Source: Clostridia bacterium
GTDB taxonomy: Bacteria > Bacillota > Clostridia > Christensenellales > CAG-138
Assembly: GCA_017541305.1 (NCBI GenBank)
Contig: JAFXZJ010000028.1
Location: forward strand, 1-64,000
DNA: 64,000 nucleotides
Reading direction: 5' to 3'
Both the position numbers and the translations under genes were made by a program. Below are positions 1 through 64,000 of this stretch, in pieces (the first letter of the stretch is position 1; every line of letters begins with the position of its first letter). Below the pieces are notes generated by a model. That model worked only from the letters and a program-made list of their open reading frames with translations. It was not told the DNA's origin and searched no databases.

Positions 1-150
1 CGGGAGGCTCCGTTACGGGAGGCTCGGTTACGGGAGGCTCGGTTAAGGGAGGCTCCGTTACGGGAGGCTCGGTTACGGGAGGCTCCGTTACGGGAGGCTC
101 GGTTACGGGAGGCTCCGTTACGGGAGGCTCGGTTACGGGAGGCTCTTCGG
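1..150 (-). repeat. 15-bp tandem repeat encoding PPVTE stalk
   Basis: Direct repeats of GGAGGCTCNGTTACG, with C or G alternating at one position, encode (PPVTE)n on the minus strand. They continue past the left edge. The near-identical DNA units make length change by slippage likely. Confidence 0.85.
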
Positions 151-3100
151 GAGTTACAAGACCGTCAACGGTGGAGAACTCGATGGGGGTGGGATCCTTC
201 GCAGGATAGTTGTAGAACTCGGTCACGTTGACAATGATGTTCGTGGGAGCATCGAAGTCATCGGATACCTGGAAGGTGACGAGCAGGAGCTCGCCTTCCT
301 CGCTCATAGCGGCATCGGGCATGATAACACCGAGGCGGATGGAACCGGGAATGGTTTCATAATCGCAGACGATGTATGCTTCGGGATGCGCGTTAAGAAC
401 GTCGCCATAAACAACGTTGATGGGAGTGAGCTTAGCAGTGTCATAATCAAGGCTACACCTTAAGATGTGGGCCTCGTAATCGCCTTCAATGGTGAAGGGA
501 AGAGTGATAACACTGCCGGGAGCTACGCCATACTGGCTGCCCATGGTGAATACAACGGGCTGAGCGGGAGGCTCGGTTACGGGAGGCTCGGGAGTGGGCT
601 CCTCGGTTACGATGGGGCCATCCTCGGGAGTGATAAGACCATCATCCGTGGTGTAGGCGATGGGCTCGGCTTCCGCACCGTCAACGGGCAGATAGTTGAA
701 CTCGTTGATGCCGATGATGATATCAGCAGGCTCACTGAAGTCGGGAGCGGTCAGGAAGGTTATGGAAGCAATGACGCCTTCCTCGATGAGCTCGCCATCG
801 GGGATGATGATACCGACGTGGATGACGCCGGGCTCGGACTCAACGTCGAGAACGACGATCGCATCGGGATGAGCATTGATGACTTCGCCGGCTTCGATAG
901 CAATGGCGGTGACCTTGTTCACGTCATAGCTAAGGGCAGCGTTCAGGGTGTGCGCACGGTAGTTGCCGTCAATGGTGAAGTCAAGGGTGACTTCCTCATT
1001 GGGAACAGCACCGTAGTACTCGCCAACCACGAAGTTAGCGCTGATCAGCGGAGTGACAACGCCATCGATGGTCTCATAAGGAATAGCGATGGCTTCTGCC
1101 TCGGGAACGTAGTTGAACTCGTTGATACCGATGATGATATCGGTGGGATCCTTGAAGTAGCTGCCTACTTCGAAGGTGATGTTGACGATGACGCCTTCCT
1201 CAATGAGCTCGCCCTCGGGGATAACGGTGCCGACATGGATGACGCCGGGTTCGGTGTCGATATCGATAGCGTTGATCGCATCGGGATGCGCGTTGAGGAC
1301 CTCACCGAGCTCATAGGAGACAGGAGTGAGAACCGTATCGTCGTAGTTCAGATCGGCGTTCAGGGTGTGAGCGCGATAGTTGCCTTCAACAGAGAAGGGC
1401 AGAGTGATCAGCTGACCGGGAACAGCGCCGTAGTAGCTGCCCATAATGAAGGTCGCGCTGATGAGAGGAGTGACAACGCCGTCAATGGTGGTGTACTCAA
1501 TGGGCTGAGCAACATCTTCGGGAACGTAGTTGAACTCGTTGATGCCGATGATGATATCGGTGGGCTCCTTGAAGTAATCGCCAACGACGAAGGTCACGTT
1601 GATGATAACGCCTTCCTCGATAAGCTCGCCATCGGGGATGATGGTGCCGACGTGGATGACGCCGGGCTCGGCATCGATATCGATCGCGTTGATCGCATCG
1701 GGATGTGCGTTGAGCACTTCGCCGAGCTCATAAGCGATAGGAGTGAGAACCGCGTCGTCATAGTTCAGATCGGCGTTAAGAGTGTGAGCACGGTAGTTGC
1801 CCTCGATGGAGAAGGGCAGCGTGATCTCCTGGCCGGGAACAGCGCCATAGTAGCTGCCCATGATGAAGGTCGCGCTGAGGTTCGGGGTAACGATACCGTC
1901 CTTGGTCTCATAAGGAACGGGAGTGGCTTCATCAGCGGGAACATAGTTGAACTCGTTGATGCCGATGATAACGTCTGTGGGCTCCTTGAAGTATTCGCCT
2001 ACCCTGAAGGTGATGGTGACGATGACGCCTTCCTCGGTCATAACGCCCTCGGGCACAACGGTGCCAACGTGGATGACGCCGGGGTTGGTTTCGAAGTCGA
2101 TGATATTGACAGCATCGGAATGCGCGTTAAGGACTTCGCCCTCTACAACTGCGATCGGGGTGAGGACCGCGTCGTCATAGAAGATGTCAGCGTTCAGAGT
2201 GTGAGCGCGATAGGTGCCTTCAATGGAGAAGTTGAGATCGATCTCGTCGCCGGGGTTAGCGCCGAAGTAATCATCCATGGTGAACATGGCGCTGCCGACG
2301 GAGAGAGGAGTGACTATACCGTCAACGGTGGTGTACTCGATGGGAGTAACGGCACTGTCTTCGATATTGACATAGTTGAACTCGTTGATTACGACGATGA
2401 TATCGGTGGGAGCGGTGAAATCCTCGGCAACGTCGAAGGTGACGTAAGCGAGGACGCCTTCGCCGGACAGCGGAGTCTCGGGAAGAACAACGCCGAGGTA
2501 GATGGTGCCGTCAATGCTGGTATCGCAGAGAGTAACGGCATCGTCCTGATCGGCGATCATATCACCGAAGGAGACGTCGACAACGGTCAGAACAGCGGGA
2601 TCATAGTTGAGAGCCGCGCTGAGGGTGTGAGCTTCGTATTCGCCCTCGATGGTGAAGGGCAGAGTGATGCGGGAACCGCCTTCTACGTCATAGGCGCTGC
2701 CCATGGTGAAGACGACGCCTTCAACGGGACCTTCAGCGGGGGTCACGATACCGTCGACGGTGTCAAACGGGATCGGTAAGCCGACGCTGGTGCCGGTGGG
2801 AACCTCAGCGAACTCATTGATGGCAATGATGACGTCAGTGGGCGCGGTGAAGTTGTCGGATACGTTGAAGGTGATGGTCGCAAGAAGGCCATTGCCGGTG
2901 ATGGGCTGGTCGGAAACAAAGCCGAAGTAGATGATGCCGGCTTCGTCGTCCCAATCCATGACAACGGGGATCTCCTCATCGTCAAGCAGGCCACCCATCA
3001 GAGAGATGGAACCGAACTCGAGAACGGCGGGATCATAGAAGATGTTGGCGCTGAGAACGTTGGCCTCGTAGTTGTCACCGGCGATCGTGAAGTCAAGATC

Positions 3101-4312
3101 GATGGTGGAACCGGGGGCTACGCCGTAAGCGCTCTCCATGGTGAAGCGTGCGCCGTCAATGGGGGGCTCGGGAGTGGGAGCTGCGGTGGGAGCGGGAGTG
3201 GGAACCGCAGTGGGAGTGGGAATAGGCTCGTCAGAGATAACGGGCTCTTCTTCTATCTCGATAACGCCGTCATAAGCGGTGTAATCGATGTCTTCCTTCT
3301 CGGTCGAAGTGGAGGGCATATAGTAGAAGTCCACCATCTCAAAGGTAACAGGCTGATCCTCGGTGCAGTCCTCGCTGACTTCGAAGTTGATGTTGATGAG
3401 GACGCCGTGCGCGGTCATACCCGCGTTGGGGCAAAGAAGGCCGACCCTTACGATACCGGGGGTGCTGTAATCGATCGTGGGCATGGAATCCCAGGGCCTG
3501 TCATTGAAGGCGGGACCGTTGGTGACGGACGTTACAGTCAGATACTCGGGATCGTAATTGATCTTGAACAGCAGGGAGTGAGCTTCGTAATCAGCGCCGT
3601 CAATGGTCACAGGCACGGTTACGGAGTCACCGGGAGTAACGCCGCTCACAGAGCCGACGATGAAAGCTACGTCGTCAGCGGGAACGGGAGTTACAACGGG
3701 AGCCTCAGTGGGAGCCGCTGTGGGTGCCGCAGTGGGAGCGGGAGTTGCGGTGGGGGCTGCCGTGGGAGCCGCAGTGGGAGCTTCCGTGGGAGCTTCGGTC
3801 ACAACGGGCTCAACGATATCGATGAGGCCGTTCTCTGCGATGTAGGGAAGATCGACCTTGCTCGTGGCGGTCGAGGGGAAATAGAAGAAATCGATCATCT
3901 CGAATTCCAATTCCTGGTCTTCCGTGCAAGTCGCGCTGACTTCAAAGTTCATGTTGAGGAATACGCCGTGCTCGGTCATACCGTCATTCGGGCAAATGAG
4001 ACCAACCCTGATAACACCGGGAGTATCGGTGTTAATAACAGGAGAAGAATCCCAAGGCCGGTTCATGAAGGCGGGACCGGGATTGACTGAAGTAACAGTC
4101 AACTGCTCCGGATCGTAATGAACCTTGAAGAGGATGGAGTGAGCTTCATAATCGGCGCCGCCGATGGTCAGCGGGACGCTCACTGATTCACCCGGGTTCA
4201 CACCACTCACGGTGCCGACCGTGAATGATACCTCGCCGTCAGCGGCTACAGGCACGGCGATCAACCCGAACACCATAGCTACCGAAACGAGGAGAGCGAG
4301 AAATTTCTTCAT
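1..4312 (-). CDS. Nine-domain cohesin-like secreted surface protein (3' end outside window)
   Basis: The frame is open from the ATG at 4312 to the left edge, about 1437 codons, so the C-terminus is missing. A GGAG lies 10 nt upstream of the ATG. Residues 1-25 form a signal peptide (MKKFLALLVSVAMVFG). Nine beta-rich domains of about 125-135 residues follow, at roughly 29-165, 215-355, 390-520, 537-660, 675-800, 815-940, 955-1080, 1095-1220 and 1255-1380. Each has the cohesin pattern: VxPGxxVxxPxTI, YDPxxLxV, a GxIxVGxI strand and a GVxxxxTFxV strand. Domains 1-2 and 9 are set off by Pro/Thr linkers (TEAPTAAP, TEPPVTEP), and the C-terminal part is PPVTE repeats. Probable role: surface scaffold that binds dockerin-tagged partners (inference). 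Domains 5-8 are very alike, pointing to recent internal duplication. A C-terminal wall anchor like those of the next two genes is expected beyond the edge. Confidence 0.85.
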   Translation of the reverse strand, partial: MKKFLALLVSVAMVFGLIAVPVAADGEVSFTVGTVSGVNPGESVSVPLTIGGADYEAHSILFKVHYDPEQLTVTSVNPGPAFMNRPWDSSPVINTDTPGVIRVGLICPNDGMTEHGVFLNMNFEVSATCTEDQELEFEMIDFFYFPSTATSKVDLPYIAENGLIDIVEPVVTEAPTEAPTAAPTAAPTATPAPTAAPTAAPTEAPVVTPVPADDVAFIVGSVSGVTPGDSVTVPVTIDGADYEAHSLLFKINYDPEYLTVTSVTNGPAFNDRPWDSMPTIDYSTPGIVRVGLLCPNAGMTAHGVLININFEVSEDCTEDQPVTFEMVDFYYMPSTSTEKEDIDYTAYDGVIEIEEEPVISDEPIPTPTAVPTPAPTAAPTPEPPIDGARFTMESAYGVAPGSTIDLDFTIAGDNYEANVLSANIFYDPAVLEFGSISLMGGLLDDEEIPVVMDWDDEAGIIYFGFVSDQPITGNGLLATITFNVSDNFTAPTDVIIAINEFAEVPTGTSVGLPIPFDTVDGIVTPAEGPVEGVVFTMGSAYDVEGGSRITLPFTIEGEYEAHTLSAALNYDPAVLTVVDVSFGDMIADQDDAVTLCDTSIDGTIYLGVVLPETPLSGEGVLAYVTFDVAEDFTAPTDIIVVINEFNYVNIEDSAVTPIEYTTVDGIVTPLSVGSAMFTMDDYFGANPGDEIDLNFSIEGTYRAHTLNADIFYDDAVLTPIAVVEGEVLNAHSDAVNIIDFETNPGVIHVGTVVPEGVMTEEGVIVTITFRVGEYFKEPTDVIIGINEFNYVPADEATPVPYETKDGIVTPNLSATFIMGSYYGAVPGQEITLPFSIEGNYRAHTLNADLNYDDAVLTPIAYELGEVLNAHPDAINAIDIDAEPGVIHVGTIIPDGELIEEGVIINVTFVVGDYFKEPTDIIIGINEFNYVPEDVAQPIEYTTIDGVVTPLISATFIMGSYYGAVPGQLITLPFSVEGNYRAHTLNADLNYDDTVLTPVSYELGEVLNAHPDAINAIDIDTEPGVIHVGTVIPEGELIEEGVIVNITFEVGSYFKDPTDIIIGINEFNYVPEAEAIAIPYETIDGVVTPLISANFVVGEYYGAVPNEEVTLDFTIDGNYRAHTLNAALSYDVNKVTAIAIEAGEVINAHPDAIVVLDVESEPGVIHVGIIIPDGELIEEGVIASITFLTAPDFSEPADIIIGINEFNYLPVDGAEAEPIAYTTDDGLITPEDGPIVTEEPTPEPPVTEPPAQPVVFTMGSQYGVAPGSVITLPFTIEGDYEAHILRCSLDYDTAKLTPINVVYGDVLNAHPEAYIVCDYETIPGSIRLGVIMPDAAMSEEGELLLVTFQVSDDFDAPTNIIVNVTEFYNYPAKDPTPIEFSTVDGLVTPEEPPVTEPPVTEPPVTEPPVTEPPVTEPPVTEPPLTEPPVTEPPVTEPP

Positions 4313-4414
4313 TTGGAATATACTCCTTTCTGAATTTTGCGTAACCAGCATAATCCATTCAATCAAGCCAGTTCTTAACCGCATAGTTTAGCTAGGCTAC
4401 AAAATTGCATCTAT

Positions 4415-4443
4415 ATTATAACACAAGCAATATCCACATGCAA
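4415..4443 (-). promoter_or_regulatory. Sigma-A promoter of the nine-domain cohesin gene
   Basis: On the minus strand: -35 TTGCAT, 17-nt spacer, -10 TATAAT, about 100 nt upstream of the ATG at 4312. The GTGT-TATAAT context is shared with the promoter at 5475-5503, which suggests duplicated regulation. Confidence 0.75.
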
Positions 4444-4462
4444 TAGCTATGCACATTATTTT

Positions 4463-4505
4463 AAAAAAAAAATGAAACTGCCCGCTCCCAATCGGGAACG
4501 GGCAG
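4463..4505 (-). terminator. Intrinsic terminator after the first single-cohesin gene
   Basis: Hairpin CTGCCCGTTCCC / GGGAGCGGGCAG on the minus strand, followed by TTTCA and a run of ten T. It lies just past the stop at 4534. Confidence 0.85.
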
Positions 4506-4533
4506 AAGACTTTACTTAAGCCTTTTCAGGACA

Positions 4534-5385
4534 TTAGTCCTCCTTCTTGCGGAAGATCACGATGCCAGCACCGGCAGCGATCGCAACGATGCTCAGGCCG
4601 ATAAGGCTGGCAGCACCGGTTACGGGAGGCTTGGGGCCGGGAGCGGGCTCGGTGGTCTCTACGGGAGCGGGCTCATCGGTGACGATGGGCTCAACGGGCT
4701 CGTCGGTTGCGGGAGGCTCGGTTACGGGAGGCTCGGTTACGGGAGGCTCGGTTACGGGAGGCTCGGTTACGGGAGGCTCGGTTACGGGAGGCTCAGTTAC
4801 GGGAGGCTCAGTTACGGGAGGCTCGGTTACGGGAGGCTCGGTTACGGGAGGCTCGGTTACGGGAGGCTCGGTAACAGGGGTGTCAGCCTCGATCTCAACA
4901 AGACCGTTCTCGCAGGTAGCAACGTCGAGCAGATCGACCTTGGCACCGCCAACGGGGAGGAGATAATACTCGTGTACAACTACCTCAAGAGGCACATCCT
5001 CGGTGCAGTCATCGGCTACATGGAAAGTGATGTTGCAGATAACGCCGGAACCGGTGAAGGGCTCAGTGGGGCAGATAACGCCAACCTTAACGTGACCGGG
5101 AATGCTCTTGTCGAGGACAGGAGTGGCGTCCCAGGGCCTGGCGTTGAAAAGAGCGCCGGGAGCAAGGGTGGTAACAGTGAGCTTCTCAGCATCGTAGAGG
5201 ACCTCCATGTTGAGGCCATGGCACTGGAAATCACCGTCGATCGAAACGGGGATCACAACATCATCACCGGGCTTCGCAGTAGCGGTGCCGGCGCTGAAGG
5301 TGGCTTCGCCCTCTGCAAACGCGGGAATGGCTACGAGGCCAAGAACCATGAGCAGAGAAACGAGAAGCGCAAAAAACTTCTTCAT
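4534..5385 (-). CDS. Single-cohesin-domain wall-anchored protein with PPVTE stalk
   Basis: A 283-aa secreted protein. The start is the ATG at 5385, with AAAGGAG 8 nt upstream; a longer in-frame extension lacks a ribosome binding site. Residues 1-25 are a signal peptide. A single cohesin-like domain (about 27-170) has the same strand pattern as the nine-domain neighbour (PGDDVVIPVSI, YDAEKLTV, GHVKVGVI). A stalk of about eleven PPVTE repeats follows, then a C-terminal PPVTG motif, a hydrophobic stretch and FRKKED, which is the layout of a sortase signal with a PPxTG variant of LPxTG. Likely a wall-displayed receptor for a dockerin-bearing partner (inference). It has its own promoter and terminator and is a paralogue of both neighbours. 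Confidence 0.87.
   Translation of the reverse strand: MKKFFALLVSLLMVLGLVAIPAFAEGEATFSAGTATAKPGDDVVIPVSIDGDFQCHGLNMEVLYDAEKLTVTTLAPGALFNARPWDATPVLDKSIPGHVKVGVICPTEPFTGSGVICNITFHVADDCTEDVPLEVVVHEYYLLPVGGAKVDLLDVATCENGLVEIEADTPVTEPPVTEPPVTEPPVTEPPVTEPPVTEPPVTEPPVTEPPVTEPPVTEPPVTEPPATDEPVEPIVTDEPAPVETTEPAPGPKPPVTGAASLIGLSIVAIAAGAGIVIFRKKED
4706..4874 (-). repeat. 15-bp tandem repeat encoding (PPVTE)n
   Basis: About eleven near-identical GGAGGCTCGGTTACG units within the stalk of the single-cohesin gene, the same unit as at 1-150. This makes it a candidate for copy-number variation and for recombination between the two paralogues. Confidence 0.85.
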
Positions 5386-5474
5386 TTGGAATACTCCTTT
5401 CTGATTTTGTGCGGCCGGGGAAATCTTCCTGTTTGCACAGCGCAAGATCTCCCAATAACCACATTTGTAACGGT

Positions 5475-5503
5475 ATTATAACACAGGGCTTTATCAATTG
5501 CAA
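5475..5503 (-). promoter_or_regulatory. Sigma-A promoter of the single-cohesin gene
   Basis: Minus strand -35 TTGCAA, 17-nt spacer, -10 TATAAT, about 90 nt before the ATG at 5385. Confidence 0.8.
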
Positions 5504-5539
5504 CACTATTTCCCTATTTAAATCAAAAATATTTTTTGG

Positions 5540-5580
5540 AAAAAGCAGAGCCGTCCCCCATCGGAAGGAGACGGCCCTGC
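5540..5580 (-). terminator. Intrinsic terminator after the second single-cohesin gene
   Basis: Hairpin GCAGGGCCGTC / GACGGCTCTGC followed by TTTTT on the minus strand, just past the stop at 5600. Confidence 0.8.
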
Positions 5581-5599
5581 GGTCGGTCATTCAATCATA

Positions 5600-6787
5600 T
5601 CAATCGTTTTTCCTGCGGAAGATCACTATTCCGGCGCCGGCGGCAAGGGATACGATCCCAAGGCCCACAAGGCTTGCGGAACCGGTCTGCGGGGGCTTGG
5701 GAGTGGGCTCCACGGGAGCGGGAGCTTCGCTTTCACCGGGCTGGTCGGTCTCACCGGGAGCGGGCTCCTCTGTTACGATGGGCTCATCGGTCTCGGTAGG
5801 TTCGTCGGTGACGATAGGCTCATCGGTCTCGGTAGGTTCGTCGGTGACGATAGGCTCATCGGTCTCGGTAGGTTCGTCGGTGACGATAGGCTCATCGGTC
5901 TCGGTAGGTTCGTCGGTGACGACAGGTTCGTCAGTTACGATAGGCTCATCGGTGACGATAGGCTCGTCGGTCACGATAGGCTCGTCGGTCACGATGGGTT
6001 CATCGGTAACGATAGGCTCGTCGGTTACTATAGGTTCATCGGTAACGATAGGCTCTTCGGTTACGATAGGTTCATCGGTAACGATGGGCTCGTCGGTAAC
6101 GATAGGTTCGTCGGTCACGATGGGCTCGTCGGTAACGATAGGCTCGTCGGTGACGACAGGCTCATCGGTGACGATAGGCTCGTCGGTGACGATAGGCTCG
6201 TCGGTCACGATCGGCTCGTCGGTCACGATCGGCTCCTCGGTGGGCTCGGGAGTGGGCTCCTGAGTGGGTTCGGGAGTGGGCTCAACTGCCAGATTTATCG
6301 AACCGTCATTGGCAATAAAGTCGATATCGGTCCTTTCAAGGGAATCCGCAGGCATATAATAGAATTCATTTACCTGCGCAGCGATCGGCTGATCCTCGGT
6401 GCAGGAATCCGCTACCCTGAAAGTGACGGTGACAAGAACGCCGGTGGACGTGAACGCTTCCGTGGGGCAAAGAAGACCGATCTTTACCGAGCCGGGAACA
6501 TTGGTTCCGTCAAGCACGGGCATGGAATCCCAGGGCCTTGAATTGAACGCGGGGCCGGGCTGCACGCTGACTACGGAAAGGTTTTCGACGTCGTAATTGA
6601 TGAACATATTAAGACCGTGAGCCTCAAATTCACCATCGATAGTAAGTGTGATCTGGACTTCATCACCGGGATGAGCGTCTTCAACGGTGCTCAGGGAGAA
6701 TACCGCGTTGCCATCGGCCGAGGCGGGAACGGCAAAAATGCCTATCACCATTGCGAACGCAACGAGTACAGCCAGAAACTTCTTCAT
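5600..6787 (-). CDS. Single-cohesin-domain wall-anchored protein with IVTDEP stalk
   Basis: A 395-aa protein with AGGAAGGAG 7 nt before the ATG at 6787. It has a signal peptide (1-25), a cohesin-like domain (about 28-165; HPGDEVQITLTI, YDVENLSV, GSVKIGLL, GVLVTVTFRV), a Pro/Thr/Glu stalk of about 25 hexapeptides (IVTDEP, ETDEP variants), and a C-terminal PPQTG, hydrophobic segment and FRRKND sorting signal. The domain order matches the 283-aa neighbour, but the stalk sequence is different and longer, so it would hold the cohesin domain further from the wall. Neither protein is next to cellulases, so I do not infer a cellulosome. The shared anchor suggests one sortase serves both; no sortase is in this window. 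Confidence 0.87.
   Translation of the reverse strand: MKKFLAVLVAFAMVIGIFAVPASADGNAVFSLSTVEDAHPGDEVQITLTIDGEFEAHGLNMFINYDVENLSVVSVQPGPAFNSRPWDSMPVLDGTNVPGSVKIGLLCPTEAFTSTGVLVTVTFRVADSCTEDQPIAAQVNEFYYMPADSLERTDIDFIANDGSINLAVEPTPEPTQEPTPEPTEEPIVTDEPIVTDEPIVTDEPIVTDEPVVTDEPIVTDEPIVTDEPIVTDEPIVTDEPIVTEEPIVTDEPIVTDEPIVTDEPIVTDEPIVTDEPIVTDEPIVTDEPVVTDEPTETDEPIVTDEPTETDEPIVTDEPTETDEPIVTDEPTETDEPIVTEEPAPGETDQPGESEAPAPVEPTPKPPQTGSASLVGLGIVSLAAGAGIVIFRRKND
5767..6240 (-). repeat. 18-bp tandem repeat encoding (IVTDEP)n
   Basis: About 25 units. Unlike the PPVTE arrays, the DNA has diverged at third positions while the peptide is kept, so this array looks older or selected for protein sequence. Confidence 0.75.
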
Positions 6788-6855
6788 ATAATTACTCCTT
6801 CCTGAAATGCTTTCGACTTACGGAACGCATTCCTCCGTAAAACGAGAACGCGGAC

Positions 6856-6884
6856 AGTATATCACATTGAAGAAGACTTTGCAA
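6856..6884 (-). promoter_or_regulatory. Sigma-A promoter of the IVTDEP cohesin gene
   Basis: Minus strand -35 TTGCAA, 17-nt spacer, -10 TATACT, about 70 nt upstream of the ATG at 6787. Confidence 0.7.
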
Positions 6885-6910
6885 TAGCCGCAAATGCGGA
6901 TTATGCAAAA

Positions 6911-6948
6911 AAACGCAAAAACTTATCGTACGAGCGTACGATAAGTTT
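6911..6948 (-). terminator. Terminator of the polysaccharide operon
   Basis: A perfect 14-bp palindrome with a 2-nt loop (AAACTTATCGTACG / CGTACGATAAGTTT) lies past the stop of the last kinase gene at 7011. On the minus strand it is followed by TTTGCGTTTTTTT, a good rho-independent tail. Confidence 0.8.
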
Positions 6949-7010
6949 GCAGTATTTGTATGAATTTGTCGGGCGTTCGTGCGGCAGTTATCGGACGTTC
7001 GTGCGATATT

Positions 7011-8660
7011 TTAATTTTTCCGCTTTCTTTTCTTTGTCGAGGAATAGCTTCCGTATCTTGAATAGCTGTCATACCTTGAGTAAGAGCCATACCGTCCATA
7101 GCGGGAATACCTGCCGTACTTCGAATACGAGCCGTAGCTCGAATATCTGCCGTACCTTGAGTATTTGCCATAGCGCGCGTATTTGCCGTATGCGCCGTAA
7201 CCGTAGCCATAGCCTCCGTCGGAATCTGCGCTGTTGAGCACATAGCCCAGGAAGGCGGCTCTGCCGTTTGACAGATGGTTAAGGCCGTCAAGTATGCGGC
7301 TCTTTCTCGTATACTCCTGCCTGATGACGTAAAGCACGCAGTCCGAGATATTGGCAAGCACCACCGCGTCCGCAATAACAGAAGCCGGCGGTGAATCCAT
7401 AACGATGTAATCCACCCGCTGCAAGAGCTCCTCGATAAGCTCCTTCATCCTGGCGGTGCCCATAAGCTCGGCAGCTTCGTCGGACGGAGTCTTGCCGTTG
7501 ATAACTATAAGGTTTTCCTCGGGCTCGTTTACGATATCCTCGATACCGACAATGCCGTTAAGGTATTCGGCAAGTCCGGCTTCCTTCTGGGTGGTAAGAT
7601 CGCCCAGATCGGAAGGCTTGCGGATATCGCAGTCGAGAAGGGCGACCCTCTTCCCCGCCATCGCCATTGCCATCGCGATGTTGGCGGCAACGGTCGTCTT
7701 GCCCTCACCGGGCATTGAGCTGGCGACAAGTATCGTTCTGAATCCTGCCTCATCACATGCCTTGATTATGCGGGAGCGTATGAGCCTTATCGAATCGGAA
7801 AAGCTTTTGGAGATATCCGGCGACGATATCTCGATTATGCTCTTGTTCGCCCTGCGCCTGCGGCTGATATAAGGCACGTTGCCAAGGCAGCGCAGATTGA
7901 GCATCTTTTTAAGATCATCGGAATCCTTGACCGTATTCTTGGCGAACGTGGCAATGATCATTATGACGAGCGATCCGAGGCAGCCGAACAGCACGCCCTT
8001 TAGCAGCTCGTTCTTATACGAAAGCGAATTCGTGGGCTTTGTCGGTATGCCGGAATCGGATATAAGCGTCATGCCCGTATTGCCTATTACAAAATCAGCC
8101 ACGCGGGGGTAATTGTTTATCGCCGACTGCAGCACGTTATATGACATCTGCGGCGTCCTTGAAAAAACCTTGATCGTGAACAGATTGGTCTGCCCCACCG
8201 GCTCTGCCGTGATAGTTGCGGGAATGCTTGAAAGGCCCAGATCCTGCTGAATGAGGTTTATAAGCACGTCGCTGCTGAAAATATAGGGGAACGTCTCGGA
8301 AAGCTGCTTGGAGAGGCTTACCGAATAGGTGGGGCTCGACTTGGTGCTGGCGCTGTTGACGTCCACGGTGAAGGTTGCCGACGCCTGATAGATGGGGTTG
8401 AATTCGAGCCTTGCCCTGACGCAAAGTATTACGCTGAGAATAACCGAGAGTATGATCGGCAGCAGATACATCCTTCTGAACACCGAGATGAACTCATGCA
8501 GAAAATCCGTGATGCTGACGGAAGAGCTTTTTTGCGCGTCGTTCCTTATGCTCTCATAAAACTCCTCAACGCTTTCAAAGGCGGGTTCGGCGGCTTTGTC
8601 GTTACCATGCCGGATCCGGTCCGCCTGGTTCTCGTCGGGTCTTCTGATCTCTTCGCTCAT
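7011..8660 (-). CDS. Wzc-type bacterial tyrosine kinase with chain-length domain, 20-Tyr tail
   Basis: A 549-aa fused polysaccharide co-polymerase and BY-kinase. N-terminal Wzz-like part: membrane segments at about 67-83 and 220-240 flank an extracytoplasmic domain. The cytoplasmic kinase has Walker A (SMPGEGKTT, about 315-323), Walker A' (ALLDCDIRKP, 340-349) and Walker B (YIVMDSPP, 418-425). The tail from residue 483 holds 20 tyrosines in GRYSSYG-like repeats, then a basic end (KKRKRKN). Expected role: control of chain length and export through cyclic tail autophosphorylation. It is the last gene of the operon and overlaps the preceding kinase gene by 4 nt (ATGA). No phosphatase (Wzb or CpsB type) is nearby. 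Confidence 0.9.
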   Translation of the reverse strand: MSEEIRRPDENQADRIRHGNDKAAEPAFESVEEFYESIRNDAQKSSSVSITDFLHEFISVFRRMYLLPIILSVILSVILCVRARLEFNPIYQASATFTVDVNSASTKSSPTYSVSLSKQLSETFPYIFSSDVLINLIQQDLGLSSIPATITAEPVGQTNLFTIKVFSRTPQMSYNVLQSAINNYPRVADFVIGNTGMTLISDSGIPTKPTNSLSYKNELLKGVLFGCLGSLVIMIIATFAKNTVKDSDDLKKMLNLRCLGNVPYISRRRRANKSIIEISSPDISKSFSDSIRLIRSRIIKACDEAGFRTILVASSMPGEGKTTVAANIAMAMAMAGKRVALLDCDIRKPSDLGDLTTQKEAGLAEYLNGIVGIEDIVNEPEENLIVINGKTPSDEAAELMGTARMKELIEELLQRVDYIVMDSPPASVIADAVVLANISDCVLYVIRQEYTRKSRILDGLNHLSNGRAAFLGYVLNSADSDGGYGYGYGAYGKYARYGKYSRYGRYSSYGSYSKYGRYSRYGRYGSYSRYDSYSRYGSYSSTKKRKRKN

Positions 8661-10213
8661 TTCCTCTCCCCCCCTTCATCGTCGGAGCGATACTTCTGCG
8701 AGTATCCGTAGCCGTAGCCATAATAGCCCCGGCCGTAGGAATACCCATAGCCGCTCCTGTAAGAATTTCCGTAGCCGGAGGTGCGGTAGCTGTCGGTCCC
8801 GCGCTCGGAACCGGAAAGGCTGAGGAAATCGAGCGGATAGACGTTGTTGAATATGCAGCCTATCATATCCGTGCCGCTCTGGCTTACGGCGTCTATGCAG
8901 TCGTTTATGCGTCTTGCCCTTGCCGCGCCCTGCTTTATCACAAGCAGCGTGCAGTCGGCAAGCTCGGCAAAGCATTCGGCGTCGGAAGCGACTGAAATGG
9001 GCGGAGTGTCGATAACGATGTAGTCGAAATAGTCTCTTGCTCTTGTAAGGAAATCCTTCATTTCTTCGGAGCCGATAATCTCGGTCGAGTTCGAAAGCGA
9101 GGTCTTGCCAAGCAGCAGGCTGAGCGTGGGAAGGCCTTCCATGGTGGGGATATCCTCCATCCCGATATCGCTTACGATCACCTCGCTGATGGAGGTGCCT
9201 CGCTTGACCCTTGAAGTGAGCGCCTTATAGAGCGCGGGCTTGAGCATATCGCCGTCGATAAGCAGCACCTTATAATTGTTGAGCGCCAGTATTATCGCGG
9301 TGTTGGCGGCCGAGGTGGTCTTGCCCTCGTTCTCAAGCGCCGAGGATACCATGATCACCTTATGCCCCTTGCGCTTAAGCAGATATTCCAGCCTTGTCCT
9401 GAAAAGCCTGTAGGTTTCGGCAAAGCGGAAGCTGGTCGTGGGATTGGTGATCAGCATGCTCGTTTTTGCGCCCTGCAGCCTTGCCCTGAGCGACAGGTTT
9501 TTGCGCTCATGATAGATCGTGGCAAGCGCGGGACAATCCACCCTCGTCACAAGATCGTTCTCGGTCATGATCTCATCGCTCGCAACGGAGGCAATAACGA
9601 GCAGCGCTATTATCGCCAGCGCGGCTATCAGCGTGTAAGTGATTACCTTTGCCGTCCTGTTCATATTCTGGAGCGGAGCCGCCGGCACCGTGGGCGCCTT
9701 CAAAACGTCAAGCACCGCGTTGCCCATAAGGTTATCGGAAACTATGTGGTGATATTTTATTATGCCGTTGATCTCTTCAAATGCTACCTGGGGCGAAAGC
9801 GTTTCGACGCCTATCTGGATAAGATTGGTGTTCTCGATGTGCTTTGCCGTGACCGCTCCCGAGAAGGCGGGCATATCGAGCGATTCGGCTATCTTTTGCT
9901 GAAGCACGGGGCTTTCGAGCACGTATGAGAACGAATCCGCAAGCTTCGACGCCACGACGAGATTTGAATAGACCGTGTCGGAACCTCCGTCCTTGCTTGT
10001 TACAACAAAAGTCGCCTCGGCATAATAAGTCGGCGTATAGCGTTCGGAAATGACTATATAGGACGCAAAGGCCGTGATCATACAGCCGATGAGTATTATC
10101 CACCAGTTCCTAATGATATTGAATATGATGACCTCGATATCGACGCCGGTATCCTTTATACCGCGGCGCGATATATCGGCTTTAGTGGTTATCCTGCTGC
10201 CTGTTTCCGCCAT
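8657..10213 (-). CDS. Second Wzc-type tyrosine kinase with chain-length domain, 12-Tyr tail
   Basis: A 518-aa BY-kinase of the same architecture as its downstream neighbour but clearly diverged. Membrane segments lie at about 35-52 and 190-210. Kinase motifs: Walker A variant SALENEGKTTS (the usual GxxG start is replaced), Walker A' VLLIDGDMLKPAL and Walker B YIVIDTPP. The tail has 12 tyrosines in YGYSYG-like repeats. The start overlaps the stop of the upstream gene by 1 nt (TGATG). Two full-length fused kinases in one operon is unusual, because Firmicutes usually carry one split CpsC/CpsD pair. They may phosphorylate each other, or one may be mainly structural (inference). Confidence 0.88.
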   Translation of the reverse strand: MAETGSRITTKADISRRGIKDTGVDIEVIIFNIIRNWWIILIGCMITAFASYIVISERYTPTYYAEATFVVTSKDGGSDTVYSNLVVASKLADSFSYVLESPVLQQKIAESLDMPAFSGAVTAKHIENTNLIQIGVETLSPQVAFEEINGIIKYHHIVSDNLMGNAVLDVLKAPTVPAAPLQNMNRTAKVITYTLIAALAIIALLVIASVASDEIMTENDLVTRVDCPALATIYHERKNLSLRARLQGAKTSMLITNPTTSFRFAETYRLFRTRLEYLLKRKGHKVIMVSSALENEGKTTSAANTAIILALNNYKVLLIDGDMLKPALYKALTSRVKRGTSISEVIVSDIGMEDIPTMEGLPTLSLLLGKTSLSNSTEIIGSEEMKDFLTRARDYFDYIVIDTPPISVASDAECFAELADCTLLVIKQGAARARRINDCIDAVSQSGTDMIGCIFNNVYPLDFLSLSGSERGTDSYRTSGYGNSYRSGYGYSYGRGYYGYGYGYSQKYRSDDEGGERK

Positions 10214-11094
10214 CAGCGATCCACCTCCGTTACGATTATGATCAGAACGGAGTATCCGTAATACTCGCCCTTGTTATCGCAGGTGTAGAGCACGCGATAC
10301 ATGCCCGGAGTGGTGTAATCCACAGCGGAATCGTCGATCTCTATGCTGCCCGCCTTGTATTCTCTCAATTCATACGGGGTGCCGTTTAGCGTTACGCCCG
10401 CAATAAACGATTCCGGATCGATATGCCCGTATCTGTCAACGTAGACGAGATAATCCTTTAGCCTTAAGTTTGGTATCATCCTTGTTTCGGTATAGGTCCG
10501 CTCGTAAACCTCGATCTCCGTTTCAAGCACGGATACGTCGCCCATGCTGTTGGTCACGCGGAATTCCACGGCATGCGTGCCCATCGCGGTGATATCGTCG
10601 TCGGGATCCTTCAGATTGAGCTTGACGCGGTCGGAGATATCGCCGTCGATGCAGTCGAATGCGCCAACGCTGCCAAGCGGATTGAAATTGGACGAATAGC
10701 TGAATTCAAGCGGCGCCTTGATCTTGAAGCGCGGCGGGATATAGTCGGTCAGGAACAGATGCCGCGTCAGCTTTGACACGTTGTTGGAGGAATCGAACGC
10801 GGCATAGGTCACTATGCAGTGCCCCTCGTCGACGAACTGCGAAACACTTTCAACGACTATGCTGTCGGTTATATCGCCGTCCTCAACGTCCATCGCCGTA
10901 ACGTCTCTTAATAGGATGCTGTTGTCGGAAAGGCTTTCTACGCTGACTGATATGCTGTCGGTGGGGCAGATTATGGTGGGCTTGCGGTTCCCGCGGCTGA
11001 ATCTTTCCTGCCAGATGTATATGAGGAAAACAGCCGCCGTCACAGCAAGCACGTAAAGCAATATGGTCCTTATTTTTCTTTGTGTTTTCTTCAT
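10213..11094 (-). CDS. Membrane-anchored protein with DUF5011/HYR-like Ig domains
   Basis: A 293-aa protein with an N-terminal membrane anchor (about 11-27) and the rest outside. Two Ig-like repeats carry the signature DVEDGDIT ... GHCIVTYAAFDSSNN and DCIDGDISD ... GTHAVEFRVTNSMGD. A third beta region (about 200-293) ends in a strand-rich YRVLYTCDNKGE segment. Such domains are usually adhesive or spacer modules; the role here is unknown. Its place between the phosphoesterase and the kinases, coupled by overlap to the kinase gene, suggests a part in polymer assembly or retention. A promoter lies 50-78 nt upstream (11144-11172). The ATG has no clear ribosome binding site. Confidence 0.75.
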   Translation of the reverse strand: MKKTQRKIRTILLYVLAVTAAVFLIYIWQERFSRGNRKPTIICPTDSISVSVESLSDNSILLRDVTAMDVEDGDITDSIVVESVSQFVDEGHCIVTYAAFDSSNNVSKLTRHLFLTDYIPPRFKIKAPLEFSYSSNFNPLGSVGAFDCIDGDISDRVKLNLKDPDDDITAMGTHAVEFRVTNSMGDVSVLETEIEVYERTYTETRMIPNLRLKDYLVYVDRYGHIDPESFIAGVTLNGTPYELREYKAGSIEIDDSAVDYTTPGMYRVLYTCDNKGEYYGYSVLIIIVTEVDR

Positions 11095-11143
11095 GCCGCT
11101 AATCTGCCCGTGTAATCAAAGGCAGCCCTTCCTCTGACTTTGT

Positions 11144-11172
11144 ATTTTACCATAACCGTTATCGCGTGTCCA
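11144..11172 (-). promoter_or_regulatory. Possible internal promoter of the polysaccharide operon
   Basis: Minus strand -35 TGGACA, 17-nt spacer, -10 TAAAAT, in the only gap (82 nt) larger than about 25 nt within the operon. It could give extra transcription of the Ig-like protein and the two kinases. Confidence 0.45.
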
Positions 11173-11176
11173 TCCC

Positions 11177-12136
11177 CTATCGGCCGTCGGGAAGCAAAGT
11201 TATGCTTACCAGCTCGCACGGATCATTGAGACGGAAAAGCCCGGGTTCGCTGCCGAGCCCAGCGGTGATTATCATCTGCGCGTTCCCGAGATCCTTAAGG
11301 CCCTTGTCAAGCATGGGCAAAAAGCCCTGCTGAGGAAGATAGGGACTCTTGTTTATGAATGGGATCTGCCAAAGTCCTCCGTGCGTGTGCCCTGACAGCA
11401 CCAGGTCCGTATCCCAATCCTCATAATACTTCAGCATGCTTTCGAGCCTGTAATCAACAGGTCTGTGGCACAGAAGTATTTTATAGCTGTCGGTATCGCA
11501 GAAGGAGGTCAGGAAGGCGTATTTTTCCGACGCTTCATATTCCTCCGCGGTCTGCCCGTACTTAAAGCAATAATCATAGATGCCGCCGATCCTGACTGTC
11601 TGCCCGTTTATATCGGCGTCGACGTATTCCTTGTCCAGCAATACCACGCCTGCGGCCTCAAGCGAATCGAGCACGCCCCGGCCGTGTTTTTCAACGTAGA
11701 TCGATTCATGGTTGCCGAGCGACATATATACCGGCGCGATCCCTGCCATTTCGGTCATGAAATCGACGCCTATATGCAGAAGGTCCTCGCTTATGTTTCG
11801 CGTGATCATATCGCCGGTGCATAGTATCACGTCGGGCTCCTGAGCACGCACGGCTTCGACGAGTTTTGAGTTGTTCTCGCCGAATTCGCTCTCGTGCAGA
11901 TCGCCGACGAGCACGAACCTGACCGGCGAACCGACCTTTTCGGTTACGAATTCATAGTCGGTCACAACGAAATCATGAGCGCATCTGTAAGCTTCGAGCG
12001 CGCAGGAGACCGCAAGGAACGAAAGTATCAGAAGCACGGCCCACAGCCTGCGGCTGTGCCTGTCCATAGCCTCCGCATCATCCCTGAGTAAGCGCTTTTT
12101 GATTTTTCGTTCCGCCCTTGTCAATACTTTCTCCAC
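11177..12136 (-). CDS. Membrane-anchored calcineurin-like metallophosphoesterase (YkuE type)
   Basis: A 319-aa protein with a membrane segment at about 31-47 and a binuclear metallophosphoesterase domain: GDLHE, GDM (about 108), GNHES (about 141), a lone His in LLCHRP, and GHTHGG (about 249). Family members hydrolyse phosphodiesters or pyrophosphates, for example on membrane lipids. The substrate here is unknown; recycling of a lipid carrier is one guess. The start is taken as GTG at 12136, overlapping capG by 16 nt. An ATG at 12067 is an alternative that still keeps the membrane segment. Confidence 0.82.
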   Translation of the reverse strand: MEKVLTRAERKIKKRLLRDDAEAMDRHSRRLWAVLLILSFLAVSCALEAYRCAHDFVVTDYEFVTEKVGSPVRFVLVGDLHESEFGENNSKLVEAVRAQEPDVILCTGDMITRNISEDLLHIGVDFMTEMAGIAPVYMSLGNHESIYVEKHGRGVLDSLEAAGVVLLDKEYVDADINGQTVRIGGIYDYCFKYGQTAEEYEASEKYAFLTSFCDTDSYKILLCHRPVDYRLESMLKYYEDWDTDLVLSGHTHGGLWQIPFINKSPYLPQQGFLPMLDKGLKDLGNAQMIITAGLGSEPGLFRLNDPCELVSITLLPDGR

Positions 12137-13248
12137 GTCATCCTGTTGACGACGCCCACGTAGCTCTGTATGATCTTGACGACCTTCATGCTGACGTTCG
12201 AATCGGCATAATCGGGCGTTGAAATGCCGTCGTCGCCGTTCTCATGCATAGCGACCGCGGTATCGACCGCCTGCAGCACCTGCTCCGTCGAGATCGAACC
12301 GATTATGAAATTGCCCTTTTCAAGCGCTTCGGGACGCTCGGTGGAGGTCCTGATCGAGACGGCCGGGAAGCGGAAATAGTTCGCCTCCTCGGGAATTGTG
12401 CCGCTGTCGCTGACCACGCAGAAAGCGTTCCTCTGCAGGCAGTTATAATCCGCAAACCCGAAAGGCTCCATGCTCCTGACGTTGGGATGGAACTCGAAGC
12501 CGCGCTTATCTATGAACTTTCGGCTCCTGGGATGGGTGCTGTAAATGACGGGCATATCGTAATGCTCGGCCATGGCGTTGACGGCGTTCATAAGCTCGAA
12601 GAAATTCTTTTCGTTATCGATATTTTCTTCGCGGTGGGCTGACAGGAGTATGTAGCCCTTCTTCTCAAGGCCGAGCCTTTCAAGCACGTCGCTGTTCTCG
12701 ATGCGCTCCAGGCTCTCGTCAAGGACTTCGCGCATGGGCGAACCCACAACGTAGGTCTGTTCCTTCTTTACGCCCTCGGCAAGCAGATAGCGTCTTGCGT
12801 GCTCCGAATAGCAAAGATTCACGTCGCTGGTATGATCGACTATGCGCCGATTGATCTCCTCGGGCAGGTTTTCATCAAAGCAGCGGTTGCCCGCCTCAAG
12901 ATGGAACACAGGTATCTTTAAACGCTTGGCGGGGATTACGGATAAGCAGGAATTGGTATCGCCAAGCACGAGCACCGCGTCCGGCTTTAGCTCGGCCATA
13001 AGGTCATACGTCCTGGCGATAACGTTGCCCAGAGTCTGCCCCAGGCTCTCCCCCGCCGCGTTAAGATAATAATCCGGCTCGCGAAGACCGAATTCTTCAA
13101 AGAATATGCGGCTGAGGCGCGGATCCCAGTTCTGTCCCGTATGAACGGTGATATGTTCGAAATACTTATCGCATTTTTTCATGATGCACGAGAGCCTGAT
13201 TATCTCGGGCCTTGTGCCGAATACGGTCATCAGCTTTATGCGGCTCAT
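12121..13248 (-). CDS. capG: CapG-type UDP-HexNAc 2-epimerase
   Basis: A 375-aa protein of the WecB/CapG non-hydrolysing epimerase family. It shows GTRPEIIRLS near the N-terminus, HTGQNWD, GDTNS, HLEAGNRCFDENLPEE, SAHREEN and SDSGTIPEEA. The start is the ATG at 13248, with GGAGG 7 nt upstream. Longer in-frame extension into capF has no ribosome binding site. With capE and capF directly upstream it should do the last step to UDP-L-FucNAc, the C2 epimerisation. It is tightly packed with its neighbours, 14 nt after capF. Confidence 0.9.
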   Translation of the reverse strand: MSRIKLMTVFGTRPEIIRLSCIMKKCDKYFEHITVHTGQNWDPRLSRIFFEEFGLREPDYYLNAAGESLGQTLGNVIARTYDLMAELKPDAVLVLGDTNSCLSVIPAKRLKIPVFHLEAGNRCFDENLPEEINRRIVDHTSDVNLCYSEHARRYLLAEGVKKEQTYVVGSPMREVLDESLERIENSDVLERLGLEKKGYILLSAHREENIDNEKNFFELMNAVNAMAEHYDMPVIYSTHPRSRKFIDKRGFEFHPNVRSMEPFGFADYNCLQRNAFCVVSDSGTIPEEANYFRFPAVSIRTSTERPEALEKGNFIIGSISTEQVLQAVDTAVAMHENGDDGISTPDYADSNVSMKVVKIIQSYVGVVNRMTWRKY

Positions 13249-13262
13249 TCTTTTTCCTCCAA

Positions 13263-14405
13263 TTATACCTTCTCGAAAAACGTGTCGGGCCTCTCTGGAT
13301 CGAAAGCCTCGTTTGCCCATATGATGAACACGAGATCGCGATCGCCCGTGTTCACTATCGAATGCGTATAGCCGGGGAGCATATCGACTATCTGCATCTT
13401 TTCGCCTGTAACGGGGATCCTCGCAGTTTCTGCATCGCCTATCCGTCGCTGGAGTATCACGCCCTCGCCCGAAACAACTATGAATTTCTCCGTCTTGGTA
13501 TGGTGCCAATGATTGCCCTTCTCATGTCCCGGTCGGCATACATTCACGGACACCTGCCCCATACCGCCCAAATGCATCAGCTCCGTAAAGCTGCCGCGCT
13601 CGTCGGTGCGCATCTGCGGGAATACGCCCGCCTCCGAAGCGCTGACGTAGGAAAGATACGTCGAGTTGAGCTTTCTTACAAAGTCGTCCGAAACTTCGGG
13701 AATATCAAGGCTCTTTCTGCACTCGTCAAAGCCTCGTATAAGCCCGGCAAGCCTGCCGAGAGTGCATTCATAGACCGTGTCGACCGTGCAGTAACCGTTG
13801 TCGGGCGTCTTTTTTCCGGCGATACAGCGTATTATCTCCTCAACGACGTCATCTATATATGCAAGCCTCAAAAGCCTGTTTTCGTCGTTGACAACTATCG
13901 GCAGCCCCTTTGCGATATTATTGCAGAATGTGGCCACAACGCTGTTGTAATTGGGTCTGCACCACTTTCCGAAAAGGTTGGGGAACCTGTAGACGTAGGC
14001 TTGCGAACCCGTTCTTCGGGCATACCGCAGCACGGCGTTTTCGGCCGCAAGCTTGGACCTGCCATAGGGATTGTCCAATTCGGCCTGAGTCGAGCTTGAC
14101 AGCAGCACAGGGCACGGCGCACCGCGTTTTTCAAGCAGCGCGATAAGCTCCGAGGTGAAGCCGAGGTTCCCGGTCATAAACTCTTCCTCGTTAAGAGGTC
14201 GGTTTACTCCGGCAAGGTTGACTACGAAATCGGCCTCCATGCAGTATTCCGTAAGCTTGCTCCCGTCGGAATCGACGTCGAATCCGATCACCTCCGGCGG
14301 TGCGGGAAGCGGCGAATTCCTTCGCTTTCCCGACGCTATGTTGTTAAGCTCCGCACACAGGTTCCTGCCAACGAAGCCTTTTGCGCCAGTTACGAGTATC
14401 TTCAT
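13263..14405 (-). CDS. capF: CapF-type bifunctional reductase/epimerase (SDR plus cupin)
   Basis: A 380-aa protein. The N-terminal Rossmann SDR domain has TGAKGFVGRNL at residues 6-16 and a YGRSKLAAE active-site helix (about 131-140). The C-terminal cupin domain (about 270-380) has GNHWHHTKTEKFIVV and PGYTHSI, with metal-binding His. In Staphylococcus CapF the cupin epimerises at C3 and the SDR part reduces C4 with NADPH, giving UDP-6-deoxy-talose-type HexNAc. The domain order is the same here. The start at 14405 overlaps the capE stop by ATGA, which fixes it. Confidence 0.92.
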   Translation of the reverse strand: MKILVTGAKGFVGRNLCAELNNIASGKRRNSPLPAPPEVIGFDVDSDGSKLTEYCMEADFVVNLAGVNRPLNEEEFMTGNLGFTSELIALLEKRGAPCPVLLSSSTQAELDNPYGRSKLAAENAVLRYARRTGSQAYVYRFPNLFGKWCRPNYNSVVATFCNNIAKGLPIVVNDENRLLRLAYIDDVVEEIIRCIAGKKTPDNGYCTVDTVYECTLGRLAGLIRGFDECRKSLDIPEVSDDFVRKLNSTYLSYVSASEAGVFPQMRTDERGSFTELMHLGGMGQVSVNVCRPGHEKGNHWHHTKTEKFIVVSGEGVILQRRIGDAETARIPVTGEKMQIVDMLPGYTHSIVNTGDRDLVFIIWANEAFDPERPDTFFEKV

Positions 14406-15442
14406 ACGCCCTTCTCCAGCTCCTCCCTGATGTACGAGAGCGAGAGCAGCTTTTCCATTACCTTCTCCACTCCCCACAGCTCGGTATTATTGGAATTGAA
14501 CTCGGTCAGAGTGTTCCTTTCAACGCTGCCGTCCTTGAAGTACTTATCATAATTGAGGTCGCGGTTATCGGCGGGCACGCGGTAGAAATCGCCCAGATCC
14601 AGCGCGTGGGCGCATTCCTCGTTGGTAAGCAGCGTTTCATACATCTTTTCGCCATGCCTTATTCCGATTATCCTGATCTCGTTTTCGGCATTGAAGAGCC
14701 TTCTTACCGCTTCGGCCAGGGTGCCAATGGTGCAGGCAGGCGCCTTCTGCACGAAAATATCCCCCGCGTGACCGTTTTCGAATGCGAACAGCACAAGGTC
14801 CACCGCCTCCTCAAGGCTCATCACGAATCGGGTCATGTTGGGGTCGGTAACGGTCAGCGGATCTCCGTGACGGATCTGATCTATAAAGAGAGGCACCACG
14901 CTTCCGCGGCTGCACAGCACGTTGCCGTACCTTGTGCAGCATATGACCGTATCGCGCGCGTTCCTCGACCTTGAAACCGCCACCTTTTCCATCATGGCCT
15001 TTGACGTGCCCATCGCGTTGACGGGATAAGCGGCCTTATCGGTGGAAAGGCATATAACGTTTTTAACGCCTTCCTCTATGGCGGCGTTAAGCACGTTGTC
15101 GGTGCCTATTACGTTGGTCCTGACGGCCTCCATCGGGAAAAACTCGCATGATGGCACCTGCTTAAGCGCCGCCGCATGGAAAACATAATCCACCCCGCGC
15201 ATCACGCTCCTGACCGAAGCGGGATCTCGAACGTCGCCTATATGGAAGCGTATCTTTCTTGCCGCCTCCGGCATGCGCGCCTGGAAATCATGGCGCATAT
15301 CGTCCTGCTTCTTCTCGTCCCTCGAGAATATGCGTATCTCGCCTATGTCGGTATCAAGGAAACGGTTCAGCACGGCGTTGCCGAACGAACCGGTCCCTCC
15401 GGTGATGAGCAGTGTTTTCCCTTTGAAAACGGTATTATCCAT
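14402..15442 (-). CDS. capE: CapE-type UDP-GlcNAc 4,6-dehydratase/5-epimerase
   Basis: A 346-aa soluble SDR enzyme: GGTGSFGNAVL (15-25), SRDEKKQDDMR, GDVRD, and the catalytic stretch STDKAAYPVNAMGTSKAMMEK. C-terminal RHGEKMYETLL and the Y-D-K region near 300 are typical of CapE/FnlA. It makes the 4-keto-6-deoxy intermediate with 5-epimerisation, first step to UDP-L-FucNAc. A GGAGG lies 8 nt before the ATG, and the start overlaps the flippase stop (TAATG). Confidence 0.93.
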   Translation of the reverse strand: MDNTVFKGKTLLITGGTGSFGNAVLNRFLDTDIGEIRIFSRDEKKQDDMRHDFQARMPEAARKIRFHIGDVRDPASVRSVMRGVDYVFHAAALKQVPSCEFFPMEAVRTNVIGTDNVLNAAIEEGVKNVICLSTDKAAYPVNAMGTSKAMMEKVAVSRSRNARDTVICCTRYGNVLCSRGSVVPLFIDQIRHGDPLTVTDPNMTRFVMSLEEAVDLVLFAFENGHAGDIFVQKAPACTIGTLAEAVRRLFNAENEIRIIGIRHGEKMYETLLTNEECAHALDLGDFYRVPADNRDLNYDKYFKDGSVERNTLTEFNSNNTELWGVEKVMEKLLSLSYIREELEKGV

Positions 15443-16965
15443 TATTTATTCCTCCCCAAAGACAATATTTTTTTAAACAGCGAACCTACCAGTGTCTTTT
15501 CGTAATCATTCATTCCAAACAGCCAAAGCGCGGCAATATACGCGGCCGCCATGGCAAAGCATTTTATCAGCAGCCATATCCAGCCCCTTGGCAGCAGAAG
15601 CATCAGCGGCACGCCCACCGCGGCGGCTATGATCAGGCAGGGCAATATTCCCTTTATTACTCCCTTATAATATCGCAGCATGCTTATGCCGATCTTTTTC
15701 CTGAATACGACGTTCATCACCAGAACGTCTCCCAGCATTATCGAAATAAACGTTCCGAGCGCGGCGCCGACGAGCGGATCCCACTGTATGAGCGCGACCG
15801 TAAGTATGATATTTGCAAGCACGACGCAGAATTTCAGTATGGCCTGTTCCTTATGCTCATTTCTTGCCCAAAGCACCTGTGAGCCTATGCTCTGTGTCAG
15901 TGTGAACATAAAGGCGGTCATAAGCAGGGCGGAAACTATGTATGCATCTGCGTTTTTTTCACCAGCCCATACGCATATGAATTCCCTGCCGTTTATCAGG
16001 AAACCGCACCAGAATATGCCGAGGACCATGAATATCAGCCTTGATATCCTGACCATTTCATCCATTATCGCGCCGGGTTCGGGACGTGCTTCGATCATAC
16101 GCACCACACCGGGCATGAGCACGCCGTTGAACGCCGCTCCGAGGGATTGATAATACTGCACGATCTGTGCCCCAACTCCGTATATGGCAAGCAGCACCGA
16201 CGATGACGTGACCAACGCTCCCAGGAGCACCTGATCGACGCTTGAATTGAGCTGGGTCGCGATCATCTGAAGGAATATCAAAGAAGAGTACGCGACGATC
16301 TCCTTAACGAGGCTCCTGCGTACCCCGCGCAGCAGAGGCCTGAGCCCGATCGCGAATCTGACGTAAAACACGTAGAACAGCCTGCAGATCACCGTAAGGA
16401 TCAAGTTTACCGTTACGACTCCTATGCTGCCATAGCCCAGCTTCAACGCAGCAAACGTGAGCCCGATGCGTAATATGATCTGTACTATCGACGCAGTCCT
16501 CGACACGGCAAAGCGTTCATATGCGCTTATGGCGTTATGCGATGCTGTTGTGCCCAAAGTTACGGCGGCGCTTATCACCGTGATGGAAAGCAGCTTCTGC
16601 CCAAGCGCCGCTTCCTCCGCGGATAAGCCCTTTGCGAATACAGTGGGGAACAGCAGGACAAGCACGAAACCTGCTGCAAGAGCTATCAAAGCTATCAGCA
16701 GATAATAGACGGAAGCAACCCCGAAAAATCTGCGTTCTCCCTCCCTGTCCCCCGTCACCCTGTATTTGGAGATAAAGCGGGTCACCGCGTTGCCCACGCC
16801 GAGATCGAGCAGAAAAAGATATGCGTTCAACGTGGCGGCAAGCTTATAGACTCCATACTCCGCCTGTCCGAGAGTCCTGATAACAAAGGGCGTCAAAAGA
16901 AGCGTCGAGAGTATCTCGATGACCATCAGCACATATGAAAGAATTACGCCCGCTTTTCTGTTCAT
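15442..16965 (-). CDS. Wzx-type polysaccharide flippase (MOP superfamily)
   Basis: A 507-aa protein with about 12-14 hydrophobic segments spread over its whole length. The N-terminal half is typical for oligosaccharide flippases (TPFVIRTLGQAEYGVYKLA, FLLDLGVGNAVTRF). It should move the lipid-linked repeat unit across the membrane for polymerisation by the Wzy-type protein encoded upstream. The ribosome binding site is weak; the start is 9 nt past the acetyltransferase stop. Confidence 0.9.
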   Translation of the reverse strand: MNRKAGVILSYVLMVIEILSTLLLTPFVIRTLGQAEYGVYKLAATLNAYLFLLDLGVGNAVTRFISKYRVTGDREGERRFFGVASVYYLLIALIALAAGFVLVLLFPTVFAKGLSAEEAALGQKLLSITVISAAVTLGTTASHNAISAYERFAVSRTASIVQIILRIGLTFAALKLGYGSIGVVTVNLILTVICRLFYVFYVRFAIGLRPLLRGVRRSLVKEIVAYSSLIFLQMIATQLNSSVDQVLLGALVTSSSVLLAIYGVGAQIVQYYQSLGAAFNGVLMPGVVRMIEARPEPGAIMDEMVRISRLIFMVLGIFWCGFLINGREFICVWAGEKNADAYIVSALLMTAFMFTLTQSIGSQVLWARNEHKEQAILKFCVVLANIILTVALIQWDPLVGAALGTFISIMLGDVLVMNVVFRKKIGISMLRYYKGVIKGILPCLIIAAAVGVPLMLLLPRGWIWLLIKCFAMAAAYIAALWLFGMNDYEKTLVGSLFKKILSLGRNK

Positions 16966-16974
16966 TTATAAGTT

Positions 16975-17517
16975 TCAGCTTCTTCTGCCGATCTTTCTGC
17001 ATGGAATCCCCACGTTGATCGAATAAGGCTCAACGGTTCCCTTTACGAGCGACTTTGCGCCTATCACCGCTCCGTCGCCTATTTCGGAGCCTTTAAGCAC
17101 CGTAACGTTCGCGGCAAGCCAGCAGTCGCTGCCAATACTCACCGGCTTTGACGTATTCTGCTGACTGCGGATCGGCTCATCCGCCCGCATCCCATGATCC
17201 GTATCAATGATATAGCACTGCGCCGCGATCAACGTGTTCTCCCCTATGCTCACCCCTGCGTCCTCGGACGAGTAGATCACGGTATCATTGCCGATATCAA
17301 CGTTGTCTCCTATGACGATCGGACCGTTGCCGAAAAACATGCACCCTGGATATATGCACACTCCTCGGCCAAGCTTCAGGTTGCGGTTTATCAAGGTCAC
17401 GTTGCCCACAAGGGAGAAATCCTTATGCGGGCAGTTTATGCTGCGTCGAAACACTGCCTTGCGCCAAACGCGTCCGATTTTTTTTAAAGCTCTGTCAATA
17501 AGCAGGATGGGATTCAT
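16975..17517 (-). CDS. Left-handed beta-helix acetyltransferase
   Basis: A 180-aa hexapeptide-repeat protein: IGDNVDIGNDTVIYS, SIGENTLIAAQCYIIDTDHG (catalytic His region), VSIGSDCWLAANVTVLKGSEIGDGAVIGAKS. This is the maa/WcaF-type sugar O-acetyltransferase layout with a C-terminal PCRKIG. It probably acetylates a repeat-unit sugar. It overlaps the upstream glycosyltransferase by ATGA. Confidence 0.87.
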   Translation of the reverse strand: MNPILLIDRALKKIGRVWRKAVFRRSINCPHKDFSLVGNVTLINRNLKLGRGVCIYPGCMFFGNGPIVIGDNVDIGNDTVIYSSEDAGVSIGENTLIAAQCYIIDTDHGMRADEPIRSQQNTSKPVSIGSDCWLAANVTVLKGSEIGDGAVIGAKSLVKGTVEPYSINVGIPCRKIGRRS

Positions 17518-18674
17518 CTTACGCTCTCCAAAAGTTTTTTCAAATCGTTTCCGAACTCTTCCGATAGACTGTCGAGAAGCTTTCCCGGATCCGAAGGCTT
17601 TGTGATATCGACAGACCTTATCGCGTCCGCTATAGCTTCCGGAGTCTGGCTGTCATAGTAATGGACGTACCGTCCGACGGCGGAGTTTTCAACAGCCGGT
17701 ATCCTTATGCTGACCACCTCCAGTCCGTTCGACAGGTATGAGAGTATCTTGCTCGGGAAGGACGTTTCGTTGAAAGCCGCCGACGGATCCTGTGTGGACA
17801 GACCTATATCACAGCTTTGTATGAATCGCAGATACTCGTCGCCCGTCTTAAGCCCGTCATATGTCACCTTGGCTTCGGTCGTTTCAGACACTCTGTCTAT
17901 CAACTCCCTGAGCTTTGCGGTATCGCACTCGGTGCCGAAGCCTATTATGTGGACGTGATATCTGCGGTCAAGCTCGGCGGCCGCAAGCACGGCAGCGCAG
18001 CTTCCGCCCTTCCTTGGATCGAAGGTACCCGCGTAAACACAGTGGATGCGTCCTTCACCGTCGGCAGCGCCGAATTTGGTCTCCGCCAGCCTCCTTTCAT
18101 TCCTGTAAACGCCGTGTATTATCGCTTCGGGCCTGCCGTCGGCGTTTATAAGCGATCCGAGCATCGCTGTCGGGAACAGATATCCGTCGGCCATACGCAT
18201 AAGCTTCAGCTCCTTTGCCCTGCGACGCACATCACCGGTAACGTCGGAGTAGACCTCCTCTGCTTCGAGTATAAACGGTATGTGCCTGCGCCTGAACGCC
18301 TTTATCAGATACAGCGCACCGAGCGAATGATACAGAATTACCTTATCATCGTTCCCGATCGTATTCACTATTGCTTTCTTTATCTTGAGCTCGGAATACT
18401 TTCGAAGCAGATACCTGAGAGGCTTGAAGCTTGAAGCGTATCTGTCAAAAAACCTCACGCAGGTCCCTTCCGTGTTTTCGGTAAACGCAGGGTATTTTTT
18501 GTAGAAGTCGCTTCTGTTTTTTGTTCCCGAAAGGGACAGTATCTCGACGTCGCAGCCTATATCCTTCAATACGTCTGTAATAAAACGCATCTTGTTTACG
18601 GCGGCGGGCACGGCGTCGCGGGAGCTTTGCGAACCTGTGTCCTTATAGTACGATATATAATAGAGCTTTTTCAT
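17514..18674 (-). CDS. GT-B fold glycosyltransferase
   Basis: A 386-aa protein. The start is set at the ATG at 18674, with GGGAG 7 nt upstream and an ATGA overlap with the polymerase gene; seven extra in-frame codons upstream have no signal. The C-terminal half fits GT4-like enzymes: VYAGTFDPRKGG, VHIIGFG, a long helix and FPSKILSYLSNGLEVVS. Donor and acceptor sugars cannot be told from sequence. Confidence 0.82.
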   Translation of the reverse strand: MKKLYYISYYKDTGSQSSRDAVPAAVNKMRFITDVLKDIGCDVEILSLSGTKNRSDFYKKYPAFTENTEGTCVRFFDRYASSFKPLRYLLRKYSELKIKKAIVNTIGNDDKVILYHSLGALYLIKAFRRRHIPFILEAEEVYSDVTGDVRRRAKELKLMRMADGYLFPTAMLGSLINADGRPEAIIHGVYRNERRLAETKFGAADGEGRIHCVYAGTFDPRKGGSCAAVLAAAELDRRYHVHIIGFGTECDTAKLRELIDRVSETTEAKVTYDGLKTGDEYLRFIQSCDIGLSTQDPSAAFNETSFPSKILSYLSNGLEVVSIRIPAVENSAVGRYVHYYDSQTPEAIADAIRSVDITKPSDPGKLLDSLSEEFGNDLKKLLESVR

Positions 18675-19762
18675 TGCAGCGCTCCCTTCTCCCAAAAGAA
18701 CGAATACGGAACAATGCCCGAATTATGGATGGTTGAATAGAAGAAGCACGCTATCAGCGCGGCCATTACCGTGATGCGAACCAAATCATAGCTTTTGTTT
18801 CTTTTCGTTTCGTGCTGTATACATATGGGGATCAGCAGCATATAGCTCCAGCTGAACAAATTGCTTACGCGGAAGAACTCCGCAATGCTCATTGCGCAGG
18901 CCTGAAACACGATGGCTATCGACGCAAGGTTATAAAGCGCTTCACGGTGCGGAACTTCCCTGACGACTTCGGTTCTGTATCTGAGACAGAATACCAGCAT
19001 CGACGCCTGAATGATGAATCCCGAAGCATTAAGACGGACCGTTCGGGCGGCGTAGCTTTCAAGCCTTTCGTCAAACAATGCGTCCGGCACCGCCCGGATC
19101 ATCCATGCGCCGATCGTATCCCTGAACAGCAGTACGATTATGAAAACCATGATGCCTATAAGCATCCTGATCCATCCCGCCCTTAACATTGCGATCGGAT
19201 AGGCTATTATAAATACGATTGCGGCACCATGAAAGCGGCTGGCTAAAAACACAAGCAAAGCAAAAGGTATCAGCTGTCTTTTTACAAGGAAATAATAGCT
19301 GATCATCAGTATTCCCATTGAGATCGCCTGCCTGAGACCCGTTATCGAAAAGAAGAAGATGCCCATGCAGTACAGATATATCAGCGAGAACGAATAATCG
19401 GGGGATTCCCAATACAGAACGAGAGCGACGCCCGCGAGGAAAACGAGTGTGGTAAACCCCAGCCAAACCTGTGCGTTCGGTATCACCTTGCCGAAAGCCC
19501 ATGCGGATAAAACATAAACCGGATCCTTATACGACGACGACGCCGTCCTGATCTCATCGAAGGTCATTGTAAGCTGGCTGTTGAAGCGGTCAATATAGTT
19601 CTGAGTATCGGCGCCAACAAACGGCGCGCGCAGCGATGACATAGCAAGCAGAACGATCAAAGCGGTAATGAGAAAAACGGGATGATTTGCCGTTCCGAAA
19701 ATCTTTCGCGAAAGCATCCCCCAGATTATCAGTATACCCAATACGAGAACGGGTATGGTCAA
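18671..19762 (-). CDS. EpsG-type Wzy polysaccharide polymerase
   Basis: A 363-aa membrane protein with about 9-10 hydrophobic segments, FFFSITGLRQAISMGILMIS (the EpsG-family GLRQA signature) and SRFHGAAIVF. It should join the repeat units outside the membrane. The start codon is TTG at 19762, chosen because AAGGAG sits 7 nt upstream, inside the end of the upstream gene. Confidence 0.83.
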   Translation of the reverse strand: MTIPVLVLGILIIWGMLSRKIFGTANHPVFLITALIVLLAMSSLRAPFVGADTQNYIDRFNSQLTMTFDEIRTASSSYKDPVYVLSAWAFGKVIPNAQVWLGFTTLVFLAGVALVLYWESPDYSFSLIYLYCMGIFFFSITGLRQAISMGILMISYYFLVKRQLIPFALLVFLASRFHGAAIVFIIAYPIAMLRAGWIRMLIGIMVFIIVLLFRDTIGAWMIRAVPDALFDERLESYAARTVRLNASGFIIQASMLVFCLRYRTEVVREVPHREALYNLASIAIVFQACAMSIAEFFRVSNLFSWSYMLLIPICIQHETKRNKSYDLVRITVMAALIACFFYSTIHNSGIVPYSFFWEKGALQ

Positions 19763-19766
19763 AGCA

Positions 19767-20963
19767 TTACTCCTTGTTCAGCAATTCCCTGTAAAGTTCA
19801 TATGTCGCCCGGACGTTCTTTTCCATATCGAAATTGGCAAGAGCGAATTCCCTGCATCGTTCGGCAAAGCTCTTCTTTCCCGCTTTCAGCACACGTTCGA
19901 CCGCCGCGAGGATCTCGCCGACTTCGCCATTTTGAACGACCTCTCCGCAGCCTTCTCCCACAAGCTCGGGGCAGGCGGTGGAGTTAAGCGTGATCACGGG
20001 AGTGCCGCAGGCAAGCGCTTCCGCCGCGACCTTGCCGAAGCTTTCCTCCCCGGAAAGCGTTACGAACACGTCCGCCGCCGAATACCATTCGGCAAGCTCT
20101 CGCTGGCTGTCGGTCGCGGGGATATGCCGCGCCCTGCCAAGATCCGTGTCATCGGGGATCCCGCCGATCAAAACCACTTCGGCATTCTCTGCCGCGTCGG
20201 CAAGCCTTATAAACGAACTCAAGCCTTTGGCCTCAGACCATTTGCTGCATACGCCGAGTATGAGCTTGCCTGTAATACCGTATTTTTCCTTTATATCCGA
20301 CGTCCTCGGGCAAAAGATCTCCGTATCGATCCAGTTATAGATCCTTTTTATCATGAAGGCGTCCTTCAGTATGCTTTTTCGCGCCTCGTTCGCGATCCAA
20401 TCCGAAACGCCTATCACCGCGTATCTGTCAAGGGAGGCAAAGAGCTCCCTTTTCTCGGCAAGCATCTCCGCGGTCCTGTCGAATACCCAGCTTGGGATGT
20501 CCTTTTTCAGCCTTGGGCAGTTCCCGCAGCCGTGCTGCCATCTGTCGCAGCCGTCGGCCGTATAATGGCAGCATTTGCCGGTATACCACCAGCAGTCATG
20601 CAAAGTCACAACGACCGGTATCCGCCTTGCCGAAAGGTATTTTAACAGCATCGGCACGTCGATATAATTCCCGTGCAGGTTGTGCAGATGCACTATATCG
20701 GGTTTTTCGGAATCGAGATACCCAAGCAGCCTGCGCGTAGAGCCGGATGAATGCCGTCCCGCGTCGCCGAATGCCCTTGCAAGCAGGCTGTGCGCCTTCA
20801 CGTCGGCCGGCGAGCCCATGCGGTAAGCGCCTTCCGCGTCGGGCCCCGATGAAAATACCGTAGTTGACTTCACGCCGTACTTTTCAAGCCCTTCGTCAAG
20901 CTGTTTTACGGTCCTGCCGGTACTCGATATGCCGTAAACGGCGTTGATCCTTATAACACGCAT
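19767..20963 (-). CDS. GT4 glycosyltransferase (WcaC/WcaL-like)
   Basis: A 398-aa GT-B enzyme. The N-terminal domain has DIVHLHNLHGNYID and a Cys-rich loop (LHDCWWYTGKCCHY, CGNCP) seen in one group of exopolysaccharide GT4 enzymes. The C-terminal domain has LGVCSKWSEAKGL and the donor-binding ESFGKVAAEALACGTPVI with the EX7E spacing. It overlaps the preceding gene by 1 nt (TAATG). Confidence 0.87.
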   Translation of the reverse strand: MRVIRINAVYGISSTGRTVKQLDEGLEKYGVKSTTVFSSGPDAEGAYRMGSPADVKAHSLLARAFGDAGRHSSGSTRRLLGYLDSEKPDIVHLHNLHGNYIDVPMLLKYLSARRIPVVVTLHDCWWYTGKCCHYTADGCDRWQHGCGNCPRLKKDIPSWVFDRTAEMLAEKRELFASLDRYAVIGVSDWIANEARKSILKDAFMIKRIYNWIDTEIFCPRTSDIKEKYGITGKLILGVCSKWSEAKGLSSFIRLADAAENAEVVLIGGIPDDTDLGRARHIPATDSQRELAEWYSAADVFVTLSGEESFGKVAAEALACGTPVITLNSTACPELVGEGCGEVVQNGEVGEILAAVERVLKAGKKSFAERCREFALANFDMEKNVRATYELYRELLNKE

Positions 20964-22258
20964 TATTGCATCCCCTTTCCGGAGACCCTGTACAGTTCGT
21001 CATGCAGTCTCTTGCGCATAACGCTTTTACTGTGATTCTTCCTTCCGCATTCCCATGCGCGCATACCGTATTCCCCAAAGCTTTCGGGCGATGAAACGAG
21101 CCTTTCGACGGCCGGCAGGATATCGTTAAGGTCTGTTATAACGATCGCCGCGCCGTTTTCCATGAGATGATCGATTGGCGCGATACCCTCGGGTCCGATC
21201 GCCACGATACAGCGCGCGGCCTTCATATAGTCTACAAGCTTGGTCGAGAAGGAGTGCCTGACTGCTCCCATGGATTTCAACGTGTTGCCGTCGGCGAAAA
21301 CCAGCGCGTCCGCTTCGGCCTGTACGGCCGGTATCTCTTGAGATGACGCGCCGCCCATAAGCTTTATCGCAGGAAGCGCAAACGCCTTTTCCGCGCTCCT
21401 CGTCAACGGATCGAGCGTATATATGCGAAGCTCGCAGTCAATCCCCTTTTCTTTAAGCCGGCTGAGCGCCCTGCCGAGGGCGGACAGCGCCTTGTATCTG
21501 CCGGTGTAGATATTGCCGGTATAGGTGAATACGAAGGGCGGCTCATGCGCGGTCTTCAGCCCCGGCTCGCCGCTGAAATCGGCGGATTTGGTCAATATGC
21601 CGCAGTTTATGCCGAATATCCCGTCATACTCCCTCTTCTGCAGTCCGGTCATAACAAACACGCTTTCGCAGGCTTTTATAAGCTTTTTGAGCTTGGGGCG
21701 CTTCAAAAGCCTGTCGATCCAAAAGAGCGGCGAAAGATTGAAGCGTTTAAGGGTGTACAGGTCGTCGCCTATAAAACCCACCGCGGGCTTGCCGGTGTAT
21801 CCGATAATGAACCGCGCAAGCCTTGTCAGATGGAACGAGTTATAGATGGGCTGGAATATCACGTCGGGATCGAAGTCGTCGATGAAGCGTTTTAGTTCAT
21901 CGCTTTTATCGCGCCCGATAAGCCATATAAGCTCCTGCACCCAATGGAAAACCATCAGCCTCGTTTTGCGGATGCTGTCATAGCGCTTCTGTTCCGCGGC
22001 GTTCATCACGTCAGAGCCTTCGCCCCTTTTATACACCTCGCGTCCGGGCGGGCAGTTCCCGTTCCTCAGGTTTTTAAGCAGGCTCTTTTCCGTTATCTGA
22101 AAGCAGCGCATATCGAAGCCGTTGTTCGGCGAGCCGCTCCTGCAGTAGATATTCGCTATGCGCACGTCGTCCATGCCTTCAAAGAAGTTCGAGAAGGTGC
22201 TTCCGAAGCTGTTGCTGTTATCCCATACGGTATTTGACAGAATAAGGACCTTTATCAC
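20963..22258 (-). CDS. GT-B fold glycosyltransferase
   Basis: A 431-aa protein. The N-terminus (VLILSNTVWDNSNSFGSTFSNFF) and middle (FTYTGNIYTGRYKALSALG) resemble family 4-type enzymes. The C-terminal HSFSTKLVDYMKAARCIVAIG lies where the nucleotide-sugar site is expected. It starts at an ATGA overlap with the GT2 gene. Specificity is unknown. Confidence 0.78.
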   Translation of the reverse strand: MIKVLILSNTVWDNSNSFGSTFSNFFEGMDDVRIANIYCRSGSPNNGFDMRCFQITEKSLLKNLRNGNCPPGREVYKRGEGSDVMNAAEQKRYDSIRKTRLMVFHWVQELIWLIGRDKSDELKRFIDDFDPDVIFQPIYNSFHLTRLARFIIGYTGKPAVGFIGDDLYTLKRFNLSPLFWIDRLLKRPKLKKLIKACESVFVMTGLQKREYDGIFGINCGILTKSADFSGEPGLKTAHEPPFVFTYTGNIYTGRYKALSALGRALSRLKEKGIDCELRIYTLDPLTRSAEKAFALPAIKLMGGASSQEIPAVQAEADALVFADGNTLKSMGAVRHSFSTKLVDYMKAARCIVAIGPEGIAPIDHLMENGAAIVITDLNDILPAVERLVSSPESFGEYGMRAWECGRKNHSKSVMRKRLHDELYRVSGKGMQ

Positions 22259-23268
22259 TTGATAGCCCTCACTGCAAGTCCCGCCGTGAATATGCTTAGC
22301 CTCTTAAGCCCCATCCTCTGCAAAATGAACATCATACGCATATAAGCCCGCTTCGCTCCGGATTCGAAATAAGGGTATGCGCAATAGTTCTTCGCCGCCT
22401 CCTTCATCCTGGCAGTCGAAAGCATATCAAGCGCTTCACTGCGGCTCCGCTTATGCTTCATCATGGAGTTCAGATAAACCAGTACGTTTCTGACGTAAAG
22501 CGAATCGACGTACCCCTGTGCGTCGCTTATGCCGCAGTCCTCGATAAAAGCCTTCGCCTCGCCGTCGATAAAGTCTATGGTCCTCAAAAAAGCGGGGTCG
22601 AACGAGCTTGTGATGCTTCCTTCACGCTTTCTGTACCGAAGCGTGGGCTCATCAACAAACGCAATACTCCGCGTATACTTGTAAAACCGCAGATTGAAAA
22701 CGATATCCTCTGCGATATGTCCTTCGGGAAAGCGCACCCCATGCTCCCTTATGAGCCCGGCGCGGTAAAGGTTGGAGTGTGCTCGCCATGCCCTTCCCTT
22801 TCCCATGAGCGTTTTCACGGCATGCTCTTTGGGGTCGGTGAGCTCTTCGCTCTGCGGCATATGCCTGCAGATAGCTTCCGGCTTGCCGGATTCAAAGAAT
22901 TTTGTATAGACGTTTGAAACGACCGCGTCGATATCGTCGGTCATTTTGTCGATCAGCATCGAAAGCGCCGCGGGTTCGAGCACGTCGTCCGAATCGAGGA
23001 ATATGATGAACCTGCCTTGGGCTTTCTCAATGCCGGCGTTGCGGGCGCTTGAAAGACCGCCATTCGTCTTGTGAACGACGCTTATCCTCTCATCCTCCGC
23101 GGCAAGCGCGTCGCAGATGGCGGGAGCGTCGTCGGGCGAGCCGTCGTCAACAAGTATCGCTTCCCAATCGGCAAAGGTCTGCGCCTTTACGGAAGCTGCG
23201 CATTCATTCAGATATCTGCCCGTGTTGTAGACGGGGATTATTACCGAAACGGCAGGTCGATCAGTCAT
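22255..23268 (-). CDS. GT2 family glycosyltransferase
   Basis: A 337-aa GT-A enzyme: VSVIIPVYNTGRYL (8-21), LVDDGSPDDAP, SSARNAGIEKAQG and the DXD motif FLDSDD. A basic C-terminus may sit at the membrane. It is the second gene of the operon, 23 nt after the dehydratase, with AAGGAAAA before the ATG. Confidence 0.9.
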   Translation of the reverse strand: MTDRPAVSVIIPVYNTGRYLNECAASVKAQTFADWEAILVDDGSPDDAPAICDALAAEDERISVVHKTNGGLSSARNAGIEKAQGRFIIFLDSDDVLEPAALSMLIDKMTDDIDAVVSNVYTKFFESGKPEAICRHMPQSEELTDPKEHAVKTLMGKGRAWRAHSNLYRAGLIREHGVRFPEGHIAEDIVFNLRFYKYTRSIAFVDEPTLRYRKREGSITSSFDPAFLRTIDFIDGEAKAFIEDCGISDAQGYVDSLYVRNVLVYLNSMMKHKRSRSEALDMLSTARMKEAAKNYCAYPYFESGAKRAYMRMMFILQRMGLKRLSIFTAGLAVRAIK

Positions 23269-23291
23269 TTTTCCTTCTTTATGCCACAGCC

Positions 23292-25247
23292 TCAGGCGGT
23301 CTTTTCTTCCTTATCGTTATCGTTCCCGTTTTTGAAATTGGGAAGTATCTCATGTATGCAGTCTACAACGGCGGAGCTGTTCATCCGCGCAAGCTCGCAA
23401 AGCTCGTTGAGCTGATCGTTGAACACCTCGGGATCGATGGGCTCGGGGAACGCCTTGAATATGCGTCCGTGTACGGTCTTTTCCATTGCGTTCTGCTCGT
23501 CGGAGGTCAAAAGCTCCTCATACATCTTTTCGCCGGGACGCAGCCCGGTGATCTTGATGGGCATGTCCACGTTGGGCTCATAGCCGTGGAACCTTATCAC
23601 CTTTTCGGCCAGCTCATATATCTTGACGGGCTCGCCCATATCGAGCACGTAGATCGCGCCGGATTCTCCCAAAGCGCCTGCCTGCAGCACCAGCTGCGCG
23701 GCCTCGGGTATCGTCATAAAGTACCTTGTGATCTCCTTATCGGTGACGAGCACCGGGCCGCCTTCCTTTATTTGCCTCTCAAAAAGCGGTATCACGCTGC
23801 CGTGAGAGCCCAGCACGTTGCCGAAGCGCACGGTCATACAGCGCATGATGCTGTTCTTGGCAAACTGCTGTACTATCAGCTCGGTTATGCGCTTGGTAGC
23901 GCCCATGACGTTGGTGGGATTGACGGCCTTATCGGTCGAAAGCATCACAAAGCGCTTGACTCCGTGCTCGTCGGCGGACTGCAGCACGTTCAGCGTGCCT
24001 ATTACGTTGTTCTTGACCGCCTCGGCGGGGCTGTCCTCCATGAGCGGCACGTGCTTGTGTGCCGCCGTGTGGAGCACTATATCGGGGTGGAACTCGTCCA
24101 TCACGTCGTCCAGCCTGGTCTTGTCGCGCACGGAGCCGACCCTGATTATCACGTTCAGCCAGGGACGGCGCTGCTTGAGCTCACAGTAGAGCTCATAGGC
24201 ATTGTTCTCGTAAATATCGAATATGATTATCTTTGAAGGATAGAATACCGCCGCCTGACGGCAGATCTCGGAGCCTATCGAGCCTCCGCCGCCGGTCACG
24301 AGTATCGTCTTGTGCTCGATGAAGCTTTCAACGCTCTGTACGTCCAGATTCACCTCCGGACGGAAGAGCATATCGGTTATGTTGATCTCGTTCAGGTCCT
24401 TCATGGTGGGCTTCTCGCCTATCTCGCTCAGAGGCGCGACGAGGCGCACGTGGCAGCCGGTCTCGCGGCAAACGGTCACTATCTCGGCACGGCGCTGCGA
24501 GGTGAGCGTGGGTATCGCTATTATGATCTCCTTGACCTTCTTCTGCTTTACCACAGCGGGGATATCCTCCGTGGTGCCCAGTATCTTAACTCCGTCAATG
24601 CGCATGCCCACCTTGGATTTGTTATCGTCGATAAAGCCGACCGTCACGCAGTCGGGCGCGCTCTGTCCGTTGGAGAGCTGTGAATGCACGTATGCGCCGA
24701 AATACCCCGCTCCGACTATCAGCGTGGGCTTCTTGTTCCTTGTGGGGGTCTCGGTCAAAGACGCGATGCCCTTCCGCACTATCCGGTAGCCGAACCTGGT
24801 GATAAATACCAGTATACCAATGAAAATTCCGGCCAGTATTATGCCCGTCCTGCCGGAATTGCGGAAGCCCATATCGTGCGTGAACGGTAAGAACGAGAGC
24901 AGGAAATTGAAAAGCAGGCATGCTACGGTGCCGACTCCCACGCCGGCGATCGCCATTATGCCCTCGTTGAGGCCCGAAACGCTCCATACGCTGCTGTAAA
25001 GCCTGAATACGAAGAACGCGGCGATATAGAGCAGCGTAAATACGGCCACCTGTACGTTGGTGAAATAATGATACAGCGTGCCGTTTGGATCGTCCTTTGC
25101 CATAAACAGCAGACCGTAGCCGCCCTCCACAGCCATGTGAAGGAACCAGGTCGCAAACGCAAATGCCGCGACACAGCACACGACGTCCAAAAGGATCAGC
25201 GCGGTCACGCGGGAGAATTTTTCTATTCTGAAGCTCTTTTTGTTCAT
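23292..25247 (-). CDS. Membrane UDP-GlcNAc 4,6-dehydratase (PglF/WbpM/CapD family)
   Basis: A 651-aa first gene of the polysaccharide operon. Four membrane segments lie at about 12-30, 60-80, 95-120 and 130-155. A cytoplasmic Rossmann domain (about 170-300) is followed by the catalytic SDR domain with GGGGSIGSE (about 322), AAHKHVPLMED and STDKAVNPTNVMGATKR, where Met takes the usual Tyr place as in this family. The start is the ATG at 25247 with GGAG 6 nt upstream. It should give UDP-4-keto-6-deoxy-GlcNAc for a second 6-deoxy amino sugar, but no matching aminotransferase or reductase is in the window. Confidence 0.9.
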   Translation of the reverse strand: MNKKSFRIEKFSRVTALILLDVVCCVAAFAFATWFLHMAVEGGYGLLFMAKDDPNGTLYHYFTNVQVAVFTLLYIAAFFVFRLYSSVWSVSGLNEGIMAIAGVGVGTVACLLFNFLLSFLPFTHDMGFRNSGRTGIILAGIFIGILVFITRFGYRIVRKGIASLTETPTRNKKPTLIVGAGYFGAYVHSQLSNGQSAPDCVTVGFIDDNKSKVGMRIDGVKILGTTEDIPAVVKQKKVKEIIIAIPTLTSQRRAEIVTVCRETGCHVRLVAPLSEIGEKPTMKDLNEINITDMLFRPEVNLDVQSVESFIEHKTILVTGGGGSIGSEICRQAAVFYPSKIIIFDIYENNAYELYCELKQRRPWLNVIIRVGSVRDKTRLDDVMDEFHPDIVLHTAAHKHVPLMEDSPAEAVKNNVIGTLNVLQSADEHGVKRFVMLSTDKAVNPTNVMGATKRITELIVQQFAKNSIMRCMTVRFGNVLGSHGSVIPLFERQIKEGGPVLVTDKEITRYFMTIPEAAQLVLQAGALGESGAIYVLDMGEPVKIYELAEKVIRFHGYEPNVDMPIKITGLRPGEKMYEELLTSDEQNAMEKTVHGRIFKAFPEPIDPEVFNDQLNELCELARMNSSAVVDCIHEILPNFKNGNDNDKEEKTA

Positions 25248-25279
25248 AAAGCGCTCCTTTCGCAAAGAAACAACATTGT

Positions 25280-25309
25280 ATGTATAATACACCATTTTCT
25301 ATTATACAT
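25280..25309. promoter_or_regulatory. Perfect 10-bp inverted repeat over the operon -10 box (possible operator)
   Basis: ATGTATAATA, 10 nt, TATTATACAT. The right arm covers the -10 box and the left arm lies just past the expected start site, the classic place for a repressor dimer. No regulator gene is next to it. Confidence 0.5.
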
Positions 25310-25329
25310 TAAGGGACAGTGATTTGCAA
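25301..25329 (-). promoter_or_regulatory. Promoter of the polysaccharide operon
   Basis: Minus strand -35 TTGCAA (25324-25329), 17-nt spacer, -10 TATAAT (25301-25306). It stands just past the terminator of the DUF4430 operon. Confidence 0.8.
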
Positions 25330-25368
25330 TATGGGAAATGCGGACATATAATGAATACCGTTTGAATA

Positions 25369-25396
25369 AAAAGAGACGCTTTGACGCGCCTCTTTT
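25369..25396 (-). terminator. Terminator of the cobalamin-riboswitch operon
   Basis: Minus strand hairpin AAAAGAGGCGC / GCGTCTCTTTT followed by TATT, 14 nt past the stop of the DUF4430 lipoprotein gene. Confidence 0.75.
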
Positions 25397-25409
25397 CGTT
25401 TCTTCGGGA

Positions 25410-25913
25410 TCAATCCCCGTAGATATCCCCTATGTCAGCTCCCAGCTCGCAGGTATAGATGAAGCAGATCTCGTCCCCCTCCTGCGGGTGATAAGACGAG
25501 CAGCCGTAATTGGGAAATTCACCGTTTACGCGGTATTCCCATCCGCTCTGCGGGCCGCAGTCGAATTCATAGATATTGTTTATGCCCTCGACGTATGCGG
25601 AATCATACACCGGTGCAAAGCTGGATTCTATATGGATGCCCCTTGCGAGCAGCTCCCTCAAGAGTATGTCATAGACCGAATCCCCGTCCTCGAAGCCGAC
25701 CTTCGTCTGCGGCAGTATTATTCCGTCCTCGGGAATGAGTTCGGCCTTCTCCGGATCGAGTTGATCCATATTGTTCAGTATCGTTTTGCAGTCGATATAA
25801 AGCGTGCAGTGGTGTGTATAATCGTCCTTCACCTCGGGTTTTGCGCAGGAAACGAGGCACAGGGCGATCAGAGCCGCGATCAGTATAAATGCTGTGGCTT
25901 TGGATTTTTTCAT
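25410..25913 (-). CDS. DUF4430 (transcobalamin C-terminal-like) lipoprotein
   Basis: A 167-aa protein. Residues 1-23 form a lipoprotein signal with lipobox LVSC (Cys23). The rest is one DUF4430 domain: EDGDSVYDILLRELLARGI, the hallmark SGWEYRVNG (about 122-130), and a final QEGDEICFIYTC strand. In animal transcobalamin and intrinsic factor this fold is the C-terminal beta domain that closes over cobalamin. It starts directly after the toroid gene stop, so it is translated as part of the cobalamin-riboswitch operon. Likely a membrane-held corrinoid binder (inference from family and riboswitch). Confidence 0.82.
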   Translation of the reverse strand: MKKSKATAFILIAALIALCLVSCAKPEVKDDYTHHCTLYIDCKTILNNMDQLDPEKAELIPEDGIILPQTKVGFEDGDSVYDILLRELLARGIHIESSFAPVYDSAYVEGINNIYEFDCGPQSGWEYRVNGEFPNYGCSSYHPQEGDEICFIYTCELGADIGDIYGD

Positions 25914-27395
25914 TTAGCGTTTCTTCTTTCGGGCGATAGCCGCCGTCACACCGATCAGCACCGACGCTGCGGCGAACCCCGCGCCGGCGTAAACGAGCCA
26001 TCCGTATTTATCCGCGGGCTCATCCTTTTCGGCGCCGTTCTCTTCGGCATTTTGCGTGACGGCAGGCAGGGTATCGTCGGGCCCCGGCGCTGCCTCGGTC
26101 ACGGCCGGCGCTGCTGTTTCGGTTATCTCCTCTGTAAAAACGGGCTCCGTCTCCCCCGCCGCTTCGGTTACGACCGGGATATCGGAGGGAACACCCGTGT
26201 CATCGGGCGCGGCGGTCGGTTCGGGTACCGTCGTCTGCGCGGGCGTGTTCGTTGGTATCGCCGTGGGAGCCGCGGCCTGCGTCGGCACGGACGTTGGGGC
26301 GGCCGATGCGGTTTGAACTGCTGTCGGGGCGGCTGTCGGAGCGGCGGTATCGGCCGGCTTGGGCGTCGCCGTGGGTGTGGGCTTGGGCGTCGCCGTGGGC
26401 GTGGGCTTGGGCGTCGCCGTGGGTTCGGGCGTTACGCCCGCAAGGCTTACGCCCTCCATATCGTAAAGGTCGGCCTTGCCCTTCTTCATACGGTCGTACG
26501 CGCATAGGGCATACCCCGCCTGCTCGGTAGCCATACGGTTGGAAACGCCGCCCTCAAGATGGGCAAACATGCCGTCTTCTTTATAGAATGAGAAGAGCGC
26601 CTCAAGCGCCGATATGCCGTTCTTTATAAAGCGGCTGTCGGTATCCGCGTCCACGCCCACGGTCGATAACCCCGTTACGACCTGTGCGCAGCTTTCGCAG
26701 GTATAGACGCCGACGGTCTCGAAGCCGCCCTTTTCATTCTGCATTTCGGAAAGCTTGTTGACGCCGCGTTCGATAGCTTGCCTCGCCTTTGAATAAGGGG
26801 CGAGCGCCGTCAGGACGACTCCCGTGACGTCGGGATCGGCCTTGGTGCCGAGCGACCAGCCGCCTCCGTCCAGCTCTCTTCCCAGCAGGAAATCGACGTA
26901 AGCGTTTTTTACAGAGCTTTCGCCGTAAACGGAGTTCGTATCGAGCGCAAGCAGCGCGAAAGCGACTCCCGTGGTCCCCTGCTTTTTAACGAAGCTTTGA
27001 TCCGTCAGCGGAGCGACTATATCATAGCCCGCAACGCTGCGTGCGTTCCTGCCTATGGAGGTCAGCGCGATGACAAGCCTTGAATTCTCTGTCGCCTTGT
27101 TCTTATCGAGCCTGCCGCTGCCGGTTTGGGCGCAGGCGGCGCTCACGACGCCCTCGATCATTTCATAATAGCCCGCGGCGTATGAGCTTTCGGGGCTTAT
27201 CTTTCCGCTGCGCGCAAGCGTGAACACCGTCCACTCGCCGCCCACGGAGCCGAACCCCGGCGCGCTCCGCATCAGGTAATTCTTAACGGCGTTATACGGC
27301 GTCTGATAATCGGCGGCATAAGCCGAAAACGGCAAAGCTGCCAGTATCAAAACTGACAGCAATGCCGCAAATATCCTTGTTTTTATACCGTTCAT
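25914..27395 (-). CDS. Surface alpha/alpha-toroid protein (transcobalamin N-domain/terpenoid-cyclase-like)
   Basis: A 493-aa protein with a signal peptide (1-28) and an alpha/alpha-barrel (about 30-310) with prenyltransferase/squalene-cyclase-type repeats: GTTGVAFALLALD, DGGGWSLGTKADPDVTGVVL, EKGGFETVGVYTCESCAQVV. A long Pro/Thr linker follows (TPEPTATPKP on, about 325-460), then a C-terminal membrane segment and RKKKR. There is no LPxTG, so it is membrane-anchored. The toroid is the fold of the N-terminal half of transcobalamin. The start is the ATG at 27395, overlapping the dockerin gene stop by 1 nt (TGATG). Confidence 0.8.
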   Translation of the reverse strand: MNGIKTRIFAALLSVLILAALPFSAYAADYQTPYNAVKNYLMRSAPGFGSVGGEWTVFTLARSGKISPESSYAAGYYEMIEGVVSAACAQTGSGRLDKNKATENSRLVIALTSIGRNARSVAGYDIVAPLTDQSFVKKQGTTGVAFALLALDTNSVYGESSVKNAYVDFLLGRELDGGGWSLGTKADPDVTGVVLTALAPYSKARQAIERGVNKLSEMQNEKGGFETVGVYTCESCAQVVTGLSTVGVDADTDSRFIKNGISALEALFSFYKEDGMFAHLEGGVSNRMATEQAGYALCAYDRMKKGKADLYDMEGVSLAGVTPEPTATPKPTPTATPKPTPTATPKPADTAAPTAAPTAVQTASAAPTSVPTQAAAPTAIPTNTPAQTTVPEPTAAPDDTGVPSDIPVVTEAAGETEPVFTEEITETAAPAVTEAAPGPDDTLPAVTQNAEENGAEKDEPADKYGWLVYAGAGFAAASVLIGVTAAIARKKKR

Positions 27396-28396
27396 CAAAG
27401 GATGGCGCGTGCGAGCAAGAGCGCGTCGAGAAGCTCGACAGAGCCGTTGCCGTCAAAATCCGCAAGAGCGGCGCCTTCCTCGCCGAGATCGATGATCTCC
27501 ATAGCGTGACGCATGATGAGGAGCACGTCGACCGTATCGAGCTCGCCGTTCATATCAACGTCGCCCACCTCATACTCTTCGGAGCCGTAAAGCTTTGCAA
27601 GGAACGCCTCAAGGCATTCGTCCAGGTATTCCTGAGAGGAATTGGGATCGTAGAACGCGTCGAGCAGCGCCATGAGCTCGTCCGCCGCAATATCGAACGC
27701 GGTCTCGATAAGCTCGTCGTCGGCGGAGATGGCGGCGATCGCACGGTGGATGGCCGTGCGGTCAACGCCCGCCATGGGGTTGTCGAATTCGGGGAACATG
27801 CCCCAGCCGTCGTTCACGCCATAGTCCATGCCCCAGCCGTAAACGGTGAAGAACCAGGTGTAATCGGAACCGACGGAAACGGGAGTCGCGTCGGCGCCGG
27901 AGAAGCCGGAAGCGCCGTTTTCAAGGAACATCCAGCCGGAGAAGGTGCTGTATTCGAATTCGGAGAGCATCTCGTCGTCAACGTATTCGCCGGTCCACTC
28001 GCCATAGGGCATGCCCAGGTTTTCCTCCGCCCATGCGGGATAGATCTCGAACTGCTCCATAAGATAATCGGCGATATAGGGCTCGGTCTCATAGCAGGCG
28101 ACGCCGGTGAGATAGAAGGTCTCCATATCGGGCTTTAAGGTATAGCCCCAATCGAGCATATCAAATGCCCTCTCGGTAACGACGTCCAGCGTCTCGCCCT
28201 CGTTCACGGGGATGAGCACGGGATCGATCAGATAGGTCCAGCCCATGGTCAGCGCGGAGACGGAAAAGCTGATGTATCCGTCATAGCCGTCGGGGGCTTC
28301 GGGGAATTCGGGCTCTTCGGCGGCGAAAGCAGGTATGCAGAGCGCAAACAGCGCCGCAATGAGGAGCACGGAAACAAGACGTTTGAAGAGTTTCAT
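27395..28396 (-). CDS. Secreted DUF4430 protein with C-terminal type I dockerin
   Basis: A 333-aa protein with GGAGG 9 nt before the ATG. It has a signal peptide (1-25), a DUF4430-like domain (about 45-205; NEGETLDVVTERAFD, SGWMFLENG, GSDYTWFFTVYGWG), a helical linker, and a dockerin (about 280-333). The dockerin has two calcium-loop/helix repeats: GDVDMNGELDTVDVLLIMRH and ADFDGNGSVELLDALLLARA. The dockerin should dock it on a cohesin; three cohesin-like proteins are encoded 21-28 kb away. First gene behind a cobalamin riboswitch, so made when corrinoid is scarce. Proposed role: released or scaffold-held cobalamin capture (inference). Confidence 0.85.
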   Translation of the reverse strand: MKLFKRLVSVLLIAALFALCIPAFAAEEPEFPEAPDGYDGYISFSVSALTMGWTYLIDPVLIPVNEGETLDVVTERAFDMLDWGYTLKPDMETFYLTGVACYETEPYIADYLMEQFEIYPAWAEENLGMPYGEWTGEYVDDEMLSEFEYSTFSGWMFLENGASGFSGADATPVSVGSDYTWFFTVYGWGMDYGVNDGWGMFPEFDNPMAGVDRTAIHRAIAAISADDELIETAFDIAADELMALLDAFYDPNSSQEYLDECLEAFLAKLYGSEEYEVGDVDMNGELDTVDVLLIMRHAMEIIDLGEEGAALADFDGNGSVELLDALLLARAIL

Positions 28397-28449
28397 TTTT
28401 CAATACCTCCGTATCATTTTGGGACGGATCACGTCCTTTGTTGTTCGAA

Positions 28450-28603
28450 AAATCCCCGGCAGGTCTTCCGGCTTACGGCTCAAGCCTAATCGCTCCGCCT
28501 TCCCGCGTTAAATAACGCAGTGACATAATGGAGCTTTCGTCGCCGATCACGGCAGCGGAGGCTGCTGCGGAATCCGACCGCATTCCTTTATACCGGGTCA
28601 AAA
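28450..28603 (-). ncRNA. Cobalamin (AdoCbl-type) riboswitch
   Basis: On the minus strand from about 28600: GGAAT-GCGGT-C-GGATTCCGC, then a CAGCCTCCGCTGCCGTG block, GACGAAAGC, TGTCACTG and CGGGAAGGC, ending in the B12 box AGCCGGAAGACCTGCC (28458-28473). This order and these blocks are those of cobalamin riboswitches. It lies 54 nt upstream of the dockerin-DUF4430 gene. Between the box and the GGAGG there is a GGACG/CGTCC hairpin without a T-run, so control may be at translation. Confidence 0.9.
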
Positions 28604-28614
28604 TCGACAGATTG

Positions 28615-28643
28615 AATATAACACCGCGCACGGCTTTTGTCAA
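28615..28643 (-). promoter_or_regulatory. Promoter of the cobalamin-riboswitch operon
   Basis: Minus strand consensus -35 TTGACA, 17-nt spacer, -10 TATATT. The expected start near 28607 places the riboswitch at the very 5' end of the transcript. Confidence 0.88.
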
Positions 28644-28658
28644 GCGCGCGCATAAACA

Positions 28659-29318
28659 TTATGCAAGCAGGCCCAGTGCGAAAACGTTCCTGCCCAGTAT
28701 CAGCAGCGCGCCTAAAGCGGCGGTCATGATGAATATGCCGGCGGCTGAGAGATACCACTTGTTGTTGGCGTTGAACTTGTAAAAGTCCTCCCAGCCTCCC
28801 CTGTCGGGGCCTTTGACCATTACCATGATATAATACAGCACGGCATAGAGCAGCATGGGTATCATCGAAACGGCCGTGAACCACCAGCCGACTGCGGGGC
28901 CGGGATCGAAAAACATAAAGCCCACGGCGGCGATCAGCGGCGTGATCAGGTGCATATAAAGGCTGTCGCCCTCGATCATGAATTTAACGCCGGTAGAAGG
29001 CACGAATATCATGAACACCACCGAGAATGTGAGCATCACGGCAACCGTTCCCACGTGCTTGAGCGCGATCGCCCAGCCGTGCGCCGAAGCTTGCGCGTTA
29101 ACCAGCAGCATCACGTTGAACACGATCATCACAAGAGCGGTTAGCGCCATGAGTATGTTCGACAGAACTGTGAAATACTTGAGCGCGGAATAATCCCTGA
29201 CCTTCATATTACCCTTCCCGCCCACGGTGAAGAAGCCTATCAGTGCCTTGAGCGTGAATATCACTATCGCGGCGTTGATGAGCAGAGAGATGACGTTGAA
29301 TATCATTTTGGGTCCCAT
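28659..29318 (-). CDS. Six-TM membrane protein, Pr6Pr/FAR-17a-like
   Basis: A 219-aa protein with about six membrane segments. The segment KYFTVLSNILMALTALV resembles the Pr6Pr/FAR-17a-AIG1-like family of integral membrane proteins, whose bacterial function is not established. GGAGGG lies 4 nt before the ATG. It ends 16 nt before the -35 box of the cobalamin operon and may be read through from the protease gene. Confidence 0.6.
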   Translation of the reverse strand: MGPKMIFNVISLLINAAIVIFTLKALIGFFTVGGKGNMKVRDYSALKYFTVLSNILMALTALVMIVFNVMLLVNAQASAHGWAIALKHVGTVAVMLTFSVVFMIFVPSTGVKFMIEGDSLYMHLITPLIAAVGFMFFDPGPAVGWWFTAVSMIPMLLYAVLYYIMVMVKGPDRGGWEDFYKFNANNKWYLSAAGIFIMTAALGALLILGRNVFALGLLA

Positions 29319-29335
29319 AATACCCTCCGCAAGCT

Positions 29336-29366
29336 AATCGGGCGCTCCGTAAGGAACGCCCGATTT
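29336..29366. terminator. Hairpin between protease and membrane-protein genes
   Basis: ATCGGGCG / CGCCCGAT stem with a 12-nt loop. The T-run is on the plus-strand side; on the minus strand the tail is only TTAGCTTG, so termination after the protease gene is probably partial. Confidence 0.5.
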
Positions 29367-29379
29367 TTCGTTTGAATTA

Positions 29380-32097
29380 TCAGTATTCCGCGGCTTCGGT
29401 CCAGAACTCGTTGGCGTACATATCGGTGAGGCAGTAGGTGACAAGGCACTTGCCGCCGTCGATCTCGATATTCGAGACCTCGATCTCGCCGTCCACGATG
29501 AACTCATCGCCGAAGGTGTAGCTGGCCTGATACTCCTGATCGTAGGAGTAATAATCGCAGAGGAACCTGATCTTATCGCCCTTCTTGAGCTCGGCAAGAC
29601 CGCGCGCCGTGGTATCGGTCTCGTTGTTGGCGTAGATATAGCGCACGCCGGTCACGTAGCCGTACTCGTTCTCGGGCTTTTCGTCGTCGAAGCAGATCAT
29701 GATGTCCGCAAGCTCGCCGTTTACAAGGGCGGGAACGCGGCCGATATAGGCGTAATGGTCGCCGTCGATCGACTCGTTCACGATATAGTAAGGAACGATC
29801 TGCCCATCGAGCGCGATCCAGGTGCGGTCGTAGTCGATCATAAGATCGCCGTCGCCGTCGAACTCATAGACGTTGTCCATGCCCAGATCGATATAGCCCG
29901 TGCCGTCGTCATAGAAAACGTTGAGCCTTACCGATTCGACCATATCCCACTTGGACTGATCCATATGGAGCACCCTGCCGCCGTTCTTGTCGGTCAGATG
30001 CATATCCTCGGGATAGATGGCATGATCGTCGTAATAATCGAGATTCTGCAGCACTCTGTCGCTTTCGAACCAGGCGTTCTCGGGATCGGAGAGGGATCTG
30101 CCGCCGAGTATCGAGGAGAGCAGCGAGCCCATGTCGATGCCGCTTGAGCTGCCGCCTCCGCCGCCAAGCAGCGAGCCGAGCAGATCGCCCGAGGAAGCGC
30201 CGCTGCCGGAAAGATCGCCGAACAGCGAGCCTACGGGTGAAGAGGTGCTGCCGGTGGCTATCTGGCCGCCCGCGGCAAGGCTGGCAAAGCTCTTGACCGC
30301 CGCCGAATACCTGCCGTCCATGCCTATCGCGTTATAGAGCGACACGGCGGAATTGACGCTCTTGAAGCTCTTATAGGGGAAGTAGATGGACATACCATAG
30401 GAATTGGCCATCGACCTGGAGGTGCGGTTGTACTTTATGCAGCTGTTGAGCACGCTGACAAGGTTGTTCGCTTCGGGTGTGCCGATGCGGGATGCAAGAT
30501 GGATCAGGTCGACGTGATCGATGCCCGTGCCTGCGCCGAACTCCCTTGCCCCGCTCCTTGCGTTGGCGACGACCTGATAATTGCTGCCGTCAAGCAAAGT
30601 GCTTATGTTGGAGGCAAAACTCGAGAATGCTTCGGGCACGGTGCCCGCGAATTCGGCGAGATCGACTATCGAAAGCGTGGTGGTATCGCCGGCGTTGTTC
30701 TGGCGGCACACGTCGTTGAAGTCGTCGATTATTATCTTGCCCAGCTCGACTGTGGAAGCCGAGGGATTCTGCGAAAGCTTTGTGAGCCAGTTGGTGTAAT
30801 ACCAGCCGCAGCCGGGCTCTGTCTCCTCGGAGCCGATGAGATAGTCGGCATACTGCTCGGCAACCACGGCCGTCTCCATAGTGCCCATAAGGCATGCGTC
30901 AAAGCCTATGAAATCGAATTTCACGCCGCCGTCCTTTAAGGCCTTGTTGATCTGATCCAGGGTCATCGTGCCGGAGAAGTACTGGTCGTAACCGTAACCG
31001 GAGAGCGATCCGCCGCCGTGATCCCACATGATGAGCATGTAGCGGTCGGCGGGATAGTTCTTGGAGCAGAACTGTATGAAGGAAGAGAGCGTGGAAGCCT
31101 TTGTCATAGCCATCCTGCCCATATCCTTGTTGAGCGCCTCGATGCCGCCCTTGCGCACGCGCCAGAGCTGGTTGGTGCCCGGGGTCATAACGGAGTTCTT
31201 CCACAGCTTGGTGCCGCCCGTCTCGACGATTATGTTAAGCTTGTCGTCGTTAAGCGTGGCATGCAGCATCTCGTTCAGGTCGTTGGTCGCCATGCCGTAC
31301 TTGGATTCAAGATCGGTGCCGCACATATACACCATCAGCGTGGTGGTATCCTGACCGTTGCCCTTGAGCTTGGTATATTTGGGCCTGGCGTTGTTGGAAA
31401 CAACATTGTTCACGGAAGCGTTTATCGCGTTCTGCACCTGCTGCTGAGAAGTGCTGGTGGAGGCGCTTATCGCGGTGGGCGCGTTGAGATCGGCTTCGGA
31501 ATACTGGTTGAAGCCCTGCTCAATGGTGGACATGAAGTTGGTGGAGCCGCCGGAGAAATCGCCGCCGCCGCCAGTGATATTGCCCAGCGAGCAGCCGCCG
31601 CCCGAGCAGGATCTGTAGATGAAGTAAAGCGCGGCAAGCGCGACAATGATTATGATTATCTTGCTTAAGCCGCCCTTCTTGCCGGGGCTGCCGGAGGAGC
31701 CGCCGGAAGAGCTTCCGAAAAGACCGCCGCCGGAATTGCCCGAATTGCCGCCGGAGGAGCTTCCGAAGAGGCCGCTGCCGGAGCTGCCCGAATTGCCGGA
31801 ATTGCCCGAATTGCCGGACGAACCGCCAAGAAGCGAGCCGAGAAGATCGCCGCCGCCGGAGTTGCCCGAATTGCCGCCGCCGGTCAGGAGCGAGCCGATG
31901 ATGTCTCCCGCAAGACCGCGGTCATCTTCGGAACCGTTGTTGGGATTCTGCGGGGGCTTGTTGCCCTCCTTGCGTCCCTGATAACCATCCTGCCTGCCGA
32001 CCGGGCCGTGGGTCTGGACCTGTTCGCCCTTGCCCACCTTGCCGCTGCCCTGGGTGACTTTCTTCTTTCTGCCGCCCGAATTAGGTGTGTTGTTCAT
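29380..32097 (-). CDS. Clostripain-like (C11) cysteine protease with Gly/Ser-rich N-terminus
   Basis: A 905-aa protein. The start is the ATG at 32097 with AGGAGG 7 nt upstream. N-terminal about 140 residues are low-complexity: a basic GGRKKK start, then GNSGNSGG-type repeats. One membrane segment follows (about 145-160; IIIIIVALAALYFIYR), then the C11 peptidase domain: LMVYMCGTDLES, catalytic His in WDHGGG (about 360) and catalytic Cys in DACLMG (about 402). After a second Gly/Ser linker (about 625-680) comes a beta-rich C-terminal domain. Orientation puts the protease outside. C11 enzymes cut after basic residues and often self-activate. Substrate unknown. Confidence 0.85.
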   Translation of the reverse strand: MNNTPNSGGRKKKVTQGSGKVGKGEQVQTHGPVGRQDGYQGRKEGNKPPQNPNNGSEDDRGLAGDIIGSLLTGGGNSGNSGGGDLLGSLLGGSSGNSGNSGNSGSSGSGLFGSSSGGNSGNSGGGLFGSSSGGSSGSPGKKGGLSKIIIIIVALAALYFIYRSCSGGGCSLGNITGGGGDFSGGSTNFMSTIEQGFNQYSEADLNAPTAISASTSTSQQQVQNAINASVNNVVSNNARPKYTKLKGNGQDTTTLMVYMCGTDLESKYGMATNDLNEMLHATLNDDKLNIIVETGGTKLWKNSVMTPGTNQLWRVRKGGIEALNKDMGRMAMTKASTLSSFIQFCSKNYPADRYMLIMWDHGGGSLSGYGYDQYFSGTMTLDQINKALKDGGVKFDFIGFDACLMGTMETAVVAEQYADYLIGSEETEPGCGWYYTNWLTKLSQNPSASTVELGKIIIDDFNDVCRQNNAGDTTTLSIVDLAEFAGTVPEAFSSFASNISTLLDGSNYQVVANARSGAREFGAGTGIDHVDLIHLASRIGTPEANNLVSVLNSCIKYNRTSRSMANSYGMSIYFPYKSFKSVNSAVSLYNAIGMDGRYSAAVKSFASLAAGGQIATGSTSSPVGSLFGDLSGSGASSGDLLGSLLGGGGGSSSGIDMGSLLSSILGGRSLSDPENAWFESDRVLQNLDYYDDHAIYPEDMHLTDKNGGRVLHMDQSKWDMVESVRLNVFYDDGTGYIDLGMDNVYEFDGDGDLMIDYDRTWIALDGQIVPYYIVNESIDGDHYAYIGRVPALVNGELADIMICFDDEKPENEYGYVTGVRYIYANNETDTTARGLAELKKGDKIRFLCDYYSYDQEYQASYTFGDEFIVDGEIEVSNIEIDGGKCLVTYCLTDMYANEFWTEAAEY

Positions 32098-32131
32098 ACA
32101 TAATCCTCCTATTATCAGGATTGATAACCGG

Positions 32132-32160
32132 ATTATAACATATATCGAATGAAAATATAA
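32132..32160 (-). promoter_or_regulatory. Probable promoter of the C11 protease gene
   Basis: Minus strand -10 TATAAT (32132-32137) with a weak -35 TTATAT 17 nt upstream. Confidence 0.45.
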
Positions 32161-32222
32161 GGGGGTAAAATAAAAAAATCTCGACTTTGACCTTCCGTTC
32201 AACGGTCAAATAATAAATCAAC

Positions 32223-32258
32223 GCCCCCTGCGCTGTATCGCGGCATACAGGGGGCGAT
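32223..32258 (-). terminator. Terminator after the cotJ operon
   Basis: Stem CGCCCCCTG / CAGGGGGCG around a 17-nt loop, followed on the minus strand by TTGATTTATTATTT. Confidence 0.6.
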
Positions 32259-32278
32259 TCATTCGGGATCTATATCGA

Positions 32279-32336
32279 TCGCACGCCCGTGCGAGGCGTC
32301 GCACGGTCGTACGGGTTTTGTCGCACGGTCGTGCGG
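32279..32336. repeat. Three tandem short palindromes TCGCACG-NN-CGTNCGN
   Basis: Copies at 32279-32294, 32299-32314 and 32321-32336: a 7-bp arm, 2-nt centre, 7-bp arm. A related palindrome and direct repeats lie past the other minus-strand operon at 6919-7010. Confidence 0.75.
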
Positions 32337-32338
32337 CG

Positions 32339-32923
32339 CTACCTTCTCAGCTTGTTCTGCTTTCCATCGGGGTATATCTCCCTTAAAATATTATGGCATT
32401 CGGCGAACCTCTGGAAATGCACCACCTCGCGTTCCCTCAAAAAGCGCAGCGGCGCCAGATACTGCTCGCAGTCGGTCAGGTTCATGATGTGCTCGTAAGT
32501 CGTGCGCGCCTTTTGTTCGGCTGCCATATCCTCCCAGATATCCGTCACGGGGTCTCCGGTGGACTGAATATAGCTTGCGGTGAAGGGCACACCGTTGGGA
32601 TCCGCGGGATAAACTCCCCTGCCGTGCATGGTGTAATAGCCCGCAAGCCCCGCGGCCTCCAGCTCGGAGAGCGAAGCCCCGCCGACTGTCTGATGTATCA
32701 TCGTCCCTATCATCTCCCAGTGGGCGATCTCCTCGGTGCCGATATCGTTAAGCGTCGCTCTTACGCGGTCGTCCGGCATTGTGAAGCGCTGCGTGAGATA
32801 CCTCATACCGGCGCTCAGCTCGCTGTCGGGTCCGCCGTACTGCGCCATGAGCGCCTTTGCGATCCTCAGATCGGGATCCTTTATATTGATGGGAAACTCA
32901 AGTTTTTTCTGATAGATCCACAT
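32339..32923 (-). CDS. cotJC: CotJC, manganese-catalase-like spore coat protein
   Basis: A 194-aa protein. The start is the ATG at 32923 with GGAGG 8 nt upstream. Ferritin-like four-helix Mn-catalase fold with metal ligands in IGTEEIAHWEMIGTMIHQ and the REREVVHFQRF helix; MWIYQKKLEFP is a typical CotJC N-terminus. In Bacillus the CotJ proteins are laid into the spore coat by the mother cell. Last gene of cotJA-cotJB-cotJC. Confidence 0.93.
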   Translation of the reverse strand: MWIYQKKLEFPINIKDPDLRIAKALMAQYGGPDSELSAGMRYLTQRFTMPDDRVRATLNDIGTEEIAHWEMIGTMIHQTVGGASLSELEAAGLAGYYTMHGRGVYPADPNGVPFTASYIQSTGDPVTDIWEDMAAEQKARTTYEHIMNLTDCEQYLAPLRFLREREVVHFQRFAECHNILREIYPDGKQNKLRR

Positions 32924-32936
32924 ATTTTCCGCCTCC

Positions 32937-33182
32937 TCAATTCTTTTCCCAGGGCCATTTGGAGCACACCCAGCAGCCCTTGTCGGTGGGCGAATGACCG
33001 AAGCCGAGCAGGGGCTCGTATTCGGCCTCATATTCGCGTATCAACCCTTCAAGCAGGCGCGAATAGGCGATATAATCATTCCTCGCGTCCTGATCTTCGG
33101 GGTGGGTGTCAAGATAAAGATTCAGCTCGACGCAGATGAACTGCACCTCGCCGATCCTGTTCAGGAGTTCACACTCGCTCAT
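32937..33182 (-). CDS. cotJB: CotJB, spore coat assembly protein
   Basis: An 81-aa protein: NRIGEVQFICVELNLYLDTH, DYIAYSRLLEGL and the end GHSPTDKGCWVCSKWPWEKN match the CotJB family. AGGAGG lies 6 nt before the ATG. The gene sits 13 nt upstream of cotJC. Confidence 0.93.
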   Translation of the reverse strand: MSECELLNRIGEVQFICVELNLYLDTHPEDQDARNDYIAYSRLLEGLIREYEAEYEPLLGFGHSPTDKGCWVCSKWPWEKN

Positions 33183-33191
33183 ATCCGCCTC

Positions 33192-33413
33192 CTAATACTC
33201 GCTTACGAGCTCGGGAAACATCGTCCCCTTCTCTGGCGCGATACCGGGACAAAGCCCCGCCGAATAGCTCTGATCCGCGAAATACGCGCGGGGCAGCTTT
33301 TCGTAAGCCGTCCGATAGCCGCAAGCGGCCATATCGGCTGCGGCCTCCCCCGCTTTTAAGGTGGTCAAGCCGCCCGCCGGATCGGTCAGGCGGCAGGAAT
33401 CGCATTCAAACAT
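33192..33413 (-). CDS. cotJA: CotJA-type spore coat protein
   Basis: A 73-aa protein starting at the ATG at 33413, with GGAGG 8 nt upstream; the long in-frame extension upstream is not coding-like. The C-terminal YSAGLCPGIAPEKGTMFPEL is the CotJA signature. The N-terminal half, with CDSC and a Cys-Gly-Tyr-rich stretch, is longer than in Bacillus CotJA and could bind a metal. Confidence 0.85.
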   Translation of the reverse strand: MFECDSCRLTDPAGGLTTLKAGEAAADMAACGYRTAYEKLPRAYFADQSYSAGLCPGIAPEKGTMFPELVSEY

Positions 33414-33443
33414 ATTGATAGCCTCCTTGTTGTTTTGGGATCC

Positions 33444-33539
33444 GTACATAATATGTCGAAATTCGTCGGAAAGTGAAAATGAAATCGGGAAACGAATGCA
33501 AAATACCGTATCGAAAGCGCGCTTTTCGTACATAATATG
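33444..33539. promoter_or_regulatory. Pair of 12-bp repeats GTACATAATATG upstream of cotJA
   Basis: Copies at 33444-33455 and 33528-33539. Read on the minus strand each gives CATATTAT, which fits the -10 of mother-cell sigma-E/K promoters (CATAnnnT). No convincing -35 partner was found. Confidence 0.35.
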
Positions 33540-33570
33540 CTTAAAACAGCAACGGAAGGAAGTGTTTTTT

Positions 33571-33711
33571 ATGAGGCGCGGATTGCCCTTTATAATGGCG
33601 GCGCTGCTGCTTGCGGCTGTGATGATATGCCTTTTGTGTTTTACCGCATCCGGCACGGGGAGCGGCGGAGGGCTTGAAGGAGCGCGGTTTTTGTATGCCG
33701 ACGACGAATGA
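33571..33711 (+). CDS. Small hydrophobic peptide, 46 aa
   Basis: ATG with GGAAGGAAG 8 nt upstream. It encodes MRRGLPFIMAALLLAAVMIC, then LLCFTASGTGSGGG and an acidic end: one membrane or signal segment. It has no recognised family. Divergent from cotJA, so could be a sporulation peptide. A second short frame (33695-33868, MPTTNDGRVLPDAGG on) overlaps its end in another frame, so a frameshifted longer gene is possible. Confidence 0.35.
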   Translation: MRRGLPFIMAALLLAAVMICLLCFTASGTGSGGGLEGARFLYADDE

Positions 33712-34042
33712 CGGCCGCGTGCTGCCCGATGCGGGAGGGATATTGGGAGGGCTTCCCCACCCTCTTGAGAACGAGATCCGAAGGAAGGAGCCGCGGGAAA
33801 CCGTGTATTACCGCTGCCCCGGAGCGAAGGAGGACGAAATAAGTGAGCGGCTTATAAGCGATCCGTAATTATGATATGACGGAAACGAAATGAGCTCTGC
33901 TTCCGGGCTTTGAGGACGTCAACGGAAACGTCGTGACAGAACCGAGGGACGACGTCAGCGGTTTCCGGTGCCCGTGGCAGAAGTATTATGAAAAGCCCCC
34001 CGCGGTAAAACCTGCGGAGGGCTATATTTATGCGCTGCCGGA
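33712..34042. other. Mostly empty spacer between small ORF and aldo/keto reductase
   Basis: Holds the weak overlapping frame ending at 33868 and the reductase terminator at 33986-34023. I see nothing else. Confidence 0.6.
33986..34023 (-). terminator. Terminator of the aldo/keto reductase gene
   Basis: Minus strand stem AGCCCTCCGCAGGT / CCGCGGGGGGCT followed by TTTTCATAAT. Confidence 0.75.
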
Positions 34043-35170
34043 TCAGTCCTCGAACGCTTCGGAGACCTTCATCAGCCATTTTCTGATCTCGATATGCTGG
34101 GGGCAGACCTTTTCGCACCTGCCGCAGCGTATGCAGTCGGATGCCTTGCCGTGCTTGGAGGTGTACCAGCCGTAGTACCTTTTGCCGTTGAAATCCCTGA
34201 ATTTGGCGGAATTGTTGATAAGCTCGAACATATCGGGGATGCGGATATCGCGCGGGCATTTGTTCTGCTCGACGCAGTAGGAGCAGCCCGTGCAGGGGAT
34301 GACCGTGAGCGAATCCAGCACGGAACGCACCTTTTCGATCGCGTCAAGCTCCCTTTCCTCAAGGGGCTTGAAATCGCGCATAAAGGAGATATTGTCCTCC
34401 ATCTGCTCCGTATTGCTCATGCCCGAAAGCACCATGCACATTTTGGGGAAGCCCGCGGCGAAGCGGATCGCATAGGAGGCGTTGGAGCCGCCTTTCAGCT
34501 CGTCGAACACGGCCTGCGCCTCGTCGGGAAGACCGACGAGCTGACCGCCCTTTACGGGCTCCATCACGATCACGGGCTTATTGTGCTTTTCGCAGACCTC
34601 GTAAACGCCGCGGCTGTCGACGGAGGGATCGTTGTAATCGAGGTAATTGAACTGGATCTGCACCACCTCGACCTCGGGATAAGTATTCAGAATTTTGTCA
34701 AGCGTTTCCGCCGAATCGTGGAACGAGAGCCCGACGTGACGGATGAAGCCCTCCTTCTTGAGCTCAAAGGCGGTCTCGTAAGCTCTGCAGGCCTTGAACT
34801 GCTCGAAGTTCTTCGCGTTCTGCGCGTGCATCAGATAGAAGTCGAAATACTCCACGCCGCAGGCCTCGAGCTGGCTCTTGAAGAGGGGCCTTATATCCTC
34901 CTCCTTCTCAAAATAGCTGCCGGTCAGCTTGTCGGTGAGCAGGAATTCGCTGCGGTCGTGCCGCGCGCAAAGGCATTCCTTTATCGCAAGCTCTGATTTG
35001 CCGTTTATGTAGCCGTGCGCTGTGTCGAAATAGTTGAAGCCCGCGCCGATAAAGGCGTCGATCATGCGGCTGAACTGCTCTTTATCGACCTCCTTATCGA
35101 TCATGGGAAGGCGCATGCAGCCGAAGCCGAATCTGCCGTGTATCTCGGGAAAAAAACTGTTGTCAAGCAT
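34043..35170 (-). CDS. Aldo/keto reductase with C-terminal 2[4Fe-4S] ferredoxin domain
   Basis: A 375-aa protein starting at the ATG at 35170 with AAGGGG upstream. TIM-barrel part (1-280): FGFGCMRLP, the Asp/Tyr pair in FDTAHGY, Lys in LTDKL, His in LMHAQ. The C-terminal part has two iron-sulphur motifs, CTGCSYCVEQNKCP and CIRCGRCEKVCP. Such fused enzymes are common in anaerobes and probably pass electrons between ferredoxin and a carbonyl substrate. Monocistronic with its own promoter and terminator. Confidence 0.9.
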   Translation of the reverse strand: MLDNSFFPEIHGRFGFGCMRLPMIDKEVDKEQFSRMIDAFIGAGFNYFDTAHGYINGKSELAIKECLCARHDRSEFLLTDKLTGSYFEKEEDIRPLFKSQLEACGVEYFDFYLMHAQNAKNFEQFKACRAYETAFELKKEGFIRHVGLSFHDSAETLDKILNTYPEVEVVQIQFNYLDYNDPSVDSRGVYEVCEKHNKPVIVMEPVKGGQLVGLPDEAQAVFDELKGGSNASYAIRFAAGFPKMCMVLSGMSNTEQMEDNISFMRDFKPLEERELDAIEKVRSVLDSLTVIPCTGCSYCVEQNKCPRDIRIPDMFELINNSAKFRDFNGKRYYGWYTSKHGKASDCIRCGRCEKVCPQHIEIRKWLMKVSEAFED

Positions 35171-35200
35171 ATTTCCGAACCCCTTTCGCTTTGTAAGTAT

Positions 35201-35229
35201 ATTATAGCCTGTTTTCAGCAAAAGCGCAA
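35201..35229 (-). promoter_or_regulatory. Promoter of the aldo/keto reductase gene
   Basis: Minus strand -35 TTGCGC, 17-nt spacer, -10 TATAAT, 31 nt upstream of the ATG. Confidence 0.65.
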
Positions 35230-35247
35230 TAGAGAAGCTGTTGATTA

Positions 35248-35276
35248 TTGGCAGGATAATAAAAGCATGGTATAAT
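35248..35276 (+). promoter_or_regulatory. Promoter of the HExxH lipoprotein gene
   Basis: -35 TTGGCA, 17-nt spacer, -10 TATAAT; divergent from the reductase promoter 20 bp away. Confidence 0.75.
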
Positions 35277-35328
35277 GGCTTTACGGTAAATTCTCAATGA
35301 CTCGGGCTTCATCTGAAAGGAGGATCCT

Positions 35329-36447
35329 ATGATAAAGAGAGCAGGGGCGTTATTGCTTGCGATGATATTCGCTTTCTGCATAGCGGCATGCGGCGGCGAA
35401 GAGCCGAAAACGACGGAAACACCCGCGACGGAAGCTCCCGCGACGGATGTGCCCGCGACGGATGTGCCAGCGACGGAAGCGCCAGCGACCGAAGCGCCCG
35501 CGGTGGATGCGCCTGCGACGGAAGCGCCAGCGACCGAAGCGCCCGCGGCGGATGCTCGCGAAGCGTATCCGATAGAGGAGAACACGGGATACAAATCAGA
35601 AACGTATCCCTATCTCGTGCGGACGCCCTCCGCCGTATGGTATCTTGCGGCGGACGATATTGCGCTGCTCGGCGAGGAAGCCTATTACGACGGGCTTTAT
35701 GCGATACTCGAATACGCCGAGGCGGATTTTGCCGACGCCCGCGAGGCGCTCAAGGGGTACATATTCGAAGAGGTCCAGCCCGTCAATATCCACACGGATT
35801 TCTGCGGGCATGAGGATATGGCAAAGCTCCCCACCAACGGGTATTTCACGAACGGCACGATCTCCCTCTACAGGGGATGGGCGGAGGCCGCCGACGTGCT
35901 GCTGCACGAATACGTGCATTATCTCACACTGAACCGCGCGGCGCACTCTACTGCAGGGAACTACTGGCGTGAAAGCGTCGGGGAATACGTCTCGAGGCTG
36001 GTATGCAGGAACCGCACCGCGGATATGTATTATACCTGGGGGCGTGAGGATCAGCTTTCCGAAATAGAGGCCGAAGCGAAGCAATACGGGTTCTGGGACT
36101 ATGAGGAGGAGCGTGCGGATACCAGGAAGCTGACGTTCCTGTATGCCCAGATGGTTCTTAACGGGGATATTGTAGGGCATGAGTACTTTTGCATAGGGCA
36201 GAAGACCATCGTCCGCACGCAGGAGATACAGGACGATCCGGCAAGGCAGGACCTCATGTACTCCGAGGCCGCGTGCATGATGGCCTATCTTGTGGAGGCT
36301 TACGGGCGTGATCTGGTGTTCTCGAATTGGAACTCGAGCGTTATGCAGATGGAAGACGCCTTCGGAAAGACCTTCTCGGAGCTCTATCATGAATTTGCGG
36401 AATGGAACACCGAACAATGCGTTCAAATGGGGTTGAACCTTTCATGA
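35329..36447 (+). CDS. Lipoprotein with HExxH zinc-metallopeptidase motif
   Basis: A 372-aa protein; AAAGGAGG 5 nt before the ATG. Lipobox IAAC with Cys21. A (TEAPA)-type Pro/Thr stalk runs at about 27-75. The catalytic-looking core has LLHEYVHYLTL (HExxH at 193-197) and a following EsvgE (Glu214/Glu218) that could supply the third zinc ligand of a gluzincin. FGKTFSELYHEF near the end resembles the helical C-lobe of collagenase-like and peptidase MA proteins. Probably a surface protease with unknown substrate. Stalk codons are repetitive (GCGACGGAAGC). Confidence 0.72.
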   Translation: MIKRAGALLLAMIFAFCIAACGGEEPKTTETPATEAPATDVPATDVPATEAPATEAPAVDAPATEAPATEAPAADAREAYPIEENTGYKSETYPYLVRTPSAVWYLAADDIALLGEEAYYDGLYAILEYAEADFADAREALKGYIFEEVQPVNIHTDFCGHEDMAKLPTNGYFTNGTISLYRGWAEAADVLLHEYVHYLTLNRAAHSTAGNYWRESVGEYVSRLVCRNRTADMYYTWGREDQLSEIEAEAKQYGFWDYEEERADTRKLTFLYAQMVLNGDIVGHEYFCIGQKTIVRTQEIQDDPARQDLMYSEAACMMAYLVEAYGRDLVFSNWNSSVMQMEDAFGKTFSELYHEFAEWNTEQCVQMGLNLS

Positions 36448-36536
36448 TAAGCCGGGCTAGAGGCTTAAAACGGATATCTCTTTCACGATATCCAAACAAT
36501 CGGGAGAAGGCTTTTGGTATGCTTCACTCATTGCAT

Positions 36537-36660
36537 GCCTCCCTTGTGTAAAGGGAGGTGCCGCCTTTGGCGGCGGAGGGATTGTTAAGAGACATAAATA
36601 GACAATCCCTCAGTCATCCTCGCTTCGCTCGTCTGACAGCTCCCTTTACACAAGGGAGCC
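36537..36660. mobile_element. MITE-like palindromic repeat
   Basis: About 124 bp. The outer arms are CTCCCTTGTGTAAAGGGAG and CTCCCTTTACACAAGGGAG, each also able to fold on itself. Inner arms AGGGATTGT / ACAATCCCT surround an unpaired centre, with a GCTTCGCTCGTCTGACAG segment. The layout is like small non-autonomous elements seen in gut Clostridia. The TTTT after the right arm could also end the lipoprotein transcript. Confidence 0.6.
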
Positions 36661-36773
36661 TTTTGGTTGAACGCCGCCGTTTCTCGGAACTTCGGACTCG
36701 GAACTTGGAACTCAGCGGGGGGCTTTTCGCATTTGCCATGTGAAAATATACTTTAATATAGGGGAAATCCTGC

Positions 36774-36802
36774 TTGTAAAATCTGGCCCCAAAAGTTATA
36801 AT
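36774..36802 (+). promoter_or_regulatory. Promoter of nifJ
   Basis: -35 TTGTAA, 17-nt spacer, -10 TATAAT; about 70-nt leader before the ATG. Confidence 0.75.
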
Positions 36803-36814
36803 TGTATTTGGTAA

Positions 36815-40390
<3,576 letters not shown>

Positions 40391-40420
40391 TTCGGAAGCG
40401 GATGTAATATGAGTTAAAGA

Positions 40421-40452
40421 GCTGCCCGCACGGAATGATCCGTGCGGGCAGC
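40421..40452 (+). terminator. Terminator after nifJ
   Basis: Perfect 14-bp stem GCTGCCCGCACGGA / TCCGTGCGGGCAGC with a 4-nt loop, then TTCATT; the T tail is short. Confidence 0.7.
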
Positions 40453-40502
40453 TTCATTAAAAACGACGGACGCTCCGTGTTTGTAAAACGAAAGGAAAGC
40501 AT

Positions 40503-41357
40503 ATGAAATACACAGCAGCCATAGTCGACGCGTTCACCGACAAGCCCTATTCCGGCAACCCCGCCGGTGTGGTGTATCTGGGCGGGGATCCATTCCCCTA
40601 TGAGGAACTCTGCATAAGGGCCGCCGCGGAGCTGCGTTTTTCCGAAACGGCGTTCATCCGCAAGCTGACCGAAACCGAATACGCCCTGCGCTACTTCACG
40701 CCCGTGTGTGAGGCGGCGCTCTGCGGCCACGCGACGGTGGCCTCGTTCTCGTTCCTTCGCGATAAGAAGATATGCGGGCTGGGTGATATGCTCGTGCACA
40801 CCAAATCCGGCGACATCCGCGTGAGCGTTGAAAGGGACGAGGTGTGGCTGGATATGGCGGAGGCGAAGACCGTGCTCGAGATCGACGAATGGACGCGCAC
40901 AGAGCTGTACAAGGCTTACGGCCTGCCCATTCGGAACGAAGTTAAGGGCTTGATACCCAAGGCGGTCTCCGTCGGCCTGACGGACGTGCTCCTTCCCGTG
41001 GATAACCGGGAGGAATTGGACTCCGCCGTGCAGAACGAAGCCGCCATCTCCGAGATAAGCAGGCGGCTTGACGTTACCGGAGTGCATATGTTCTGCCTGA
41101 CCGACGATGGCTTCACCGCGCACTGCCGCAATTTCGCGCCGCTTTACGGCATACCCGAGGAGTGCGCCACCGGCACCTCCAACGGCGCGCTCTTCCATTA
41201 TCTTTACGAGTACGGTATAGTCGGCCCCTCCCCCGTCCGCTTCATACAGGGCGAAAAGATGGGCAGGCCTTCGGTCATTATGGCAAAGCTTGAGGACGGA
41301 AGGGTGCGCGTCGGCGGCCCCGGCGCTGTCGTTATGGAAGGCGCTATCGTGCTTTGA
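40503..41357 (+). CDS. PhzF family isomerase/epimerase-like protein
   Basis: A 284-aa protein; AAAGGAAA before the ATG. N-terminal DAFTDKPYSGNPAGVV and FSETAFI (catalytic Glu), FTPVCEAALCGHAT, and C-terminal EECATGTSNGAL match the duplicated diaminopimelate-epimerase fold of PhzF proteins. Most members have no known substrate; phenazine synthesis is not implied. No operon partner. Confidence 0.88.
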   Translation: MKYTAAIVDAFTDKPYSGNPAGVVYLGGDPFPYEELCIRAAAELRFSETAFIRKLTETEYALRYFTPVCEAALCGHATVASFSFLRDKKICGLGDMLVHTKSGDIRVSVERDEVWLDMAEAKTVLEIDEWTRTELYKAYGLPIRNEVKGLIPKAVSVGLTDVLLPVDNREELDSAVQNEAAISEISRRLDVTGVHMFCLTDDGFTAHCRNFAPLYGIPEECATGTSNGALFHYLYEYGIVGPSPVRFIQGEKMGRPSVIMAKLEDGRVRVGGPGAVVMEGAIVL

Positions 41358-41431
41358 TTTTTTCAGCTGCATGATGCTGTTGGTCAGTGCCATATTCAAC
41401 CAATGGTTGTTTTCATTGTCAAAACAGGCTG

Positions 41432-41460
41432 TTTACAGCCGTTTCGGTTTAGTGTATCAT
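41432..41460 (+). promoter_or_regulatory. Promoter of the HTH-TPR regulator gene
   Basis: -35 TTTACA, 17-nt spacer, -10 TATCAT, about 45 nt upstream of the ATG. Confidence 0.55.
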
Positions 41461-41504
41461 ATGCCCGTCGGTACCGAAAAGAAAATGAAACGAGGAACAA
41501 AAAT

Positions 41505-42530
41505 ATGGAACTGAACAACAAGCTCCGCTCTTTACGGCTTGCTAAGGGCGTCACTCAGGAACACCTTGCAGAGGAGCTCGGCGTCACCGCTCAGGCGATA
41601 AGCAAATGGGAGCGCGGCATGACCACTCCCGATATCAGCCTGCTGCCCGATCTCTCCGTATATTTCGGCGTCAGCATCGACGAGCTCTTCGGTCTGACCG
41701 AGGAGAAGGAATACGAGCGGATCCAGAACATGATATGGGACGAGCGTCTGCTTACCGCCGACGAGATCTACCGCACCGAGCGCTGGGTCGACGAGAGAGT
41801 CAAGGCCGATTATCGCCCTGCCGACTGTGTGCGGCTGAAGGCCGATATGTACAATCACCTTGCCCGCGCCTATAACGAGATGGCCGCCGACGCCGCGATG
41901 GAAGCGCTTGCGCTCGACCCCAAATGCTATGACGCTCACGCGGAGCTTAACGAAGGCTTAAGGGGCTTCGTACCCGATTGGAACGTGCGGAATCACTATA
42001 AGCTGATCTCTTACTACAAGGATTTCGTTAAGAAGAATCCCGACGATTGGCGCGCATGGATGTGGCTTTTGGATAACCTTCTGGACGACATGCGCCTCGA
42101 CGAGGCCGAAGAAGCCCTTAGGGGGCTTGAAAAAGCGGATAAAACGTTCCGCACCCCTCTCTATCGCGCAAAGCTGCTCTGGGCAGCCGGAAAGCAGGAT
42201 GAGGCGCGCAAGGTTTTCGCTCAGATGGAGAAGGACTATGCCGACGAGTGGATGGTATTCTTTGAGATAAGCGAGCTGTGTGTGCTTCAGGGCGACTATG
42301 AAAGCGCCATCGAGTATATGAAGCTGGCTCGCGAAAAGCAGAAGCCGCCCCGCTTTGCGGATACCTACGAGGCTCTCGCTCAGCTGTATGAGATCGCAGG
42401 CGATAACGATAACGCCATCGAGACCCTTGAGGACGAGATCCGCCTGCTTAAGGAGGATTGGGGCACCGAAAAGGGCGAGGAGCTCGACTTTGTCAAGCGC
42501 AATATCGCAAGGCTGAAAAAGATGAAGTAA
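41505..42530 (+). CDS. XRE-family HTH protein with TPR-like repeats
   Basis: A 341-aa protein starting at the ATG at 41505 (GAGGAA upstream). Residues 5-62 form a helix-turn-helix (LRLAKGVTQEHLAEELGVTA, AISKWERGMTTPDISLLPDL). The rest is helical repeats (ALDPKCYDAHAELNEG, GDYESAIEYMKLAREKQ, GDNDNAIETLEDEIRLL). Resembles sensor-type regulators in which the repeats bind a peptide or partner; the ligand is unknown. Confidence 0.85.
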   Translation: MELNNKLRSLRLAKGVTQEHLAEELGVTAQAISKWERGMTTPDISLLPDLSVYFGVSIDELFGLTEEKEYERIQNMIWDERLLTADEIYRTERWVDERVKADYRPADCVRLKADMYNHLARAYNEMAADAAMEALALDPKCYDAHAELNEGLRGFVPDWNVRNHYKLISYYKDFVKKNPDDWRAWMWLLDNLLDDMRLDEAEEALRGLEKADKTFRTPLYRAKLLWAAGKQDEARKVFAQMEKDYADEWMVFFEISELCVLQGDYESAIEYMKLAREKQKPPRFADTYEALAQLYEIAGDNDNAIETLEDEIRLLKEDWGTEKGEELDFVKRNIARLKKMK

Positions 42531-42544
42531 GACCAAAAATGAAG

Positions 42545-42590
42545 AGTGCTGCCAGATGAGCTTCGGCAACACTTGTTATATTGCTTTTTA
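42545..42590 (+). terminator. Probable terminator of the HTH-TPR gene
   Basis: Stem AGTGCTGCC / GGCAACACT with one mismatch, then TTGTTATATTGCTTTTT. Confidence 0.55.
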
Positions 42591-42696
42591 ATTCTGCAGC
42601 TGTTCGGAATCGAAATTTGTATATTTATACTATTTCTTTAGGATGAAGCCACATATTAGCAGCTCCCACCCCCTAATCATTATTCAGATAATGCAT

Positions 42697-43509
42697 TTAT
42701 AATCCTAGAATTGATTTCTTCTTCTTTTCAAACTCCTCCTGCGTTATAATACCTTTTTTTAAGTATTCATTTAGATGCGATAATTCTTCTAAATACCCAG
42801 TGTTATTTTTGACGTTATCGTTATTCACATCTTTTCGCAATGATTCAAGTGCTTCTATTAATTGATCACGGTTTACAAGTCGAGTAATCTTATACCTAAT
42901 ACTATCTCCTTTGATTAGCAGCGTTCCATTGCCGTTTTTCTCAATTACAGAAATATTTTTAGGCAATAATTTGAAGGTTTTTCCTGAATATTTTTTCGCT
43001 GTAACGTCTTCCGCGCTTACTACAATACTTCTTTTGTCACCTGCATAAATGAATGTAACTATAATTACAATGACTAGAATGCCTGCTAGTGCTATAGCTA
43101 CCATCCTGACCTCTTTATAAGAGTTGATTATATATTCAAAATAATCAGTACACTTTAAGTAATCTGAGCCATAATAGCAGTCAAAGCCTAACACTGTTAG
43201 AAGTTCGCCAAGTGATTTATCAGCATCCCTAGTGAATGAAAACATGGTTAAATAATCATATAGTTCCTTAGCTTTCTCTTTTCGATTTGTTCCCTTTACC
43301 TCTTGGAAGATTTCTGTAGCCGCTATTGCGGATTCTTGTGCTGTAACATATCTGTTCCATTGTATTAAAGTAGTTGCAATAAGAGCAATAATCAATGCAA
43401 CAATTCCACACCACATAATGATTAATTGTTTCTTTGGCTTTCTTCTAATTCCCTTTATCGTGGTAATTTCATCTGCAACAGAGTTTTCTAAAGTCATGTA
43501 TTCATCCAT
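42697..43509 (-). CDS. Two-TM membrane protein with C-terminal SHOCT domain
   Basis: A 270-aa AT-rich gene. Membrane segments at about 29-48 and 137-155; the ~90-residue stretch between them contains cysteines (CYYGSDYLKC). The C-terminal SHOCT helix pair (LSHLNEYLKKGIITQEEFEK) is a short oligomerisation module. No known function. Follows the small ribbon-helix-helix gene by 18 nt and is probably co-transcribed. Base composition is unlike the surrounding genes, suggesting transfer. Confidence 0.7.
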   Translation of the reverse strand: MDEYMTLENSVADEITTIKGIRRKPKKQLIIMWCGIVALIIALIATTLIQWNRYVTAQESAIAATEIFQEVKGTNRKEKAKELYDYLTMFSFTRDADKSLGELLTVLGFDCYYGSDYLKCTDYFEYIINSYKEVRMVAIALAGILVIVIIVTFIYAGDKRSIVVSAEDVTAKKYSGKTFKLLPKNISVIEKNGNGTLLIKGDSIRYKITRLVNRDQLIEALESLRKDVNNDNVKNNTGYLEELSHLNEYLKKGIITQEEFEKKKKSILGL

Positions 43510-43527
43510 AATTATCGCACCCTAACA

Positions 43528-43698
43528 CTATTTTGTCGCTTTCTTTATAGCTAATGCATCAAAGCATAACTCCCTAACTGCATCAGGAGCACTAGAGAGG
43601 CCTTTTTGTTTTTGGTATTCGAGGATCAACTTTATTAGTTCTTGATCCTTTATTGCATTTCCAATAGTGATGGTACGAGAATGCTGTTTGTTCTGCAT
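43528..43698 (-). CDS. Small ribbon-helix-helix-like protein
   Basis: A 56-aa protein starting at the ATG at 43698, with GGAG 9 nt upstream. Strand RTITIGN, then helix DQELIKLILEYQKQKG and helix SAPDAVRELCFDAL: the beta-alpha-alpha order of Arc/MetJ-type DNA-binding proteins. The promoter overlaps that of the divergent HTH gene, fitting a switch or antitoxin-like regulator. No toxin is recognised. Confidence 0.6.
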   Translation of the reverse strand: MQNKQHSRTITIGNAIKDQELIKLILEYQKQKGLSSAPDAVRELCFDALAIKKATK

Positions 43699-43731
43699 CT
43701 TCTTTGTCTCCAAATCAATTATTATACAAGC

Positions 43732-43760
43732 ATTATAGTCTTTATTACGACTATTGTCAA
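43732..43760 (-). promoter_or_regulatory. Promoter of the RHH-SHOCT operon
   Basis: Minus strand consensus -35 TTGACA, 17-nt spacer, -10 TATAAT. Its -35 overlaps the -35 of the divergent promoter. Confidence 0.85.
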
Positions 43761-43782
43761 TATAGTGAGCACAATATATTAT
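43754..43782 (+). promoter_or_regulatory. Promoter of the small HTH gene
   Basis: -35 TTGTCA, 17-nt spacer, -10 TATTAT. Six of its -35 bases are shared with the divergent promoter, so both cannot be occupied at once. Confidence 0.75.
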
Positions 43783-43807
43783 AGATGTGAAGAAGGGAGG
43801 TTGCGCG

Positions 43808-44026
43808 ATGATCACATACGAGCCATTTTGGAAAACGCTGCGTGCATCTGCTGAATCGACGTACACCCTCATAAACCGACATCACATTTCGAGTTCGACT
43901 ATTGACAAGTTAAGAAAAAATAAGCCGCTGAACACAACGACGATCAACGACTTATGCAGGATATTTAATTGCAACGTTTCCGAAATAATGACCTATCACC
44001 CATCGGATGAAGATCAGCTGTTATAA
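43808..44026 (+). CDS. Small XRE/Cro-type HTH regulator
   Basis: A 72-aa protein starting at the ATG at 43808, with GGGAGG 7 nt upstream. The HTH reads TLINRHHISSSTIDKLRKNK and TTTINDLCRIFNCNVSEIM, typical of compact Cro/YozG-like regulators. It is divergent from the RHH-SHOCT operon and likely controls it and itself (inference from promoter overlap). Confidence 0.83.
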   Translation: MITYEPFWKTLRASAESTYTLINRHHISSSTIDKLRKNKPLNTTTINDLCRIFNCNVSEIMTYHPSDEDQLL

Positions 44027-44060
44027 AAAGTGCTGCCCGGGATACTCGGACAGCACTTTT
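44026..44060. terminator. Bidirectional terminator between HTH gene and dnaJ
   Basis: AAAAGTGCTG-CCG / CGG-CAGCACTTTT stem with one bulge, A-run on one side and T-run on the other. It serves the convergent HTH gene and dnaJ. Confidence 0.8.
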
Positions 44061-44069
44061 GCTTTACAA

Positions 44070-45215
44070 TTATTTGAACAGTCCCTTCTTCTTGGGCTTG
44101 GTTTTCGCCGCGTCCGAATCCCCCATCTCTTCGGCAAGCTTTGCGACTATCTCGCGCTGCTTTTCGGTGAGCTTTTTGGGGATGCCAACGGTGATATTGA
44201 CGTACATATCGCCCTTTTCGGAGGAGTTGAGCTTCTGTATGCCGAAGCCCTTCATTCGGAAGGTCTTCTGCGCGGGGGTGCCCTCCGGAATGGTGAGCTT
44301 TACGTCCTTATCGAGGGTGGGCACGTTGATAGCTCCGCCGAGCATGGCCGTGGTGACGGGTATCTCGATGGACTGGTGAATATCCGCGCCGTCCCTCAGG
44401 AACCGCTTATGCGGCTTTACGCGGATCGAAACGTGCAGATCGCCCTTGGGACCGCCGCGCAAACCGTCGTCGCCCGCGCCGGATATGCGTATGGTCTGCC
44501 CGTCGTCTATGCCGGCGGGGATCTTTATCCTGCGCTTCTGGATATTGCGCACGCGGCCGTTGCCGTTGCAGATCTTGCAGGGATCCTTTATTATCTTGCC
44601 CGTGCCGCCGCAGGCCGAGCAGGGAACGGTGGTCTGCATCGAGCCCAAAATGGTATTCTGCACCCTTGTGACCGTTCCCCTGCCTCCGCAGGTGGGGCAG
44701 GTCTGGGGCTGAGTGCCGGGCGCCGCGCCGGTACCGCCGCATGCCGAACAGTTTTCCTCGCGCCTGTACTGTATCTCCTTCTCACAGCCGAAGGCGGCCT
44801 CCTCGAAGGTAATCGTCATGGACTGGCGCAGGGTCTCGCCGCGCACGGGCGCATTGGGATTCGCCCTTGTCGTGCCGCCGCCGAAAATGTCTCCGAAAAT
44901 ATCGCCAAAGCCGCCGAAGCCGGAAAAGGGCGAGCCTCCGCCGAAGCCCGACCAGCCGGAATAGCCGCCCGCGCCGCCCGCGGGATCGAACGCGGCGTGG
45001 CCGAACTGATCGTATTTGGCGCGCTTGTCCGCATTGGAAAGCACCTCGTAAGCTTCATTTACCTCCTTGAATTTGGCCTCGGCCTCCTTGTCGTCGGGAT
45101 GAAGATCGGGGTGATACAGCTTTGCCATCTTACGGAACGCGGATTTTATTTCATCGTCGCTCGCCGTCTTGGATACGCCGAGGACCTCGTAATAGTCTCT
45201 CTTGTTCTCTGCCAT
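44070..45215 (-). CDS. dnaJ: Chaperone DnaJ
   Basis: A 381-aa Hsp40. The J domain (5-70) has the HPD motif; a Gly/Phe-rich region (75-125) follows. Four CxxCxGxG zinc repeats begin with [24 protein letters not shown] and CKICNGNG. C-terminal substrate domains run to [10 protein letters not shown]. The start is the ATG at 45215 with GGAGG upstream. Last gene of hrcA-grpE-dnaK-dnaJ; stimulates DnaK ATPase. Confidence 0.96.
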
Positions 45216-45414
45216 AGTTCCTCCATGTGATAACAAAACGCAGGCGTTTTGTTATGTAATGAATATTGAAGACTGAAGAGTTAAAGGCTTATAATCGACG
45301 AAGAAAATCCCGGCGGGATTTTCAACAGCAATTATTCAATATTCATTTTTCAGCCTTCAGTATTCATTACATTCCCTTGGCGAAGGGTTTCCCCTTCGCC
45401 AAGGGATCGCTGTT
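45216..45414. repeat. Nested inverted repeats between dnaK and dnaJ
   Basis: Three structures: a 14-bp hairpin TCCCTTGGCGAAGG at 45373-45406, a perfect palindrome AAAATCCCGGCGGGATTTT near 45308-45326, and outer arms AATGAATATTGAA / TTCAATATTCATT. No gene. May attenuate dnaJ relative to dnaK. Confidence 0.6.
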
Positions 45415-47265
45415 TTACTTGTTGTCGTCGACGACCTCATAGTCCGCGTCGACCACGCCGTCGTCCTGCTTGGGCTGCTCATAGCCGTAATTGCCGGTAT
45501 CCTGAGCCTGATAACCGCCCTGAGGATTCTGCTGAGCCTGCTGCTGATACACCCTGCCGAACACGTCATAGGAGACCTCGGTGAGCTTTTCGGTAGCTGC
45601 CTTGATATTGTCGATATTGCCCGCGGAAACGGCGTTCTTGACGTTCTCGATCTCGGCGTTGATATTCGCCTTGTCCGAATCGCTGATCTTGTCACCCATC
45701 TCGCGCATGGACTTCTCGGTGGCGGCGATCATGGAGTCGGCATGGTTCTTGACCTCTACCTCCTCCTTATGCCTCTTATCCTCCTCGGCGAACTGCTCCG
45801 CCTCGCGGACGGCCTTCTGGATATCGTCCTCGGAGAGGTTGGTGGAAGCGGTGATGGTGACCTTCTGCTCGTTGCCGGTGCCGAGATCCTTAGCGGAAAC
45901 GTTGACTATGCCGTTGCCGTCGATATCGAAAGTGACCTCGATCTGGGGGATGCCCCTGGGCGCGGGCGCTATGCCGGAGAGCTGGAAGCGGCCAAGGGTC
46001 TTGTTATACTGAGCCATCTCACGCTCGCCCTGCAGCACGTGCACCTCGACGGAGGTCTGCCCGTCGGCGGCGGTGGAGAATATCTGCTTTTTCTGTACGG
46101 GGATGGTGGTGTTCCTGTCGATCAGCCTGGTGAACACGCCGCCCAGGGTCTCGATGCCGAGGGACAGAGGAGTTACGTCGAGCAGGAGGATGTCCTTGAC
46201 CTCGCCGCCGAGGATACCGCCCTGGATGGCGGCGCCGACGGCAACGCACTCATCGGGGTTGATGCCCTTGAAGGGCTCCTTGCCGGTGACGCGCTTTACA
46301 AGCTCCTGCACGCAGGGGATACGGGACGAACCGCCCACGAGTATGACCTTGTCGACCTGGCTGGTCTTAAGGTTGGCGTCGCGCAGAGCCTGCTCCATGC
46401 ACACGCGGGTCTTGTCGATAAGATCGGCGATGAGCTCTTCGAACTTGGCCCTTGTGATATTCATATCGATATGCTTGGGGCCGGTGGCGTCAGCGGTGAT
46501 GAAGGGCAGGTTGACGTTGGTGGTAAGAGTTGCCGAAAGCTCTATCTTGGCCTTCTCAGCCGCGTCCATAAGGCGCTGCTTGGCGATACGGTCGTTGCGC
46601 AGATCGATGCCGTTGGTGCGCTTGAAGTCCTCGGCGATATAGTCCATGAGCCTCTTATCGAAGTCGTCGCCGCCAAGGCGGTTATTGCCGTTGGTGGCAA
46701 GCACCTCGAACACGCCGTCGCCGATATCCAGCAGGGATACGTCGAACGTGCCGCCGCCGAGGTCGTAAACGAGTATCTTCTGACGGTGCTCCTTATCCAC
46801 GCCGTAAGCGAGGGAAGCGGCCGTCGGCTCGTTGATGATACGCTTTACGTCAAGACCCGCGATGCGGCCTGCGTCCTTGGTGGCCTGACGCTGGGAATCG
46901 GTGAAGTAAGCGGGAACGGTGATGACCGCCTCGGTGACCTTTTCGCCGAGATATGCCTCCGCGTCCTGCTTGAGCTTCTGCAGGATCATTGCGGAGATCT
47001 CCTGGGGAGTATAGGATTTGCCCTCGATGGTGCGCTTGTAATTGGAGCCCATCTCGCGCTTGATGGAAGAAACGGTGTTGTCGGGGTTGGTGATGGCCTG
47101 ACGCTTTGCGACCTGGCCAACCATACGCTCGCCGTTCTTGAACGCCACTACGGAAGGCGTGGTGTTGGCGCCTTCGGCGTTGGGGATGACCTTGGGGCTG
47201 CCGCCCTCAAGGACTGCTACACAGGAATTGGTGGTTCCCAAATCGATACCGATGATCTTACTCAT
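45415..47265 (-). CDS. dnaK: Chaperone DnaK (Hsp70)
   Basis: A 616-aa protein with GGAGG 9 nt before the ATG. ATPase domain: [55 protein letters not shown]. Substrate domain from about 380 ([14 protein letters not shown]), helical lid, and the EEVD-like tail replaced by [12 protein letters not shown], normal in Firmicutes. The Gln/Tyr-rich linker ([13 protein letters not shown]) is near the end. Confidence 0.97.
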
Positions 47266-47333
47266 TTTATTTATCCTCCATTTACTTGAAAAATTTTACT
47301 GATTGAATTTATATGGACCCGTTTTTCGGGAGA

Positions 47334-47945
47334 TCATTCATTGACCTTGACCATTGCGTAACGGACTATCTTGCCCTTGACCCGGTACCCCTTCTGGAGC
47401 ACGGCGGTGATATGTCCGGATTCGACGCCCTCGATATTGTCCTTCATTACGGCGTCGTGAAGTTTGGGATCGAATTCGCCCGATGCTTCGATCTCCTCCG
47501 CGCCGCACTTTTTGAGCGCGTCCGCGAACTGACGGGCTATATTGCGTATGCCCGCCGCGAAGGGATCGTCGGGCGCGTTCTCGAGCGCACGCTCGAAATT
47601 ATCCAGCACGGGAAGCAGGTTCTTGACCGTCTCCCTCACTCCGTCGTCACGGCTGTCCGACGAAATAGTTGCGTTGCGCTTGCGGTAATTCTCAAACTCG
47701 GCCTGCAGCCTCTGCGCCTGGCGGATGGCGTCCGCCCTGTCGTCCTCCAGCTTGTCGAGCTTTTCCTTAAGGGCCTTAACCTCCTCGGCGGTGAGCGTCA
47801 TAGCTTCGTACTTGGGCTCCTCGGGAGCCGCGGCTTCATCCGTCACGACCGTCTCTTCGGCCTTCTCGGCAGCTTCCTCGGCGGGGACTTCTTTTTTGAT
47901 CTCTTCACTCATTTTCCTGTTATTCCTTTTTTTATTTTTCGACAT
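47334..47945 (-). CDS. grpE: GrpE nucleotide exchange factor
   Basis: A 203-aa protein. Acidic N-terminus, long coiled coil (about 60-110; AEFENYRKR) and a C-terminal beta part with the family end GYRVKGKIVRYAMVKV. GAGG lies 8 nt before the ATG at 47945; a downstream ATG at 47912 is a possible alternative. It releases ADP from DnaK. Confidence 0.95.
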   Translation of the reverse strand: MSKNKKRNNRKMSEEIKKEVPAEEAAEKAEETVVTDEAAAPEEPKYEAMTLTAEEVKALKEKLDKLEDDRADAIRQAQRLQAEFENYRKRNATISSDSRDDGVRETVKNLLPVLDNFERALENAPDDPFAAGIRNIARQFADALKKCGAEEIEASGEFDPKLHDAVMKDNIEGVESGHITAVLQKGYRVKGKIVRYAMVKVNE

Positions 47946-47955
47946 TTTGATCGCC

Positions 47956-48993
47956 TCACTTAAGCAGCTTGTTCAGGATATCGCTCAGACTGCTGCTCAG
48001 GTATTTGAGTATCGCCATGACCTTGCCGTAATCCATTCGCGTGGGGCCGACGACGCCCATAGTACCTATGTTTTTGCCGCCCGCCTTATACGTGACGGTC
48101 ACTACCGAACAATCCTTCATATCGGGGTTGTCGTTCTCGGTGCCTATCCTTACGCTCATCTCAACGTCCGAAGCGTCGGTCAGCACCTTTTGCAGGTAGC
48201 TTCCGGATTCGACCTCGGCTAAAAACTGCCTTGCCTTTGCCGCGTCGGAATATTCGGGATAATCGAGTATGTTCGATGCTCCCACTACCTCGACGTCGGT
48301 CTCGTTCATGCTCTTTTCGATATCCTCGAGCATCTCGCTCACCGCGTCCGCCTGCTCGCCTATCTCCGCCCTTATGGTGGGAAGCACGGATTCGATCGCC
48401 TCGTTCAGCCTGTGCCCGTCGAGCTTTGCGGTGATCAGCTTGGCAATCTTCTCGACGTCGTCCGGCGAGAGCGATTCGGGTATGCGGATCATTGCGTTCT
48501 TGGTGACGCCGGTGTTGGTTACGACCACCGCCATCGCCGTGCCGTCGGAGACGGGTATCAGCGAAATGCGCTTTATCTTCATTGAAGAAAGCTGCGGCAC
48601 GAGCACCATGGAGGTGTAATTGGTCATGTCGGAGAGCACCTTGGCGGTCTGCCTTATGACCTCGCCAACCTCATGCACCCTTGTGTCAAGGTGGCGCTTT
48701 ATGTAATCGGCCTCGTCATCGGTCAGCTTGGCGCTGTCCATGATGTGGTTTACGTAGAGCCTGTAAGCCTTTTCGGAAGGGATGCGCCCCGCGGAGGTAT
48801 GCGGCTGCTCAAGGAAGCCCAGCTCCGTAAGATCGCTCATCTCGTTCCTTATGGTCGCGGGTGAAAGCCCCATGTCGCTCCGCTTGGAAACCGTGCGGCT
48901 GCCCACGGGCGCGGCGGTCATGATATAGTCGTCGACTATCGCCTGCAAAATGCGCATCTTGCGGATATCGAGCAGGCTCACGTTGTCGCTCAC
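47956..48993 (-). CDS. hrcA: Heat-inducible repressor HrcA
   Basis: A 345-aa protein with a GTG start at 48993 (AAAGGGGTG upstream). N-terminal winged helix (RILQAIVDDYIMTAAPVGSR, SPATIRNEMSDLTELGFLEQ), then PHTSAGRIPSEKAYRLYV, the HrcA signature. It binds CIRCE at 49028-49054 in its own promoter and represses the whole chaperone operon when GroEL keeps it folded. Confidence 0.96.
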   Translation of the reverse strand: MSDNVSLLDIRKMRILQAIVDDYIMTAAPVGSRTVSKRSDMGLSPATIRNEMSDLTELGFLEQPHTSAGRIPSEKAYRLYVNHIMDSAKLTDDEADYIKRHLDTRVHEVGEVIRQTAKVLSDMTNYTSMVLVPQLSSMKIKRISLIPVSDGTAMAVVVTNTGVTKNAMIRIPESLSPDDVEKIAKLITAKLDGHRLNEAIESVLPTIRAEIGEQADAVSEMLEDIEKSMNETDVEVVGASNILDYPEYSDAAKARQFLAEVESGSYLQKVLTDASDVEMSVRIGTENDNPDMKDCSVVTVTYKAGGKNIGTMGVVGPTRMDYGKVMAILKYLSSSLSDILNKLLK

Positions 48994-49027
48994 GTACCGT
49001 CACCCCTTTCTTTGACTTCGGATCTTG

Positions 49028-49054
49028 TTAGCACTCACTTCCCTCGAGTGCTAA
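49028..49054. promoter_or_regulatory. CIRCE operator
   Basis: TTAGCACTC, 9 nt, GAGTGCTAA: a perfect match to the HrcA operator, placed 5 nt downstream of the -10 box. Confidence 0.97.
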
Positions 49055-49058
49055 CAGT

Positions 49059-49087
49059 ATAATAACACTCCCGTCGTATTATGTCAA
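49059..49087 (-). promoter_or_regulatory. Promoter of hrcA-grpE-dnaK-dnaJ
   Basis: Minus strand -35 TTGACA, 17-nt spacer, -10 TATTAT, directly upstream of CIRCE. Confidence 0.88.
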
Positions 49088-49154
49088 CATTTTTATGGGA
49101 CGATTCTAAATATATTTTAAGGAGCGGGCGGCAGTGATGCACTTCGTTTTTATA

Positions 49155-49706
49155 TTATTCCGCCTGCCGTCTTATCGAACCGATGATCCTTCGCTCCAGC
49201 CTTGAAACCTGCGATTGTGAAAGCCCCAGCCTCTCCCCCGTCTTTTTCTGGGTAAGGCCGCAAAAAAAGCGCAGTGCGATAAGCTCCCTTTCCCACGAGG
49301 GGAGGGAGCTCATTATCTGCTCGATGAATATCTCGTTTTCTATGCGCTCGAACGCTTCGGGGTCTGAAAAGAGCTTTTCTGCGGGACACGCACCGTCTTT
49401 GGATCCCGGCTCGTCAAGCGAGAACGCGGCGGGCATGGGAACGCGCTTCTTATTATTCATAAGCTCGCCCGATATGCGTGAATACGCATAGGTCGAAAAG
49501 GCAGCGCCCTTATCCGGATCGAAGCGCAGCACCGCCTTTATCAGCCCAAGCGCGCCTGTCTGGAACAGATCGGCGTATTCGCCCGGGTAGGCGCGCCTTG
49601 ACAGGGCATATTTGACAAGGGGCATATCCGCCTCGACTATCTTCGAAAGCGCCGCTTCATCGCCTTCCTGCGCTCTTTTAATAAGAAGAAGGGCATCCTC
49701 ATCCAT
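49155..49706 (-). CDS. sigF: Sporulation sigma factor SigF (SpoIIAC), short form
   Basis: A 183-aa sigma-70 family protein. Region 2: ADLFQTGALGLIKAVLRFDP and FSTYAYSRISGEL. Region 4: LPSWERELIALRFFCG and LSQSQVSRLERRI. B. subtilis SigF is about 255 aa; here the stretch between regions 2 and 4 is only about 50 residues (PMPAAFSLDEPGS on), so region 3 is much reduced. It overlaps spoIIAB by 8 nt. Early forespore sigma factor, held inactive by SpoIIAB. Identity rests on operon context as well as sequence. Confidence 0.85.
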   Translation of the reverse strand: MDEDALLLIKRAQEGDEAALSKIVEADMPLVKYALSRRAYPGEYADLFQTGALGLIKAVLRFDPDKGAAFSTYAYSRISGELMNNKKRVPMPAAFSLDEPGSKDGACPAEKLFSDPEAFERIENEIFIEQIMSSLPSWERELIALRFFCGLTQKKTGERLGLSQSQVSRLERRIIGSIRRQAE

Positions 49707-50124
49707 CCCGCAGGAAGCGCTTGCGCATTATGACGGTCGTTCCCCTGCCGGGTGCGGATTCGACCTCGACGCTGTCCATAAAGGCCTCCATTACCGCAAA
49801 GCCCATGCCGGAGCGTTCCTCGCCGGGCTTTGAAGTGTAGAAGGGTCTGCGTGCAAGCTCGATATCCTCTATCCCCCGCCCCGTATCGCGCACGGTGACG
49901 GTGAGCATATCATCCTCCGCCTCGAGCTCCATAACTACCTGCCCGTCCGCATTCCCATAGCCGTGTATTATCGCGTTGGTCACCGCCTCGGAAACGGCGG
50001 TGCGGACGTCGGATAGCTCCTCTACCGTGGGATCCAGCATTATCGCAAACTGTGCGCACACGCCCCTTGCCAGCGATTCGTTGCAGGTCAGGCTTGGAAA
50101 GCTCGCGTATAAATAGTTCTTCAT
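49699..50124 (-). CDS. spoIIAB: Anti-sigma F factor / kinase SpoIIAB
   Basis: A 141-aa GHKL ATPase: N-box EAVTNAIIHGYG, G1 box VRDTGRGIED and G2 box GMGFAVMEAFMD. It binds SigF, and phosphorylates SpoIIAA. Overlaps spoIIAA by ATGA. Confidence 0.94.
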   Translation of the reverse strand: MKNYLYASFPSLTCNESLARGVCAQFAIMLDPTVEELSDVRTAVSEAVTNAIIHGYGNADGQVVMELEAEDDMLTVTVRDTGRGIEDIELARRPFYTSKPGEERSGMGFAVMEAFMDSVEVESAPGRGTTVIMRKRFLRDG

Positions 50125-50435
50125 CTGCCGCTCCTTTCGTTGCAGAGCTTGTACACTCCCGATATCCTCAGCACCTTTTCGACGCTCCTCTGCGCGTTTA
50201 TCACGTTCATGCTGCCGCCCCGCTCGATCAGCCTGCGGCAGCGGCCCAGTATCACGCCAATGCCCGAGCTGTCCATGAAAGTGACGGAGCGCATATCGAA
50301 CACCACGCGCGTGATATCGGGATCGCGCAGCGCGTCGTCGAGCTTTCTTCGAACGTCCGCAGCCGAATGCTCGTCCAGCTCACCCGCAAGCGCGGCATTG
50401 AGCTCGTTTCCCTTAAGGCTCAGTTTCAGCTTCAT
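50121..50435 (-). CDS. spoIIAA: Anti-anti-sigma factor SpoIIAA
   Basis: A 104-aa STAS protein; the phosphorylated Ser lies in FMDSSGIGVILGR. The start is set at the second ATG (50435), where GGAGG is 6 nt away; the first ATG (50441) touches the GGAGG. When unphosphorylated it pulls SpoIIAB off SigF. Confidence 0.93.
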   Translation of the reverse strand: MKLKLSLKGNELNAALAGELDEHSAADVRRKLDDALRDPDITRVVFDMRSVTFMDSSGIGVILGRCRRLIERGGSMNVINAQRSVEKVLRISGVYKLCNERSGR

Positions 50436-50477
50436 ATCCATCCTCCATTGAATCAGTCACCGTGATCTATTCTGCGC

Positions 50478-50510
50478 AGGCCCGTTTTGCCCTGCATCGA
50501 AAAAACACCT
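50478..50510 (-). promoter_or_regulatory. Possible sigma-H promoter of the spoIIA operon
   Basis: Minus strand GCAGGGCAA, 11 nt, GCAGAAT resembles the sigma-H pattern RnAGGAwWW-N11-RnnGAAT, in the right place for spoIIA. The -35 match is imperfect. Confidence 0.3.
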
Positions 50511-50520
50511 CTTTTGTCGA

Positions 50521-50549
50521 TTGCAAAAACTCGACTTATGAGGTATAGT
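50521..50549 (+). promoter_or_regulatory. Promoter of aroB
   Basis: -35 TTGCAA, 17-nt spacer, -10 TATAGT. Confidence 0.65.
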
Positions 50550-50580
50550 ATTGACAAGAATCTCAAAGGATATGCGCAAT

Positions 50581-51615
50581 ATGTATAACTTGTGTTTTTC
50601 ACTGGGCGGCGGATGCACCGCCATGATAGGCTCGGGAGCGGTCAGCGCGCTGGGCAGCTGTGCAAAGGATCTTATCCCCGGGCGCAGGCTTGCGCTCGTT
50701 ACGGACGACGGCGTACCGCAGCAGCACGTTGAAAAATGCCTCGGGCTGCTTCGCGGCGCGAGTTTTTCGGCGGAGGCGGTAGTCATCGCTTCCGGCGAAA
50801 CGAACAAGAACCTTGCCGCGGTCGAGGGCGTTTACAGCGCGCTCTATGAGGCCGGCTTCACGCGCGAGGACGGCGTGGCGGGCTTGGGCGGAGGCGTGGC
50901 GCTGGATATCGCCGGGTTCGCCGCGGCGACTTACCTTCGCGGACTTCGCTTCATTTCGGTGCCCACGACTATTATCGCTCAGGTAGACAGCGCTTACGGC
51001 GGCAAGACGGGCGTGGATTTCAAGGAGGGCAAGAACTACGTCGGGCTTTTCAGTCACCCCAAGGCCATCGTCTGCGATTCGGATATGCTCCTCACCCTGC
51101 CCGAAAGGGAACGCGTCTGCGGAATGGGCGAGGTGATAAAATACGGCGCGATAGCCGATCCCTCCATACTGGCGCAGGCAGGCGGGGGCATCCCCGGCGA
51201 AAAGACCGTTTTTCGCTGCGCTTCGATAAAAAAGCGCTTTGTCGAGGCCGATGAGTTCGACACGGGCGTGCGCCGCGTGCTCAATTTCGGGCACACCTTC
51301 GGGCACGCTTACGAGGCCTCCTCGGGCTACTCGGTCTCTCACGGGCAGGCCGTGGCATACGGTATGCTTGCCGCGATACGCCTTGGCGAAAGGCTGGGCG
51401 TAACAAGGCCCGGTACCTATACCGCCGTTTACGAGGCCTGCGAGGCCTGCGGGCTGGATACCGATTGGGAAAGCGGCTCGCGCGCGGCTTTGGAGCTCAT
51501 TTCAAAGGATAAGAAATCCGACGGGAACAGGATCGATATGGTGCTGCTCGAGCGTCCCGGAAGACCCGTGCGTATGAAGCTTGCGCCGGAGGATATCCGC
51601 GCCCGCATGATTTGA
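50581..51615 (+). CDS. aroB: 3-dehydroquinate synthase
   Basis: A 344-aa protein. The start is the ATG at 50581 with AAAGGA 10 nt upstream; a TTG at 50551 would lie within the start of the transcript. NAD site SGETNKN and GLGGGVALDIAGFAAATYLRG, VPTTIIAQVDSAYGGKTGVD, zinc ligands in GMGEVIKYGAI and FGHTFGHAYE. Second step of the shikimate pathway. It stands alone, away from other aro genes. Confidence 0.94.
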   Translation: MYNLCFSLGGGCTAMIGSGAVSALGSCAKDLIPGRRLALVTDDGVPQQHVEKCLGLLRGASFSAEAVVIASGETNKNLAAVEGVYSALYEAGFTREDGVAGLGGGVALDIAGFAAATYLRGLRFISVPTTIIAQVDSAYGGKTGVDFKEGKNYVGLFSHPKAIVCDSDMLLTLPERERVCGMGEVIKYGAIADPSILAQAGGGIPGEKTVFRCASIKKRFVEADEFDTGVRRVLNFGHTFGHAYEASSGYSVSHGQAVAYGMLAAIRLGERLGVTRPGTYTAVYEACEACGLDTDWESGSRAALELISKDKKSDGNRIDMVLLERPGRPVRMKLAPEDIRARMI

Positions 51616-51640
51616 CAAAAACGCCTTGCTGTGTTAACAT
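51612..51640 (+). promoter_or_regulatory. Promoter of the YdcF-type gene, likely leaderless transcript
   Basis: -35 TTGACA, 17-nt spacer, -10 TAACAT. The ATG at 51647 lies 7 nt after the -10, at the expected +1, and has no ribosome binding site. Confidence 0.6.
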
Positions 51641-51646
51641 TGACGC

Positions 51647-52435
51647 ATGGATAAAGCCCTTCATACAAAAAGCGGCCTCCTCGGCCGCCTTCTTCTTGTA
51701 TCGGCAGGGGGGCTGCTGATACTCGACACCCTCTTCGTGCTCACGCGGAGCAGTCCCAACATGGGCGTGCTGCTGCCCGCGATAATAGGCGCGCCGCTCT
51801 TTCTCACGGGCGCGTTTCTTCCTCTTTTCAAAAAGCTTTGCTCAAGGAGCCGCGTATTTCGCGGCGCGGCGTTCGCGCTGTCGCTCATTTACCTGTTATC
51901 GGCGCTCACGTTTTCGGTGACGACGGCGCTGATACTCGCGAATTCCTCGGAGCCCGAAGAAAAAGCCGACGCCGTGATCGTGCTGGGCGGCGGCATCAGG
52001 GGCACTAGTCCTACCCTGACGCTTAAATACAGGCTGGACAAGACGCTTGAATACGTCAAGGACGCGCCCGACGCGCTCGTCGTGGTAAGCGGCGGGCAGG
52101 GACCCGACGAAGCCGTTTCCGAGGCCGAGGTGATGAAAAGCTATCTTATTTCGCACGGCCTGGACGAGAGCAGGATCGTTTTGGAGGATGCCTCCGCGAG
52201 CACCACGGAGAACTTCCTGTTTTCCTCCGCGCTCATCCGCGAGCGGATAGGCGATAACGCCAAGATAGTTTTCGTGACGACCCGCTTTCACGTCTTCCGC
52301 GCGGAAAGGGTGGCCTCAAAGCTGGGCGTCGATGCACAGGGCATACCCGCAAAGGGCGTGTGGTACATCACTCCCAATGATTACCTTCGCGAATGCGCGG
52401 CGATAGTGCTGTATTTTTTGCGGGGCGACATATAA
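51647..52435 (+). CDS. YdcF/SanA-like DUF218 membrane protein
   Basis: A 262-aa protein. Two to three N-terminal membrane segments (about 12-30, 40-58, 72-95) precede a DUF218 domain: AVIVLGGGIRGTSPT, VVVSGGQGPDEAVSEAEVMK, LEDASASTTENF and VTTRFHVFRAERVA. DUF218 proteins are linked to envelope integrity and lipid-carrier handling. The start looks leaderless. Confidence 0.87.
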   Translation: MDKALHTKSGLLGRLLLVSAGGLLILDTLFVLTRSSPNMGVLLPAIIGAPLFLTGAFLPLFKKLCSRSRVFRGAAFALSLIYLLSALTFSVTTALILANSSEPEEKADAVIVLGGGIRGTSPTLTLKYRLDKTLEYVKDAPDALVVVSGGQGPDEAVSEAEVMKSYLISHGLDESRIVLEDASASTTENFLFSSALIRERIGDNAKIVFVTTRFHVFRAERVASKLGVDAQGIPAKGVWYITPNDYLRECAAIVLYFLRGDI

Positions 52436-52479
52436 ATAGCAAGCGCGGAGCTTGCCCGCGTGCCCAAACGGAGCCCGAT

Positions 52480-53079
52480 ATGAGACCCATCTCCCCCATC
52501 ATTTTCAAGACCGAACGCCTTTATGCGCGCGAATTCGTGCTCGGCGACGCCGACGCCGTTTTCGGCATGTCCAACAACAGCTTCGATCTGGGATACATGT
52601 ACTGGGAGCCCATGGACGAGGAAATGGCATTTCGCTATGCCGAAGCCTGCGTCGCTCAGCAGCTTGAGCTGCCGCGCCGCACCTTCACCCTGGCGCTCTG
52701 TCTCAAAGAGACCGATGAATTCATAGGCATAATATCTCTTGAGCTCACCGACGACCGAATGCAGGCCTCGGCGGGCTATATGATCGCCCGCGCCCACAGG
52801 CAGCGGGGCTATGCTTCCGAAGCGCTCCGCGGGCTTTTGGCCTTTGGCTTTCTGGGGCCGGGGCTGCACCGCATCACCGCCTCCTGCGATGAAAAGAACA
52901 CGGCGTCCTACCGCGCAATGGAACGCGCCGGCATGCGCCGCGAGGGTCACTTTTCAAAAGCCGTATATGCGCTCGTCAACCGGCGCAGAAGCTGGCGCAG
53001 CACCTATCTTTACGCCATGCTGCAGAAGGATTTCCTGATGAGCCTTGAAGACGGGGCGTATTCCCCATCCGGATCGTGA
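52480..53079 (+). CDS. GNAT N-acetyltransferase (RimJ/RimL type)
   Basis: A 199-aa protein starting at the ATG at 52480 (GGAG 6 nt upstream). FKTERLYAREFVLGDADAVF at the start, acetyl-CoA loop ARAHRQRGYASEAL, and SYRAMERAGMRREGHF are typical of the RimJ/RimL group. Substrate unknown. Confidence 0.9.
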   Translation: MRPISPIIFKTERLYAREFVLGDADAVFGMSNNSFDLGYMYWEPMDEEMAFRYAEACVAQQLELPRRTFTLALCLKETDEFIGIISLELTDDRMQASAGYMIARAHRQRGYASEALRGLLAFGFLGPGLHRITASCDEKNTASYRAMERAGMRREGHFSKAVYALVNRRRSWRSTYLYAMLQKDFLMSLEDGAYSPSGS

Positions 53080-53090
53080 GCATTTGGGGA

Positions 53091-53119
53091 TTGAACAATG
53101 CTTTTGATAATAGTATAAT
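53091..53119 (+). promoter_or_regulatory. Promoter of the Pro/Thr-rich lipoprotein gene
   Basis: -35 TTGAAC, 17-nt spacer, -10 TATAAT. Confidence 0.75.
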
Positions 53120-53154
53120 TAAGGGTGGAACGAAAAAGACAGGAGGATAAATCG

Positions 53155-54183
53155 TTGAAAACAACCGTCAGGATCATATCCTTGCTGATATGCTTAACAA
53201 TGCTTATCGCGGTCTGCGCTTGCGGCGGCGATAAGGAAGCCTCCGGCGATCCCGAAAAGACCGAAGCTTCGGCCGTCGCCCCCTCTCCCGAAGGTACCGT
53301 CACGGACGCGCCCACGGATGCGCCTAAGATCACGTCGGGCAACGAGAACGTGATCGACCTTACCTACGAGCCCGTGTTCACCGACGTGCCCGTGATAACC
53401 GATTCGCCGGATGGTTTCGTCACCGCGGGCCCCACGGCGACTCCGCCCGTGACCGATAGGCCCGCCGCGTCGCCGGCGGTCACTTCCGCGCCGGGTATCA
53501 CCCCCGCGCCCGGCATCACCTCCGCGCCCTCTCAGACGGAACCCGCTTCGCACACCTCCGCGCCCGCTCATACGGAAGCCGCCCCCGGTGAAACGCCCGT
53601 CGTCCCCCACCCCGACGAGCCCAACGATCAAACCGCGGTCTACGAGGGCGAAATCATCGACCTTTCCGATCTGCAGCCCGGCGACACCTTCTATTGGACC
53701 CTCACGCTGGGCAACGCGCACAGCTCGCTTTACGCGGGCCTGTGGCTGGTGGAATTCCCCTCCAAATATCTCACGCCCGTAAGCAGCACCGATCTGTGGG
53801 AGGGCTCGCTAAAATACATCATCGACGAAGCCTATGATAACGACGAGCCGGATTCCGACCGTCCCGAGTTCATGTTCAACATAGATTACGAAGGGCAAAC
53901 GGGCTCCAATCCCTATGGCGAAGCCGGCAAGCGCTATACGCTCATAGGCATGTACATCACCTCGTTTGATCACTGCGGCGTGCAGGCGCAGGGCCCCATG
54001 ATAAGGATCAGATACAGGCTGGAGCGCATCCCCTCGCGTTCATCCATGGAGCACGACGAGAACGGCTATTACATACCGCTAAGGCTGACCGTGCAGAACA
54101 GCGCCGCACTTTTGCCCGACGGGCAGACCGTGACCCACGGGCATATCGAGACGGTTGACGGCAAACTGTATTTCGGGCATTGA
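53155..54183 (+). CDS. Lipoprotein with Pro/Thr stalk and cohesin-like C-terminal domain
   Basis: A 342-aa protein. The start is TTG at 53155, chosen because AGGAGG is 8 nt upstream; an upstream in-frame GTG would include that site. Lipobox CAC at about 23-24. A stalk of TSAPGITPAPG-like repeats runs to about 155. The C-terminal domain (about 160-342) has LQPGDTFYWTLTLGN, FPSKYLTPVS, GPMIRIRYRLE and VDGKLYFG, which follow the strand order of the cohesins at 1-6787, though at low similarity. Call of a cohesin-like fold is an inference. Confidence 0.65.
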   Translation: MKTTVRIISLLICLTMLIAVCACGGDKEASGDPEKTEASAVAPSPEGTVTDAPTDAPKITSGNENVIDLTYEPVFTDVPVITDSPDGFVTAGPTATPPVTDRPAASPAVTSAPGITPAPGITSAPSQTEPASHTSAPAHTEAAPGETPVVPHPDEPNDQTAVYEGEIIDLSDLQPGDTFYWTLTLGNAHSSLYAGLWLVEFPSKYLTPVSSTDLWEGSLKYIIDEAYDNDEPDSDRPEFMFNIDYEGQTGSNPYGEAGKRYTLIGMYITSFDHCGVQAQGPMIRIRYRLERIPSRSSMEHDENGYYIPLRLTVQNSAALLPDGQTVTHGHIETVDGKLYFGH

Positions 54184-54208
54184 CAAAAGCGTTTAAGCGG
54201 TATACAAT
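54180..54208 (+). promoter_or_regulatory. Promoter of the reverse rubrerythrin gene
   Basis: -35 TTGACA (overlapping the upstream stop codon), 17-nt spacer, -10 TACAAT. Confidence 0.75.
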
Positions 54209-54268
54209 GAATTTGTACATATGCGGAAGAGATCTCTCGTCTGCTAAAATAATACGGAGGTATCAACT

Positions 54269-54814
54269 ATGAATAAGAAATGGGTATGTCCCGTATGCGG
54301 CTACGTCCACATTGGCCCCACTCCCCCCGAATTCTGCCCCCAGTGCAAGGTCCCCGGCTCCAAGTTCAAGGAGCAGGCCGATGAGATGAGCTGGGCCGCC
54401 GAGCACGTTGTAGGCGTTGCTCAGGGCGTTCGCGAGGATATCCTCAACGATCTGCGCGCCAATTTCAACGGCGAGTGCACCGAGGTCGGCATGTATCTTG
54501 CCATGGCCAGAGTCGCCCATCGCGAGGGTTATCCCGAGATCGGCCTCTATTGGGAGAAGGCCGCATGGGAAGAGGCGGAACACGCCGCCAAGTTTGCCGA
54601 GCTGCTTGGCGAAGTCGTGACCGACAGCACCAAGAAGAACCTGCAGATGCGCGTTGACGCCGAAAACGGCGCGACCGCCGGCAAGACCGACCTTGCAAAG
54701 CGCGCCAAGGAGCTTGGTCTCGACGCCATCCATGACACCGTCCACGAAATGGCCCGCGACGAGGCAAGGCACGGCAAGGCGCTCAAAGGGCTGCTCGACA
54801 GGTATTTCAAATAA
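54269..54814 (+). CDS. rbr: Reverse rubrerythrin (rubredoxin domain first)
   Basis: A 181-aa protein; CGGAGG before the ATG. Rubredoxin domain at the N-terminus (CPVCGY ... CPQCKVPG, 7-30), then a four-helix diiron domain with Glu/His ligands in [22 protein letters not shown] and DEARHGKAL. The order is opposite to classical rubrerythrin. Reduces hydrogen peroxide in anaerobes. Monocistronic. Confidence 0.93.
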
Positions 54815-54844
54815 GCCGAAAAGTAAAGTGAAATAAGGGATTTT

Positions 54845-54880
54845 AAGGGAAGAGCGGAAATGCTCTTCCCTTTCTCTTTG
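54845..54880 (+). terminator. Terminator of the reverse rubrerythrin gene
   Basis: AAGGGAAGAGC / GCTCTTCCCTT with a 6-nt loop, then TCTCTTTG. Confidence 0.85.
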
Positions 54881-55013
54881 TTCGATTTGCAAGGTACAAC
54901 TCCCCAAGACCTGTCCAACATCTTGTCCAAGGCCTCCGCGAATAGGGGCTAAAAGGCCTAAACCTGTCCAAGAGTAAACCTGTCCAACAGGGACAGTCAT
55001 ATTATACAATTAA
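54881..55013. repeat. Spacer with four TGTCCAA repeats
   Basis: TGTCCAA at 54912, 54924, 54965 and 54981, three of them as CCTGTCCAA. No gene; borders the recombinase remnant and may be remains of a mobile element end. Confidence 0.5.
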
Positions 55014-55112
55014 ATGCTGCAGCACTCAAGCGCCGCCGTCACGCAGCGTTATATAGGCATCGAGCCGCGGCGCATCGAGGAAGCAATCAAGGGACATGCG
55101 AAGCTAATATAA
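55014..55112 (+). pseudogene. C-terminal remnant of a tyrosine recombinase
   Basis: In frame to a stop it reads MLQHSSAAVTQRYIGIEPRR, then IEEAIKGHAKLI: the end of an integrase, with HSSxxVTQRYIGI giving the nucleophile Tyr. A stop lies directly upstream, and there is no N-terminal part. A homologous tail is at 56155-56211. Confidence 0.7.
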
Positions 55113-55127
55113 CAAAGGATATGGAAA

Positions 55128-55155
55128 AAGGAAGCGCCGAGGCGCTTCCCTTTGA
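55128..55155 (-). terminator. Terminator of the 198-aa lipoprotein gene
   Basis: GGAAGCGCC / GGCGCTTCC hairpin with TTTTTCC on the minus strand; same hairpin as at 56226-56253. Confidence 0.75.
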
Positions 55156-55172
55156 TGCTTTATATTCACGGA

Positions 55173-55769
55173 TCATGCCGGAGTAACCGTTCCGCTGATG
55201 GATATAACCTCCAACTCATATTCAATTACATCACTGTGAGTATATCCGTTCGGCAATTGGTACAGTTCTTTATACTCACCGTTACCGGCTATATCGCATT
55301 CAACGGTTATTTCTTTCTCGTAGGTTTCGGTTCCGGTAAAGGCATAAACGCCTCTGTCATCTTTTTCATTATTATAGGTTTTATAAGTCACCTTCAATTT
55401 ACAAGTAACTGCGATATCGTTATAATTGAAGTTTTGAGAAAGACCTTTAATGTACAGAGATTCGTTGATGGATTTGTAAACCTCCCATGTCCAGCTTCCG
55501 CTTTTGGTTTCAATTCCATTTCCTTCATTACGAGATTGAACTCTTAAAGCATTCCCGTTGTCACTACTTTTATTACAGCTCGCGCCTCCGTTTACACTGA
55601 TATACTTACTGTAATTGTCTGGCGTTAACTGAATTGCATTGCTTTGTGGCTCTTCAGTTGCTTTTTCAGTCGGTTCCGGTGTAACTTCGGCGGTCTTCCC
55701 TCCGCCGGAACAAGCGGCAAAGGACAGCAGCATCATAGCCGCGAGCAGCAGGGACAAGAATTTCTTCAT
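55173..55769 (-). CDS. Lipoprotein of unknown function, 198 aa
   Basis: AGGAGG 8 nt before the ATG at 55769. Lipobox FAAC (Cys20), a TPEPTEKATEEP linker, then a domain (about 45-198) with no recognised family. Visible features: NGIETKSGSWTWEVYKSINE, YNDIAVTCKLKVTYKTYNN and a beta-rich Thr/Tyr C-terminus; likely a beta-sandwich. It is controlled by leader RNA copy 1, and AT-rich relative to the rest of the window. Confidence 0.75.
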   Translation of the reverse strand: MKKFLSLLLAAMMLLSFAACSGGGKTAEVTPEPTEKATEEPQSNAIQLTPDNYSKYISVNGGASCNKSSDNGNALRVQSRNEGNGIETKSGSWTWEVYKSINESLYIKGLSQNFNYNDIAVTCKLKVTYKTYNNEKDDRGVYAFTGTETYEKEITVECDIAGNGEYKELYQLPNGYTHSDVIEYELEVISISGTVTPA

Positions 55770-55787
55770 TTTTTCTTCCTCCTATAA

Positions 55788-55965
55788 TAAAAAGTGTGCA
55801 GCTTCAAACGAAGCTACACACGAAAAACGCAGAGCTCCGTTTGTTGCGACACAAACTTCTGACAGGAAACCATATGTAATGGATGCCAAGAAGGAGGCTG
55901 CGTTTTTGCCAAAAGCAAAACGCACCCGATTACACATAGTTTTCCTATTCAGTTTGTGTCGCAAA
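55788..55965 (-). ncRNA. Structured leader RNA with terminator/antiterminator, copy 1
   Basis: Minus strand. Closing stem TTGCGACACAAACT (55951-55964) with AGTTTGTGTCGCAA (55844-55857). An inner hairpin TGCGTTTTGC / GCAAAAACGCA. Then CAAACGGAGCT (55833-55843), which can pair with the 5' half of the terminator; the terminator is GTGTGTAGCTTC / GAAGCTGCACAC plus TTTTT (55788-55821), right before the AGGAGG. Homologue at 57305-57478. Does not match a riboswitch class I know. Confidence 0.72.
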
Positions 55966-55969
55966 TAGT

Positions 55970-55998
55970 ATTATATCATATCCAGCCGAGGTCTGCAA
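55970..55998 (-). promoter_or_regulatory. Promoter of leader RNA copy 1
   Basis: Minus strand -35 TTGCAG, 17-nt spacer, -10 TATAAT; transcription would begin at the closing stem. Confidence 0.85.
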
Positions 55999-56081
55999 GT
56001 CTTTTTATTGTGTTTTAACTATTTTTTCAGTAATTACATTAACGGTATTTGGAAGAAAACCCTTCGGTTTTTCTTTGATCA

Positions 56082-56135
56082 TGTCCCCTCATCACCGCTT
56101 CGCGGAGCTTCCCCGCCAAGGGGAAGCCTGTGTTT
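56082..56135. repeat. Fragment of a MITE-like element
   Basis: CCCCTCATCACCGCTTCGC then TTCCCCGCCAAGGGGAAGCC: the same type of sequence as one end of the palindrome at 36537-36660, without its partner arm. Confidence 0.4.
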
Positions 56136-56154
56136 CGCTCCGGCTGACAATCAT

Positions 56155-56211
56155 GGCATCGAGCCACGGCGCATTGAGGAAGCCATAGAAGGGCACGCAA
56201 ATCTGATATAA
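56155..56211 (+). pseudogene. Second tyrosine-recombinase tail remnant
   Basis: Reads GIEPRRIEEAIEGHANLI and stop. Compared with 55059-55112 most base changes are silent, 2 of 18 codons alter the residue. The catalytic Tyr segment is lost here. Confidence 0.6.
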
Positions 56212-56225
56212 TAATGGGTATGGAA

Positions 56226-56253
56226 AAGGGAAGCGCCGAGGCGCTTCCCTTTT
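56226..56253 (-). terminator. Terminator of the zinc-ribbon/TM gene
   Basis: GGGAAGCGCC / GGCGCTTCCC hairpin, with TTTTCC on the minus strand. Confidence 0.8.
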
Positions 56254-56266
56254 GGCTATCAAATAT

Positions 56267-57286
56267 TCAAGAAACGCAGACCGCAATACAGACCGCAATA
56301 CAGACGCAAATAAAGGCTATACACACCGAAACTATAATTGTCATTTTTTTATGCTTTTTCTTGCCTGCAGTTGCCGTATCTTCGACCTTTTTCAATTCTT
56401 CATCCAAGTTAAAAGAGGGGTCGAGTTTCATCATCAGCGGGAACACCCTGTTGCAAAAAGCCTTGTACCTCTCTGCTTCTTTTGTGGCTGCGCCGTCCAT
56501 TACAACATTTTCATAATGGGCTTTAGCGTCCTTGAGTATCGACAGAGCCAATTCGTCGTCCAAGCCCATAATCTCCTCGACAATTTCAACCTTCTGATTC
56601 ACATCGCCCTTATCTATAAAAGTGTTTGCGAGCGAGTAGTAATGCGCTGCCGATTGGTTTCCTGCTTTCTTGAGCTTAGCGCCGATGTTCTTAAGGCTGT
56701 CGAGCATCTCTCCCCTGATTTCTCTAAACAACCTATAAGTCGTACTAGAATTGTCCTCCTTAACGTTTCCGTATCCGTCCTTCTTTACAGTGTAAACAAA
56801 CTGACTACCGCAAAGTGCAACAATATCAGCAGTCATTTTATCGACCATCGGACGAAGTTCTTCCTCCTTGGCGACGTCGAAATTGTCGTCGATAATAGAG
56901 ATGCTTTTCCCGAACGATTTGAAAACCGCTTCGCGGCGGTAAATGTCTTCAGCAACGAGCGTGGTCTTAGCCTTTGCGTAAGCGCTGTAAAAGATGGCTT
57001 CGATGTTGGAGGGGTCGTTCTGTTCGACGAGATTATAATACTTCTCAGTCTCCTCCCAATCCTCCTTCTGCATCGCCCTTCTTGCGTTCTCGAGTGAACG
57101 CTTCGTTGCGTCGGTCGTATCGACGCTGACGGTACTGCCCGAAACGTCGACCTTTCCCGCAACCTCCACCATCAGCTTCCTTGCGTCCTCGGTCGTGTAC
57201 TTCGTCCCGCAGTTTTGGCATACGTAATACCCGTCCTGCTTCACAACGTCGTGACTTGAGCACATCTCACATACGATTGCTTTCAT
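56267..57286 (-). CDS. Zinc-ribbon, helical-repeat, C-terminal TM protein
   Basis: A 339-aa protein starting at the ATG at 57286 with AGGAGG 6 nt upstream. N-terminal TFIIB-like zinc ribbon (CEMCSSHDVV ... CQNCGTKYT). A helical part (about 55-300) starts with TPR-like LENARRAMQKEDWEETEKYY and DPSNIEAIFYSAYAKAKTTL. C-terminal membrane segment IVSVCIAFICVCIAVC at the very end, so tail-anchored with the rest in the cytoplasm. Function unknown. Leader RNA copy 2 lies upstream. Confidence 0.78.
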   Translation of the reverse strand: MKAIVCEMCSSHDVVKQDGYYVCQNCGTKYTTEDARKLMVEVAGKVDVSGSTVSVDTTDATKRSLENARRAMQKEDWEETEKYYNLVEQNDPSNIEAIFYSAYAKAKTTLVAEDIYRREAVFKSFGKSISIIDDNFDVAKEEELRPMVDKMTADIVALCGSQFVYTVKKDGYGNVKEDNSSTTYRLFREIRGEMLDSLKNIGAKLKKAGNQSAAHYYSLANTFIDKGDVNQKVEIVEEIMGLDDELALSILKDAKAHYENVVMDGAATKEAERYKAFCNRVFPLMMKLDPSFNLDEELKKVEDTATAGKKKHKKMTIIVSVCIAFICVCIAVCIAVCVS

Positions 57287-57304
57287 TTTGAACCTCCTGA
57301 TAAG

Positions 57305-57478
57305 AAAAAGTGTGCAGCTCCAAACGGAACTACACACGAAAAACGCAAGCTCCGTTTGTTGCTACACAAATCTCTGACTAAACCCACTCACGATGGATGC
57401 CAAGATGGAGGCTGCGTTTTTGCCAATAGCAAAACGCATCCTAAGGGAGCAAGTTTAGTATTCGATTTGTGTAGCAAG
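57305..57478 (-). ncRNA. Structured leader RNA with terminator/antiterminator, copy 2
   Basis: Minus strand. Closing stem TTGCTACACAAAT (57465-57477) with ATTTGTGTAGCAA (57359-57371). Same inner hairpin as copy 1. CAAACGGAGCT (57348-57358) can pair with AGTTCCGTTTG of the terminator; the terminator is GTGTGTAGTTCC / GGAGCTGCACAC plus TTTTTC (57305-57337). Compared with copy 1 two closing-stem pairs and two antiterminator pairs change on both sides or by wobble, and pairing is kept. Confidence 0.75.
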
Positions 57479-57481
57479 TAT

Positions 57482-57510
57482 ATTATAGCATATCCTGTTG
57501 CCGTCTGCAA
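57482..57510 (-). promoter_or_regulatory. Promoter of leader RNA copy 2
   Basis: Minus strand -35 TTGCAG, 17-nt spacer, -10 TATAAT, the same as copy 1. Confidence 0.85.
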
Positions 57511-57554
57511 GCTTTTATTGTGTTTTTTCTTTTTATGTCAGTAATTGTCAGTAA

Positions 57555-57583
57555 TTGAATCATTAGCGGTTTTATGGTAAAAT
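57555..57583 (+). promoter_or_regulatory. Promoter of the zinc-ribbon D/Y-rich protein gene
   Basis: -35 TTGAAT, 17-nt spacer, -10 TAAAAT. Confidence 0.65.
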
Positions 57584-57639
57584 AAGTTAAGCTTTCCAAC
57601 GTACGGGAAGCGCTTTATTCGAATCGGGAGGTCACAGTC

Positions 57640-58467
57640 ATGGGATCCACCAGCAAATGCCAATACTGCGAAGCGACGTTATCGTCAAACGACAAGCAAT
57701 GCCCCTCGTGCGGGGCGCCGAATCCGAATTACGTTGAGGTCACCCCCCGCAAGGTGATCAAGCCCACCACCATCGAGGAGCTGAAGGAATACTGCGCCGA
57801 ACGCGGCATGCCTCTTTTGCGTATGCGCTTCTTCATCGACGAGGATTACAAGCAGCCTCGCGCCTTCGGCATATACCGCGACGGCGATAAATTCGTGGTT
57901 TACAAGAACAAGAGCGACGGCTCGCGCGCGATCCGCTATAGCGGGCCGGACGAGGCTTACGCGGTGAACGAGCTTTATATGAAGCTTTTGAGCGAGTGCC
58001 ACAACCGCGGCATTTATCCCGACGGCAAGCCCGATGGAACGAGAAGCGCGGCGGGAGGAAACGGCTCCGCCAAGCCGGCGAATAAATGGGTGCGGATCCT
58101 TCAGACTCTTACCCCTTTCATCGCATTTGGCCTAGTGATGCTTATTATATGGGGCATCAGCTCCTGCGTTCACCGCAACGACGGCTATTATGATTTCAAC
58201 GACGGCAAGGTCTGGTATCTGCACGGCAGCGACTGGTTCTATACTCTCGACAACGATTCGAACGGCGATTGGTACGACGGCAGCACTCCCCCCGTGACCG
58301 AGGAATACGGCGATTATTATCAGGGCAGTGATTTCGATTCGGATTGGGGCGTTTCGAACTTTATGGATTCGGACACCTATGACTATCACTACGGCAGCGA
58401 TTCCGATTCCGGCTCCGATTACGGCGGATGGGACAGCAGCGACACGGACTGGGATTCGGATTGGTGA
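57640..58467 (+). CDS. Zinc-ribbon membrane protein with Asp/Tyr/Ser-rich tail
   Basis: A 275-aa protein; GGGAGG 8 nt before the ATG. Zinc ribbon CQYCEATLSSNDKQCPSCGA (7-26). A domain of about 35-125 (TIEELKEYCAERGMPLLRMR, FGIYRDGDKFVVYKNKSDGS) looks like a known 'YARHG/zinc-ribbon' style ligand module but I cannot name it. TM at about 152-170. The outer tail is very acidic and Tyr/Gly-rich (SDSDSGSDYGGWDSSDTDWD). Function unknown. Confidence 0.75.
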   Translation: MGSTSKCQYCEATLSSNDKQCPSCGAPNPNYVEVTPRKVIKPTTIEELKEYCAERGMPLLRMRFFIDEDYKQPRAFGIYRDGDKFVVYKNKSDGSRAIRYSGPDEAYAVNELYMKLLSECHNRGIYPDGKPDGTRSAAGGNGSAKPANKWVRILQTLTPFIAFGLVMLIIWGISSCVHRNDGYYDFNDGKVWYLHGSDWFYTLDNDSNGDWYDGSTPPVTEEYGDYYQGSDFDSDWGVSNFMDSDTYDYHYGSDSDSGSDYGGWDSSDTDWDSDW

Positions 58468-58531
58468 TGCAGGGCTTTCGCTTCCTTTTGTGCATGCGAT
58501 GTAAATTTCTTGTAAAATCTCAGTAAAACGC

Positions 58532-58560
58532 TTGAAAACGACGCATCGGGATCATATAAT
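58532..58560 (+). promoter_or_regulatory. Promoter of the 78-aa zinc-ribbon gene
   Basis: -35 TTGAAA, 17-nt spacer, -10 TATAAT. Confidence 0.8.
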
Positions 58561-58589
58561 ATCCACAATGACGAAAGGAGTTGTTAACC

Positions 58590-58826
58590 ATGTGTATTTT
58601 TAAGAAGGAAGCCCCCTCCAAATGCCCCAAGTGCGGCAAGGCCGAGGGCTGGCACGTTGTCAGCGAGGATCCGAATTATAATGCCGTGACGAGCGCGGCC
58701 TCGGTGAATTCGTTCTCCCCCGCCCCCATCCGCGGCACCTTCGGGCAGAACGTGACGGGAACCAAGGGACGCAGCAAAAAGCTGCTTTATCGCTGCGATA
58801 ACTGCGGCTGCGAGAAGCGCTATTGA
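58590..58826 (+). CDS. Small two-CxxC zinc-ribbon protein
   Basis: A 78-aa protein. The start is the ATG at 58590 with AAAGGAG 9 nt upstream. CPKCGKAEGW near the start and CDNCGCEKRY at the end form a split zinc ribbon; the middle is Ser/Asn-rich and probably loose. Function unknown. Strong promoter and terminator suggest steady expression. Confidence 0.78.
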   Translation: MCIFKKEAPSKCPKCGKAEGWHVVSEDPNYNAVTSAASVNSFSPAPIRGTFGQNVTGTKGRSKKLLYRCDNCGCEKRY

Positions 58827-58847
58827 TTTTTTCGATACACGGCAAAT

Positions 58848-58876
58848 GGAAGGGCGCCGGCCCTTCCCTTTTGTTT
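58848..58876 (+). terminator. Terminator of the 78-aa zinc-ribbon gene
   Basis: GGAAGGGC / GCCCTTCC hairpin, 4-nt loop, then CTTTTGTTT. Confidence 0.85.
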
Positions 58877-58930
58877 GTATTATCCCGGCGCATATTTCAA
58901 CTTTTTCTGTACTTTTCGCTCGGATTGCGG

Positions 58931-58936
58931 TATAAT
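58931..58936 (+). promoter_or_regulatory. -10 box of the ttcA operon promoter
   Basis: TATAAT; the hexamer 17 nt upstream is only TGTACT. Expected +1 near 58943, so the first ATG (58942) would have no leader and the ATG at 58975 is preferred. Confidence 0.5.
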
Positions 58937-58974
58937 AACAGATGGTTTATTATGCGGTAAAGGAACGGTTTTAT

Positions 58975-59766
58975 ATGAAGAGAGTCCTCGGCTGCATCCG
59001 CAGGGCGGATGAGCGTTACGGAATGATTCACGACGGAGACAGGATCTGCGTCGGGGTGAGCGGCGGCAAGGACAGCCTGCTGCTTTTATACGGGCTCTCG
59101 CTGTACCGGATGTTTTCGAAAAAGCAGTATGAAGTGATGGGCGTGATGCTCAATCTGGGTCTTGTGGAGCAGGACTATACCGCGCTGACCGACTGGGCGG
59201 AAGCAAACGGGATACGCCTTGATATCGTGAAAACCGATATAGGCGACGTGGTTTTCAATGTACGCGAGGAAAAGAATCCCTGCGCGCTGTGCGCCAAATT
59301 CCGCAGAGGCGCGCTGAACGACGCGGCAAAGGAGCGCGGGTGCAATCTGATCGCCCTGGGGCATAACCGTGAGGACGTGCTTGAAACCTTCCTTTTGAGC
59401 CTCTTTTTCGAGGCGCGGCTCAACACTTTCGCTCCCATCACCTATATGGACCGGGCGGACGTGACTATAATAAGGCCGCTGGTGTTCTTCCCCGAAAAGG
59501 AGGCGCTAAGCGCCGCAAGGCGGCTGGAGCTTCCCGTGCAGAAGCCCAACTGCCCCGTGGCCGGCCTGACCAAGCGCGAGGACATGAAAAACCTTTTGAA
59601 GGATTTCCGCAGGATCGTGCCCGATCCCGAGATGCGGCTGATGAAGGCCATATCCGACGTGGACAAATACGGCATGTGGGACCGAATGAAGCTGCCCCCC
59701 GACAGCCCGATAGGCATCCCTCAAAAGAATATCACCACAAAAAAGAACGATAAACAGGAGTCATAA
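58975..59766 (+). CDS. ttcA: TtcA-like tRNA 2-thiocytidine synthetase
   Basis: A 263-aa protein. PP-loop SGGKDSLLLLYGL (ATP), CxxC in NPCALCAKFRRG and a third Cys in NCPVAGLTK, the three ligands of the TtcA [4Fe-4S] cluster. LGHNREDVLETFLLSLFFE is the conserved middle helix. Thiolates C32 of some tRNAs. The ATG at 58975 has AAGGAA 9 nt upstream. Directly followed by the S41 protease gene, so an operon. Confidence 0.87.
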   Translation: MKRVLGCIRRADERYGMIHDGDRICVGVSGGKDSLLLLYGLSLYRMFSKKQYEVMGVMLNLGLVEQDYTALTDWAEANGIRLDIVKTDIGDVVFNVREEKNPCALCAKFRRGALNDAAKERGCNLIALGHNREDVLETFLLSLFFEARLNTFAPITYMDRADVTIIRPLVFFPEKEALSAARRLELPVQKPNCPVAGLTKREDMKNLLKDFRRIVPDPEMRLMKAISDVDKYGMWDRMKLPPDSPIGIPQKNITTKKNDKQES

Positions 59767-61101
59767 ATGGAAGAGAACAAAACGATTTTCGATACCGTAA
59801 AGCTCGATACGAACGAGGTCAGGGCCGCGGCTGAGCAGCAGCGAGAGCTGGAGATTTTCGGCGAGGCCGATCAGCCCAAAAAGGGCGGCGGCAAGGGCGC
59901 TGGGATACTTGTGAAGCTCGTATTCGTACTGCTCGGCGTGCTGATAGGCGTCGTGCTGTCGCTCCTGCTCGTATCTAAAAGGGTGGGCGGGCTTGATAAT
60001 CTCGACCGCATCAGGAACATGGGCGAATACGACACGAGCGTTATAACCGATCTTCTCCACGGGATCGACCAGTATCACTTCGGCGAAACGCCCACCTCCA
60101 AAGAGCTAATAGAAAAATCCGCTCACGCGCTTGTCGACGCGATGGGCGACCCGTATGCGGCTTACTTCACCAAGGAGGAATACGAGGATTACCGTTCCAG
60201 CTTCAACGGCAATTATTACGGGATAGGCATCACGATAACGGCGCCCGACGGCACCGGCGCGCGCATACACCGCGTGTACGAGGGCTCTTTCGCCGAGGAA
60301 GCCGGCCTGAAATCGGGCGATCTTGTGATAAAGGTGAACGGCGTGGACGTGAGAAACAAGACCTCCGACGAGCTCGTTTCGCTCATCAAGGGCGAGGAGG
60401 GCACCACCGTGGATATCACCTTCCTGCGCGGCGATGAGGAGATCACCACCACCGTCAAACGCGGCGAGGTTTACGTCAAGCGAGTCGACCGCTTTATGCT
60501 GGACGGCGATATAGGCTATCTTTACCTTAATTCCTTCACCGGGAACGCGCTTGAGGAGTTCAAAGAGGCGCTCAAATATTTCGAGGACAACGGAGCAAAA
60601 TCGATGATAGTCGATTTAAGGGACGATCCCGGCGGCTCGCTCTATACCGTGGTCGATATCTGCGATCTGCTGCTGCCCGAATGCACCATCGTTTCCATGC
60701 AGGGCAAGACGACCGACCCCACCGAGTATTACAAGTCCGACAAGGAGATGAACGATATCCCCTTTGTGGTGCTCGTGAACGAATACTCCGCCTCCGCCTC
60801 GGAGATCTTCGCAGGCGCGATGCAGGATAACAACAGGGCGAAGATCATAGGCACCAAGACCTACGGCAAGGGCGTGGTGCAGACGACCCTTACGCTGAAC
60901 GGCGACAACGGCTATCTGAAGATGACCACCGACGCCTATTATACCCCCAACGGGACCAACCTGGGCGGCACGGGCATCACCCCGGATATCGAAGTCGAGC
61001 TGCCCGAGGAATACTTCGGCCTTGATATCTACACCCTCGTTACCGAATATGCCGAGCATGACTCCCAGCTGAGCGCGGCAATAGACGAACTGACAAAATA
61101 A
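59767..61101 (+). CDS. S41 family C-terminal processing protease (CtpA-like)
   Basis: A 444-aa protein; AGGAG 6 nt before the ATG, which touches the ttcA stop. Cytoplasmic N-terminus with KKGGGKG, one TM (about 48-70), a PDZ domain (about 135-225; YYGIGITI, GLKSGDLVIKVNG) and the S41 catalytic domain with RDDPGGSL (RxNPGG variant), nucleophile Ser in EYSASASEIFAGA and Lys in TYGKGVVQT. Active outside the membrane. Substrate unknown; not linked here to known sporulation SpoIVFB signalling. Confidence 0.92.
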   Translation: MEENKTIFDTVKLDTNEVRAAAEQQRELEIFGEADQPKKGGGKGAGILVKLVFVLLGVLIGVVLSLLLVSKRVGGLDNLDRIRNMGEYDTSVITDLLHGIDQYHFGETPTSKELIEKSAHALVDAMGDPYAAYFTKEEYEDYRSSFNGNYYGIGITITAPDGTGARIHRVYEGSFAEEAGLKSGDLVIKVNGVDVRNKTSDELVSLIKGEEGTTVDITFLRGDEEITTTVKRGEVYVKRVDRFMLDGDIGYLYLNSFTGNALEEFKEALKYFEDNGAKSMIVDLRDDPGGSLYTVVDICDLLLPECTIVSMQGKTTDPTEYYKSDKEMNDIPFVVLVNEYSASASEIFAGAMQDNNRAKIIGTKTYGKGVVQTTLTLNGDNGYLKMTTDAYYTPNGTNLGGTGITPDIEVELPEEYFGLDIYTLVTEYAEHDSQLSAAIDELTK

Positions 61102-61135
61102 GCTTTGATCGGGCTTGAAAACAAAGCGGATCACC

Positions 61136-61169
61136 CCCGTGCCGCACCCCCCTTGGGACGCGGCACGGG
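61136..61169 (+). terminator. Hairpin between S41 protease gene and mfd
   Basis: CCCGTGCCGC / GCGGCACGGG 10-bp stem; no T-run (CAAAATTGCG), so termination is uncertain and mfd may be read through. Confidence 0.45.
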
Positions 61170-61201
61170 CAAAATTGCGTATAACGAAAAGGAAAAAAAG
61201 C

Positions 61202-64000
61202 ATGGCAGGCAGGCAGATTTTAAACGTATTGCACGGAAGCGGCGAATACACGCGGCTGGTTTCATCCCTTCAAAACGCCGAAGGGCCGCTGAGCGTGTTC
61301 GGCCTGGGCGAAGCACACAGGGTGCACGCCGCAGCGGCGCTCTATTATGACACGGGCAAGCCGGTGCTCTTCGTTGCGCCAACGGGCATTGCGGCGGTCA
61401 AATGCCGTGAGGAGCTGCTTCACTACATTCCCGACGCGCTCCTCTTCCCCGCCCGCGAGCTGCCGCTTGCCGTGAGGCATTATACCGAATCCCCCTCCGT
61501 TACGAGCCAGAGGCTTGCCTGCATGATGCGCGAGCTTGAGGGCCCGCCCGCGTTCTGCGTGACGAGCATCGAGGCGCTGATGCAGCGCATGGCTCCGCCG
61601 GAGCTGATCATAAACGCTCATACCGAGGTGGAGCCCGGACTGCGCATCGACCCGGATAAGCTTTTGAAGCGCTTTATCGACGCGGGCTACGTCAGGGAGG
61701 ATATCTGCGAAGGCCCCGGGCAGGTGACAAAGCGCGGCGGCTATATCGACATATTCCCCCTTACCGCGAAAAATCCTGTAAGGATCGAATTTTTTGACGA
61801 CGAGGTTGACACTCTGCGCGAGTTCGATCCCATCACGCAGCGCTCGACCGAGAACGTATCACGTGCGGATATACCTCCCGCAAGCGAGCTGCCTCTCAAT
61901 AAGGATCTCCGTCAGAAGGGCATTGCGGCCCTGCGCGGACGCCCCGGGTTCGAGGAGGAGACCGAAACGCTGAGAGAGGGCGGCACGCCCGACAACGCGA
62001 ACATGCTGCTGCCGCTCTTCTGCCGCGACGAGGTGAGCTTTCTTGATTATCTGCCCAAGGACGCCGTGATATTGGTCGACGAGCCCTCGAGAGCCGAGGA
62101 AAGCGGCAAGATCATATTCGAAAACTTTCTTGAAGGTCTTTCCTCGGTCATAAGGGACGGCATTGGCCACCCCATGCAGGAGGGGTTGGTGCATTCCGCG
62201 ATGGACACGATAACCGCGCTGGATACTCCCCGCACGGCGATGCTTTTTTCGCTGACGAGGAGCTATGGGCTGATACACACAAAGGGCCTGGTGCGCTTTG
62301 AAACACGCCCCGCGCCGCGCTATATGGGGCGCGGAGAGCTTCTGCGTGACGATATCAATTCATGGAAGCAAAAGGGCTATACCGTGCTGATCTACGCCGG
62401 CAAACACGGCGAAAGGACGCGCGACTCGCTCTCGGATCTGGGGCTGGACATTCCCTATGCCGCGGAGCTAACAAGGCCGCCCATCCCGCGCGAGGTGCTG
62501 ATCCTGGGCGAAGCGCTTCCCAAGGGCTTTGAATACCCCGTGCTGAAGCTTGCCGTCGTTTCCGAATACGAGGTGTACGGCACCGAGGCAAGGGTCGAAA
62601 AGGCGCACACTAAAAAGCGCGCCGCACTTGCTTTTTCGGATCTTGAGGTGGGCGATCTGGTCGTACACGAAGCGCACGGCATAGGGCGCTTCACCGGAGT
62701 TAAAACGCTGACCGTGGACAAGAGCACGCGAGATTACATCGAGCTTTTGTACCTTGCCGGCGACAAGCTTTACATCCCGACCGATCAGCTCGACAGGGTG
62801 CAGAAATACATAGGCGGCGACGAATCCAAGGCCAAGCTTTCGCGTTTGGGCTCGGGCGAATGGCAGCGTACGGTCGAAAAGACGCGCGCCTCCGCCAAGA
62901 AGCTTGCGTTCGACCTTGTAGCGCTCTATGGCGAGCGCAGCCGTATAAAGGGCTATGCCTTCTCCCCCGACACCCCCTGGCAGGCGCGGCTTGAAGCAAG
63001 CTTTCCGCACGTGGAAACGCCCGATCAGCTGACGAGCATACAGGAGATCAAGGCCGATATGGAATCCGACAGGATAATGGACCGCCTGCTTTGCGGCGAC
63101 GTGGGCTATGGCAAAACGGAAGTCGCCCTTCGCGCGGCGTTCAAATGCGCTATGGACGGCAAGCAGTGCGCCGTGCTGGTGCCGACCACGATACTCGCAC
63201 AGCAGCATTACAACACGTTCTCGTCACGCTTTTCGGGGTTCCCGATCAACGTGGAGCTGCTATCGCGCTTCCGCACCCCGCACGAGCAGGAGCTGATAAA
63301 GGAACGCCTTAAAAAGGGCGACGTGGACGTCATAATAGGCACCCACAGCCTGCTTGCCAAATCGGTGAAGTTCCGCGATCTGGGGCTGCTCGTGATCGAC
63401 GAGGAGCAGCGCTTCGGCGTGAATCACAAGGAGCAGATAAAGGAGCTTAAAAAGTCGGTCGACGTGCTGACGCTCTCCGCAACGCCCATTCCCAGGACGC
63501 TGCACATGAGCCTTGCCGGCATACGCGACATGAGCGTTATAGAAACGCCTCCCGAGGCGCGCTACCCCGTGCAGACGCTCGTATGCGAATACAACGAGCA
63601 GATGATAAGGGAAGCGGTTTTAAAGGAGCTTGCGCGCGGCGGGCAGGTCTACTTCCTCTACAACTCGGTAAAGACGATGGAGCTTTTTGCCGACAAGCTT
63701 CACGAGCTGATCCCCGAAGCGCGCATTGCTTTCGCTCACGGGCAGATGCCCGAGCGGCGTCTTGAAAAGACCATGCTCGAATTCATGGAGGGCAAATACG
63801 ATCTTCTGCTCTGCTCCACCATAATCGAAAACGGGCTCGATATTTCAAACGTGAATACCATGATAATCTATGACGCTGACACGCTGGGGCTTTCGCAGCT
63901 TTATCAGCTGAGAGGCCGCGTGGGCAGGGGCGCAAGGCTGGGCTATGCCTATCTCACCTTCAGGCAGAACAAGGTGCTGACCGAAATCGCCGACAAGCGC
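61202..64000 (+). CDS. mfd: Transcription-repair coupling factor Mfd (3' end outside window)
   Basis: Open to the right edge, 933 codons of about 1150 expected. UvrB-homology part (1-350; [30 protein letters not shown]), RNA-polymerase-interaction domain (about 480; [18 protein letters not shown]), and translocase motifs: Walker [15 protein letters not shown] (about 630), DEEQRFG (about 733), [15 protein letters not shown] and [21 protein letters not shown]. It removes stalled RNA polymerase at DNA damage and recruits UvrA. The start is the ATG at 61202 with AAGGA 8 nt upstream. Confidence 0.96.

What the first reader, a model, noticed from the sequence alone, without database searches (positions are those of the whole stretch)
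25410..28643. Cobalamin-riboswitch operon encoding a split transcobalamin-like surface system
Seen: a sigma-A promoter, a riboswitch with the B12 box AGCCGGAAGACCTGCC, then three overlapping or abutting genes. They are a secreted DUF4430 protein with a dockerin, a membrane-anchored alpha/alpha-toroid, and a DUF4430 lipoprotein. Known: animal intrinsic factor and transcobalamin are an alpha/alpha-toroid plus a DUF4430-type beta domain with cobalamin held between. Inferred: this bacterium captures corrinoids with the same two folds, made as separate surface proteins when B12 is low. I know of no described Gram-positive system of this form.
Basis: partly seen in the sequence, partly recalled or inferred. 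Interest (0 to 1): 0.85.

Follow-up and report, generated by a model that had tools for sequence, protein, structure and literature searches.

The report
B12-switched split transcobalamin-like capture operon
A gut-type bacterium has a vitamin-B12-sensing RNA switch in front of three surface-protein genes built from the same two kinds of part as the animal B12 carrier, most likely to catch scarce B12 outside the cell; the general idea was predicted from sequence in 2007, but what the proteins bind has yet to be shown.

Summary
On the minus strand (28643-25366) lie a promoter, an RF00174 cobalamin riboswitch (86.3 bits), a secreted dockerin protein with a divergent DUF4430 domain, a stalked, membrane-anchored alpha/alpha-toroid, a DUF4430 lipoprotein, and a terminator hairpin.

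Comparative evidence supports corrinoid capture. Of 16 family loci followed, 10 have the same three-gene order, 9 of them with a cobalamin riboswitch. Of 80 named toroid loci, 72 have DUF4430 fused or adjacent; 41 of 63 testable ones have a riboswitch upstream; 47 carry a transporter subunit of a family whose tested member matches ECF-CbrT, a characterised B12 importer. The window's genome has that importer on another contig. A broad DUF4430 profile finds transcobalamin-2 as best PDB match (E 7e-4); narrower ones do not, and no toroid profile does.

'No described system' is not right: Burroughs et al. 2007 predicted B12-scavenging toroid + beta-grasp surface proteins in Gram-positives. Not found in my searches: the riboswitch link, the CbrT link, and a three-chain form with a cellulosome-type dockerin.

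The parts
28615..28643 (-). sigma-70-type promoter TTGACA-17-TATATT with TG extension
   Evidence: 11 of 12 matches; consensus match only
28441..28643 (-). cobalamin riboswitch aptamer RF00174 (aptamer proper probably starts near 28610, after the promoter)
   Evidence: 86.3 bits, E 7e-20; core model 28558-28457, 98.4 bits (window is in that model's training set)
28397..28440 (-). leader between aptamer and first gene: hairpin GGACG/CGTCC without T-run, Shine-Dalgarno GGAGG; presumed translational expression platform
   Evidence: folding no better than shuffles (z -0.28 and -0.68), so weak
27395..28396 (-). secreted protein, signal peptide + divergent DUF4430 (transcobalamin beta-type) domain + C-terminal type I dockerin, 333 aa
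   Evidence: dockerin
25914..27395 (-). signal peptide + alpha/alpha-toroid (about residues 30-318) + Pro/Thr-rich stalk + C-terminal membrane helix, 493 aa
25410..25913 (-). DUF4430 lipoprotein (lipobox LVSC), 167 aa
   Evidence: (PF14478 E 1e-15)
25366..25397 (-). intrinsic terminator: hairpin and T-run after the lipoprotein gene
   Evidence: -18.6 kcal/mol, z -6.1; seen by eye, not listed by the scan

Best explanation
A cobamide-capture operon of the bacterial transcobalamin-like kind. When intracellular cobamide is low, the riboswitch leaves the mRNA translatable (off-switch action is inferred from the class; no terminator lies between aptamer and first gene). Three exported proteins follow: a dockerin-bearing DUF4430 protein that can sit on cohesin scaffolds, a stalked membrane-anchored alpha/alpha-toroid, and a DUF4430 lipoprotein at the membrane. 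A corrinoid is most likely held between the toroid and a DUF4430 beta domain, as in transcobalamin, and passed to an importer: in sister genera the ECF-CbrT-like transporter encoded in the same operon, in this genome the CbrT-like ECF set on contig C1 or the BtuCD/F-like set on C20. Shown: gene content, riboswitch family, export signals by sequence, conservation, fusion and operon links. Inferred: ligand, sandwich, relay, sign of regulation.
For: RF00174 in front of the operon. Of the 16 family loci I followed, 10 have the dockerin-DUF4430 / toroid / DUF4430 order and 9 of these 10 have a cobalamin riboswitch upstream. Of 80 named toroid loci, 72 have DUF4430 fused or adjacent; 38 of the 63 with at least 600 bases upstream held have a core-model riboswitch hit (E<0.03) just upstream, and Rfam adds 3 of the 19 other such loci that I scanned. 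All 48 hits with E<0.03 lie on the toroid's strand. Natural fusions join toroid and DUF4430 in one chain: L042, L046, L049 and 45 of 80 named loci. Downstream ECF genes: T component in 55, S component in 47, any part in 58 of 80 loci. One such S component (L041) matches 6fnp_A, E 5e-13; 6FNP is ECF-CbrT, a vitamin B12 transporter (passages of PMC5997447). The window's genome encodes an S component 54% identical to it. Broad DUF4430 profile: best PDB matches are transcobalamin-2 (5no0_A E 7e-4; 4zrp, 7qbf, 2bb5 E 0.013).
Against: No ligand, complex or fold was tested. Toroid profiles match squalene-hopene cyclases best (E 6e-25) and no transcobalamin up to E 10. Two narrower DUF4430 profiles found no transcobalamin. 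22 of the 63 testable named loci show no riboswitch by the methods used (6 of these were not scanned with Rfam). L036, same genus, has lost it. Two Blautia loci (L121, L129) have the pair beside MoxR and transglutaminase genes, without riboswitch in the stretch held, so some relatives may do something else. The window's operon has no transporter, and its genome has B12 biosynthesis genes, unlike the usual case in Burroughs 2007.
Confidence: 0.75

Rival explanations
1. The system captures an incomplete corrinoid (cobinamide, pseudo-B12), a tetrapyrrole or cobalt rather than cobalamin, feeding the cell's own B12 synthesis.
For: Cobalamin riboswitches also control cobalt and precursor uptake (PMC3766115, passages). 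The genome's other two cobalamin riboswitches flank CbiK, a binding protein, FecCD/ABC genes and CbiA, CbiC, CbiD and methylases. Downstream T components match CbiQ (18 of 118 ORFs).
Against: The S component is CbrT-like and the beta domain is transcobalamin-like; neither suggests free cobalt. Cobinamide is not excluded.
Confidence: 0.15
2. The toroid is an exported terpenoid-cyclase-like enzyme and the DUF4430 proteins are accessory.
For: Best profile matches are squalene-hopene cyclases; a DPDVT motif aligns with part of the cyclase DVDDT motif.
Against: Single ~290-residue toroid with signal peptide and cell-surface stalk; 72 of 80 loci tied to DUF4430 and 41 of 63 to a B12 riboswitch. The same profiles also match non-enzymes (A2M, C3d), so the match reports the fold.
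Confidence: 0.03
3. The proteins mainly serve adhesion or cellulosome assembly, and B12 control is only a nutritional cue.
For: Dockerin on the first protein; 62 dockerin and 15 cohesin matches in the genome, 10 of the cohesins in this window.
Against: Paenibacillus relatives with the same two domains and riboswitch and ECF genes; the dockerin is absent from the toroid and lipoprotein.
Confidence: 0.05

Closest known systems
Bacterial transcobalamin-like SLBB + alpha/alpha-toroid surface proteins (Burroughs et al. 2007, PMC1796856; passages and section 7 part 1 read)
   Same: Same two domains, Gram-positive surface proteins, a second SLBB protein in the operon, CbiO/CbiQ-type transporter genes nearby in relatives, predicted joint B12 binding.
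   Different: Here toroid and beta domains are three separate chains, one with a dockerin; a cobalamin riboswitch precedes them ('riboswitch' occurs 0 times in that paper's main text); transporter genes are elsewhere in the genome; B12 biosynthesis genes are present.
Animal transcobalamin / intrinsic factor
   Same: alpha/alpha-toroid plus DUF4430-type beta domain; broad bacterial DUF4430 profile matches transcobalamin-2; a passage of PMC4350170 places DUF4430 at the C-terminus of TCN proteins.
   Different: One soluble chain in animals; here separate anchored or dockerin-bearing chains. No sequence match found between the toroids.
ECF-CbrT vitamin B12 transporter (PMC5997447; passages read)
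   Same: S component in sister-genus operons matches 6fnp_A, E 5e-13; homologue in this genome.
   Different: Not in the window's operon; no extracellular toroid or DUF4430 partner came up in the passages seen ('DUF4430' 0 occurrences).
Bacteroides BtuG/BtuH surface B12 binders (PMC6143338, PMC10404256, PMC8941943; search listing and start of abstracts only)
   Same: Surface lipoproteins that capture B12 ahead of a transporter.
   Different: Gram-negative, with BtuB; different protein families (recalled, not compared here).

Membership tests
Cobalamin riboswitch (RF00174) | match above the curated score | tested here: met
   86.3 bits vs 31.5
Cobalamin riboswitch (RF00174) | leader position before B12-related genes | tested here: met
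   45 bases before the first ATG
Cobalamin riboswitch (RF00174) | binds cobamide and changes expression | not testable with these tools
   needs in-line probing and a reporter; platform folding inconclusive
Transcobalamin-like SLBB / DUF4430 clade | PF14478 above cut-off, lipoprotein | tested here: met
   58.4 vs 23.8 bits
Transcobalamin-like SLBB / DUF4430 clade | PF14478 above cut-off, dockerin protein | tested here: not met
   no match for the window protein; 14 of 19 aligned relatives match at E 0.01
Transcobalamin-like SLBB / DUF4430 clade | sequence link to transcobalamin beta domain | tested here: met
   broad profile A10, 5no0_A E 7e-4; narrower profiles A7 and A5 gave none
Transcobalamin-like SLBB / DUF4430 clade | beta-hairpin insert with ligand-stacking residue | not tested
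   no structure could be predicted
Animal transcobalamin / intrinsic factor | toroid and beta domain in one chain | tested here: not met
   separate genes
Animal transcobalamin / intrinsic factor | alpha/alpha-toroid domain | tested here: met
   superfamily level only: squalene-hopene cyclase, A2M, prenyltransferase matches
Animal transcobalamin / intrinsic factor | toroid sequence related to transcobalamin toroid | tested here: not met
   no transcobalamin among 34 and 53 matches up to E 10
Animal transcobalamin / intrinsic factor | cobalamin held between the two domains | not testable with these tools
   structure prediction switched off
ECF-CbrT operon | EcfT, EcfAA' and CbrT-like S component in the same operon | tested here: not met
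   a terminator follows the lipoprotein and the next gene is another function; the ECF set is on contig C1
Cellulosome component | type I dockerin with cohesins in the genome | tested here: met
   cohesin partner of this dockerin unknown

The most novel reading that the evidence does not exclude
A physically split transcobalamin that works as a relay: a dockerin-borne beta protein catches corrinoid out on the cellulosome or cohesin-coated surface, the stalked toroid closes on it, and the DUF4430 lipoprotein takes it over at the membrane for ECF-CbrT. The alternating beta-toroid-beta-toroid order in giant relatives (for example L072, L074) would be the same relay in one chain, and the animal carriers a collapsed version of it.
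Probability: 0.25. Interest if true: 0.78.

Novelty: new variant of a known kind. Interest (0 to 1): 0.55.

Why it matters
It joins three independent lines (B12 riboswitch, transcobalamin-type domains, CbrT-type importer) to a prediction made in 2007 for which I found no test in the passages and listings seen. If right, a large group of Bacillota catches cobamides on the surface with the same architecture that animals use, which bears on where intrinsic factor came from and on competition for B12 in gut and rumen. The split form gives three small separate proteins, convenient for testing which beta domain closes on the toroid.

Tried and rejected
Led nowhere: single-sequence PDB searches of toroid and lipoprotein (no relevant match); PDB searches with narrow DUF4430 profiles A7 and A5; toroid profiles A1, A8, A11 did not reach transcobalamin. 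The transcobalamin match came with the third DUF4430 profile tried, built from 45 diverse domains chosen by an iterative search, so its E-value should be discounted for the number of tries. Folding of the leader gave no convincing switch.

Rows dropped: 52 of 61 genomes had a match, but most matches cover only the Pro/Thr-rich stalk; I followed 16 loci in 14 genomes (own included) with E below 1e-20. Weaker matches were not followed; one of them, G014:C22, lies in the toroid region. The covariance model R1 was built from 14 of the 16 riboswitches (L010 dropped for a long insert, L044 as a duplicate of L013). L109 is the same contig as L042, a training sequence, so without it the count is 37 of 62 by R1 and 40 of 62 with Rfam. 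L067 and L069 are 96% identical. Of the 25 testable loci without a counted R1 hit, 19 were scanned with Rfam; L062, L065, L083, L084, L097, L102 were not; of these, L083 and L084 have an R1 hit inside the cluster region or after the toroid and L102 one just over 1 kb upstream, none counted. Of the 8 named loci without DUF4430 in the tally, L051, L052 and L056 do have the dockerin-type gene and are cut by the contig end. Two of the four S-component training sequences (L053, L060) are themselves among the 80 loci; ECF hits were counted anywhere in the locus.

Papers: ten searches of the held library showed no paper on a riboswitch or CbrT link of bacterial DUF4430/toroid proteins; only listings and abstract starts were seen except for the passages named in the report. 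Most subscription papers are not held.
Full report
What is there. The finding's coordinates are right. On the minus strand a sigma-70-type promoter (28643-28615) is followed by an RF00174 cobalamin riboswitch (86.3 bits), a 45-base leader with a Shine-Dalgarno site, and three genes that overlap by one base or abut. They encode a signal-peptide protein with a C-terminal type I dockerin, a signal-peptide protein with a ~290-residue toroid, Pro/Thr stalk and C-terminal membrane helix, and a DUF4430 lipoprotein. A hairpin with T-run after the last gene (z -6.1) suggests that the transcript ends there. Lipobox, signal peptides and membrane helix were judged by eye, not by a predictor.

The first protein. 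Pfam does not call DUF4430 in it, but 14 of 19 aligned relatives match PF14478 and the window protein shares the motifs. I take it as a divergent DUF4430 protein.

The toroid. Alone it is weakly scored. Family profiles match squalene-hopene cyclase (E 4e-16, 5e-17 and 6e-25), alpha-2-macroglobulin, C3d and prenyltransferase beta subunits, which share the alpha/alpha-toroid (fold identity of these recalled). None matched transcobalamin up to E 5 or 10. So the fold class is supported and a specific kinship to the transcobalamin toroid is not.

The beta domain. A profile of 45 diverse DUF4430 domains from these loci has transcobalamin-2 as its best match in the PDB (5no0_A E 7e-4; 4zrp, 7qbf and 2bb5 E 0.013; 8ixt E 0.85). 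Two narrower profiles found none. This is a moderate, not overwhelming, sequence link; it agrees with Burroughs et al. 2007.

The family of the window. I followed 16 loci in 14 of 61 genomes. Ten have the order dockerin-DUF4430, toroid, DUF4430 lipoprotein (window, L036-L041, L043-L045). Nine of the ten have a cobalamin riboswitch upstream; L036 has not. Of the other six, L042, L046 and L047 have riboswitches just upstream, L049 has one before its separate DUF4430 lipoprotein gene, L048 and L050 have none. L042, L046 and L049 fuse toroid and DUF4430 in one chain, and the fused domain is of the first-gene type.

Beyond the family. In 72 of 80, DUF4430 is fused to or adjacent to the toroid (61 with a separate DUF4430 gene, 45 fused). 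A core model of the riboswitch, R1, gave 48 hits with E<0.03, all on the toroid's strand. Of 63 loci with at least 600 bases held upstream, 38 have such a hit just upstream. Rfam on 19 of the remaining 25 added L058, L122 and L124, so 41 of 63; it also confirmed L060 and L072 (105.5 and 102.7 bits). One of the 38, L109, is in the training set. With a handful of such riboswitches per genome (three here), chance placement beside one gene would be rare (my estimate, not computed). DUF4430 of any kind occurs in 74 of 148 genomes sampled from the class, so the domain is common.

The transporter. In L040-L044 and many named loci, the lipoprotein gene is followed by an EcfT (CbiQ-like), a fused EcfA pair and an ECF S component. 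Over the 80 loci, models built from these found the S component in 47, T in 55, A in 56, any in 58 (hits anywhere in the locus). The L041 S component matches 6fnp_A at E 5e-13; 6FNP is ECF-CbrT (that chain A is the CbrT subunit is inferred from its length and name). In the window's genus the set is not in the operon (L036-L038 none, L039 only unrelated-looking ATPases). The window's genome has it on contig C1 (S component 54% identical, E 2e-82; EcfT below the CbiQ cut-off; ORFs), without cobalamin riboswitch there. Its other two cobalamin riboswitches lie between CbiK with a binding protein and a FecCD/ABC/CbiA/CbiC/CbiD/methylase cluster on C20. Completeness of the B12 pathway was not checked.

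The dockerin. The genome has 62 dockerin and 15 cohesin matches, ten of the latter in this window at 755-6700. The organism is thus probably a cellulosome builder, and the first protein may be displayed on a scaffold. The genome's names are withheld; L109, identical to unnamed family locus L042, is titled Christensenellaceae bacterium.

Mechanism. Best reading: low cobamide, riboswitch free, three capture proteins made; corrinoid held between toroid and a beta domain; hand-over to ECF-CbrT-like or BtuCD-like importers. Shown are the parts and their associations; ligand, sandwich and order of hand-over are inferred. Two facts pull on the pairing: natural fusions in the family use the first-gene DUF4430, while in giant relatives such as L060, L070, L072, L074 a C-terminal toroid is followed at once by the separate DUF4430 lipoprotein. 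Both beta proteins may take turns.

Prior knowledge. Burroughs et al. 2007 (passages and section 7 part 1) predicted that Gram-positive toroid + SLBB surface proteins bind B12 jointly, occur with a second SLBB protein and CbiO/CbiQ genes, and that animals acquired theirs from low-GC Gram-positives. They do not mention riboswitches (0 occurrences). In ten searches of the held library I saw no later paper on the riboswitch, CbrT or dockerin link. Hence: new variant of a known, predicted kind.

Limits. 22 of 63 testable loci show no riboswitch, and two Blautia loci sit among MoxR and transglutaminase genes, so not every relative need be a B12 system.

Noticed in passing
window 755-6700, minus strand: Ten cohesin matches (eight in one 1462-aa frame), a scaffoldin-like region; 62 dockerin matches genome-wide.
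   Followed up: partly
L035 9329-9865 (G000:C20:26828-27364): Divergent pair of cobalamin riboswitches between CbiK/binding-protein genes and a FecCD/ABC/cbi biosynthesis cluster.
   Followed up: partly
L035 7154-7945, minus strand: Lipoprotein with a weak NEAT-like match (21.1 bits, cut-off 32.8) between CbiK and the binding protein in a cobalamin-riboswitch gene group.
   Followed up: no
L139 13523-13636, minus strand: THF riboswitch (74.3 bits) before a frame that joins an ECF S-component-like and a folate-synthase-like stretch.
   Followed up: no
L121 5328-12638 and L129 5291-12639: Blautia: DUF4430-toroid pair beside MoxR AAA, a TgpA-type transglutaminase gene and another DUF4430 protein, no riboswitch in the stretch held; maybe a non-B12 branch.
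   Followed up: partly
L036 8488-9489: Same-genus copy of the operon without a detectable riboswitch; the upstream gene lies only 75 bases away.
   Followed up: partly
L042 9169-9628: Two cobalamin riboswitches in tandem before a DUF4430-toroid fusion gene.
   Followed up: no
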